From Candidatus Woesearchaeota archaeon (GTDB taxonomy: Archaea > Nanobdellota > Nanobdellia > SCGC-AAA011-G17 > PNOQ01), in the NCBI GenBank assembly GCA_018663865.1, contig JABJPM010000017.1, forward strand, positions 1 through 42,346: 42,346 bases of DNA, in the 5' to 3' direction. Shown here one piece after another: positions 1-42,346 of the stretch (positions within the stretch are counted from its first letter, which is position 1; each line of letters opens with the position of its first letter). A program made the position numbers and the translations under genes. The notes below the pieces were generated by a model. That model was not told where the DNA came from. It worked only from the letters and a program-made list of their open reading frames with translations, and did no database searches.

Positions 1-1396
1 CGCTCCGCCGAATAATAATAAATTCTTTTTTTTCTTTTTCATAAACATACTCGACTTCGGCAATAAAATTTGTAACAACTAGGGGAGACCATTCAGAAGA
101 ATATTCGGGAACTTCAAAAAAACATTGTAAGTTAACTCCCACCGTATCAAAATCTTTAAGGCAATTGTGTGTTGTAATTCCAGTCCCTTCCAATTTATCC
201 ATTGAACAATCCCTATTAACAATATTGTAAAATGCATGCTCTGTTAAACTATAAATCTTATAACTCCCGTCATATTCTCCAGAAAATTGGAAATCACAGG
301 TTCTACGATCTTCATCCAGTATTATTTCAGATGGAACTTTCAAAGTTAATTTTTTTACTTGTTTTATATTCCCCCTATCTTGTGAAGATAGTGAAACTTG
401 AAAATGATATTTTTCATTCTCTTGATTATAACTTTGTCCACCGACAAATGGTTGAGATGAAGAAGACCCAATGGCCAAATTTACTGGCCCAGGAGTAGTA
501 GTTGAAACCATTACATTCCCTGGCCTTAGATGTGAATCAGAGATCCCATAATAGTTAAATGGATTTTCACCAAGGTCGTATGAAATTCTCTCATATTCTC
601 CCCTTTCCATTAAATAAACATCATAATTTGCAATAGAGTATCCTTCAAATGTCGCAGTAAATTTCATTTCTAAGGAATTCCTCAATTTAGGCAATGAAAT
701 ACTGTCGGCATCTAAAAAACTACATCCTACTGTTTTTTGATATACTTGCCCATTCCCGAAATAATTAATTTCTTCTGGAGTAACCAATTTTTCACCATAA
801 TAATTTTCCAATTCGCAATCAACATCAATCAAGGAGTCCTCTTCAGATAAACTTGCAGCACGAATTACTCCAGTTCCCCGAATAGGTTCCCCTTGAAAAT
901 AATCAGAATTTTTATTCGTTTCGAATTTCACAATATCTACGCCGAGATCCTGATTATTTTCATTAGTTTCGACAACAGATCGATGAGTATTGAGTGTATT
1001 GGGATTTAGCAATTTATTCCATTGTGTTTTAAATCCGCCAAAAACTCCAGCAGTATCAATAGTTTCATCAAGATTATTAAATGCCTGATTGGAATAGATC
1101 TCTGCATTGCCACTGGAAATTTGAATATATCCAATATAGGCGAAAACCCCAATTCCCCCAATAATTAATAATACAAGTAATCCACGAAGAATTAATCCAA
1201 ATATAACTCGGATATTTGGAACTTTCATTTTTTTAAATGGTAACTTGACTTTCTTTTTTGGAAAAGAGTCATTTTCATTCAATTCTTCTTTTTCAGAATC
1301 TTTTTCAGAATCTTTTTCATTCAATTCTTCTTTTTCAGAATCTTTTTCAGAATCTTTTTCAGAATCTTTTTCAGTTGTATTAGAATCTTCCGCCAT
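1..1396 (-). CDS. TM-anchored extracytoplasmic hypothetical protein, C-terminus cut by left window edge (>=465 aa)
   Basis: Open from ATG (CAT at 1394-1396) to the window edge, so absent from the ORF track. Starts MAEDSNTTEKDSEKDSEKDSEKEELNEKDSEK..., then KKKVKLPFKKMKVPNIRVIFGLILRGLLVLLIIGGIGVFAYIGY (one TM), then a beta-rich ectodomain. Confidence 0.85.
   Translation of the reverse strand, partial: MAEDSNTTEKDSEKDSEKDSEKEELNEKDSEKDSEKEELNENDSFPKKKVKLPFKKMKVPNIRVIFGLILRGLLVLLIIGGIGVFAYIGYIQISSGNAEIYSNQAFNNLDETIDTAGVFGGFKTQWNKLLNPNTLNTHRSVVETNENNQDLGVDIVKFETNKNSDYFQGEPIRGTGVIRAASLSEEDSLIDVDCELENYYGEKLVTPEEINYFGNGQVYQKTVGCSFLDADSISLPKLRNSLEMKFTATFEGYSIANYDVYLMERGEYERISYDLGENPFNYYGISDSHLRPGNVMVSTTTPGPVNLAIGSSSSQPFVGGQSYNQENEKYHFQVSLSSQDRGNIKQVKKLTLKVPSEIILDEDRRTCDFQFSGEYDGSYKIYSLTEHAFYNIVNRDCSMDKLEGTGITTHNCLKDFDTVGVNLQCFFEVPEYSSEWSPLVVTNFIAEVEYVYEKEKKEFIIIRRS
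1271..1374. repeat. In-frame short tandem repeat (12-bp unit, approx. TTTTTCAGAATC) coding EKDS repeats
   Basis: Repeated 'tttttcagaatc' and 'attcaattcttc' units inside the left-edge CDS. Confidence 0.8.
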
Positions 1397-1431
1397 TTTA
1401 TTAAATTAAGTTTTTTTATTTATTAATCTTT

Positions 1432-2583
1432 TTATTTATAATCAATCCGGATTTCATCAATTTTTAAACCATTTTCAGGAATAATCTCAATATGATTATT
1501 TCCCTCATTGATAAAAGAAGTAATTTCCTTTTCAAAATAAATCCCATCCTCATTCAAATCGAACTCATAATCATTGATAATAATTTTTGCATGTTTATCT
1601 CCAGCCACCATTTTTAAAGATAAAATATATTTATTTGCAGAATCATAGATTGATTCTTTAACAGAAAATGAATAGGAAGGGTAAACTTCTTGAGTCAAAT
1701 TATTAATAATTGAAACAGGGGACAATAAATAGCTGCCATCATCGATTACAAATAATAATTCATTTTCGCCTATGATCAAAGAAGTTTTATCTAAATTTAA
1801 AGATTTTTTAAAACTTTCACAAGCAATGGACTCGGAAGATATTAAATTATCATTCAAATATATTTTCAAAATACTGAATGATCCTGCTGAACTACAAAAT
1901 ACGGAATAATCCAATCTTGAATTTTCCAAATATTCTTTCTCAACTTCACTAATGAAAAAATTTCGAGATTCCTCATAATGTATTTTTTCATATATTTTTC
2001 TAATTCTTAAATCCTTCATCTCATATTTATTTTTATGCCAAAATTTTAATCCTGGAGAATTAACATATAATTTTAATTTATTTTTTTCTTTTAAATAGGA
2101 TATTGGTAAAGATACAATAATTGATTTAGGCGCATCGACAGTTAATTGTTCAATCATATGCCCATTGAGTTCTACAAATAATTGTCCACTCGCACTAGAA
2201 ACCCTAGTCAAAAAAGAAATTTCCCCCAAATTATCGATATTTTCTAAATTGAAACTTAAATCTTGATCTACATTTCCAAACCAACCACGGTCCGCAAATA
2301 GGGATCCAGCCAAATTTTCTTCTTCTGGTTCTACCCGAATATACAAATTTACTTGTTCTAGTTCATGTGCAATCTCACTTTTTAAATCAATTTCTCCCAA
2401 CTCTTCATAGAACAAAACTCCTTCTAAACTAGAAATCTCACAAACATCGTCACAATCACCTTTATTTAATAATTGACATTTTTCACAGGGAGGCATAACA
2501 AGCATATATAATATTGTAAACATTGCAATAAGAAATACTAATCCGCCTATTGAACTGCCTTTGCCTCCTTTTTCCATAAACAA
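1432..2583 (-). CDS. Secreted/membrane-anchored hypothetical protein with Cys cluster after the N-terminal TM
   Basis: 383 aa; MFMEKGGKGSSIGGLVFLIAMFTILYMLVMPPCEKCQLLNKGDCDDVC; large beta-rich ectodomain. Confidence 0.8.
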   Translation of the reverse strand: MFMEKGGKGSSIGGLVFLIAMFTILYMLVMPPCEKCQLLNKGDCDDVCEISSLEGVLFYEELGEIDLKSEIAHELEQVNLYIRVEPEEENLAGSLFADRGWFGNVDQDLSFNLENIDNLGEISFLTRVSSASGQLFVELNGHMIEQLTVDAPKSIIVSLPISYLKEKNKLKLYVNSPGLKFWHKNKYEMKDLRIRKIYEKIHYEESRNFFISEVEKEYLENSRLDYSVFCSSAGSFSILKIYLNDNLISSESIACESFKKSLNLDKTSLIIGENELLFVIDDGSYLLSPVSIINNLTQEVYPSYSFSVKESIYDSANKYILSLKMVAGDKHAKIIINDYEFDLNEDGIYFEKEITSFINEGNNHIEIIPENGLKIDEIRIDYK

Positions 2584-2611
2584 AATAACAGGAAGTAATT
2601 TAAAAGTTTTT

Positions 2612-3025
2612 CTATCCTTTCAACCATGACGAAAGTTCTGGAAATTCAGTTTTCATAGACTTTTTTACTCTTTCTTCGGATTTTAAATTTTCATCTAATC
2701 TATCGCATTTTACCTTAGATTTTAACAAAATATGATAAAATTCATGAATTAATAATGCTTTTACAAAATCCTCTTCATCAGATAATTGATTAAGAACATC
2801 AACACTCATGCAAACTTTATCTTTTTTATTTGAATGAACAACTAATGCTCCAACTAAAACGGGAAAACCCGATTTTATATCTTTTTTAATTATATTACTT
2901 TTCCCTGCCAAATCTAAAAAATCTTTAAATTCCATTAATTCGAAAGAGCAAGTAATTTTATGTTTCTTTGAAAATTCTTTAAATGATTCCTCAAATATCC
3001 TTTTCACATCATTTTCATCAAACAT
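2612..3025 (-). CDS. Small HExxH metallopeptidase-like protein
   Basis: ORF track gives 2612..3172; MFDENDVKRIFEESF at 3025 is the more likely start because upstream residues overlap the divergent gene. Motif LLIHEFYHILL. Confidence 0.7.
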   Translation of the reverse strand: MFDENDVKRIFEESFKEFSKKHKITCSFELMEFKDFLDLAGKSNIIKKDIKSGFPVLVGALVVHSNKKDKVCMSVDVLNQLSDEEDFVKALLIHEFYHILLKSKVKCDRLDENLKSEERVKKSMKTEFPELSSWLKG

Positions 3026-3075
3026 ATGGGGACTTAACGAAAAAACTTTATAAATGTGCTTATTAGAAATTAAAT

Positions 3076-3945
3076 ATGTTTGATTTAATAATAATCGCCA
3101 TTGTTTTGATTGCATTAATATTTGCAGCGATAACAGATATAAAAACAAAAGAAGTTCCAGATTGGTTAACATATAGTTTAATAACGATTGGACTAATAAT
3201 TTTCATATTCAGATCAATACAAGAGAATTCATTCATGCCAATTTTGGAATCATTGAAAGGATTTGCAATATTTTTCGCAATAGGGTCGGCAATGTATTAT
3301 TCTAAACAATGGGGCGGGGGAGATGCAAAACTTCTAATGGGGATGGGCGCAATATTAAATCAATATCCAGAAAAACTATTAAATATTTTTTCTCCAAACC
3401 TAAATATTTACTTCCCATTTATATTATTCATAAACATTTTATTTTTTGGAGCAATATATGGGTTAATAATAAGTATAGCTTTAATAATAAAAAACAAAAA
3501 AGAATTTTTGAAAAAATTTAAAATAATAAATCGGAATTCCAAAAAAATAAGGAATGCCCTGATAATTTTAACCGGAATTATGATAATTTCAAATATGATA
3601 ATTTCAAATCCAAAACAATCAGAATATTTAATATATATTGTAGCAATATTTCCATTGGTCTTCTTTTATTTATTAATCTCAATGAGGACAATAGAACATA
3701 TCTCTATGAGAAAAATAATTCCAGTCAATAAATTAGTAGAAGGTGATTGGATAAACGAAGAAATAAAAATAAATGGAAAAATAATTTATTCTCCTAAATC
3801 ATTGGGAGTAAATAAAAAACAAATAGAATTGATAAAAAAACATAAAAAAACTGTCCAAGTAAGAGAGGGCATCGCATTTGTGCCCGCATTTTTAATTGGA
3901 ACATTAATAAGTTTGATTTGGGGAAATTTAATATTTTTATCCTAA
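3076..3945 (+). CDS. A24-family prepilin/preflagellin peptidase
   Basis: DIKTKEVPDWLTY and GGGDAKLLMGMG aspartate motifs in a polytopic membrane protein. Confidence 0.88.
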   Translation: MFDLIIIAIVLIALIFAAITDIKTKEVPDWLTYSLITIGLIIFIFRSIQENSFMPILESLKGFAIFFAIGSAMYYSKQWGGGDAKLLMGMGAILNQYPEKLLNIFSPNLNIYFPFILFINILFFGAIYGLIISIALIIKNKKEFLKKFKIINRNSKKIRNALIILTGIMIISNMIISNPKQSEYLIYIVAIFPLVFFYLLISMRTIEHISMRKIIPVNKLVEGDWINEEIKINGKIIYSPKSLGVNKKQIELIKKHKKTVQVREGIAFVPAFLIGTLISLIWGNLIFLS

Positions 3946-4215
3946 TGCTCTTCGCACATCTGAAATTTCCGCAGAATTAACTTCTTCAAACTTATCAACT
4001 ATTTCTGCAACAGGATCTGGTGAACCTTTCGTTTCATCCATAACAAAAATTATATTTAGAGAGTTCAAACCAAATGCAACAGGTTTGATTTCAGTTTTTG
4101 TTTCTCCATCTCCTGCAAATTTAGTAATTTCTTCTTTAACCTTTATTTCTAATTCTTCCAAATTGGTATCTGGAGAAGAAGGCATAACTTTTAACGTGAC
4201 TACTGCAAAGCCCAT
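3937..4215 (-). CDS. Translation elongation factor 1-beta (aEF-1beta)
   Basis: MGFAVVTLKVMPSSPDTNLEELEIKVKEEI...VAFGLNSLNIIFVMDETKG...PVAEIVDKFEEVNSAEISDVRRALG; internal ATG at 4215 preferred over the track start. Confidence 0.93.
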   Translation of the reverse strand: MGFAVVTLKVMPSSPDTNLEELEIKVKEEITKFAGDGETKTEIKPVAFGLNSLNIIFVMDETKGSPDPVAEIVDKFEEVNSAEISDVRRALG

Positions 4216-4216
4216 T

Positions 4217-4396
4217 TTAATTAGGACCTTCGAACTCACATTCTGTACAAACATATTTTATACTATTGGTCCTACAGTCTTTACACCTTACAAATCGATA
4301 TTTTCCACAGTTTGGACAATTAAATTCTACTGCGCCATTTGAATTGGCAATATCTACACTACAAGAACTACATTTTGTTATATTATCTTTAACCAT
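4217..4396 (-). CDS. Zinc-ribbon protein (DUF1610-like), 59 aa
   Basis: Hand translation MVKDNITKCSSCSVDIANSNGAVEFNCPNCGKYRFVRCKDCRTNSIKYVCTECEFEGPN*. Four CxxC pairs, directly upstream of aEF-1beta, a common archaeal arrangement. Missing from the ORF track. Confidence 0.9.
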   Translation of the reverse strand: MVKDNITKCSSCSVDIANSNGAVEFNCPNCGKYRFVRCKDCRTNSIKYVCTECEFEGPN

Positions 4397-4492
4397 TTTA
4401 TAAAATTGAGAATTTAAGACATTTATAAACCTTTTTATCTTGAAGAAATAATTAAATTATCTAAAAAAATAAAAAAAAATAAAAATTTAAAA

Positions 4493-5563
4493 TTAATCGT
4501 CCCTTATTCCTTCTTCCTTGACAAAAAACATAGCTTCGGCATCTGGTAAATTGGGAGCATCAACTAGTTTTGCAACTCTTGAACCCTTTTTTCCCCTCCT
4601 AAGATATATTCTAAAAGTTGAATTGTGGCCAACGATATTTCCCCCAATTGCCTCGGTTGGATCCCCAAAAAATGTATCTGGTTTTGCCATTACCTGATTA
4701 GTAACATATACTATCAAATTATGCTTTGATGCTAATCTCATCAGTGCATGCATGTGGTTATTCAATTTTTGTTGCCTTTCACTCAGGGTCCCCCTTCCAA
4801 TAAACTCTGCCCTAAAATGTGAAGTTAATGAATCCACGATAACTAGCTTAATTGGTAAATTATCCTTAGTAATCATTTCATCAACTTTATCGACCAATAT
4901 CATTTGATGGTCTGAATTAAATGCACGAGCAACTTTAATATTTTTCAAAGTTTCATGGGGGTCAAGTCCTGCTCCAGCGGCCAATTGTTTTATTCTTTCT
5001 GGCCTAAATGCTCCCTCCCCATCAATATAGACTGCCATCCCCTCTATGCCGCCTTTATCCTTGGGTAATTGCACATTCACTGCAAGTGCATTAGCAATCT
5101 GAGTTTTACTAGACCCATATTGACCATAACACTCAGAAATGCATCCAGCTTCAAATCCTCCATCTAGGATCTCATCAAATGCTTTACTTCCAGTGGTAAC
5201 CTTGAAAACTTTTTTTCGTTTTTCTAATAACTCTAATCCACTTTCAAAACCCATGTCCATCTCAGATCTTGCAATTTGAATTATTTTTCTAGCTACACTC
5301 TCACTAATGCCTGCTGCATCTGCCAATTGACTATTGCTAGCAACAGAAATACTCAACAAAGTATCAAAACCAGCATCAGATAATTTTTCCGCAGTAGCTG
5401 GCCCAACTCCTGGAAGATCATTTACTGTGAACTCTTTCTTTTCTTCTTCATTTTCTTCTTCTTTTTCTTCTTCTTTTTCTTCTTCTTTTTCTTCTTCTTT
5501 TTCTTCTTCTTGAATATTTTCTTCGACCACTATTTCTTCAACCACCATTTCTTCATTACTCAT
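4493..5563 (-). CDS. radA: DNA repair and recombination protein RadA
   Basis: HhH domain (VNDLPGVGPATAEKL), Walker A (GQYGSSKTQ), LVIVDSLTSHFRAEFIGRGTLSERQQKLN; Glu/Lys-rich N-terminal extension. Confidence 0.97.
   Translation of the reverse strand: MSNEEMVVEEIVVEENIQEEEKEEEKEEEKEEEKEEENEEEKKEFTVNDLPGVGPATAEKLSDAGFDTLLSISVASNSQLADAAGISESVARKIIQIARSEMDMGFESGLELLEKRKKVFKVTTGSKAFDEILDGGFEAGCISECYGQYGSSKTQIANALAVNVQLPKDKGGIEGMAVYIDGEGAFRPERIKQLAAGAGLDPHETLKNIKVARAFNSDHQMILVDKVDEMITKDNLPIKLVIVDSLTSHFRAEFIGRGTLSERQQKLNNHMHALMRLASKHNLIVYVTNQVMAKPDTFFGDPTEAIGGNIVGHNSTFRIYLRRGKKGSRVAKLVDAPNLPDAEAMFFVKEEGIRDD
5432..5511. repeat. In-frame low-complexity repeat (approx. TTCTTCTTTTTC) coding (EEEK)n in RadA N-terminus
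   Basis: Visible tandem cttcttctttttcttcttcttttt; encodes EEEKEEEKEEEKEEEKEEENEEEKK. Confidence 0.85.
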
Positions 5564-5807
5564 CTTTCACCCCATCATCATCTAATAATAGATCTTCATT
5601 CGCTTTTTGTAAAACTAAAATTGCCTTAGAAATGTCACTTCTTCTCAAATTTATTGTAGAATCTCTCCAGATATTTTTATCATCTTTCCAAGATTTTCTT
5701 AAACTAACTGTTTTAAATTCGACTTTATTCCCATCTATATCTCGTTCATTAGCCCAGATAGAGCTAGAAATTGCACCAGATTTATACTGTTTTATTGGTT
5801 TATTCAT
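5556..5807 (-). CDS. Small conserved protein, possibly PC4-like/ssDNA-binding, coupled to radA
   Basis: 83 aa; FKTVSLRKSWKDDKNIWRDSTINLRRSDISKAILVLQKANEDLLL. Stop overlaps the radA start by 8 bp. Confidence 0.65.
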   Translation of the reverse strand: MNKPIKQYKSGAISSSIWANERDIDGNKVEFKTVSLRKSWKDDKNIWRDSTINLRRSDISKAILVLQKANEDLLLDDDGVKDE

Positions 5808-5935
5808 TTATACGACCCCCTTGGTTATCCCATCTTATTTCAAATGGAAGCTATAATTAGTAAGTTAGAACTTCTTTATAAATTGTATTCTGGTTGTTGG
5901 CAAGCTGGCAAGCTTTAATAAAAAAAAGAAAAAAA

Positions 5936-6100
5936 TTATTCTTCTTTAACATCTTTCGCTAATTCTTTAACTTTAGCTTCCAATTCTTCTTCAGTAAATA
6001 CTTTTTTATCAACTAATACATCTATAACCGCATTTAATAAAAAATTGTTATGTTGAGATAGTTCATCAGTACTTATTTCTTCATTTAGTTTTTCTTCCAT
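5936..6100 (-). CDS. Small acidic protein, 54 aa
   Basis: MEEKLNEEISTDELSQHNNFLLNAVIDVLVDKKVFTEEELEAKVKELAKDVKEE*. Strong SD GGAGGTGAT at the end of the upstream cyclophilin gene. Not in ORF track. Confidence 0.75.
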   Translation of the reverse strand: MEEKLNEEISTDELSQHNNFLLNAVIDVLVDKKVFTEEELEAKVKELAKDVKEE

Positions 6101-6101
6101 T

Positions 6102-6632
6102 TTAAGACATCACCTCCGCTTTCTCAATAATAACATCTTCTAAAGGTTTATCTCCAGAATCCGTTTGAACATTAGCAATTTTTTCAACAACATCGTATCC
6201 TTCAATGACTTTTCCAAAAACCGGATGCTTACCATCTAAAAAATTATTATTAACTAAATTAATGAAAAATTGACTTGACCCAGTATTTGGTCCAGCATTT
6301 GCCATAGAAATAGTCCCTTTATCATTTTTTAAAGATCCAAATTCATCCTGAATATTTGGTATATTCGAATCACCAAATCCGGTGCCAGTGGGGTCGCCGC
6401 CTTGGATCATAAATCCATCAATTATTCTATGAAATATAACTCCATCATAAGTTCCCGCTTCGACTAGATTGATAAAATTTCCAGTTGTGATTGGCATATC
6501 TGATGCCAATTCTATTTTGACAGTCCCCATATTAGTCTTTAATATTATAATTTTATTTTTTCCTTCTTCCATTTTGTACATCCCTACGCTAATCACCATG
6601 ATTAAAATCAAGGCGATGATCCATTTTTTCAT
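6102..6632 (-). CDS. Membrane-anchored cyclophilin-type peptidyl-prolyl cis-trans isomerase
   Basis: TM then GTVKIELASDMPITTGNFINLVEAGTYDGVIFHRIIDGFMIQGGDPTGTGFG...SMANAGPNTGSSQFFINL. Confidence 0.95.
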   Translation of the reverse strand: MKKWIIALILIMVISVGMYKMEEGKNKIIILKTNMGTVKIELASDMPITTGNFINLVEAGTYDGVIFHRIIDGFMIQGGDPTGTGFGDSNIPNIQDEFGSLKNDKGTISMANAGPNTGSSQFFINLVNNNFLDGKHPVFGKVIEGYDVVEKIANVQTDSGDKPLEDVIIEKAEVMS

Positions 6633-6663
6633 AATAAGAAGAAAAATCTCGCATATTTAAAGC

Positions 6664-7116
6664 TTATGCCAACATCAATAAAACACTAACTAAAAATAAA
6701 AAGAATAATATCAATTCAAAAATCCCTCCACTTCGAACAATCCCATTTAATTTTGGTTTTAGTGGCCAAAAAGGACGAATTCCTCGAGGCGTGAAAGAAT
6801 CTAAAAATAAATGACTAGAATATCCTATGAAGACTGCCCCTGCATATGTGCTACCAAAAAATAACATAAATAGTATGTATGTAATGAATGCCCCTACAAA
6901 ACTATGGATCATTCCCCTGTGCCCAAATAAAAAATTAAACATAAGTGCAAGTGGTTTAAACCAACTACCAATCTTACTTTTGTGAAAATCAATATCTGGC
7001 AAACTTGAACCAATCATTACCACTAAGATGAATAACCAAGGATTAGAGATTCCAAATACATTCAAAAAAACTAAACCTAATAAAATACTAAAAACTAAGT
7101 GGGTCCTAAACATCAT
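6664..7116 (-). CDS. YdjM/DUF457-type membrane-bound metal-dependent hydrolase
   Basis: SSLPDIDFHKSKIG...FGHRGMIHSFVGAF, HLFLDSFTPRGI. Confidence 0.85.
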   Translation of the reverse strand: MMFRTHLVFSILLGLVFLNVFGISNPWLFILVVMIGSSLPDIDFHKSKIGSWFKPLALMFNFLFGHRGMIHSFVGAFITYILFMLFFGSTYAGAVFIGYSSHLFLDSFTPRGIRPFWPLKPKLNGIVRSGGIFELILFFLFLVSVLLMLA

Positions 7117-7142
7117 ATAAATTAATTTATTTTTGAGATTTA

Positions 7143-8138
7143 TTAATGTTTCTTAATCATTTCGACAGGATCCATTTCTTTAATAGATGAAACCATAAAT
7201 TCCAACCTATCCATCATCGCATTCTTATTTACTCTTCCAGTAATTATCAACTGTTTACCGAGCACTAATTTTTTTAAATCTTCGAAATCTTCAGTATTAG
7301 AATCCGCTATATCGGTGGAGCTCTTCCCAAATAATTGTTCGGCTTGATTAGAAAAACAAACTATTCTAATATTGCTAGTCCCATCATCAAAAAACATATT
7401 CACTATGGGGGATTTTTTTGCATCCACAGTCCCATGCCCATTGCACTTAAATCCCTCTCCTTCTGGGGAAACCTTCTTATTACATTCTGGGCAAGCCATA
7501 TAATGCCGTGGTTCGAATAATTGAACAATTGTGCCATGTAATTCAACAAACATGCCCTCTTTTAATTCCGAAATATCTTTTTTCTCAGCACTAGATCGTT
7601 CTGGGGCAACAGTATTTTGTACTTCTCCTATTTTTTCCCCATCTGGATTTATTTCAACTAAAGATTTCCCGCCAAGATGCAATTCATTTCTACCATTATT
7701 TATTTTTGAATAGGCATTTCTTACTTTTAAGATTGAACCTTCTTCGATAGATCCATCCTCTATTTTAGAAATGATGCCTTCATCCCATGCGACTAACCTG
7801 ATTGTTCCAGTTTCGTCACCAATAATCATATTTACTACTTTTCCTTCTTTCCCATTACGATTGAAAGTTACGACTCCAAAAATTTGGACAACTTTTCCCA
7901 GCGCATTAACTGATCCAACACCTTTTGGCAATTCATTAATTTTAAAATTCTTATCACTTACATTCTCCATCACTCTAACACCATATTGATTAGCGACAAT
8001 TTGAGCGGCCCCTTCTTTGCTTATTAAATCAGAAAGTTGTTTTATCTTTGATTCAATTTTTTCTTCAACTTCTTCTTTAGAAACCTTTTTTTCAGTAACA
8101 ATTTTCTCTACAATATCGTCATAAGTTAATCCATACAT
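7143..8138 (-). CDS. Replication factor A-like ssDNA-binding protein (OB folds + zinc finger)
   Basis: VVTFNRNGKEGKVVNMIIGDETGTIRLVAWDE; CPECNKKVSPEGEGFKCNGHG. Confidence 0.9.
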   Translation of the reverse strand: MYGLTYDDIVEKIVTEKKVSKEEVEEKIESKIKQLSDLISKEGAAQIVANQYGVRVMENVSDKNFKINELPKGVGSVNALGKVVQIFGVVTFNRNGKEGKVVNMIIGDETGTIRLVAWDEGIISKIEDGSIEEGSILKVRNAYSKINNGRNELHLGGKSLVEINPDGEKIGEVQNTVAPERSSAEKKDISELKEGMFVELHGTIVQLFEPRHYMACPECNKKVSPEGEGFKCNGHGTVDAKKSPIVNMFFDDGTSNIRIVCFSNQAEQLFGKSSTDIADSNTEDFEDLKKLVLGKQLIITGRVNKNAMMDRLEFMVSSIKEMDPVEMIKKH

Positions 8139-8210
8139 AAATATGAAATCCCAATTTCAATTATAAAGATTTGTATTTTTAATTAATATGGTTCAAAGTA
8201 AAATAAAAAA

Positions 8211-9353
8211 TTAACATGCCCCATAATCATAGGTTTCCAAGTAATCCATGCCTTCTCTTTCATCCATGTTTTCCAATTGTAATCCTATCTCTCGATGATC
8301 CGCATGATATAGCCAATTTCCGCCAGAACCTGCTTCAGCCCATCCATTCCAAATATCAAAGAGTATATGGGAATTTCTTCTCCAAAAATCAAAACTTAAA
8401 TCATAACGATATTTAACTGCAGTAGATCCTTCAAAATCGATCTTATAACAAGAAGGATTTTCCGGTAAATCTTGACAACTTCGACTAGTCTGGAACGACA
8501 TTTCGCCATCACACCAGCTATCCACATTCATCTCTTCATCCCCGCATAAACATGGGAATGGCCCAGTATTAATCTCACCACAGTTTGAATAATCACAAAC
8601 AGGAATAATTGGTTCTTCAACTAGATCCATAGAATTTTCAACAATTGGCGATTCAGAATCAACAACAGAACCATCTAATAAAAAACCAACAGTTACGTCC
8701 AAAGCAATTCCCTCTTTTTCCCCGAACGTATCTGTTATAAATCCGGAAGGTATCTTAACTTTAAATAGATTATTGTTCTCCTCCCAATAGAAATCAGATT
8801 CTTCTTCCCAGCAAGTTTTATCGCCGGCACATAAATCAACAACGTATTTTAAATTTTCAATAGAATCTGCTAATAAACTGAAATCATATCCGAATTCAAA
8901 TTCAAATTCATCTTTTCCAAGTATATTAATATTATAATTGGTTTTTGATAATGAATATTCTTTTGTATTAATTAAATTAACCAATGTGGATCCCGAACTA
9001 AATCTGAATCCAGTATCATATGTTCCCTTTAAATTATCACTTAAATAAATTGCAAATTTCTCTTTTATTTCGTCCAGGGAAGGATATAATGAAGTATCGC
9101 TCCAATCAGAATTCAAATCATTTTCAATAAAATTATTAATGAAATAATTTATTGATTGTTTCAAATCATATTTATCATAAATTACATTTTTTTTATGTTC
9201 ATTTTCAAGAGCTAACAAATCTTGAACAACTACTCCCACGTCGCCTTTTTGATTTTCAACAGCTTCACTAGAATAATATAGTGCTGCCCCAAAAGAAATC
9301 AGAGTAAAAACTAAAACTACTGTTGGCAAAATTCCTTTTTTTCCTAGAAACAT
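8211..9353 (-). CDS. Prepilin-like protein with Cys-rich C-terminal domain
   Basis: MFLGKKGILPTVVLVFTLISFGAALYY; ten Cys incl. CDYSNCGEINTGPFPCLCGDEEMNVDSWC; last gene of the pilin cluster. Confidence 0.75.
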   Translation of the reverse strand: MFLGKKGILPTVVLVFTLISFGAALYYSSEAVENQKGDVGVVVQDLLALENEHKKNVIYDKYDLKQSINYFINNFIENDLNSDWSDTSLYPSLDEIKEKFAIYLSDNLKGTYDTGFRFSSGSTLVNLINTKEYSLSKTNYNINILGKDEFEFEFGYDFSLLADSIENLKYVVDLCAGDKTCWEEESDFYWEENNNLFKVKIPSGFITDTFGEKEGIALDVTVGFLLDGSVVDSESPIVENSMDLVEEPIIPVCDYSNCGEINTGPFPCLCGDEEMNVDSWCDGEMSFQTSRSCQDLPENPSCYKIDFEGSTAVKYRYDLSFDFWRRNSHILFDIWNGWAEAGSGGNWLYHADHREIGLQLENMDEREGMDYLETYDYGAC

Positions 9354-9817
9354 TTACCTTCCTCCCCAAGAGTCAATCTTTCATCAAATTTTGAAAAATC
9401 GATGCAAATATAAATCTCCTGATTTTCAAAATTTGGATAATCAACGCAAGTAGATCTATGTCCAGTAAAACTAGAATCCCCTATAAAAAATTGACCATTA
9501 TAATCAACAACGTAGCACGCACCATAAATGGGATAAAATATATTTTTTGTTTCTTTGATTAAAAGATCTTTATTTCCAGTTAGTAACCAATCATTAACCA
9601 AATCTCCAATTATTTTATCATCTTCGACAAAAGAATTCAAATAAGATTCTAATACGAATATATTTTCATAAGAATAGATTGCATCATCTACTCCAATTTC
9701 ACTTTCGACATTATCCCCTCCAAATCCAATAAAAATTACCAGCAATATGGCCAATAATACTGCAATAAGAATAAAACTGAATGCATCACTAAGTGTTGTT
9801 TCGCCACGTTTATACAT
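9344..9817 (-). CDS. Prepilin-like protein
   Basis: MYKRGETTLSDAFSFILIAVLLAILLVIFIGFGG; KRG|E class III-like leader; overlaps both neighbours. Confidence 0.78.
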   Translation of the reverse strand: MYKRGETTLSDAFSFILIAVLLAILLVIFIGFGGDNVESEIGVDDAIYSYENIFVLESYLNSFVEDDKIIGDLVNDWLLTGNKDLLIKETKNIFYPIYGACYVVDYNGQFFIGDSSFTGHRSTCVDYPNFENQEIYICIDFSKFDERLTLGEEGKCF

Positions 9818-10280
9818 TTGTAATCACCTTAAAATCCATAAACCCATTTTTCAAATCCCCATTCTCTGAAATTATGACCAATTTTCGAGTATCATAGCAA
9901 TCGTATTTAGCAGTCTTTAAGCCACAAACAATTTTTTGTGCAACCATCTCCTTATTTAATTCAACAATTCTAATTTCGCTCCCATTAAGATGGTATAAAT
10001 TCATCTGTACCCCATTAAAAGTATTGAAACAACTCTTTAATCGCCCCTCATTAAAATTATTTAAATTTAAAATTCCATTTTCTAAACCAATACAAGTTTC
10101 AGAATCCAATAATCGATAAACTATGGAGTGTTGCTCCAAATTAGACGTTTCAACATCTATCTTCACTCCGTGAGTAAAAACTAAAATGATAAATACTACT
10201 ACAAAAATTATCACAAATGCATAAAAAATCATTTTCAATTGCTCTTTCTCATAAACTTGTCCTTTTTTTCCAATATCCAT
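9810..10280 (-). CDS. Prepilin-like protein
   Basis: MDIGKKGQVYEKEQLKMIFYAFVIIFVVVFIILVF; KKG|Q leader. Confidence 0.78.
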   Translation of the reverse strand: MDIGKKGQVYEKEQLKMIFYAFVIIFVVVFIILVFTHGVKIDVETSNLEQHSIVYRLLDSETCIGLENGILNLNNFNEGRLKSCFNTFNGVQMNLYHLNGSEIRIVELNKEMVAQKIVCGLKTAKYDCYDTRKLVIISENGDLKNGFMDFKVITNV

Positions 10281-10672
10281 TATTCTTCAACTCCTATCGC
10301 AGAAAAACCATATCGGTCTTTTACTAAAAAAATAGAATTATATTTTTTTACATCGAGCGAATAAATCGGCGAGTTCGAATCTTTTGAACAATAATATTTT
10401 GATCCTGCTGTGCCACCGATACTGACAATATATTTACATTCATCTTTGAATCCAACATAATAATCCGCATCATTTAAAAAATATTCAATTGCATAATCCC
10501 CACTATCAAATCCAATCAATAAATCTGTAGCGAGTCCAAAATCATTAACAATTAATTTTTCATTAAATGCGTCACCATTGGAAGATTTTTCCATAACATA
10601 CAGCATTGGGAGAAAAACAACTATAACAATAATAACATACGTGGACCAAAAATATATTCTTTCCTCAGCCAT
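10280..10672 (-). CDS. Single-TM extracytoplasmic protein in pilin cluster
   Basis: MAEERIYFWSTYVIIVIVVFLPMLYVM; two Cys; overlaps the next gene by 1 bp; no clear KKG leader. Confidence 0.7.
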   Translation of the reverse strand: MAEERIYFWSTYVIIVIVVFLPMLYVMEKSSNGDAFNEKLIVNDFGLATDLLIGFDSGDYAIEYFLNDADYYVGFKDECKYIVSIGGTAGSKYYCSKDSNSPIYSLDVKKYNSIFLVKDRYGFSAIGVEE

Positions 10673-10711
10673 ATAATAATTCTTTTGAAATAGGCATTTA
10701 TATTACTTTTC

Positions 10712-11200
10712 CTACACTTCATTCAGTATCAAAGTATTATTGATAATTTCAATACTTAAATCTACATATTCTCCTTGAGTTACAGTCACGATTTTGGAAG
10801 AATGAATAGTATTAATTTCATCAAATTCAAAAGTTGTTATTAATTCTGGGTTTTTGCAAGATTCTGGAGAATTATGCTCATCACATATCACTAAACAAGA
10901 TTTACCAAAACAGGCTGCAGGCCTTTCAAAAATACCTGATTTTTGGTTCTGCCCCATATCAAATGCAACCAAATAATGGCCATTACTCATGTAGAATAAA
11001 AAAGTAGAACTTTCACCATGTTGCATATTGTCTATAGTAGTCGACATAGCTGAAAGTGATTTTTCAGTTAATTGGGAAACATCAGGAAATAAAAATTCAA
11101 AAATTGAACTTCCGACATTAAATAAAAATAATAAAATAATTACTCCAAGTATTAACCCTACAACAGATTTTATACTCATATTTAATTGTGCCTTGCTCAT
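10712..11200 (-). CDS. Prepilin-like protein
   Basis: MSKAQLNMSIKSVVGLILGVIILLFLFNVG; 4 Cys. Confidence 0.75.
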   Translation of the reverse strand: MSKAQLNMSIKSVVGLILGVIILLFLFNVGSSIFEFLFPDVSQLTEKSLSAMSTTIDNMQHGESSTFLFYMSNGHYLVAFDMGQNQKSGIFERPAACFGKSCLVICDEHNSPESCKNPELITTFEFDEINTIHSSKIVTVTQGEYVDLSIEIINNTLILNEV

Positions 11201-11415
11201 TATGAAAATCCCGCCGTCAAATTTTTTGGAGTGCTATCTCTTGCAATACCCAAAAAATCGCCAACACTATCAAAAATTATACTAGATTGTCCACTAAATA
11301 TCATGAGAATTATTAATACTACAATAAGGATTATTAATAATTTTACTATATGTTCAATGGACATGCCTTGTCCACGGTTGTTATTCAAAAAAGAATAAAA
11401 AAAATTAAAATTCAT
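11200..11415 (-). CDS. Small prepilin-like protein
   Basis: NNNRGQGMSIEHIVKLLIILIVVLIILMIFSGQSS; 71 aa. Confidence 0.72.
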   Translation of the reverse strand: MNFNFFYSFLNNNRGQGMSIEHIVKLLIILIVVLIILMIFSGQSSIIFDSVGDFLGIARDSTPKNLTAGFS

Positions 11416-11418
11416 TGT

Positions 11419-11763
11419 TTAACAAGATATTGATGAACACGAGACCTTTCCATTAGATACTAATTCAGCACATGTCATCTCTACAACATCCTCTCCGCCG
11501 CCAGAAATTTCAAAAACATTTGTACAGAATTGATTTCTTAAAGATTCATCGCCAACAGTATCGTACCTAGTACATAATCCATCACATTTCAAAATTGCTG
11601 CTTGAGCATCAATTGCTTGAGATTCCCAAATTTCATTCCACCAATCCATGAAATTTCCTGAGCCACCAGCTAATGCAACCACTAAAATAACTAAAACAAA
11701 AATTGCTAAGATCGTAATTATAATAGTATTGATAGAAAGTGTTTGACCTTTTTTATTATTCAT
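11419..11763 (-). CDS. Prepilin-like protein, 6 Cys
   Basis: MNNKKGQTLSINTIIITILAIFVLVILVVALAGG; SD GAGGTGAT supports start at 11763 rather than the track start 11784. Confidence 0.8.
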   Translation of the reverse strand: MNNKKGQTLSINTIIITILAIFVLVILVVALAGGSGNFMDWWNEIWESQAIDAQAAILKCDGLCTRYDTVGDESLRNQFCTNVFEISGGGEDVVEMTCAELVSNGKVSCSSISC

Positions 11764-11816
11764 TATATTATCACCTCTAACCAATTATTATTGGATTATT
11801 TATTTAAATCTTTTGG

Positions 11817-12410
11817 TTAATCACAAATATTATTTGGGCCCTTTATAGAAAGAATTCCCTCACTAACAATGCAAATAGAATCAGAATTGGGTTTATAAAA
11901 AACATAATCTAAATTTACATTTTTCAATCCTTTATCAGAAGAAATTTTAACATTACTAGAAAAAAACAGAGTAATTCTGTCATCCTTAATATTTCCCGGA
12001 AATTCTAAGAAAACCCCATTTTTATCAAAGCAAGGAGTTACATCTCCAATCCATTTTTCTAAAAATTTTCCACCTTGATTATTAATAAAATTAAGGGACA
12101 TATCTCCCGCATCATCATAAAAATTCAAACTATAATCATTGGGAAATGAAAATCCCTCAACTTCACAAAAACAACTTTTCTTTGAACTATCCCTGCAATC
12201 ATATAAACTAGAAATCAATACATCTTCAACAAATTCCACTGAATCATCTTGGGTAGATTGTTCTTCCGCAGTTAAACTAACTTGAAATCCCAACATTTCC
12301 CGAATTTCGGAATATGCAGGCCCGGCCCATGCAAGGACCACTACAATCAAAATCAAAATCAGAATCGGTTTTACTATAGAATTTAAAACCATATCTCCGT
12401 TTTTATTCAT
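11817..12410 (-). CDS. Prepilin-like protein, 6 Cys
   Basis: MNKNGDMVLNSIVKPILILILIVVVLAWAG; start overlaps the upstream stop. Confidence 0.77.
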   Translation of the reverse strand: MNKNGDMVLNSIVKPILILILIVVVLAWAGPAYSEIREMLGFQVSLTAEEQSTQDDSVEFVEDVLISSLYDCRDSSKKSCFCEVEGFSFPNDYSLNFYDDAGDMSLNFINNQGGKFLEKWIGDVTPCFDKNGVFLEFPGNIKDDRITLFFSSNVKISSDKGLKNVNLDYVFYKPNSDSICIVSEGILSIKGPNNICD

Positions 12411-12568
12411 CCTCCGAACCTCACGACAGTTTTTAACTGTTTCAAAATATCTGAAACCCTATCATTTTGGTCCCCGATGATTAATAAAATTAAAATTAAT
12501 AAAATAATTAATAAAATCCAAACTCCCATTTTATCCCAAACAATTTCGGCTTTTTTACCGATTTTCAT
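12407..12568 (-). CDS. 53-aa single-TM prepilin-like microprotein
   Basis: MKIGKKAEIVWDKMGVWILLIILLILILLIIGDQNDRVSDILKQLKTVVRFGG*; GGAGTGGTG SD-like sequence; ATGA overlap with the next gene. Not in ORF track. Confidence 0.75.
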   Translation of the reverse strand: MKIGKKAEIVWDKMGVWILLIILLILILLIIGDQNDRVSDILKQLKTVVRFGG

Positions 12569-13424
12569 TGCACCACTCCTTTATAGAATCTCCCGAACCA
12601 ATATTTAATCCAGCAATGTAATCCTCCTTCACTGTAGACATCATAAGAATAGAACTTCCCACTCCTATAGCCCCTCGAGCACATAATGATGCAACAAGAG
12701 ATGTAGCAATTCCTCCCGACCCATATATGGCCGCGCCGCATACCACAATACTTCCCACTCCAACCCCCAATTCAGTCCAAAATGCCGCATTATATCTTCT
12801 ATCCTTATCAATTAAAAATCCGACATATAGGGGTTCATCAGTACTAAAAACAGAAAAAGAATTTTGTAAATTATCTCCAATTTGGTTTGGCAAACCACCC
12901 CCATAAAAATACTCATAAAAAGTTATTTCTTCAGAAGATAGAGGAAGATTTTCAGTTTTTAAAAAATCATTAAACTCGCCCATTGACAATTCAGAATATT
13001 TATCTTTGACATCCTCATCAAAATCAATTCTGGAACAAACAAAACACCACTCGTCGCTACCCATGAAATCATTGTTATCCAAAAAATCTCGTTTTCCCTC
13101 TCCAAATTGATACCAACAATCATACATTTCATTAGTAATTTCCCCATAAATTTCATTCTTATCAGTAGATTTTATTTCAATCAAATTAGTTTCGCATACA
13201 ACATTATCTATTAATGTATTTCCAAGTATTTTGCTTCGTTCTTTCAACAACACACTATCTCTGCATGCTTCTCGATTCACACTATCCTCTCCGATCTGTA
13301 AAATAGTAGTTGTAGCAAAAAATAATATTCCTGCAACAATTATAACTGGAATAGCCACAACAATAACCCTCATCATTTCTCCTTTTTTATCAAGATACAA
13401 TTGAATCCACCTTCCCAGTAACAA
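12555..13424 (-). CDS. Prepilin-like/minor pilin-like protein with C-terminal hydrophobic segment
   Basis: ...YLDKKGEMMRVIVVAIPVIIVAGILFFATTT; start ambiguous (TTG at 13424 or TTG near 13400). Confidence 0.72.
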   Translation of the reverse strand: MLLGRWIQLYLDKKGEMMRVIVVAIPVIIVAGILFFATTTILQIGEDSVNREACRDSVLLKERSKILGNTLIDNVVCETNLIEIKSTDKNEIYGEITNEMYDCWYQFGEGKRDFLDNNDFMGSDEWCFVCSRIDFDEDVKDKYSELSMGEFNDFLKTENLPLSSEEITFYEYFYGGGLPNQIGDNLQNSFSVFSTDEPLYVGFLIDKDRRYNAAFWTELGVGVGSIVVCGAAIYGSGGIATSLVASLCARGAIGVGSSILMMSTVKEDYIAGLNIGSGDSIKEWCNENR

Positions 13425-13521
13425 ACATATAGAATAAAAAGATAGATACCATTATTAAAACTAAAATGAAAATTTCCTTAAGATATTCATCCAAAACCCC
13501 TTTTTTATTCATACTTTTCAT
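13390..13521 (-). CDS. 43-aa prepilin-like microprotein
   Basis: MKSMNKKGVLDEYLKEIFILVLIMVSIFLFYMFVTGKVDSIVS*; KKG|V leader; directly downstream of tadC. Not in ORF track. Confidence 0.72.
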   Translation of the reverse strand: MKSMNKKGVLDEYLKEIFILVLIMVSIFLFYMFVTGKVDSIVS

Positions 13522-13543
13522 TTTAATTTATTACTTTATAAAT

Positions 13544-15688
13544 TTACCCGCCAACAGCCCCAAGGGTAGTCGCAGCAATCCTTCCGAAAATTAATACTGA
13601 AATTAAAGTAACAACTAAATAAATCATTGTCCCTTTAATGAGATTCTTTCCAACACTATTCTGTTCACTTAATTTATCTACCCCAAATTCTATGCTATTA
13701 GCCAAAACAGTCAAAATATAAATTATCTGAACAACATAAATTCCAACAACAACTTGAAACCAGTATCCTGGAATTGCATCCGCTTTATTGAATAATTCAG
13801 AAAACGTAGATAAGTCCATTCCACCACCTGCAGACAATGCAGAATTATCTTGCAATCCTGATAATCTATCACTTAATTTTGAAATTACTCCTACAATCAT
13901 GCTAGATATTCCTACAACAATTCCAGAAATTACCGGCGCCATAAAATTAATTTGACTCTTCATACTGGATATTATTTCAGACAATAAATCTTTCAATCGT
14001 TCATTAACACTATGGACATTGCTAACATAATTAGATATGCTCGTTAAAGATTGTGCAACAACAGTTGGGCCCTTCCTAGAACTCTCAATTAATACTTCCA
14101 TAGAACTCTCTACAAGAGGACTAGGATAATTTAATAACGCACCATTGTCTGGATTGAAAATCGCTTCCCTTAAGTCCATGCCAGCCTTTGTAAGATTTAA
14201 ATGGATCTTTTCAAAGAATTTTCCAGCAGGGGTGCCACTCATGGTTTTGGCAACATCTTGAAAAGCTAACTCTGAAGGAATACCATCTCCAATCCTTGTG
14301 CCAAGTTGGAATAATGCAGTAGAAAACTCCTTTTCTAATTTTTTAGTTTCATTTCGAATAAACATTGCTTTTTTAGTTTTGGATTTATAATATAGCCCAA
14401 TACTCAACGCAATTCCTAGTGGAATAAACATTCCAAGAATGAGTGCCCCTAAACCAAATGGACCAATACATCCTTTTTCATTACAATCAAAATCCAAAAA
14501 TGATTCTCCGACACCATCTGAATTTTTCCAGAATTCAAAATCATAAGCAGGATTTATTGCATTAACTATAAATGGTGAGATCCCTATTAAAAACAACAAA
14601 ACAAACAACATAACTGAAAAAGTGAATGCTCCTTTTTTTCTAGATAAATCTACATTCATTTCACCATAACTTCCAGGGCGCTTGGACAATATATTAACTC
14701 CAGAATTATATACAATTATTGGCAAAAGAACATTATAAACTGCAAATAAATAATACCACTTAACCCCTGGTATAAATGCCCCAATTAATGGGAAGATGAC
14801 CAAACCTAAGATTGGCAATATTACCCCTAGCATATGTAGCATAGTTATAGGATTTTTTAAATCCTGAGCATAATGCAACATTCTTTCATAAGTTCCATCC
14901 AAAATAACTTTCAAAGATTTATCAAGCAATTCCAATCTTCGGTCTTCACTTGGTTCATACAAACTACTTTCAACTAAATGAAAAGAATTAACAAACTCTA
15001 GATTATATTCTCTCCACTTTCCAAGATAATTTTCCAAAGAATCTTTCAGAGTTGAATACTTTCCAGTCTCAATATCCCAAAATACTTTTTTCAAATCTAA
15101 CGAAAGAGGATCAGAAATATGGTCTGCCGCAAATTTGATCGCGTTTTCCAGATTTGAAGTATGCCTCATATAAATAACAATATATAACAAACATAAAACC
15201 ATCTGATTGCCTGCTGCCAATCTCCACTTATCTGCCAATCGAAGTGGATATCTAGTAATTGGACCAATTATTACAACAGAAATTAAAATAAATACCATTG
15301 ATAATAATAAAAGACCCATCTGGCCTGTTGCAAAATAAGATACTGCTCCAACAATTAAACTAAGAATTACTAATATGGATGCAAAAACCATTGCAAAACT
15401 AGCTGCACCCACTGGAGTCATATTTAAATGTGCAATGGCAATGCTTTCCTCAATTTTTTTAATATCCTTTTCAGAAGGATTTACTTTAATTATATCTTCA
15501 GAAAAATTACAAAATTTTTCATAAGTAGTATTTGTTTTTCCGAGTGCTTCTTTTCTAAAAGCCAAATATTGTTTAGAAAATTTTGGATCAGGAGAATAAC
15601 TTCCAACACCTTCCAAATTAACATTTTTATCTAATTTGGTTTTATATTTATCCAATACTTCATCAATTTCTTTATTTGAAATCGGCAT
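13544..15688 (-). CDS. TadC/ArlJ-like type IV pilus platform protein (two T2SSF-like regions)
   Basis: 714 aa polytopic; C-terminal region FSTALFQLGTRIGDGIPSELAFQDVAKTMSGTPAGKFFEKI...; SD GAGGTGA; overlaps the ATPase stop. Confidence 0.9.
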   Translation of the reverse strand: MPISNKEIDEVLDKYKTKLDKNVNLEGVGSYSPDPKFSKQYLAFRKEALGKTNTTYEKFCNFSEDIIKVNPSEKDIKKIEESIAIAHLNMTPVGAASFAMVFASILVILSLIVGAVSYFATGQMGLLLLSMVFILISVVIIGPITRYPLRLADKWRLAAGNQMVLCLLYIVIYMRHTSNLENAIKFAADHISDPLSLDLKKVFWDIETGKYSTLKDSLENYLGKWREYNLEFVNSFHLVESSLYEPSEDRRLELLDKSLKVILDGTYERMLHYAQDLKNPITMLHMLGVILPILGLVIFPLIGAFIPGVKWYYLFAVYNVLLPIIVYNSGVNILSKRPGSYGEMNVDLSRKKGAFTFSVMLFVLLFLIGISPFIVNAINPAYDFEFWKNSDGVGESFLDFDCNEKGCIGPFGLGALILGMFIPLGIALSIGLYYKSKTKKAMFIRNETKKLEKEFSTALFQLGTRIGDGIPSELAFQDVAKTMSGTPAGKFFEKIHLNLTKAGMDLREAIFNPDNGALLNYPSPLVESSMEVLIESSRKGPTVVAQSLTSISNYVSNVHSVNERLKDLLSEIISSMKSQINFMAPVISGIVVGISSMIVGVISKLSDRLSGLQDNSALSAGGGMDLSTFSELFNKADAIPGYWFQVVVGIYVVQIIYILTVLANSIEFGVDKLSEQNSVGKNLIKGTMIYLVVTLISVLIFGRIAATTLGAVGG

Positions 15689-17966
15689 TATTCACCTCTG
15701 TTTCCAACCATTCTTTCCACCTAAATAAGATTCTTTTGGTATTAAGTTCACCGTATTTTGTTAAAACAGAATCGGAAATTTTATGAAACTGATCATTGGC
15801 CGCAATAACAAATGGAGCCTCCAAAATAGACGCTCTTTTTGTTTTATGATAACTCTTTAATAATTCCTCTTTTATAGTTTTCCTAAGTATGATGTTTTCC
15901 CATACTGCATCCCAATCTCCTGCCCACTCTTTAACATTACCTGCAATTTGTTTTATGATTTCAGAATCCCCATTTAGTAAACTATCCGTGGGTTCCAATT
16001 CATCTGTTTCGGGATTATAAAGCATAAGATCTACAAATCCCCCTTCTTTTTGAGGATCATCATCCCATTCTTTTCTTACTTCAGTAATACTCAAAACTCT
16101 CCTCAATTTTTTTAAACCATCTGGAGATTTGATGGGGTTAGAAACCACAATTATATCTGTTGCTTTAAAACTTGTTCGTGGAACTCCCAAATCATTTACA
16201 ACCCTGTCAAAGATAGAATACGGGCTACCACCATGAATCGTTCCTGCAACAACATTCGCCAATGCGCCAACCCTCATGGCCTCATAAAGTGCTAATGCCT
16301 CTTTACTTCTTACTTCACCAACAATTAAACTACTATCTCCCAATCTTAAACTTGTTCTAATTCCTTCTTCCGCAGATAATTCCGTTCCGCCTTCCATTAA
16401 TGCGGAACGCACTTTCAGAGGCTGTATATTATATCCTAATTTTCTTAATGAACCTACTGGCAACTCCAAAGTATCTTCCACAGTAATTACTCTTGCCTTT
16501 CGCATAATCTCCACCATTGCAGCCCCCAATAATGAAGTTTTACCGCTACTCCGGGTTCCAGCGAATAACATTGTTCTTCCACCATCTATAAAAAAACTAA
16601 GTAATGCGGCCCCCATTGAATTTATCATTTTTTTGTCCATAAATAATGGGAATGTCCATGGATTGTCCCTATGCCTCCTAAAAGCATATCCTAATCCAAC
16701 CGGATTCAGGGGGGAAGTAATTATTGCCACTCTCGCCCGTGCGCCCGGAATAATTAATTCAGTATCTAAAACTGGATTTGCCTCATCGAGTGGCCTTCCG
16801 GAAATTAATCTAAATTTTGTAGCCCATCCCTCTCCATCCCTTTTACTAGGAATGATATTTGTCGAACAATCACCATAATCTTGATGAACTATATAGATTG
16901 GGCTTTCACCAATCGGACCATTAACTACAATATCCTGTATTTTTTCATCTGCCAAGATTATTTCCAGCAACCCAAATCCAACAGTATATCTTACCAAAAT
17001 TTTAGCTAATTTTTCAACTGTAGAATATTCAAGATCAATTCCTTTTCTTTGTGCCAACTCCCCAATAAGGTCCCTCCCAATATTAAAAAAGGTCTCCCTC
17101 GTCCTTTCAGGATTGGTAAATTCTTCAGCAACAGGTTCGTGTTCAGCTAAAACCGTTCGAGCAAGATCCAATAATTCTAGATAATCTTCACTCAAATTGA
17201 ACTCGGGTGGCGTCAAATGATACCTTGGTTTAATATCATCATCCAAATCAAAAATCATAACTGATGCATCATCATTCAAAAGATAGCTATCTATTTCTCC
17301 TGCATTCATCGGCGGTTCAGCCATCATCCGTGTGTGCATAAAATTTGGCGAAATTAGAGGTTTGAAATAATTTGAGTAAATTTTTCTATCCCCTATAACA
17401 AATCCATCTAATTCATCTTTTGTAAGAGAAATTAATTTTGTTTTTTCAATTAAATCAAACATTTCTTGTAATGTTTTCAAATAAGTATCTTCTTGGGTTT
17501 TTTCAAAATCAGATTCGATTTTGGTTAATTTAATCTTTTGTTCTCGAATCAATCTTTTTAATTCAACATATGCACCAATAGGATCGGACCTAATTAAATT
17601 CGTAACAATATATTGTAGTTCCCCAAACCTATTAGAAACAGAATTTGAATATCCCGGATCCATCCCTGTAGAGTATAAACTAATAACTTTTTTTTGTTTT
17701 GTTAAATAAACATAAATATTTGCAATTTCCCTCAACATTTTAGTTTGTTCTACATCATATAAATAATTCTTGTCTGCAGAAAGAACTAATCTAGAAATAT
17801 TTGGACTTTCAACAATCCTATCAATTATAGATGCCATACATAATTTATTATTTTCAATTGAAGGCGGATACGACAATCCAATGAAATTCACTTTCATAAT
17901 ATGGTCATCGCCCTCTTGTACGATTTCATATTCCCCGGGTTTCAATTTTTTTCTAGAAATTGACAT
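15672..17966 (-). CDS. TadA/VirB11-like type II/IV secretion ATPase
   Basis: Walker A FAGTRSSGKTSLLGA, RVITVEDTLELP, LIVGEVRSKEALALYEAMRVGALANVVAGTIHGGSPYSIFDRVVNDLGVP; SD GGTGAT upstream of the ATG at 17966. Confidence 0.95.
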   Translation of the reverse strand: MSISRKKLKPGEYEIVQEGDDHIMKVNFIGLSYPPSIENNKLCMASIIDRIVESPNISRLVLSADKNYLYDVEQTKMLREIANIYVYLTKQKKVISLYSTGMDPGYSNSVSNRFGELQYIVTNLIRSDPIGAYVELKRLIREQKIKLTKIESDFEKTQEDTYLKTLQEMFDLIEKTKLISLTKDELDGFVIGDRKIYSNYFKPLISPNFMHTRMMAEPPMNAGEIDSYLLNDDASVMIFDLDDDIKPRYHLTPPEFNLSEDYLELLDLARTVLAEHEPVAEEFTNPERTRETFFNIGRDLIGELAQRKGIDLEYSTVEKLAKILVRYTVGFGLLEIILADEKIQDIVVNGPIGESPIYIVHQDYGDCSTNIIPSKRDGEGWATKFRLISGRPLDEANPVLDTELIIPGARARVAIITSPLNPVGLGYAFRRHRDNPWTFPLFMDKKMINSMGAALLSFFIDGGRTMLFAGTRSSGKTSLLGAAMVEIMRKARVITVEDTLELPVGSLRKLGYNIQPLKVRSALMEGGTELSAEEGIRTSLRLGDSSLIVGEVRSKEALALYEAMRVGALANVVAGTIHGGSPYSIFDRVVNDLGVPRTSFKATDIIVVSNPIKSPDGLKKLRRVLSITEVRKEWDDDPQKEGGFVDLMLYNPETDELEPTDSLLNGDSEIIKQIAGNVKEWAGDWDAVWENIILRKTIKEELLKSYHKTKRASILEAPFVIAANDQFHKISDSVLTKYGELNTKRILFRWKEWLETEVNNADFK

Positions 17967-18052
17967 ATCACCACTCCCCTTTGACAACATAACTTTTAAT
18001 ATACATCTATGTAAATAAATACATAGTATTATTAAATACTTTTCGATTTAAA

Positions 18053-18439
18053 ATGACACAACCAATCCCTGTACAACCAAATTATGTAAATCCGAATGAA
18101 TTGAATACGAGAATCAGAATTTTAGAAGGGAAATATAATTTAACAAGAGAGCGAATGTTATTAATAAATCAGAATATGGTTGACCATTATAAAACATTAA
18201 ACGATGAAATACGAATAATAAAAAAAGATTTAAAAGAAATAAAGGAGACCATGGAGACAATAAAAGATACAAATAGAAACATGATTAAAGAAATGTCTTT
18301 TTTTGCCAGAAAAGAACAACTAAAAGTTTTAGAAAAATATATTAACATGTGGAATCCATTGAACTTTGTAACAAAAGAAGAAGTATTAGAATTAATAAAT
18401 AAAAAAGGTGATAAACATGATTCCAGAAAGAAAAAATGA
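18053..18439 (+). CDS. Coiled-coil protein divergent from pilus ATPase
   Basis: 128 aa; long charged helical stretch; C-terminal ARKEQLKVLEKYINMWNPLNFVTKEEVLELI. Confidence 0.75.
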   Translation: MTQPIPVQPNYVNPNELNTRIRILEGKYNLTRERMLLINQNMVDHYKTLNDEIRIIKKDLKEIKETMETIKDTNRNMIKEMSFFARKEQLKVLEKYINMWNPLNFVTKEEVLELINKKGDKHDSRKKK

Positions 18440-19049
18440 TGCTACAAAAAGGGTCCTTGATTTACAAAAAAATGGTATGCAAGGAAAAGACATTGAGAAT
18501 ACTATGCAACAAGAAAAATTTAATTCTGGCGATATTTCAGCAGGAATAGATCAGGCGGCAGTAAAAAATGAAATTGCCCCGGTAAGAGAACCCTTAAATT
18601 TAGATAGTGTTCCCTCTCCCCAGAATGCTCCTTTAGAGACTGCACAACCTCCTGCAATTCCACAACAAACTGCGCCAGGAATACCTAGCACCACGTCTTT
18701 TGCACCAGAACCAGTAGGAAGGGCAAATTATGAAGCAATCGAGGAAATCGCAGAATCGGTAATTTCGGAAAAATGGGAAGAAATGATTTCTAACATTGGA
18801 GATTTAAGATTATGGAAAGAAAAAGTAGAGACTGATCTTTCTGGAGTAAAACAAGAAATTTTAAGAATTGAATCAAGATTCGAAAATTTACAAAAAGCAG
18901 TTTTGGGTAAAGTTGGAGAGTATAGTGAAGGCGTTACAAATCTAACTACTGAAATGAAGGCAATGGAAAAAGTTTTTGAAAAGATTTTAGAACCATTGAC
19001 TAGAAATGTGAAAGAACTTGATGAGATCACTAAAAAAATGAAAAAATAA
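18417..19049 (+). CDS. Coiled-coil protein with Pro-rich linker
   Basis: MIPERKNDATKRVLDLQKNGMQGKDIENTMQQEKF...; SD AAAAGGTGAT before the ATG at 18417; overlaps the preceding gene. Confidence 0.78.
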   Translation: MIPERKNDATKRVLDLQKNGMQGKDIENTMQQEKFNSGDISAGIDQAAVKNEIAPVREPLNLDSVPSPQNAPLETAQPPAIPQQTAPGIPSTTSFAPEPVGRANYEAIEEIAESVISEKWEEMISNIGDLRLWKEKVETDLSGVKQEILRIESRFENLQKAVLGKVGEYSEGVTNLTTEMKAMEKVFEKILEPLTRNVKELDEITKKMKK

Positions 19050-19056
19050 TTTTTTT

Positions 19057-19551
19057 TTATTCTCTTAATTTATTTATTAAAATTGTAGCCAATAAAAATA
19101 TAAATACTACTCCAAAAACTTTTGGATGAAAAATAGTTCTTAATGTTTCCCAGCCAGGATCTGCCCCTGCAGAATATGGATTAAAAACAGGCCCAAATGT
19201 AGATGAAATTACAATCATTAAAACTATTACTGAAACATAAAGCAAAATACTTTTTCCAATTGGCATTTCCGTTATTTCTCCAACATTGCCAGTAGAGATC
19301 ATTAGTGTCATCATAACAACTGCAACGGTTATCAAAACATACCAAACACTCAATGTACCAACAAAACTCGCAGCATTCTCAGATATTAAAGTTAATAGTG
19401 CCACAATTAATGCAGCAATAAAATCTAATTTTTGCACCCCTCCAAGAATTTTACTCTTTTGTAAAAGGGCATAAATAATAACAAAAATTAAAATAAAAAC
19501 TAAAACCGGAGCAAGATATTGTATTAACCCTGCATCCCATAATGTGGCCAT
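19057..19551 (-). CDS. Polytopic membrane protein (paralogue 1 of 3)
   Basis: LIQYLAPVLVFILIFVIIYALLQKSKILGGVQKLDFIAALIVALLTLI. Confidence 0.8.
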   Translation of the reverse strand: MATLWDAGLIQYLAPVLVFILIFVIIYALLQKSKILGGVQKLDFIAALIVALLTLISENAASFVGTLSVWYVLITVAVVMMTLMISTGNVGEITEMPIGKSILLYVSVIVLMIVISSTFGPVFNPYSAGADPGWETLRTIFHPKVFGVVFIFLLATILINKLRE

Positions 19552-19554
19552 TTA

Positions 19555-20106
19555 TTAATCCCCTGAATCCCTTCGCGTTCTTGCTTTTTTAGCATCATCC
19601 TTGCTAGCATAAGCAACTAACCAGATGAATCCCGCAAAAACCCCTACAACCAATAAAGTGGATAAATAAGATTCCAGATAATAAAACCAATGTGGAGTTG
19701 AAAGTCCGTATGTTCCAGAAGATAAAGACCAAAATAATGCGATAAGAGTGATAATTATTCCCAAAATAGCCCCTCCACCGGATCCAAAATCACTATCGCC
19801 TCCAAACATTGAAACAACTAACATCATCATTATACCAAGCACAATGAAAAATGCCATCCGGGATAAATATGCATTCATCCACATGATAATTGCAGGTTCG
19901 GACAATATTAAAAATCCAATTATTAAAGAAACTACTACATTAATATTTGTTTTCGCAGCAGGATTATCTCCATCCCCTACTTTTCCAAAGATCTTAGTTT
20001 TTTCAAGTATTGCAAAAACAACTACAAAAACTAACATGAAGGGTAAAACATACTCATAAAAACCCATGCTCTCTAACTCATAAAATAGTGATCTCATATC
20101 AATCAT
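19555..20106 (-). CDS. Polytopic membrane protein (paralogue 2 of 3)
   Basis: FYEYVLPFMLVFVVVFAILEKTKIFGKVGDGDNPAAKTNINVVVSLIIGFLIL. Confidence 0.82.
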   Translation of the reverse strand: MIDMRSLFYELESMGFYEYVLPFMLVFVVVFAILEKTKIFGKVGDGDNPAAKTNINVVVSLIIGFLILSEPAIIMWMNAYLSRMAFFIVLGIMMMLVVSMFGGDSDFGSGGGAILGIIITLIALFWSLSSGTYGLSTPHWFYYLESYLSTLLVVGVFAGFIWLVAYASKDDAKKARTRRDSGD

Positions 20107-20660
20107 TAATCATCATCTCCCTTTGGTTGTTTAGTAATAAACACTATCAATCCGATTATTACTCCAACAACAGCGACTCCAATGAAAATTTCTTGCATCG
20201 CCCCTCCGCTAACCGAACTAAATAATTTTGATAATAATGAAACTCCGGGCGAGACCATATATGCACCCATAAAAATTAAAGCTAAAGCAATAAACATTAC
20301 AAATGAAAAAAATATGTACCATTTAGATTCATTTTCTTTAAAATCGAATTCTTCTGTTTTCCAAAAAATACCCAACATCAATAAAAAGGACATTGCAATA
20401 ACAATCATTAATGCTATATTTGGTAATGCTGAAGTGATTATATTTACTGCCTTATTTGCAGAAACAAATAATAATGCAACAACTAATGCTACAATAGAAT
20501 TTAAATTTTTCTTTGGTTCACCAGAACTTTCTTTACCTAAAATTAAAGTCTTCTCTAATATTGCAAAAATAATTGCAAAAATAAGTAAAAATGGCAAGAC
20601 AACATCAAATAGTCCAAAGTCCTGCAAAAATTCTATTGATCCTCTTAAAACTGATGTCAT
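20106..20660 (-). CDS. Polytopic membrane protein (paralogue 3 of 3)
   Basis: LFDVVLPFLLIFAIIFAILEKTLILGKESSGEPKKNLNSIVALVVALLFV. Confidence 0.82.
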   Translation of the reverse strand: MTSVLRGSIEFLQDFGLFDVVLPFLLIFAIIFAILEKTLILGKESSGEPKKNLNSIVALVVALLFVSANKAVNIITSALPNIALMIVIAMSFLLMLGIFWKTEEFDFKENESKWYIFFSFVMFIALALIFMGAYMVSPGVSLLSKLFSSVSGGAMQEIFIGVAVVGVIIGLIVFITKQPKGDDD

Positions 20661-20701
20661 TGAACAAAAAATGAAGATGGGAGTATTTAAAAGTTATGTT
20701 T

Positions 20702-20983
20702 TTACTCCTCTTCTGGCATCGGCGCCTCATCATTATATGTTGGTACTGCGGCCTTACTAATAATCATTATATCTCCGATCGACTTAACAAGTTGCTGGGG
20801 TACAATAACTCCTTTTGCTCCGCCCAAGATTTTATTCAAATAAGAACGTTTTGTTGCCCTAACTCTCCATCCGAAAACTTTATTAGATGCCAAAATTGAC
20901 TCTTCAACATCTCCGAAATAATCACCAGAATCGGTATAAACTTCCATACTATAAATATCGCTTATTTTTTTAGTCTTTAACAT
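20702..20983 (-). CDS. PRC-barrel domain protein
   Basis: MLKTKKISDIYSMEVYTDSGDYFGDVEE...GAKGVIVPQQLVKSIGDIMIISK; internal start preferred over the track start 21052. Confidence 0.8.
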   Translation of the reverse strand: MLKTKKISDIYSMEVYTDSGDYFGDVEESILASNKVFGWRVRATKRSYLNKILGGAKGVIVPQQLVKSIGDIMIISKAAVPTYNDEAPMPEEE

Positions 20984-21046
20984 TATAATCCTCCTTTTTA
21001 CAAAATTAAGAAGTCTTTTAAACTTTATATACTTTTCTTTTCTAAA

Positions 21047-21715
21047 ATGCAATATAATAATTTATCTATAATCGGCACATCACATATTTCAAAACATAGT
21101 GTTGAAGAAGTAAAAGATCATATCTTAACCAAAAATCCAGATATAATTGCAATAGAGTTAGATAGGTCGAGAGCACACGCATTACTTAGTAAAAAAAAGA
21201 AAATTAAATTAAAAGATATAAAAAAAATAGGCGTAACAGGGATAATATTCGGTTTGATTGCAGGATATATCGAAAAAAAATTAGGCAAATTAGTAAAAAC
21301 AAAACCTGGATCTGAAATGTTGATTGCAATAAAATTAGCAAAAAAAGAAAATATCCCTATTTTATTAATGGATCAAGACATAAGGATTACTCTAAAAAAA
21401 ATATCAAAAGGAATGCCCTTAAAAGAAAAACTAAAATTTTTAAAAGACCTCATATTTTCAAAAACTAATCAGAAAGAATTAGAAAAAATAGATATATCTA
21501 AAGTGCCAACAGATAAAATAATTGAAGAAATGACTAAAGAATTCAAAAAAAGATATCCAACACTTTACAAAATATTAATTACTGAACGAAATGAAATAAT
21601 GGCAAAAAACTTAAATAATCTAATAATAAATAATAAAGATAAAAAAATACTTGCAATTATGGGTGCAGGGCATAAAAAAGAAATAGAAAAAATATTAAAA
21701 AATGGAAATATATAA
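21047..21715 (+). CDS. TraB/PrgY family protein
   Basis: IIGTSHISKHSVEEVKDHILTKNPDIIAIELDRSRAHALL; C-terminal ILAIMGAGHKKEIEKIL. Confidence 0.88.
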   Translation: MQYNNLSIIGTSHISKHSVEEVKDHILTKNPDIIAIELDRSRAHALLSKKKKIKLKDIKKIGVTGIIFGLIAGYIEKKLGKLVKTKPGSEMLIAIKLAKKENIPILLMDQDIRITLKKISKGMPLKEKLKFLKDLIFSKTNQKELEKIDISKVPTDKIIEEMTKEFKKRYPTLYKILITERNEIMAKNLNNLIINNKDKKILAIMGAGHKKEIEKILKNGNI

Positions 21716-22427
21716 TAAAAAAGAAATATTGAACCTATTTTTAGGGGCGATTATTCTTGGATTTATATTTTCTGCCAGAGGGTGGGGCCATTCAACATTT
21801 AATTTTGGAATTGGATTTTCAAATTTGATTCGGATGTCGATTTTATCATTCATAGTATTGTTAACCTACCAAACTTCCCATAAATTAATTGCAAAAAAAT
21901 ATCATGCACATTCCACATTTAGATTATGGTCGATGAGGAGATGGGGGTTTACAAAAAATGCTAAATTTAAGAGGCCATTCCTAGCAGGGATCATAATTCC
22001 CTTATTTTTTTCATTAATATCAAATGGATTTCTAAATTTTGCGGCAATTGGAAGTTCCGAAATAACTACAATTAATAAAAAAAGAATTGGCAAAAAATAT
22101 AAGCACATCTCAGAACAAGAATTGGCAAAAATACATTTAGTTGGACCACTAACAATATTATTGTTATCTTTGATTTTAATACAATTTCCGAGCTTTGAAG
22201 AAATTGTAAAAATCTCCTACACACTTGCAATATTTTCAATGTTGCCAATTTCTGGCTTGGATGGCGGGAAAATATTTTTTAGTTCACTGCCATTATACAT
22301 TTTTGGATTTGGATTCATTTGTTTGGCTACAATTTTAATTCAATTTTTAGCGCCAGTATGGACCTTGATAATCTCAATAATAACTGCAATAATCCTTTTA
22401 TCGATATTCTTAGAAAGTAATTTTTAA
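21702..22427 (+). CDS. Site-2-protease (M50)-like membrane protein with degenerate HExxH
   Basis: LLTYQTSHKLIAKKYHAHSTFRLW aligns by eye to the usual HELAHK..A+kyg..aeFrlW; PISGLDGGKIFF retained. Confidence 0.78.
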   Translation: MEIYNKKEILNLFLGAIILGFIFSARGWGHSTFNFGIGFSNLIRMSILSFIVLLTYQTSHKLIAKKYHAHSTFRLWSMRRWGFTKNAKFKRPFLAGIIIPLFFSLISNGFLNFAAIGSSEITTINKKRIGKKYKHISEQELAKIHLVGPLTILLLSLILIQFPSFEEIVKISYTLAIFSMLPISGLDGGKIFFSSLPLYIFGFGFICLATILIQFLAPVWTLIISIITAIILLSIFLESNF

Positions 22428-22480
22428 TGCTTGCCAAACACTAGAAAACAATTTATAAATAAATGATTATATGCAAAAAG

Positions 22481-24667
22481 ATGCACAATATAAAAAATTT
22501 CAAACCTAGGCGATATCAAGAAACAATTCTAAATACGTGTACAAATAAAAATACATTGGTTGTATTGCCCACAGGACTAGGAAAAACAAAAATAGCTATA
22601 TTAACAGCAATTACAAGATTAAATCAATATCCCGATTCAAAAATATTATTTTTAACGCCAACAAAACCTTTGGCAAATCAAATATATGAAGAATTCAAAG
22701 AGTCTACGAATGTCTCAGAAATATCCCTGTTTACGGGGGCAGTCCCTCCAAAAAAAAGAAAAGAATTGTATGAAACTGCAAAAATAATTATAAGTACTCC
22801 CCAGGGGATTGAAAATGACATAATAAATAATTCAATAGATATAAAAAAAATATCTCTACTTGCGATAGATGAAGCTCACCGCGCAGTAAAGGATTACTCA
22901 TATACCTGGATTGCAAAACAGTACAGGAATAATGCAAATTCAGAACGAATAATTGGATTGACTGCTTCTCCTGGATCCGAATTAGAAACAATAAATGAGG
23001 TTTGTGAAAATTTATTTAGTGAAGAGATAGAATTAAGGACTGAATCGGATGAAGATGTTAAACCCTATATCCACAAAACAAAAGTTGAAAATATAAAGGT
23101 AGAATTACCAGAAGATTTTAAAAAAATAAAAAAATATTTGGAGGATTCTTTTAATTCTAAAAAAATTAAATTGAAAAATAAAGGGTATGCATTAACCCAG
23201 AATACTAAAAAAGAAATACTTAACCTACAATTTTTATTGCAGAAACAAATTACAAAGGGAGAAAAGGATTATGAAATTTTCCAATCGATATCGTTAGTTG
23301 CCGAATTACTAAAGATAAATCATGCAATTGAAATGTTAGAAACTCAAGGTTTAGAAAGTTTAAACAATTATTTATCCCCTTTATTCGAAAAGGCATCAAT
23401 GCAAAAATCGAAAGCAGTAAAAAATATGATTATGGATCCAAATATGGTAGCAGCATACCAAAAAACTAAATTATCAATAGATATGAAAATAAAACATCCA
23501 AAAAAAATTAAATTGTTAGAAATTATAAAAAAAGAAATTTCTGAAAATCCCTCCATAAGGATAATAATATTTAATCAATATAGGGATTCTGCAAAATCGA
23601 TAGAAAATGAATTAAACGAAATAGAAGATATAAATGCAAAATTATTTGTAGGGCAAACAAAAAAGAATGGGACAGGGTTAACTCAAAAAAAACAAATAGA
23701 GATAATAAATGATTTTGAAAAAAATAAATATAATTGCCTAGTATCCACTTCAATTGGCGAAGAAGGATTGGATATTCCAAAAGTAGACTTGGTCATATTC
23801 TATGAACCAATACCTTCTGCAATACGATCAATCCAAAGGAGAGGTAGAACTGCAAGGCATGCTTCAGGAAAATTAATAGTTTTAATAACAAAAAACACAA
23901 GAGATGAGGCATATCACTGGACCGCATACCATAAAGAAAAGCGGATGCACAAGGTATTGCAAGATATTAAAAACAAAAGAATAGAGGTGAAACAACCGAC
24001 CTTGGACAAATTTATACATGAAAAAGAAGATTTGATTATTTTTGCAGATAGTAGGGAGGGCGGATCAAGAGTTATTAAAAAAATAAAAGAGATGGGAGTG
24101 AATATTCAATTGAAAACGATGACTACTGCAGATTTTGTAGTTTCTTCAAGGGTTGCGATAGAACGGAAAACAACCAGGGATTTTGTAGATTCAATAATAG
24201 ATAAAAGATTACTTAGCCAATTGAAAGATTTGAAACAATATTATGAAAGGCCACTAATAATAATCGAGGGTGAAGAAGATATCTACTCAGTAAGAAAAAT
24301 TCACCCAAATGCCATAAGGGGCATGTTATCTACAATTGCAATATCATACGGCATACCGATATTACACACAAAATCTCCGGGAGAAACGGCTGAGTTAATA
24401 AAATCAATTGCAAAAAAAGAACAAAATTATGTAAAAAAAGATTTTGGTATAAGGGTAGACAAAAAACCATTAACAACAAAAGAACAACAAGAATTTATAA
24501 TCGAATCATTGCCGGGAATAGGGCCATCATTAGCAAAATCACTATTAAATAAATTTGGTTCGGTTGAAAAAATAATAAATGCTGATCAAAAAAATCTGAT
24601 AAATATAGATCAATTGGGTGAAAAAAAAGCAGAAGAGATTATTAAAATTATAAAAGAAGAATATTAA
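22481..24667 (+). CDS. hef: Hef-type helicase/nuclease (SF2 helicase + ERCC4 nuclease + HhH)
   Basis: LPTGLGKTKIA, AIDEAHRAVKDYSY, RSIQRRGRTARHASG, FADSREGGSRVIKKI, VAIERKTTRDF, LPGIGPSLAKSLLNKFGSVE; TATA box at 22452-22459 supports ATG 22481. Confidence 0.95.
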   Translation: MHNIKNFKPRRYQETILNTCTNKNTLVVLPTGLGKTKIAILTAITRLNQYPDSKILFLTPTKPLANQIYEEFKESTNVSEISLFTGAVPPKKRKELYETAKIIISTPQGIENDIINNSIDIKKISLLAIDEAHRAVKDYSYTWIAKQYRNNANSERIIGLTASPGSELETINEVCENLFSEEIELRTESDEDVKPYIHKTKVENIKVELPEDFKKIKKYLEDSFNSKKIKLKNKGYALTQNTKKEILNLQFLLQKQITKGEKDYEIFQSISLVAELLKINHAIEMLETQGLESLNNYLSPLFEKASMQKSKAVKNMIMDPNMVAAYQKTKLSIDMKIKHPKKIKLLEIIKKEISENPSIRIIIFNQYRDSAKSIENELNEIEDINAKLFVGQTKKNGTGLTQKKQIEIINDFEKNKYNCLVSTSIGEEGLDIPKVDLVIFYEPIPSAIRSIQRRGRTARHASGKLIVLITKNTRDEAYHWTAYHKEKRMHKVLQDIKNKRIEVKQPTLDKFIHEKEDLIIFADSREGGSRVIKKIKEMGVNIQLKTMTTADFVVSSRVAIERKTTRDFVDSIIDKRLLSQLKDLKQYYERPLIIIEGEEDIYSVRKIHPNAIRGMLSTIAISYGIPILHTKSPGETAELIKSIAKKEQNYVKKDFGIRVDKKPLTTKEQQEFIIESLPGIGPSLAKSLLNKFGSVEKIINADQKNLINIDQLGEKKAEEIIKIIKEEY

Positions 24668-25866
24668 AATATTTCTGGAATATTTATGATCTTTCCATCA
24701 GATACACCCGAAATATCATAATCATTTAAATTGTGGCTACTAACTATCTTGTCATCCATTTTAACAATTATTTTTTCTGAGTCTTCTAAAATCGGTAATC
24801 CCACCATATAACTGGATCCTTCAATTATTATATTTGAATAATCTGGTTTTGAATCTTTATCATGCCCACATGAAAATAATATCGGTGATTTTAAACTAAC
24901 ACTTGCAAGGGAATTTCCAGAAGAATCAATAATCTCAATTAAATCACCATCGTTTGAAAATTGATCTGCAAATCCCTCTCCTTCTGTGACAGAAATAATA
25001 TTCCAATTTCCCATAGAATATTGGAGTTCAACATAATTTAATGGAGATTTTTGAAGTTCTGATGTTTGAGGGCGACTATCTTCTTCGATTATTTCTCTCA
25101 AAATAGCCTCATTATAATTCCCATAAACTTTAGATTTCCAATAATCTCTCATAATCCCCGTATGTATTGAACGCGCATGATCCCTATTGACACAACCAAG
25201 TATACACTCATGATCATCAACAATATCAAATTTTGAGCAAGAACTCAAATCAGAATCACAATTGGGTGCACTCCAGTCAACATCGCCTTCGAATTCGTAT
25301 TCATCTGCAAAATCTGCAAACAAATGTGCAAATTCGTGAGTAAATACTAAAGGATCATCATCCGAATTCAGAGATGCAGTTCCCATCCATGCACTAGATC
25401 TTAAATGTTGAAATAATTTTTGAATTCCTGAAACATCGACCAAAACAATTGGATAATCATTAGGGCAACTAGCTGCTGCACGTTTTATATTCCCGGGTTT
25501 ACACACAATTGCATCCCCACCATAATTATAATCGCAATTATAATCATTATCTAATTTTTCAATTCTGAAAAAATTAAATCTATCCTTATATTCATCATAT
25601 GGCGTGGTTTCAAAAAATGATTTAACCATTTCATCGGAGATTTTTCTAAATTTATCTAAATTTTCAAAATTGTCTGCTAAAAAGACAATATCTATACTTT
25701 CCGCGTAATTGCCATCATTTTTCATTTCCACACATCCTGGCAAGGGTTGAGAAGGAGATCTTACCCCCGTGGAAAAATTATCTTTAAAAATAAGAAATGT
25801 AAAAGTGGATACTATGATAATTATCAATATAACCACTGGCACCCATGATTTAGAAAAATCAACCAT
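24664..25866 (-). CDS. TM-anchored M64 (IgA peptidase)-like metallopeptidase
   Basis: SIDIVFLADNFENLDKFRK...; VFTHEFAHLFADFADEYEFEGDV (HExxH...ADEY). Confidence 0.82.
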   Translation of the reverse strand: MVDFSKSWVPVVILIIIIVSTFTFLIFKDNFSTGVRSPSQPLPGCVEMKNDGNYAESIDIVFLADNFENLDKFRKISDEMVKSFFETTPYDEYKDRFNFFRIEKLDNDYNCDYNYGGDAIVCKPGNIKRAAASCPNDYPIVLVDVSGIQKLFQHLRSSAWMGTASLNSDDDPLVFTHEFAHLFADFADEYEFEGDVDWSAPNCDSDLSSCSKFDIVDDHECILGCVNRDHARSIHTGIMRDYWKSKVYGNYNEAILREIIEEDSRPQTSELQKSPLNYVELQYSMGNWNIISVTEGEGFADQFSNDGDLIEIIDSSGNSLASVSLKSPILFSCGHDKDSKPDYSNIIIEGSSYMVGLPILEDSEKIIVKMDDKIVSSHNLNDYDISGVSDGKIINIPEIF

Positions 25867-25897
25867 ATTAAAAAATATGCGGGGAGATATATAAATA

Positions 25898-26431
25898 TTA
25901 TGATTTATATTCTTTCAAAACAATATATTTTGATCCATCTTTACTAAGTTTGCTTTGCATTAATTGGAAAGAATTAACCTCAAATTCAATTGGTTTGATT
26001 GAGATATCATTGCGAATTAATTTATGAAATTCATTTACTTTTTTTATTTTCTTAATTCTGCCCAACGTTAAATGGGGAGAAAACATTTGATATTCATTAG
26101 TAAACCCCAATAATTCAGAATCTATCTCTTGTTGCAGTTCAATAATTTTTTTATGCGGCACCAAATCTGCCCACAATACCTTGACATTTAATAAATTTGG
26201 AAATGTACCAAAATCGCCCAACCTGGCCAGGAAAGGGATAATTTCAATGCCTTTTAATTTGTCATGAATTTCCTCAAAGTTGTCAACATCACCAATAAAT
26301 TTGAGGGTTAGATGTAAATTTTTTTTAGGAACCCATTTTATTTTGGCCAAACCGGGATTTATTAATTTTTGAACCCTATATAACTCATTTTTGACTTCCA
26401 ACGGTAATTTGATTGCTGTAAAAACCCTCAT
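25898..26431 (-). CDS. thpR: RNA 2',3'-cyclic phosphodiesterase (2H family)
   Basis: MRVFTAIKLP, NLHLTLKFIGDV and FSPHLTLGRIKK (two HxT motifs). Confidence 0.95.
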   Translation of the reverse strand: MRVFTAIKLPLEVKNELYRVQKLINPGLAKIKWVPKKNLHLTLKFIGDVDNFEEIHDKLKGIEIIPFLARLGDFGTFPNLLNVKVLWADLVPHKKIIELQQEIDSELLGFTNEYQMFSPHLTLGRIKKIKKVNEFHKLIRNDISIKPIEFEVNSFQLMQSKLSKDGSKYIVLKEYKS

Positions 26432-26451
26432 GATAATAAATAAAATCTAAA

Positions 26452-26550
26452 TTACTTAAACATTTCCTTATATTTCGTTTCTCCGAACAGCACCCAATAG
26501 ACTATTGCCATTGAAGTGAAGCTCATAAAAAGTAATAACCAATCATTCAT
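26452..26550 (-). CDS. Putative 32-aa membrane microprotein
   Basis: MNDWLLLFMSFTSMAIVYWVLFGETKYKEMFK*; ATG abuts the upstream PAN stop (TAAATG). Not in ORF track. Confidence 0.45.
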   Translation of the reverse strand: MNDWLLLFMSFTSMAIVYWVLFGETKYKEMFK

Positions 26551-27672
26551 TTAACCAAACATCCTGGCAGGGTTTTCTTCATCAATTTCATCCCCTTTCC
26601 TTACTTTATTTATGGCAACTAAAAAATCTTTATGATCAATATATGTTCTTTTTTCCCGTATTGCAAAATATCCTGCTTCAGTGCAAACGGATTTTATTTC
26701 TGCACCAGAGAATGAATTTGTTAAAGCGGCCACCTCCCTAAAATCTATATTTTTTATATTCATATTTTTTGTATGGACTTTGAATATTTCTGATCTCCCT
26801 TTTTCTTCTGGCAGAGGGATATGTACCAACCTATCCAATCTTCCAGGGCGAATGATCGCTTGATCCAAAACATCAATTCGATTTGTGGCGCCGATTATTT
26901 TAACATTATCAAGATGATTGAAACCATCTATTTCATTCAATAATTGCATAAAAGTTCGTTGCACTTCCCTTTCCCCACTAGTTCCGATATCAACCCTTTC
27001 TGATGCAATTGAATCAATTTCATCAATAAAAATTATTGCAGGTGCATTTTCTCTTGCCAATTTAAAAATATCTTTTACTAATTTAGCCCCTTCTCCGATG
27101 AACTTTTGAACTAGCTCACTCCCCACTATCTGAATAAATGCCGCATTAGTACTTGCTGCAATAGCTTTGGCCAAAACAGTTTTTCCTGTTCCAGATGCCC
27201 CATACAGTAAAACTCCTTTTGGAGGTTCGATACCCATTTTTTTAAATAATTTTGGTTTTTTTAAGGGTAGTTCAATAACCTCATACAATTCTCTGATCTG
27301 ATTTTTTAATCCACCAATTTCTGACCAACTAATATCTGGTTTTTGCATTATTACAAAATTTTCAACACCGAATTGTTTAGATTTACCAATTGTGTCCACC
27401 ACTGTGAGTGATTTTTGTTCTGCTAAAACTCTGTCACCAACATTTAATCTTTCAATTAAATTGGGGGAAACATTTACAAAAAAACTATTCCCATTAGAAA
27501 GCCTGACAATTATTTTTTCTTTGAACATTTTAACAACATCGCAAACAACAAGAGGGGGCTCCTTCATAGAATTTAATTCTTTCTTTAAAGAAAAAACAGT
27601 CTCCTTTAATTTTTTATTCTCTTCAATGATAGAGTAATCACTATCACCACCCCTCTTGGAAATAAACTCCAT
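26551..27672 (-). CDS. pan: Proteasome-activating nucleotidase (PAN-like AAA+ ATPase)
   Basis: N-terminal coiled coil, OB domain, GVLLYGASGTGKTVLAKAIA, IIFIDEIDSIA, ATNRIDVLDQAIIRPGRLDR; C-terminus ...RMFG. Confidence 0.92.
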   Translation of the reverse strand: MEFISKRGGDSDYSIIEENKKLKETVFSLKKELNSMKEPPLVVCDVVKMFKEKIIVRLSNGNSFFVNVSPNLIERLNVGDRVLAEQKSLTVVDTIGKSKQFGVENFVIMQKPDISWSEIGGLKNQIRELYEVIELPLKKPKLFKKMGIEPPKGVLLYGASGTGKTVLAKAIAASTNAAFIQIVGSELVQKFIGEGAKLVKDIFKLARENAPAIIFIDEIDSIASERVDIGTSGEREVQRTFMQLLNEIDGFNHLDNVKIIGATNRIDVLDQAIIRPGRLDRLVHIPLPEEKGRSEIFKVHTKNMNIKNIDFREVAALTNSFSGAEIKSVCTEAGYFAIREKRTYIDHKDFLVAINKVRKGDEIDEENPARMFG

Positions 27673-27757
27673 ACAAAAGGTATATTAATTTTATTTATAA
27701 AAATTACCCTCATAAAAAACATAAGTTTATATTATAACCAATAAATCTCCTATAATA

Positions 27758-28114
27758 ATGAAAGATAATACTTTATTGAAAATATCTCTTTGTTGCACAT
27801 TATTGGGGATATTGGTAATCCTATTCATTGTTGAAAATTCGGAAATACCGGAATCGAATATATCGAATTTGACTAAAGATAATCTTGGGACAACGGTTTC
27901 AGTATCAGGAAAAATAACCCGTATTACTGAAACCCCGGGACTTTTAATTTTAGATTTGAGTGATTCGACAGGAAAAATAACGGCAATCATATTTAAGGAA
28001 GGGAATATGACTCTTCAAAAAAATCAAATAGTCACAATAGAAGGAAAATTGATAGAATATGAAGACAAATTAGAAATTCAGGCAAATATATTAAAAATAA
28101 GAAAGTGGACATAA
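27758..28114 (+). CDS. TM-anchored OB-fold nucleic-acid-binding-like protein
   Basis: N-terminal TM; VSVSGKITRITETPGLLILDLSDSTGKITAIIFKE (tRNA_anti-like). Confidence 0.8.
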   Translation: MKDNTLLKISLCCTLLGILVILFIVENSEIPESNISNLTKDNLGTTVSVSGKITRITETPGLLILDLSDSTGKITAIIFKEGNMTLQKNQIVTIEGKLIEYEDKLEIQANILKIRKWT

Positions 28115-29313
28115 TGTTATTTGAAATTTTAATAGCGATCATTTTGGGATGTATAGCCGGAATAATTACTGGGTTAATCCCTGGAATTCATATAAATTTA
28201 GTTTCAGTTTTAATTTTGTCATTTTCAGTTTCATTATTAGAAATAACATCTCCAATAATTGTATCAATATTCATAATTTCGATGGCAATAACCCATACAT
28301 TTCTAGATACAATACCTGCAATTTTTTTGGGTGCACCAGAGGCTGATACCGCATTATCAATTTTGCCAGGCCATAAATTACTTTCAGAAGGCAGAGGATA
28401 TCATGCAGTAATTTTAACATTAATAGGAAGTTTATTTAGCATAATCCTTGCAATAATCTTTGCACCAATAATTGCAATAATAATAAACAAAATATATCCC
28501 TACTTATCAAAAATTATGGGGCACATATTAATTGTGACCTCAATTTTTTTAATTTCAAAAGATTCGAAATCTAAATATTGGGCATTTATCATTTTTATGT
28601 TGGCAGGAGTATTGGGGATTGCAACTTTAAATTTTCCAAATTTAGAAAACCCCTTATTTCCTTTATTATCTGGCATGTTTGGTACAAGTGGATTGATAAT
28701 AAGTTTAAATCAGAAAGTGAAAATCCCTGCCCAAATAATTTCTGAATTAAAAATAAAAAAGAAAACAATTTCTCAAGCAGTTGGGGCATCATTTGTTGCA
28801 GGTAGTTTATGTTCATTTATGCCTGGGCTTGGGCCATCTCAAGCAGCCATCATAGGATCACAATTAACAAAGAAAATGGAGCGCGAAGGATTTCTAATAT
28901 TGATTGGAGGGTTAAATACAATAAATATAATCATGTCATTCATTGCACTGTATATTTTAGATAAGGCTAGAAATGGTGCAATAATTACTGTTTCAAAAAT
29001 AATGGGGTCCTTTTCATTATCTAATTTAATTTTATTTTTGGGTGTAGCGCTTGTAGTCGCAGGAATAGCAACATTTTTAACAATAAACTTGACGAAGATA
29101 TTTTCAAAAATAATGACAAAGGTTAATTATACTAAACTTTGCATTTCCATCATTATCTTAATATTTGGATTGACAATATTTTTATCAGGAAAATATGGGT
29201 TGTTAATATTGACTGTGTCCACTGCATTAGGCATCGTACCCCCCTTGATTGGGGTTGGAAGGAATCACCTGATGGGTTGTTTGTTATTACCTGTGATTCT
29301 TTATTTTATATAA
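28105..29313 (+). CDS. TctA-like polytopic transporter family protein
   Basis: IILGCIAGIITGLIPGIHINL, GSLCSFMPGLGPSQAAIIGSQL. Confidence 0.8.
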   Translation: MDIMLFEILIAIILGCIAGIITGLIPGIHINLVSVLILSFSVSLLEITSPIIVSIFIISMAITHTFLDTIPAIFLGAPEADTALSILPGHKLLSEGRGYHAVILTLIGSLFSIILAIIFAPIIAIIINKIYPYLSKIMGHILIVTSIFLISKDSKSKYWAFIIFMLAGVLGIATLNFPNLENPLFPLLSGMFGTSGLIISLNQKVKIPAQIISELKIKKKTISQAVGASFVAGSLCSFMPGLGPSQAAIIGSQLTKKMEREGFLILIGGLNTINIIMSFIALYILDKARNGAIITVSKIMGSFSLSNLILFLGVALVVAGIATFLTINLTKIFSKIMTKVNYTKLCISIIILIFGLTIFLSGKYGLLILTVSTALGIVPPLIGVGRNHLMGCLLLPVILYFI

Positions 29314-29318
29314 TTAAC

Positions 29319-32300
29319 CTACATAAATTCATTAAGGGCGGATTGTATTTCTGGATCTTTCATAAAAACACTCTCCAACCTTTTTTTTAAAATATCAATG
29401 GACTGCTGAGAATATACTGGTAACTTATATTCATCTGATAATTTCACAATTTTGTCCCAATATTTTACTACTGATCCCTCTGAAATTGTAAATAATAGTC
29501 TTCCCCCGCATGCAGTGCAATTTCCTGCAAGAGGTGGACGCCTAAATTTTTCATTGCAGGCAACACACCTAAATTGTTGCATACTGAATTTACGTAAATT
29601 TCCTTTTAAATCCCTAAGAAAATGCCTCTCGATAACTAATCTAGCAACATCATCCTCATCTACCGCACGGATTTTGCATGCAAGGGACATTTGACCTTTT
29701 ACTTTTTCCCCCATTGTTGGCAAAAATTTATAAGCACTATAAATTACTCCTGAATTAATATTTTTTACAGGATGAGTATATCCGTATTGGGTGAATTCCT
29801 TCGGGGAACCAAGATTATCCTTTAATTGTTCAATTTTAATATCATAAGGCTCTTTGAATTTTTCACAGGCCTCATAGAATTCTAAGGGATAACTCCAAAC
29901 CACATCCATGTTAAAAACCATATCATCCACCTCACTAGGGATTAATTTAGATGATAAAACTAGGCATGCGTCCTGGGTTGCACCCCTGTGGGCAGGTAAA
30001 AAGTGCCTTGAAAAATTTAAAAATCCATCCATCATAAGCATAATCCCATTTTCATCACCATCGCAATCTCTCCTCTGTGCACTATGCCACAAAGGATGTG
30101 CATAACAGCCTTGAGTATCAGAAAATCCCACTATCCTACCAATTATTCCTGCAGAAGTATGGGGGGCTAAACTGATTATTAAATGCCCAATAATATCTTT
30201 TTTATTTTTCAGGTTATAATAGGGTTTGAGCCCATAAAAATTTACCAATAAATCATCAATAAAATTGGCAATCTTGAACATTGCCACATCTGCCCCCTCC
30301 TCAGGAGATCCTGTGCAACCCGGCAATACTACGTCCTGTGGCTTCAGCAATAATATTTGATTATCGTCCACAAGTTCATTACCATATATATCCTTGTCGT
30401 ACCCCAACTCCCTAAGTTTTGCAACAGGTGTATAGACTTCATTTGGTTTAAATTGTGTGAGGGACATTTCAGACATATCATATCGGATTGTACCATCTTT
30501 ATTGACATTCAAATTATGTACTGCCCTCAAAACCCCTTTTGATAAGTGTTCAGATAGATGATTTTGATTTGTAGTCTCCCTTAATCCCTTGATTATTGAA
30601 GGAAATTCAGGGAGGGATAACCTCTTTTTAACATTATCAAGATGATTAGTTATATTTATTTCTCTGACACCATAGCTTTTTACTTTCTCATATTTATTTT
30701 CAACATTCTTATGTAACTCACAAATATCCCCTTCAATATTTTTTTCACATTTTGGACAAAAATATTTTAATTCTGTTTTAGAATTACAACTCTCACATAA
30801 AGGGTAAATTTCATCAGAATCACATTTAGCACAATAATAATTCGGAAATGCAGCAGTTATTTTTCCATTCTCCATCGCTGCCTGAAATGATTTAAATCTT
30901 CCCCCCTCTTCCCCCACAGGAAATAGTGCATGAGGACTGCCAGTTAATTTTCGCAATTTTGCTTTTTCTGGCCGACCCATTCTAGCCCCAATAAAAGTTC
31001 CAGATTTATCCTTTATCTTTGCAAAAGAAAATTTATTTATTATATTTAAAATTTCTTTTTTATCAGATGCATACTGTGTGATTTTTTTAAAATCCATATT
31101 ATTATTATCTATCCCGAGATTCGCCATTAATGCTGCAGCAGTATCACCCTCAATCATTATAAATTCATTATTTGTGATTTTGTGAGGAATGCCCAAATTT
31201 TCCAAAATTACTTTCGGGATTTCACATTCTGCTGTAGAATAATTAATTGGTAAAATAATCTTTGATTCTTTAACATTTATGGCGGAATGCAATAGCCAAT
31301 CAATAAAAATTAAAAATTCTTTGATTGAAACTTCATTCCAGAAAAAAATATATCGGGGGTGTAAGGGGATGCCCATAGTTTCTGAAAGTTTTAGTGCATC
31401 TCTAAAAGAGATTTTTGCAGAGAGGGGATTATTAAATATATTTTTGATAGATATATTTTCGATTCCAGTTAACCTACATATCTCCTCTTGTGTTTTACTT
31501 TTTGATTCTAATTCTTTGAACCACCATTCCTCGCAATAACCTGCTGGAACCAACTTATGTGCCCGATCATAAAAATCACCGTATGGCACAAGGATATCCC
31601 CGAGATATATTATTTTTTCAATATTTTTTTTGTGAGTTTCAATATTGTCCTCGGTTAAATAGACGACCTCACCAGTATCCAATTTAACAATGGGGCCATC
31701 AATACTATCACATGAACTAAGTGCAGTTCCCTTACTTGGGCGTTCCCATTTCAATTGGGTGCCAATCCCAATATAATCTTCTAATATTTTCATGGTTACT
31801 GGACTTATTGCAGTAGAACTAAGGCCAGTATTTCGTGCACGACCATATCTTAATCTGAATCCTCCGCTACGCATTGGATGAGACAATATTGGCCGACCTG
31901 CAACTAAATCTTTGATATATGTATAATCCGGTTTTATTAATTCGCCAGAATTTCCAACAGACTTACCCTTAGATTTTATTTTTTTTTGTAATTTTACGAA
32001 CTCCTCCAAAAATTCCCAATGATCCATATCAAATTCGCCATACCATTTAGAAAATTTTCCCCAAAATTTGGCAAATTTTTGGGCTAGCCCCTCTGCATAA
32101 ACTAAGCAAAATCCATTCCTAAGGACATCTGTACTTACCCTATCCAACCCTTTGTAATTCGGAACATCTAATTTCTCGCTAGGATCACCCTCAATTTGTA
32201 TTGGTAAATGGGTGGATAAAAATTTAACTTCCTCTTCAGAAGGCATATATTGTAAGTTGGTTATCCTATCATGGAAAAAATCCAATTCTGAAAAAGTTCT

Positions 32301-32852
32301 ATTTATCTCGTCTGGAGTAGGATCATATTCTGCATATCCCATTTTTTTCCGGACATAATCACAAACAGCAACAAAAATACAGGTCGCAGTAGTTCCCGCA
32401 CTTCGAATTGGCCCTCCGAAGTATAATGAAAAAAATTGCCCTTGCCCATCCAATCTATCTTTTAATTCCAATCGAATGAAACCTTCTAATGGACTAGCTA
32501 CAACGCCATTTGTAATATATGCTAATCCGACCCTTAATGCAATTTCCATTGCCTCATGTTTATCTTTGAATTTACAAAATTTCTCTTTTGCTACTTCTTC
32601 CGAAATAACAAAACTAATTCTCCAGTCTTGAGATCCCCATTTTTTTTCTAATTCGAGTATTCTCTCACTTAATCCGGACCCCATGATCTGCGGTGCAACT
32701 ACACTAATTAATCCCTCTACCCTTTCGGCCATATTCTTTGCTAAAGGAATTTCAACACTCTCAGAAGGATCGTGCCCTTTGGATCTCGCATTCTGTGCAA
32801 CACTATATCCTTTTGCTACTTCCCCTTCCAATAATTCAAAATATTTTTCCAT
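29319..32852 (-). CDS. polC: DNA polymerase II (PolD) large subunit DP2
   Basis: 1177 aa, no intein apparent; FSLYFGGPIRSAGTTATC, SHPMRSGGFRLRYGRARNTGLS, RRDCDGDENGIMLMMD, C-terminal zinc finger. Confidence 0.98.
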   Translation of the reverse strand: MEKYFELLEGEVAKGYSVAQNARSKGHDPSESVEIPLAKNMAERVEGLISVVAPQIMGSGLSERILELEKKWGSQDWRISFVISEEVAKEKFCKFKDKHEAMEIALRVGLAYITNGVVASPLEGFIRLELKDRLDGQGQFFSLYFGGPIRSAGTTATCIFVAVCDYVRKKMGYAEYDPTPDEINRTFSELDFFHDRITNLQYMPSEEEVKFLSTHLPIQIEGDPSEKLDVPNYKGLDRVSTDVLRNGFCLVYAEGLAQKFAKFWGKFSKWYGEFDMDHWEFLEEFVKLQKKIKSKGKSVGNSGELIKPDYTYIKDLVAGRPILSHPMRSGGFRLRYGRARNTGLSSTAISPVTMKILEDYIGIGTQLKWERPSKGTALSSCDSIDGPIVKLDTGEVVYLTEDNIETHKKNIEKIIYLGDILVPYGDFYDRAHKLVPAGYCEEWWFKELESKSKTQEEICRLTGIENISIKNIFNNPLSAKISFRDALKLSETMGIPLHPRYIFFWNEVSIKEFLIFIDWLLHSAINVKESKIILPINYSTAECEIPKVILENLGIPHKITNNEFIMIEGDTAAALMANLGIDNNNMDFKKITQYASDKKEILNIINKFSFAKIKDKSGTFIGARMGRPEKAKLRKLTGSPHALFPVGEEGGRFKSFQAAMENGKITAAFPNYYCAKCDSDEIYPLCESCNSKTELKYFCPKCEKNIEGDICELHKNVENKYEKVKSYGVREINITNHLDNVKKRLSLPEFPSIIKGLRETTNQNHLSEHLSKGVLRAVHNLNVNKDGTIRYDMSEMSLTQFKPNEVYTPVAKLRELGYDKDIYGNELVDDNQILLLKPQDVVLPGCTGSPEEGADVAMFKIANFIDDLLVNFYGLKPYYNLKNKKDIIGHLIISLAPHTSAGIIGRIVGFSDTQGCYAHPLWHSAQRRDCDGDENGIMLMMDGFLNFSRHFLPAHRGATQDACLVLSSKLIPSEVDDMVFNMDVVWSYPLEFYEACEKFKEPYDIKIEQLKDNLGSPKEFTQYGYTHPVKNINSGVIYSAYKFLPTMGEKVKGQMSLACKIRAVDEDDVARLVIERHFLRDLKGNLRKFSMQQFRCVACNEKFRRPPLAGNCTACGGRLLFTISEGSVVKYWDKIVKLSDEYKLPVYSQQSIDILKKRLESVFMKDPEIQSALNEFM

Positions 32853-34337
32853 TTATTCACAAAATTTCATTAATTTAACATCTCTAGTTTGTAGACTTAC
32901 CAATGGGACTCTGCAGGGTTCAGGATGGTGTCCGACTTTTTCCTGAAATTTAGTAATAGCTTGCCAACAACTTCCAGAAATTAAAGTTGTTTTACCATAA
33001 TGGCTGACGCTTGATTTATGGATGTGCCCTGAAGCAAAAAAATCAGGGACATCTTTGATTATTAAATCATCTCTGTCGGGTTCAACTACGAATAATGTTG
33101 AACCATGGGATGGCGCAAGGTGCCTTTTTTTCATTAAAAATTTCATAACTAAATCTGCACGATCATATCCTCCTTGTTCCCTGATACTTTCAACCTGGTC
33201 AATATAATAATCAAAACTATATCCATGATACATTAAAACATTAAAACCCTCAAAATTATCTTTTGATCCGATATTGACTACAGCGGGATTACTTACAATA
33301 TGGACATTATCCATTGCGTAAAGATTACTTGCAAATTCCTCATCGAGAACTGGTTGAGGTTCGGCCAATCTTAGTGCGTCATGATTTCCGGGGCAAACAA
33401 TAATTTGTAAATCGCTCCGCATTTTGGAAAAATAGTGCGCACATTGATCATATTGATCTTTTATGTTGGGAATGGATAATTCTGCCTCCTGATTAGGATA
33501 GATCCCTGCACCATCTACAATGTCACCTATAACAAATAAATATTTGACAGATTTTGCCATTTTTTGTTGCTCTTCACTACCAGAATTACCATTTATCCAA
33601 TCTATGAATTTTTCAAATTCCTTTTCCAAAAACATATCGGACCCGACATGTATATCGGAAATAAATGCGGCATGCTCATTAATTATAGATTTTTTCATAA
33701 TATTATCTTCGATTTTGACATCGGGAAAAAATAATTCATTTACAAATACAATCTTGTTCCCCATGTTGCCAACCAGCCCTATTACTTCATCGGGCACTAT
33801 ATCCTTCGCCATATCAAAAATTTCTTTTTTTGTTGAATTTATTAAAACTTTTATTTTTCCAGTTGGATCTTCAATTTCTAACATTACATTGCCATTTTTT
33901 GTCATTTTTTTACTATATACTAATCCAATCAAGGACACCTTTTCTCTTTGCATTTTAGAAAATGTCCTACTAACAGACATAACATCTGTCAATTCAATTC
34001 TGCCCTGCAATAATTTACTCATAAATTTATATCTTGTCCTGTAATGTTCGATAAAATGCCCGATTTCTATTTTACTTAATTTATCTTCATATGAATCTAT
34101 AATTTTAACATTCCCAATTAAAGGAGATTCACCCTGTGAACTTGAATTTTCACATTTTAAATATTTTAATTTTAATTTGTCTAATATGGACTTATTCAAT
34201 ACTTGACCCCTAATCTCATTGGCATGGCCATTGATTAAATCAAAAGAGGAATCATCAATCAAACTAATCACATCGGGATCAAGAAATATCCCCTCATCCA
34301 TCAAATTTTTTATTTTTTCATTCATATACTGAGCCAC
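32853..34337 (-). CDS. polB: DNA polymerase II (PolD) small subunit DP1
   Basis: Calcineurin-like phosphoesterase motifs AFISDIHVGSDMFLEKEFEKFIDW, VIGDIVDG, CPGNHDALRLAEPQP. Confidence 0.97.
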   Translation of the reverse strand: MAQYMNEKIKNLMDEGIFLDPDVISLIDDSSFDLINGHANEIRGQVLNKSILDKLKLKYLKCENSSSQGESPLIGNVKIIDSYEDKLSKIEIGHFIEHYRTRYKFMSKLLQGRIELTDVMSVSRTFSKMQREKVSLIGLVYSKKMTKNGNVMLEIEDPTGKIKVLINSTKKEIFDMAKDIVPDEVIGLVGNMGNKIVFVNELFFPDVKIEDNIMKKSIINEHAAFISDIHVGSDMFLEKEFEKFIDWINGNSGSEEQQKMAKSVKYLFVIGDIVDGAGIYPNQEAELSIPNIKDQYDQCAHYFSKMRSDLQIIVCPGNHDALRLAEPQPVLDEEFASNLYAMDNVHIVSNPAVVNIGSKDNFEGFNVLMYHGYSFDYYIDQVESIREQGGYDRADLVMKFLMKKRHLAPSHGSTLFVVEPDRDDLIIKDVPDFFASGHIHKSSVSHYGKTTLISGSCWQAITKFQEKVGHHPEPCRVPLVSLQTRDVKLMKFCE

Positions 34338-35548
34338 CCACGCAATTGAGAAATTAATCCAGGTATACTTGACTGCGGCATGGCAAGACCAATTTCCTTT
34401 GTACGCCCATATCGCCCCTTACTAATAACTTTAGCATTGATTATACCCAACATGTCTAATTCTGCAATTAGGTCTGACAATCTCCTTTGTGTTAAAGGTT
34501 TTAATCCGCATTTTATGCAGAGGTTCATATATACCTCATATACATCTCCAGTAAAAAATTTCTCATTACCTTTTTTTTCATATAGATCAAAAATCGCCAA
34601 TAAAGTTAATTGTGATTGTTTAGGCAAGGTATTTATTACCTCTACAACTAAATCATTTTCTATTTTTGATTCAGCCTCATCAATATGCACTATATCCACT
34701 TTCAAATCATTTTTTCGTTCAGCTAGCTCCCCTGCAACCCTCAATAGATCTAAGGCCCTCCTGGCATCACCATGCTCCCTTGCGGCATAGGCAGCACATT
34801 TTTCAATTACTCCCTCAGAGATAGAGCCATCTTTGAATGCACCTTTTGATCTTTCAAGTAAAATATCTTGCAATTGTAATGCATTATATGATGGAAAATT
34901 TAAATCCTCCTCTGCGAGAGAAGATTTTATTCTCGGATCAAGATCGTTTGCAAACCGGAGATCGTTTGATACCCCTACAAATGTCACCTGAGTATTTTTT
35001 AATTCTGCATTCATCCGGGTTAAATTATAGAGAATTTCATCTCCTGCCTTTTTTACTAGTTGATCAATTTCATCAAGAATTAAAATTATTTGATTAGGGC
35101 CAGCCTCAATATTTTTTATGAATAATCGGTAGACTTCATCAGTAGGTAATCCTGTGACAGGAATATTCTTTTGCCCAAACTCTCTAGCCAAACTAGCAAT
35201 GAGCCTATATTCTGTATCTGCAACCCTTTTTAATTTACAATTAATATAAACTACTTTTAAGGGTAAATCCTTACTATTGGAAATCTCCCTAAGATTATTT
35301 GTTACATGCAATACTGACAAAGTTTTTCCAGTACCAGTTTTACCATATAGAAATAAATTTGAAGGTTTCTCATTTCTAAGTACTGGGGCAAGGACACCTG
35401 CAATCTCATTAATCTGCTCATCCCTGTGAGGGATAGTGTCCGGAGTATAACTTGTTTGCAAAATCTTTTTATTTTTGAAAATCGATTCTTTTCCAAGGTA
35501 ATCTTCAAAAAAATTTTTTATCCCATCTTTTGTCATTTTATTTTTCAA
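34322..35548 (-). CDS. cdc6: ORC1/CDC6-type replication initiator
   Basis: DTIPHRDEQINEIAGVLAP, LFLYGKTGTGKT, ILDEIDQL, YAAREHGDARRALDLLR; C-terminal winged helix. Confidence 0.97.
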   Translation of the reverse strand: MKNKMTKDGIKNFFEDYLGKESIFKNKKILQTSYTPDTIPHRDEQINEIAGVLAPVLRNEKPSNLFLYGKTGTGKTLSVLHVTNNLREISNSKDLPLKVVYINCKLKRVADTEYRLIASLAREFGQKNIPVTGLPTDEVYRLFIKNIEAGPNQIILILDEIDQLVKKAGDEILYNLTRMNAELKNTQVTFVGVSNDLRFANDLDPRIKSSLAEEDLNFPSYNALQLQDILLERSKGAFKDGSISEGVIEKCAAYAAREHGDARRALDLLRVAGELAERKNDLKVDIVHIDEAESKIENDLVVEVINTLPKQSQLTLLAIFDLYEKKGNEKFFTGDVYEVYMNLCIKCGLKPLTQRRLSDLIAELDMLGIINAKVISKGRYGRTKEIGLAMPQSSIPGLISQLRGWLSI

Positions 35549-35598
35549 AATAGAAAATATCTATTTAAACATTGTTATATTTGAAAATAGACTCCTAG

Positions 35599-35620
35599 CC
35601 CTTCATTTCCTTTGGAACAA
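35599..35620 (-). promoter_or_regulatory. ORB-like motif (reverse orientation)
   Basis: Reverse complement reads TTGTTCCAAAGGAAATGAAGGG, resembling the dyad + G-string of archaeal ORBs. Confidence 0.55.
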
Positions 35621-35815
35621 TAAATTTAGAAAAAAGCATACCCTTGAATTTTTATTTCTAGTAGAAAAATGCCCTGAATACAATTGAAATATATATACTA
35701 TATAATATATTTATATAATATATATATAATATAATAATAAAACTTAAAAACAAAAATTTAATTAAAAATTAAAAATTTTTCAAATATATGCCAATACAAA
35801 CCTCCTACTGCCATA

Positions 35816-35845
35816 ATAATATAATATAATATAATATAATATAAT
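35816..35845. repeat. ATAAT pentanucleotide tandem repeat (6 units)
   Basis: ataatataatataatataatataatataat read directly. Confidence 0.9.
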
Positions 35846-35862
35846 TATTATCGAAGATAAAA

Positions 35863-35886
35863 CAAAAACAAAAACAAAAACAAAAA
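35863..35886. repeat. CAAAAA hexanucleotide repeat (4 units)
   Basis: caaaaacaaaaacaaaaacaaaaa read directly. Confidence 0.9.
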
Positions 35887-35924
35887 AATAAAATGGACTC
35901 CATTAGAAATTTTAATAATTAAAC

Positions 35925-35955
35925 ATCTCCACTGGCAACAAAGGTCCGGGGGGGT
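35925..35955 (+). promoter_or_regulatory. ORB-like motif (forward orientation)
   Basis: ATCTCCACTGGCAACAAAGGTCCGGGGGGGT: dyad-like CTCCACTGG, then a G-string. Confidence 0.6.
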
Positions 35956-35995
35956 AAACCATAATTTTATATATTAATTAAAATATTAATAATAT

Positions 35996-36289
35996 ATGAA
36001 TCTAATAATGTTACTAATTATTGTAGGGATCACAATCTTTGTATTAGAAATGGCAAAACATGTAGTATTCAAATCATTCTCAAAAACAATGATAATGATC
36101 ATAATGGTTTTAGGTGTTTTTTTTGTGATAATTGCAACACTATATAGCCAAAATGATATAGAAACTGATAATCCTGCCATAATCTCTGGCGCAGCAATAA
36201 TAAATACATTAAACGAAGACGGATATTTTGAAAATTTAAATGAAAAATTTGAAGGGATAAAACAAGATCTAAGTGACTCATTTAGTTAG
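35996..36289 (+). CDS. Small two-TM membrane protein
   Basis: 97 aa; TATA-like tttatata at 35966-35973, consistent with leaderless start. Confidence 0.7.
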   Translation: MNLIMLLIIVGITIFVLEMAKHVVFKSFSKTMIMIIMVLGVFFVIIATLYSQNDIETDNPAIISGAAIINTLNEDGYFENLNEKFEGIKQDLSDSFS

Positions 36290-36345
36290 GAAATTTTTAT
36301 AAACATATGCCTAATTACAATATATAATAAGGAGGATTGCCCAAA

Positions 36346-36606
36346 ATGGTTGATGATAAAAAATATGCAAAACAAATTTTAGGGAAAGTGGTAGTGAGTA
36401 AGGCCGGAAAAAGATTCGGAGAAGTAGGTAATTTAGTTTTTGAAACAAGGACTGGAGAATTATTACAAATTATCTTAAAAAATCCAACTGGTTTTACAGA
36501 AGGATTGGATTTAGAAAAAGATGCCACTGGAAATCTATTAATACCTCATAGCTCCGTCATAGCAGTAGGGGATTTTATAGTAGTAGCGGAAGAAGATATA
36601 ATCTAG
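36346..36606 (+). CDS. PRC-barrel domain protein
   Basis: MVDDKKYAKQILGKVVVSKAGKRFGEVGNLVFETRTGELLQIIL; SD GGAGG upstream of ATG 36346. Confidence 0.85.
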   Translation: MVDDKKYAKQILGKVVVSKAGKRFGEVGNLVFETRTGELLQIILKNPTGFTEGLDLEKDATGNLLIPHSSVIAVGDFIVVAEEDII

Positions 36607-36649
36607 AAAGTTTTATAAATAACATGATAACATCAGGAAGGTGATAACA

Positions 36650-37054
36650 ATGTCAATAGTAGGATTCAATTTTGAAAAAATAATGGTAGAAAAAAAGAAT
36701 AAGGTTAGCTCTAATTTGAAAATCAAGAGCAATCTATCAATAGTGGACATAGAGAAAGAAAACTTGAATTTAACAAGTGCAGGAGATGTATTAAAATTCA
36801 ATTTCGAATATGGAGTGGATTACGAACCAGAGATTGGGAAAATTGTCCTAAATGGTAATTTATTATATATGGAAGATCCAGAAAATATTAAAAAAATATT
36901 GGAAGATTGGAAAAAAGATAAAAAATTGCCCAAACCATTAATGGCACAAATATTCAATACCATTTTGGCAAAGAGTAATATCAAAGCACTTTCCTTGACT
37001 CAAGAGGTTAATCTGCCACCGCATATAAAATTACCAATTTTAAAGAATAAATAA
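36650..37054 (+). CDS. Conserved hypothetical archaeal protein
   Basis: MSIVGFNFEKIMVEKKNKVSSNLKIKSNLSIVDIEKENLNL...; SD AAGGTGAT before ATG 36650. Confidence 0.78.
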   Translation: MSIVGFNFEKIMVEKKNKVSSNLKIKSNLSIVDIEKENLNLTSAGDVLKFNFEYGVDYEPEIGKIVLNGNLLYMEDPENIKKILEDWKKDKKLPKPLMAQIFNTILAKSNIKALSLTQEVNLPPHIKLPILKNK

Positions 37055-37058
37055 ATTT

Positions 37059-37166
37059 TTAAAAAAAATCATTTAATGATTTTATTTCTTTTTCTTTTTC
37101 TAATGCGTCTTCCCAACAACATTTCTCACTATCCATTATTTTCAACACGGTCAATTCTCTATTCAT
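37059..37166 (-). CDS. Putative 35-aa charged microprotein
   Basis: MNRELTVLKIMDSEKCCWEDALEKEKEIKSLNDFF*; AT-rich TATA-like upstream. Not in ORF track. Confidence 0.35.
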   Translation of the reverse strand: MNRELTVLKIMDSEKCCWEDALEKEKEIKSLNDFF

Positions 37167-37334
37167 ATTATAAATTTTAATTATACATTTAAATATATTG
37201 ATGCCATAAATAATATTCTTTGCCACATGTATTTTCTATCCCGATACCACTACAAAATTATTTTGGCAATTTTTCTTTTTAGTTGTAACAACACATATAG
37301 AAAGGTATATAATCCTAAATTATATTAAAGTAAT

Positions 37335-38024
37335 ATGGCAATCACAACAATAATTATTTTAACAATATTATTATTTATTTTTTACAAGATAACACATATA
37401 ATCTGGAAAGCAATAATATATACTTTGATTATATTGCTCGTTATCATGGGGACTACAACATATCTGGTGTATAATGATGTTCAAAAAATAATATCTGATG
37501 ACAAAATTATTATTATTTCAAATGAAAATGAAGTTTTAACCGGGGCAATATTTTCGAATAACAATGAAAAGATGACATATTTGGATCAAAACGAGATTGA
37601 CAATTATTCGATATTATTGGGACAAGGGAATATGGGTGCAATAAAAGGTGAAAAATACATCTTAGCAAGGTTAGATATTTCTAATTTATCTGACATGGGG
37701 AATATTAGTTATTCAAACATAACGATGAATCTTGATGAAGTAAAACAATTAATGTTGGCAAGAACTCTCGACGAATTCCCAATTAATTTTAATGATTTAT
37801 CGGAATTTGAGGATGATCAAGTTTTAGAGGATACTGATAAATTGATAAAATGCAAAATGCGCCTTTCAATGCTATTGATGAGGGGGATGATGGTAAAAAG
37901 CATACTATTTGATAATTTATCAATATATCCTGAACGAATAACCTCGAAACTAATTGAAGAATTTCCAAAAATATCTCTGTTGGCAAAAAATAAACTGGAC
38001 GAACATACATTAAAAAATGGATGA
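37335..38024 (+). CDS. Membrane protein with two N-terminal TMs, coupled to JAMM gene
   Basis: 229 aa; hydrophobic N-terminus; overlaps the next start by 8 bp. Confidence 0.7.
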   Translation: MAITTIIILTILLFIFYKITHIIWKAIIYTLIILLVIMGTTTYLVYNDVQKIISDDKIIIISNENEVLTGAIFSNNNEKMTYLDQNEIDNYSILLGQGNMGAIKGEKYILARLDISNLSDMGNISYSNITMNLDEVKQLMLARTLDEFPINFNDLSEFEDDQVLEDTDKLIKCKMRLSMLLMRGMMVKSILFDNLSIYPERITSKLIEEFPKISLLAKNKLDEHTLKNG

Positions 38025-38550
38025 TCTGTCAATAATCTCGGATGACGGGGAATATCAAACAATAAACAAAAGGAAGAAAAAGATAATGGGCCTAACAATT
38101 ATCTTATTAATTAGTTCTTATTTTTTATTGGGCAATGCCGCATTCCCATTTCTGGCAAGCATGTCCGAATCAATTGAAATAGATAACAATAGGATACACG
38201 TCGGGCCCAATCTAACAATAATATTTGAGGACAACACCTATGGGGTCATTCAAAATATGTACTTGCAAAGCCAATCAGTAGAATTTGCAGTATGTCTATT
38301 CGGGGATGTCCGTGGTGGAAATTACATTATCGATGAAGTGTATGCGCCTCAAGCAATCGATCAATCATTCAATCACATAAAATTTAAATCTTGCCCCCTA
38401 GATACATTGATACTGTTACACTCTCACCCTCATAAGAAGTGTATAGCATCCAATCAAGACATAAATACTTTACAAACAATAAAAGAAAGGAATAATGATT
38501 CTCTAATAGTGGTCATGTGCGACACCAATAAATTTTCAGTTTATGATTAA
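38017..38550 (+). CDS. Membrane-anchored JAMM/MPN+ metalloprotease-like protein
   Basis: One TM, then VEFAVCLFGDV and LLHSHPHKKCIASNQDI, matching E...HxHx7SxxD. Confidence 0.8.
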   Translation: MDDLSIISDDGEYQTINKRKKKIMGLTIILLISSYFLLGNAAFPFLASMSESIEIDNNRIHVGPNLTIIFEDNTYGVIQNMYLQSQSVEFAVCLFGDVRGGNYIIDEVYAPQAIDQSFNHIKFKSCPLDTLILLHSHPHKKCIASNQDINTLQTIKERNNDSLIVVMCDTNKFSVYD

Positions 38551-38600
38551 CAAATCCTTCTAACCGAATAACTTAAATAGTGGTATTGAAAACAAGGTAT

Positions 38601-38876
38601 ATGCCAAAAATAAGCGATAAAAAAATAGAAAGAATAAAAGAAGGAATAATCTCTTACCTTTATGATCACCCTGCAAAACCATTATTTACTTCTCAAATAG
38701 CGGAAGAAATGATAAGGGACGAGGAATTTATTTTGAGATTGTTGAATGAGCTCTATGCTTCAAAATTAATAAAAAAAATATCTTCAAATTCAAAAGGAAA
38801 GGAATTTTTATCGAGGAGAAAATGGACCTTAAGGGCAGAAGTATATACAAAATATAGTGAATTGGTAAATAACTAA
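38601..38876 (+). CDS. Small winged-helix-like protein
   Basis: MPKISDKKIERIKEGIISYLYDHPAKPLFTSQIAEEMIRDEEFILRLLNELYASKLIKKI; internal start at 38601 preferred. Confidence 0.65.
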   Translation: MPKISDKKIERIKEGIISYLYDHPAKPLFTSQIAEEMIRDEEFILRLLNELYASKLIKKISSNSKGKEFLSRRKWTLRAEVYTKYSELVNN

Positions 38877-38932
38877 TTAGTTATATTTCTCACTTTATTT
38901 CTTTTGTTAATCAATTGCTTCTTGAGAGATTC

Positions 38933-39002
38933 AATTCATTACTAATCAATAACCGATCAATCAATCACCAATCAATCACTAATTAATCACTAATTAATCA
39001 CG
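38933..39002. repeat. 11-bp iteron-like direct repeats (4 close copies + 2 degenerate)
   Basis: 38959 AATCAATCACC, 38970 AATCAATCACT, 38981 AATTAATCACT, 38992 AATTAATCACG; degenerate units at 38933 and 38944. Confidence 0.85.
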
Positions 39003-39174
39003 CACCATGGATACTCATATTTACTTGCCTAATCAACATAAAACTAGATCAAACGTTCTTATTTTCTGGCTTTCTCACAAATACACTTAGAAATCGGGCC
39101 TAACTTTCACTTAATACATATATTAATCTCATAAAACTATAAAAATGAACCCTCACTCTTTATTTTTGAGATAG

Positions 39175-39864
39175 ATGGATGAAAAAATTCTAAAAAAAGC
39201 TTTTGTAAAAGTAAAATCAGATATTGAAAATTTAAATAATAGGTTGGAAAATATTGAAAATACCCTGAATTTACTCATTTCTATCAAAAATAATCAAAAA
39301 AACACTAAAAACGATGGAAGTTCCAGTGGAAATGAAGGGGTCCGATCAATCAATCATTCAACAAACAATCAATCAATCACTAATCAATCACGTGCTGAGC
39401 ACAAAATCGGGCAGTATACCCCTCAAATAAGCCATAATTATGATAATTTGGAACGATCTGATCAATCACTGAGCAATCAATCACTGAGCAATCAATCCCT
39501 TTCTAAACACTCACTAAGCACTCAAAAATTAAATATTCAATCACTCAAGAAGGATCTAGAAAATCGATTTAATGCCCTCACTAGTCAAGAATTTCTAGTA
39601 TTTCTTACAATATATCAAATGGAGGAGGACCTTAAACGGCCAGTGACTTATAATGATCTATCTGAACGTTTAAACCTCACTTCTGGATGTATTAGGGGGT
39701 ATGTAAGTGCATTAATCAGGAAGAATTTACCCCTCACAAAGGCAAAAATAAACAACAGAACATTGACATTATCCATAAAATCTGATTTCAAAGAGTTAAA
39801 TCTCAAACAAAAATTAACAAATATCTACTATGATCAAGATCCAGATCAAACAAAACTATTTTAA
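39175..39864 (+). CDS. Coiled-coil + low-complexity linker + C-terminal HTH protein
   Basis: N-terminal DIENLNNRLENIENTLNLL; SDQSLSNQSLSNQSLSKHSLSTQ linker; LTSQEFLVFLTIYQMEEDLKRPVTYNDLSERLNLTSGCIRGYVSALIRKN HTH. Confidence 0.75.
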   Translation: MDEKILKKAFVKVKSDIENLNNRLENIENTLNLLISIKNNQKNTKNDGSSSGNEGVRSINHSTNNQSITNQSRAEHKIGQYTPQISHNYDNLERSDQSLSNQSLSNQSLSKHSLSTQKLNIQSLKKDLENRFNALTSQEFLVFLTIYQMEEDLKRPVTYNDLSERLNLTSGCIRGYVSALIRKNLPLTKAKINNRTLTLSIKSDFKELNLKQKLTNIYYDQDPDQTKLF

Positions 39865-39935
39865 TTATGATTTCTAGTAAAAATTATTAATTGTTGCTAA
39901 TAAATTATTCATCGTCGATAAAACTACAATATAAT

Positions 39936-39999
39936 CGTTCACCGAACGTTCGGTGAACGTTCACCGAACTGTCTATAGACGTCACCGAACGTTCGGTGA
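39936..39999. promoter_or_regulatory. Operator-like palindrome array (five TCACCGAAC half-sites)
   Basis: Perfect 24-bp palindrome CGTTCACCGAACGTTCGGTGAACG (39936-39959), half-site 39961-39969, GTCTATAGAC (39971-39980), perfect 18-bp palindrome TCACCGAACGTTCGGTGA (39982-39999). Confidence 0.88.
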
Positions 40000-40041
40000 A
40001 CGATGCAAAACGTTTATATAGGGGTAATATCAAATATAGGT

Positions 40042-40641
40042 ATGTTTAATTTTTTTAAAAGAGGAAAAAATGATCCAAGGCTCGCTGAAACTATTTCAAC
40101 AATGCAGGAGAGTTTAAAAAAATCATTTACAAATATAAAGAAAGATTTTTCGATGATGGATGGCCATAATAAAACATTCCATGAAAAGCATGAAAAACAC
40201 ACAATTGATCATGGGGAGCATCGAAAAAATATCCAATTGCTTGGTGAGAGGTTAAAATCAATTGAAGAGTCACTGGGCATACTAAAGGAGATAGAAATAG
40301 TGAATGAGGAAGTGAGTGGCGAAGTTGAGGCAGATTTTGGAAATTTAGAGGATATGACTGGGGTATCTCAGAAAATATGTTATGTTCTAGCAGCATTACA
40401 AAAAGAGAACAAAGGCATGGTGACCCTAAAAACCCTTGCAGAAGAAATGTATCCTGGAAAAGAGTATGCAAAAATTAGGTCAACAATATCGCAGTATACT
40501 ACGGAGTTAGAAGAATTGGGCTATGTCCAAAAAAAGAAAAAAGGAAAACAAGTATACATCAAATCTACTGAAAAAAACCCATTTCTAAGTGAGAAGTTAA
40601 CTCCGAAAAAGGTAACAAAAAAAATCAAAATAAAAAAATAA
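40042..40641 (+). CDS. Coiled-coil + C-terminal winged-helix protein
   Basis: MFNFFKRGKNDPRLAETIST...; SQKICYVLAALQKENKGMVTLKTLAEEMYPGKEYAKIRSTISQYTTELEELGYVQKKKKGKQVYI. TATA tttatata at 40013-40020 supports ATG 40042 over the track start 40003. Confidence 0.78.
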   Translation: MFNFFKRGKNDPRLAETISTMQESLKKSFTNIKKDFSMMDGHNKTFHEKHEKHTIDHGEHRKNIQLLGERLKSIEESLGILKEIEIVNEEVSGEVEADFGNLEDMTGVSQKICYVLAALQKENKGMVTLKTLAEEMYPGKEYAKIRSTISQYTTELEELGYVQKKKKGKQVYIKSTEKNPFLSEKLTPKKVTKKIKIKK

Positions 40642-40642
40642 T

Positions 40643-40840
40643 ATGGTAAGAACAAAGAAAAAAGGAAAAAATAGGAAATATGTTTTTTCATTTGAGGATC
40701 CAGTAAACTTAATGTTGCATTTTATAGGGTTAATCATAATCATTTATGGGGCTTGGTTCCATAATGTTGCTTGGGCAGTTACAGGATTCATTCCAATGTT
40801 GGTTGGAGATTTATGGTTAAAAATACATTCAAAAGTCTAA
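40643..40840 (+). CDS. Small two-TM membrane protein
   Basis: 65 aa; hydrophobic segments LMLHFIGLIIIIYGAWF and VAWAVTGFIPMLVGDLWL; adjacent to the preceding stop. Confidence 0.65.
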   Translation: MVRTKKKGKNRKYVFSFEDPVNLMLHFIGLIIIIYGAWFHNVAWAVTGFIPMLVGDLWLKIHSKV

Positions 40841-41056
40841 AAACTTTAATCAAATCTTAATACTTTATTTTTATGCATCCATAATAAATCTTTTTTCCAC
40901 ACTGTACAAATTAAGTTTATTGGATTAGTTTTCAACTTTTAATTTCCAATGGCGTGCCATTTAGATTATCTAACACATTTGAAAACAATTTATCATTCAA
41001 ATATTATCTTCTTAATTTTTCTAAAATAAAATATTTATTTACAAATCAATTATACA

Positions 41057-41359
41057 TCATATCTTTATAATTCCTCGAATCTTAGAAACCAAATCTTCCT
41101 TCCCAAGGGGCATATCTTTAAATTTATGTGTACTGATTGGGTGAGTCCCACGTTTTAATAATTTCTCTGTTTCTCGTTTAGATTTAGGAGTATGGGAAAC
41201 TTGGAAATAATATGTCCCTTTGCCATAGGATGCGACAACATCTGCCTTGTGATATCCGCAATCCTCTTCCCTAGTGGCCATCCTAGCAGAGACGCCATTC
41301 AATGAATTCGCTAATTCGCAAACATATCTTTCGTCCCAATTATTATGGCCATATTTCAT
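41057..41359 (-). CDS. Small protein with restriction-endonuclease-fold-like pattern
   Basis: MKYGHNNWDERYVCELANSLNG...GYHKADVVASYGKGTYYFQVSHTPKSKRE; TATA-like TTTATATAA upstream supports ATG 41359. Confidence 0.55.
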   Translation of the reverse strand: MKYGHNNWDERYVCELANSLNGVSARMATREEDCGYHKADVVASYGKGTYYFQVSHTPKSKRETEKLLKRGTHPISTHKFKDMPLGKEDLVSKIRGIIKI

Positions 41360-41594
41360 AGTATAATCTAGAAAAAATATTATATAAATGTTTCCATTTT
41401 GACTACTTCCCAGAAATAACACTATATCAAATAAATATTACAATCAAAAACTAAAAAATTCAATCAAAATCAAAATCAAAATCGAAATTTAAGATACATT
41501 TTTATACATTTTTCCAATAAGGTCAGTTATTGATTCCAATAAGGGTTCCCTTAATAGAATCTAAAATCGTAAAATATGCCAAATTCAACCAAAA

Positions 41595-42346
41595 ATGGTC
41601 GAAAATAAATTAAAAACTGCAATCTATGTAAGGGTATCTACCGATGAACAAGCAAAAGAGGGGATCTCAATATCTGCTCAAATCGATAGGTGTCAAAACT
41701 ATTGCAAAGCGCGATCTTGGAAAGTAATTAATATTTATACTGATGCAGGATATTCTGCTGGTTCAATGAAGCGTCCAGCCGTCCAACAATTATTTCAAGA
41801 TCTACGTGAAAATAAATTTGAAAATATTTTAGTCTATAAATTTGATAGGTTCTCGAGAAATGTCAGAGACTTAATAACTTTTTTAGATAATCTGAAAGCT
41901 CAAGAAGTAAATTTTACATCTGTTACGGAAAATATAGATACTACGACTGCAATGGGGGAAGCATTTTTTCAGATGATTGGTGTTTTTGCACAATTGGAGA
42001 GGGGGATGGTAAAAGAACGAGTAAAGTTAGCATTCGATAAGAAAATTAGCGATGGAGAATCATTAAGTCGTGCACCAAAAGGATATATGTATAATAATGG
42101 GAAATTAATCGTCGACAAAAAAAATTCAAACGAAATAAAACAAATTTTTGATATGAGGGCGGCAGGAATACATTATAAAATAATCTCGGACAAATTCAAT
42201 ATTCCCATATCTACATTGTATAACATAATAAAAAATCCAACCTATGCTGGAAAAATAAAGTATAATGGTGAAATATATGAGGGAACTCATAGCGCAATCA
42301 TAGATCCCGCATTATTCAACAATCTAAATCCCTTGCAATCTATAAA
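41595..42346 (+). CDS. Large serine recombinase, C-terminus cut by right window edge
   Basis: MVENKLKTAIYVRVSTDEQAKEGISISAQIDRC...KFDRFSRNVRDLITFLDNL...TAMGEAFFQMIGVFAQLERGMVKERVK...; recombinase domain IIKNPTYAGKIKYNGEIYEGTHSAII. Absent from ORF track because it has no stop in the window. Confidence 0.93.
   Translation, partial: MVENKLKTAIYVRVSTDEQAKEGISISAQIDRCQNYCKARSWKVINIYTDAGYSAGSMKRPAVQQLFQDLRENKFENILVYKFDRFSRNVRDLITFLDNLKAQEVNFTSVTENIDTTTAMGEAFFQMIGVFAQLERGMVKERVKLAFDKKISDGESLSRAPKGYMYNNGKLIVDKKNSNEIKQIFDMRAAGIHYKIISDKFNIPISTLYNIIKNPTYAGKIKYNGEIYEGTHSAIIDPALFNNLNPLQSI

Follow-up and report, generated by a model that had tools for sequence, protein, structure and literature searches.

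An 11-bp-phased repeat array upstream of a winged-helix gene near the only strong Orc1/Cdc6 box of a Woesearchaeota genome: a candidate autoregulatory and origin-organizing site

Directly upstream of the promoter of a gene for a predicted winged-helix protein (ORF2) lies a tandem array with an 11-bp period (array B), situated ∼600 bp downstream of an origin recognition box (ORB) that is the genome's only strong Orc1/Cdc6 box. We infer, with a probability of roughly 0.6, that array B is the cognate site of ORF2 and that ORF2 is an autoregulating, origin-organizing binder of an iteron- or centromere-like kind; the binding, the autoregulation, the anchoring, and the origin role are all predictions from the evidence presented below. 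The host is a DPANN archaeon of the Woesearchaeota type. The coordinates of the features are collected in Table 1.

Array B consists of six consecutive slots of an 11-bp unit that occurs as GTTCACCGAAC or GTTCGGTGAAC, each the reverse complement of the other, and each unit also has an internal inverted-repeat symmetry (GTTC-NNN-GAAC). Read directly from the sequence, slots 1 to 3 are GTTCACCGAAC at 39937, GTTCGGTGAAC at 39948, and GTTCACCGAAC at 39959, and slots 4 to 6 are the degenerate TGTCTATAGAC at 39970, GTCACCGAAC at 39981 (10 bp, one base short), and GTTCGGTGAAC at 39991. An earlier sequence-only reading had reported five exact TCACCGAAC half-sites (39939, 39961, and 39982 forward; 39948 and 39991 reverse), and these were recovered at the same positions and on the same strands, with no further exact copy in the window (the entire 42,346-nt stretch analyzed). 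The spacings it gave (22, 21, and 43 bp) are correct, and the TTTATATA TATA box (40013-40020, 13 bp past 39999) and the ATG at 40042 lie where it had placed them. The elevated GC content that it described was also reproduced, at 0.52 for 39937-40001, whereas the upstream flank has 0.25, the downstream flank 0.30, and the window as a whole 0.31. Its 9-bp half-sites phased at 21-22 bp are a sub-reading of the 11-bp unit, and that spacing, correct in itself, corresponds to two such units. Its inventory was sound for the half-sites but did not include the 11-bp unit, the ORB lying 600 bp upstream, or a second array before and within ORF1, the upstream neighbor of ORF2. The array finding is real and broader than had been stated.

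The repeat density was compared with 60 dinucleotide-preserving shuffles of the window, none of which (0/60) contained any 9-mer five times within 70 bp; in the real window, one coding repeat at 1288 likewise attains five copies. The genome-wide scan that the sequence-only reading had proposed was run on the 594-kb assembly, and the 18-bp palindrome (≤3 mismatches) was found only at array B. The 11-mer (≤1 mismatch) gave a single additional lone match in that assembly, at C23:1050. This near-copy (genome G000) lies 5.5 kb from the sole ParA/MinD-like gene found (C23, 6588), possibly by coincidence. The array upstream of ORF2 is also unique in the complete chromosome of a relative (G014). Nothing was found to suggest that the array arose by chance, marks the end of a mobile element, or stems from misassembly; its density was not attained in the shuffles and the same position is occupied in tens of independent genomes, and these explanations, of negligible probability, are already refuted by the comparative data.

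Table 1. Features of the ORF1/ORF2 locus and of the nearby cdc6 region, in window coordinates.
Feature	Coordinates	Strand	Remarks
Second, weaker ORB, TTCCAAAGGAAATGAAGGGCT	35597..35617	-	Upstream of cdc6; opposite orientation to the ORF1 ORB
orc1/cdc6 initiator gene	34322..35548	-	Cdc6_C E 7e-30; next to the genes for both DNA polymerase D subunits
Array A, four AATYAATCACN units (38959, 38970, 38981, 38992)	38959..39002	+	Exactly 11-bp spacing; upstream of ORF1
ORF1, N-terminal helix plus winged helix, ORF2 paralogue	39175..39864	+	Syntenic with ORF2; ORB inside coding DNA
Origin recognition box (ORB), GTTCCAGTGGAAATGAAGGGGT	39320..39341	+	Inside ORF1; exact match at 39321
Further AATCAATCAC units (39371, 39382, 39475)	39371..39485	+	Within ORF1, just past the ORB
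Array B, 11-bp-phased	39937..40001	.	Direct sequence; genome uniqueness; period shared by the arrays 5' of ORF2 in relatives
TATA box of ORF2, TTTATATA	40013..40020	+	Sequence; BRE-like purine stretch immediately 5'
ORF2, 199 aa	40042..40641	+	Aromatic-basic N-terminus MFNFFKRGK; helix 12-91; winged helix 107-175
Small membrane protein gene, 65 aa	40643..40840	+	Directly 3' of ORF2; retained in genus and family relatives

The AlphaFold model of ORF2 (mean pLDDT 79, pTM 0.41) contains a helix of ∼80 residues followed by a winged helix whose third helix comprises residues 142-159. Foldseek searches with the model returned generic winged-helix matches, including TubR and AspA at E 0.03-0.08, and none with E < 0.001, and Pfam and NCBIfam scans gave weak winged-helix or coiled-coil matches and nothing more. 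Because the fold matches are generic only, we assign ORF2 to no specific family. Its N-terminal peptide was modeled at low confidence; aromatic-basic N-termini recur among the relatives (MFNFFKR, MWFFKKR, MGFLFFGKKK, MVWWLFKKK), and by analogy the peptide is a possible membrane anchor or may contact a protein partner rather than the membrane. A start codon at 40003 was rejected, as it would put the TATA box within the coding sequence and the homologues start at MFNFF. The TATA-like box begins a median of 30 bp (interquartile range 30-31) 5' of the ORF2 ATG in 41 relatives. A TATA box ∼30 bp before the ATG is the expectation for leaderless archaeal transcripts, and the ORF2 promoter is probably leaderless. 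Array B ends right before the BRE/TATA of this promoter. Near the locus, a serine-recombinase-like gene (41595-42344) runs off the contig end.

Relatives of ORF2 are present in 84 of the 103 genomes of the order, ∼16 of them matching chiefly in the N-terminal half, and ORF1 is present in 83 of the 103. At ∼45 fetched loci the two genes are neighbors with a shared orientation, and the distance between them is mostly 0.1-1.1 kb. Conservation upstream of the orthologues, a check suggested by the sequence-only reading, was seen at these ∼45 loci as a retained 11-bp period and position at ORF2 with variable letters. Array types by genus include GTTCGGTGAAC, CGTCTACGAC together with GTCTATAGACGTCT, TTGTTAAGAC, GTTAACTTAAC, and GTCACTGACG, and GTTAAGAT is the type of a further genus. 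Self-identity at lag 11 upstream of ORF2 averaged 0.556 versus 0.385 in control windows (45 loci); it was elevated at lags 11 and 22 and weakly at 20 only, the remaining lags being flat or nearly so. The lag-11 signal exceeded the 99th percentile of the controls at 18 of the 45 loci; the other 27 have mixed strands or spacing, with a partial pattern in a few. The long ORF1-ORF2 gaps of many relatives (for example, L026, L044, and L043) contain multiple copies of AACTCTCACTTTT, predominantly on a single strand, which are possible additional protein sites.

Several observations bear on which protein reads array B. At one locus (L024), where ORF2 lies 3 kb away from ORF1, the array is located before ORF2. 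In lineages that have, in place of ORF2, a divergent gene in convergent orientation (ORF2b), ORF1 and the ORB persist and the array is absent downstream of ORF1. Array k-mer distance correlated with the distance between ORF2 helix-3 segments (residues 140-158) at r 0.645, and at 0.526 (p 0.001) when made partial on the ORF1 winged helix, whereas ORF1 helix 3 retained no residual signal once made partial on ORF2 helix 3 (0.065, p 0.15); these tests control shared ancestry only in part. Because the letters of the array track the recognition helix of ORF2 and not that of ORF1, and because the lineages with divergent ORF2 do not have the array, array B is very probably the binding site of ORF2 itself, as predicted from sequence comparison. 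The array thus pairs with its downstream gene, in that it moves, vanishes, and co-varies with ORF2, which makes autoregulation of ORF2 via array B plausible. Binding by ORF1 or Orc1/Cdc6 instead of ORF2 could be proposed from the nearness of both genes and from the paralogous winged-helix nature of ORF1. That assignment is very unlikely given that array B is unlike an ORB, that no residual co-variation was seen for helix 3 of ORF1, that ORF1 and the ORB remain where the array is lost, and that ORF1 has different 11-bp repeats of its own. The upstream protein (39175-39864), which the sequence-only reading had listed as one of two possible binders, is a poor candidate.

The ORB within ORF1 closely follows the archaeal ORB consensus, with its dyad and G-string, and its letters are identical to those of an ORB listed for Methanomassiliicoccales (PMC4153887). 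All 58 exact matches to the ORB pattern TTCCANNGGAAAYNANGGGGT in the 103 genomes fall in or beside ORF1, and therefore the locus is origin-linked; with ≤1 mismatch allowed, 81/81 ORF1-linked matches are on the strand of ORF1, and reversed control patterns had zero matches. In 73 of the 83 ORF1-bearing genomes, this functional-looking box lies within coding DNA. It is translated in two frames into unrelated peptides (SSGNEGV-like at 35 loci, VPQEMKGS-like at 9), from which we conclude that selection acts on the ORB DNA; for the same reason, the ORB as a by-product of a conserved peptide was rejected. The cdc6 and polymerase D genes lie ∼4 kb from the ORF1/ORF2 locus in the window. The arrangement differs from that of other archaeal oriC regions, which have several intergenic ORBs next to cdc6, in having one strong ORB within a coding sequence. 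GC skew is compatible with an origin at the locus without locating one there precisely: in G014 the jump at the locus is equalled by 20% of positions, and among G014, G012, G027, G038, and G009 the minima are tens of kb off in several, with switches near, not at, the locus. Overall, array B probably belongs to an origin-linked structure.

The sequence-only reading had offered an operator or an iteron-type site, and the data support a combination of the two, with autoregulation plausible and a role tied to the origin more likely than that of an ordinary operator, since the locus adjoins the sole strong Orc1 box. The simplest alternative, that ORF2 binds the array solely to control its own gene and that the nearness of the ORB is incidental, would account for the fixed geometry of array and BRE/TATA, the co-variation of the array with the ORF2 helix, and the uniqueness of the array in the genome. 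We consider it unlikely, as at least six phased sites over 65-130 bp far exceed the needs of an operator, a regulator without any other target has no evident purpose, and the linkage to the sole strong ORB holds throughout the order. Somewhat less improbable, though still doubtful, is that ORF2 is an initiator or initiation regulator (WhiP- or plasmid Rep-like) and the array part of a melting or loading site in oriC. The ORB linkage, the nearby cdc6 and polymerase D genes, and the existence of winged-helix initiators (WhiP, PMC4010727) fit that proposal, but the distance between the array gene and the ORB varies from about 0.4 to 1.6 kb, the L024 array accompanies ORF2 away from ORF1, and GC skew does not pinpoint the origin at this locus.

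In the reading that we prefer, ORF2 dimers would occupy consecutive helical turns of array B, in which a slot recurs roughly every turn, and would thereby cover the DNA as an ordered nucleoprotein filament. The filament would abut the promoter and regulate transcription of the leaderless ORF2 gene, and the clustered N-terminal peptides may attach the origin region to a partner or to the membrane. The main job of ORF2 would be to organize the origin, by anchoring it to the membrane or to some other partner, assisting its segregation, or timing its firing. This role is suggested by the position ∼600 bp from the sole strong ORB, the order-wide occurrence of the locus, and the aromatic-basic peptide with its long helix. 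Tethering or segregation rather than control of initiation is a tentative choice, to which we give about half the weight of the origin link itself.

Parts of the locus resemble known systems. TubR, of the type III plasmid partition system TubR/tubC, is a small winged-helix protein that binds tandem direct repeats preceding its operon, represses the operon, and forms a filament (PMC5016525). ORF2 is similar in its modeled winged helix (TubR structure 6aht is among the Foldseek matches at E 0.03, for a generic fold) and in the tandem repeats with an 11-bp period upstream of the gene (45 loci); it differs in its long N-terminal helix and aromatic-basic tail and in its chromosomal, ORB-linked locus, and no TubZ GTPase gene lies beside it, the downstream genes being that for the 65-aa membrane protein and unrelated ORFs. 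AspA, from the partition system of the archaeal plasmid pNOB8, is a winged-helix protein that binds a palindrome 5' of the aspA gene and spreads along DNA (PMC5120986), and its profile weakly matched the helix-wing part of ORF2 (E 0.01-0.02 over 42 residues). However, the AspA site is one 23-bp palindrome in place of an 11-bp array, and parB and parA come after aspA but not after ORF2, which has no adjoining ParB or ParA ORF. A ParA-dependent scheme was rejected as a general one, since the ParA-like family PF13614 had no match in complete genome G014. In the type II plasmid partition system ParR/parC, short tandem iterons around the promoter bind one dimer each and mediate autoregulation (PMC5016525), but ParR is a ribbon-helix-helix protein whereas the ORF2 model is a winged helix, and no ParM gene lies beside ORF2. 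With these partner genes not found, ORF2 and array B are not placed in any of the known partition systems tested. The Bacillus subtilis DNA-binding protein Noc brings DNA to the membrane through an N-terminal amphipathic peptide (PMC4331003), to which the conserved aromatic-basic N-terminus of ORF2, a candidate membrane peptide, may be analogous; Noc, unlike ORF2, is ParB-like and has sites scattered round the chromosome. WhiP is a winged-helix protein encoded beside its own archaeal origin, Sulfolobus oriC3 (PMC4010727), but oriC3 is without an ORB and WhiP is Cdt1-related, and no sequence relation of ORF2 to WhiP/Cdt1 was found in the family scans, which gave only weak winged-helix models.

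ORF1 and ORF2b show variations of the arrangement. The 11-bp-phased AATYAATCAC repeats before and inside ORF1 keep a constant strand and bracket the ORB. ORF2b (L099-L115, L020) keeps the N-terminus and has a different DNA-binding domain, and its linker-coding DNA consists of dense repeats, either GTTCAATC/TGAACGTTCA spaced 4-13 bp apart or GTCCAAACAG spaced 12 bp apart, so the sites of these binders may sit within their own genes. In a close relative (G002), positions 1868-3388 of contig C12 comprise another ORF1/ORF2b-like pair, accompanied by an exact ORB of its own; this pair may mark a second origin or belong to a plasmid. We tentatively suggest that the Woesearchaeales, with variants elsewhere in the class, possess an undescribed origin-tethering and segregation system in which a shared N-terminus, binding the membrane or a partner, is combined with exchangeable DNA-binding domains and their own fast-evolving arrays, located before the gene or in linker-coding DNA, all linked to a single strong Orc1 box.

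The arrangement of the locus points to an undescribed device for origin anchoring, segregation, or replication control; our literature search, of incomplete coverage, found neither a Woesearchaeota origin nor the ORF1/ORF2 genes described. The start of replication and chromosome segregation are little studied in DPANN archaea, which the archaeal origin and segregation papers retrieved omit. The ORF1-ORF2 locus provides a concrete, order-wide candidate origin with two named proteins, and the dozens of co-evolving protein-array pairs form a natural series for deriving the rules of winged-helix recognition.
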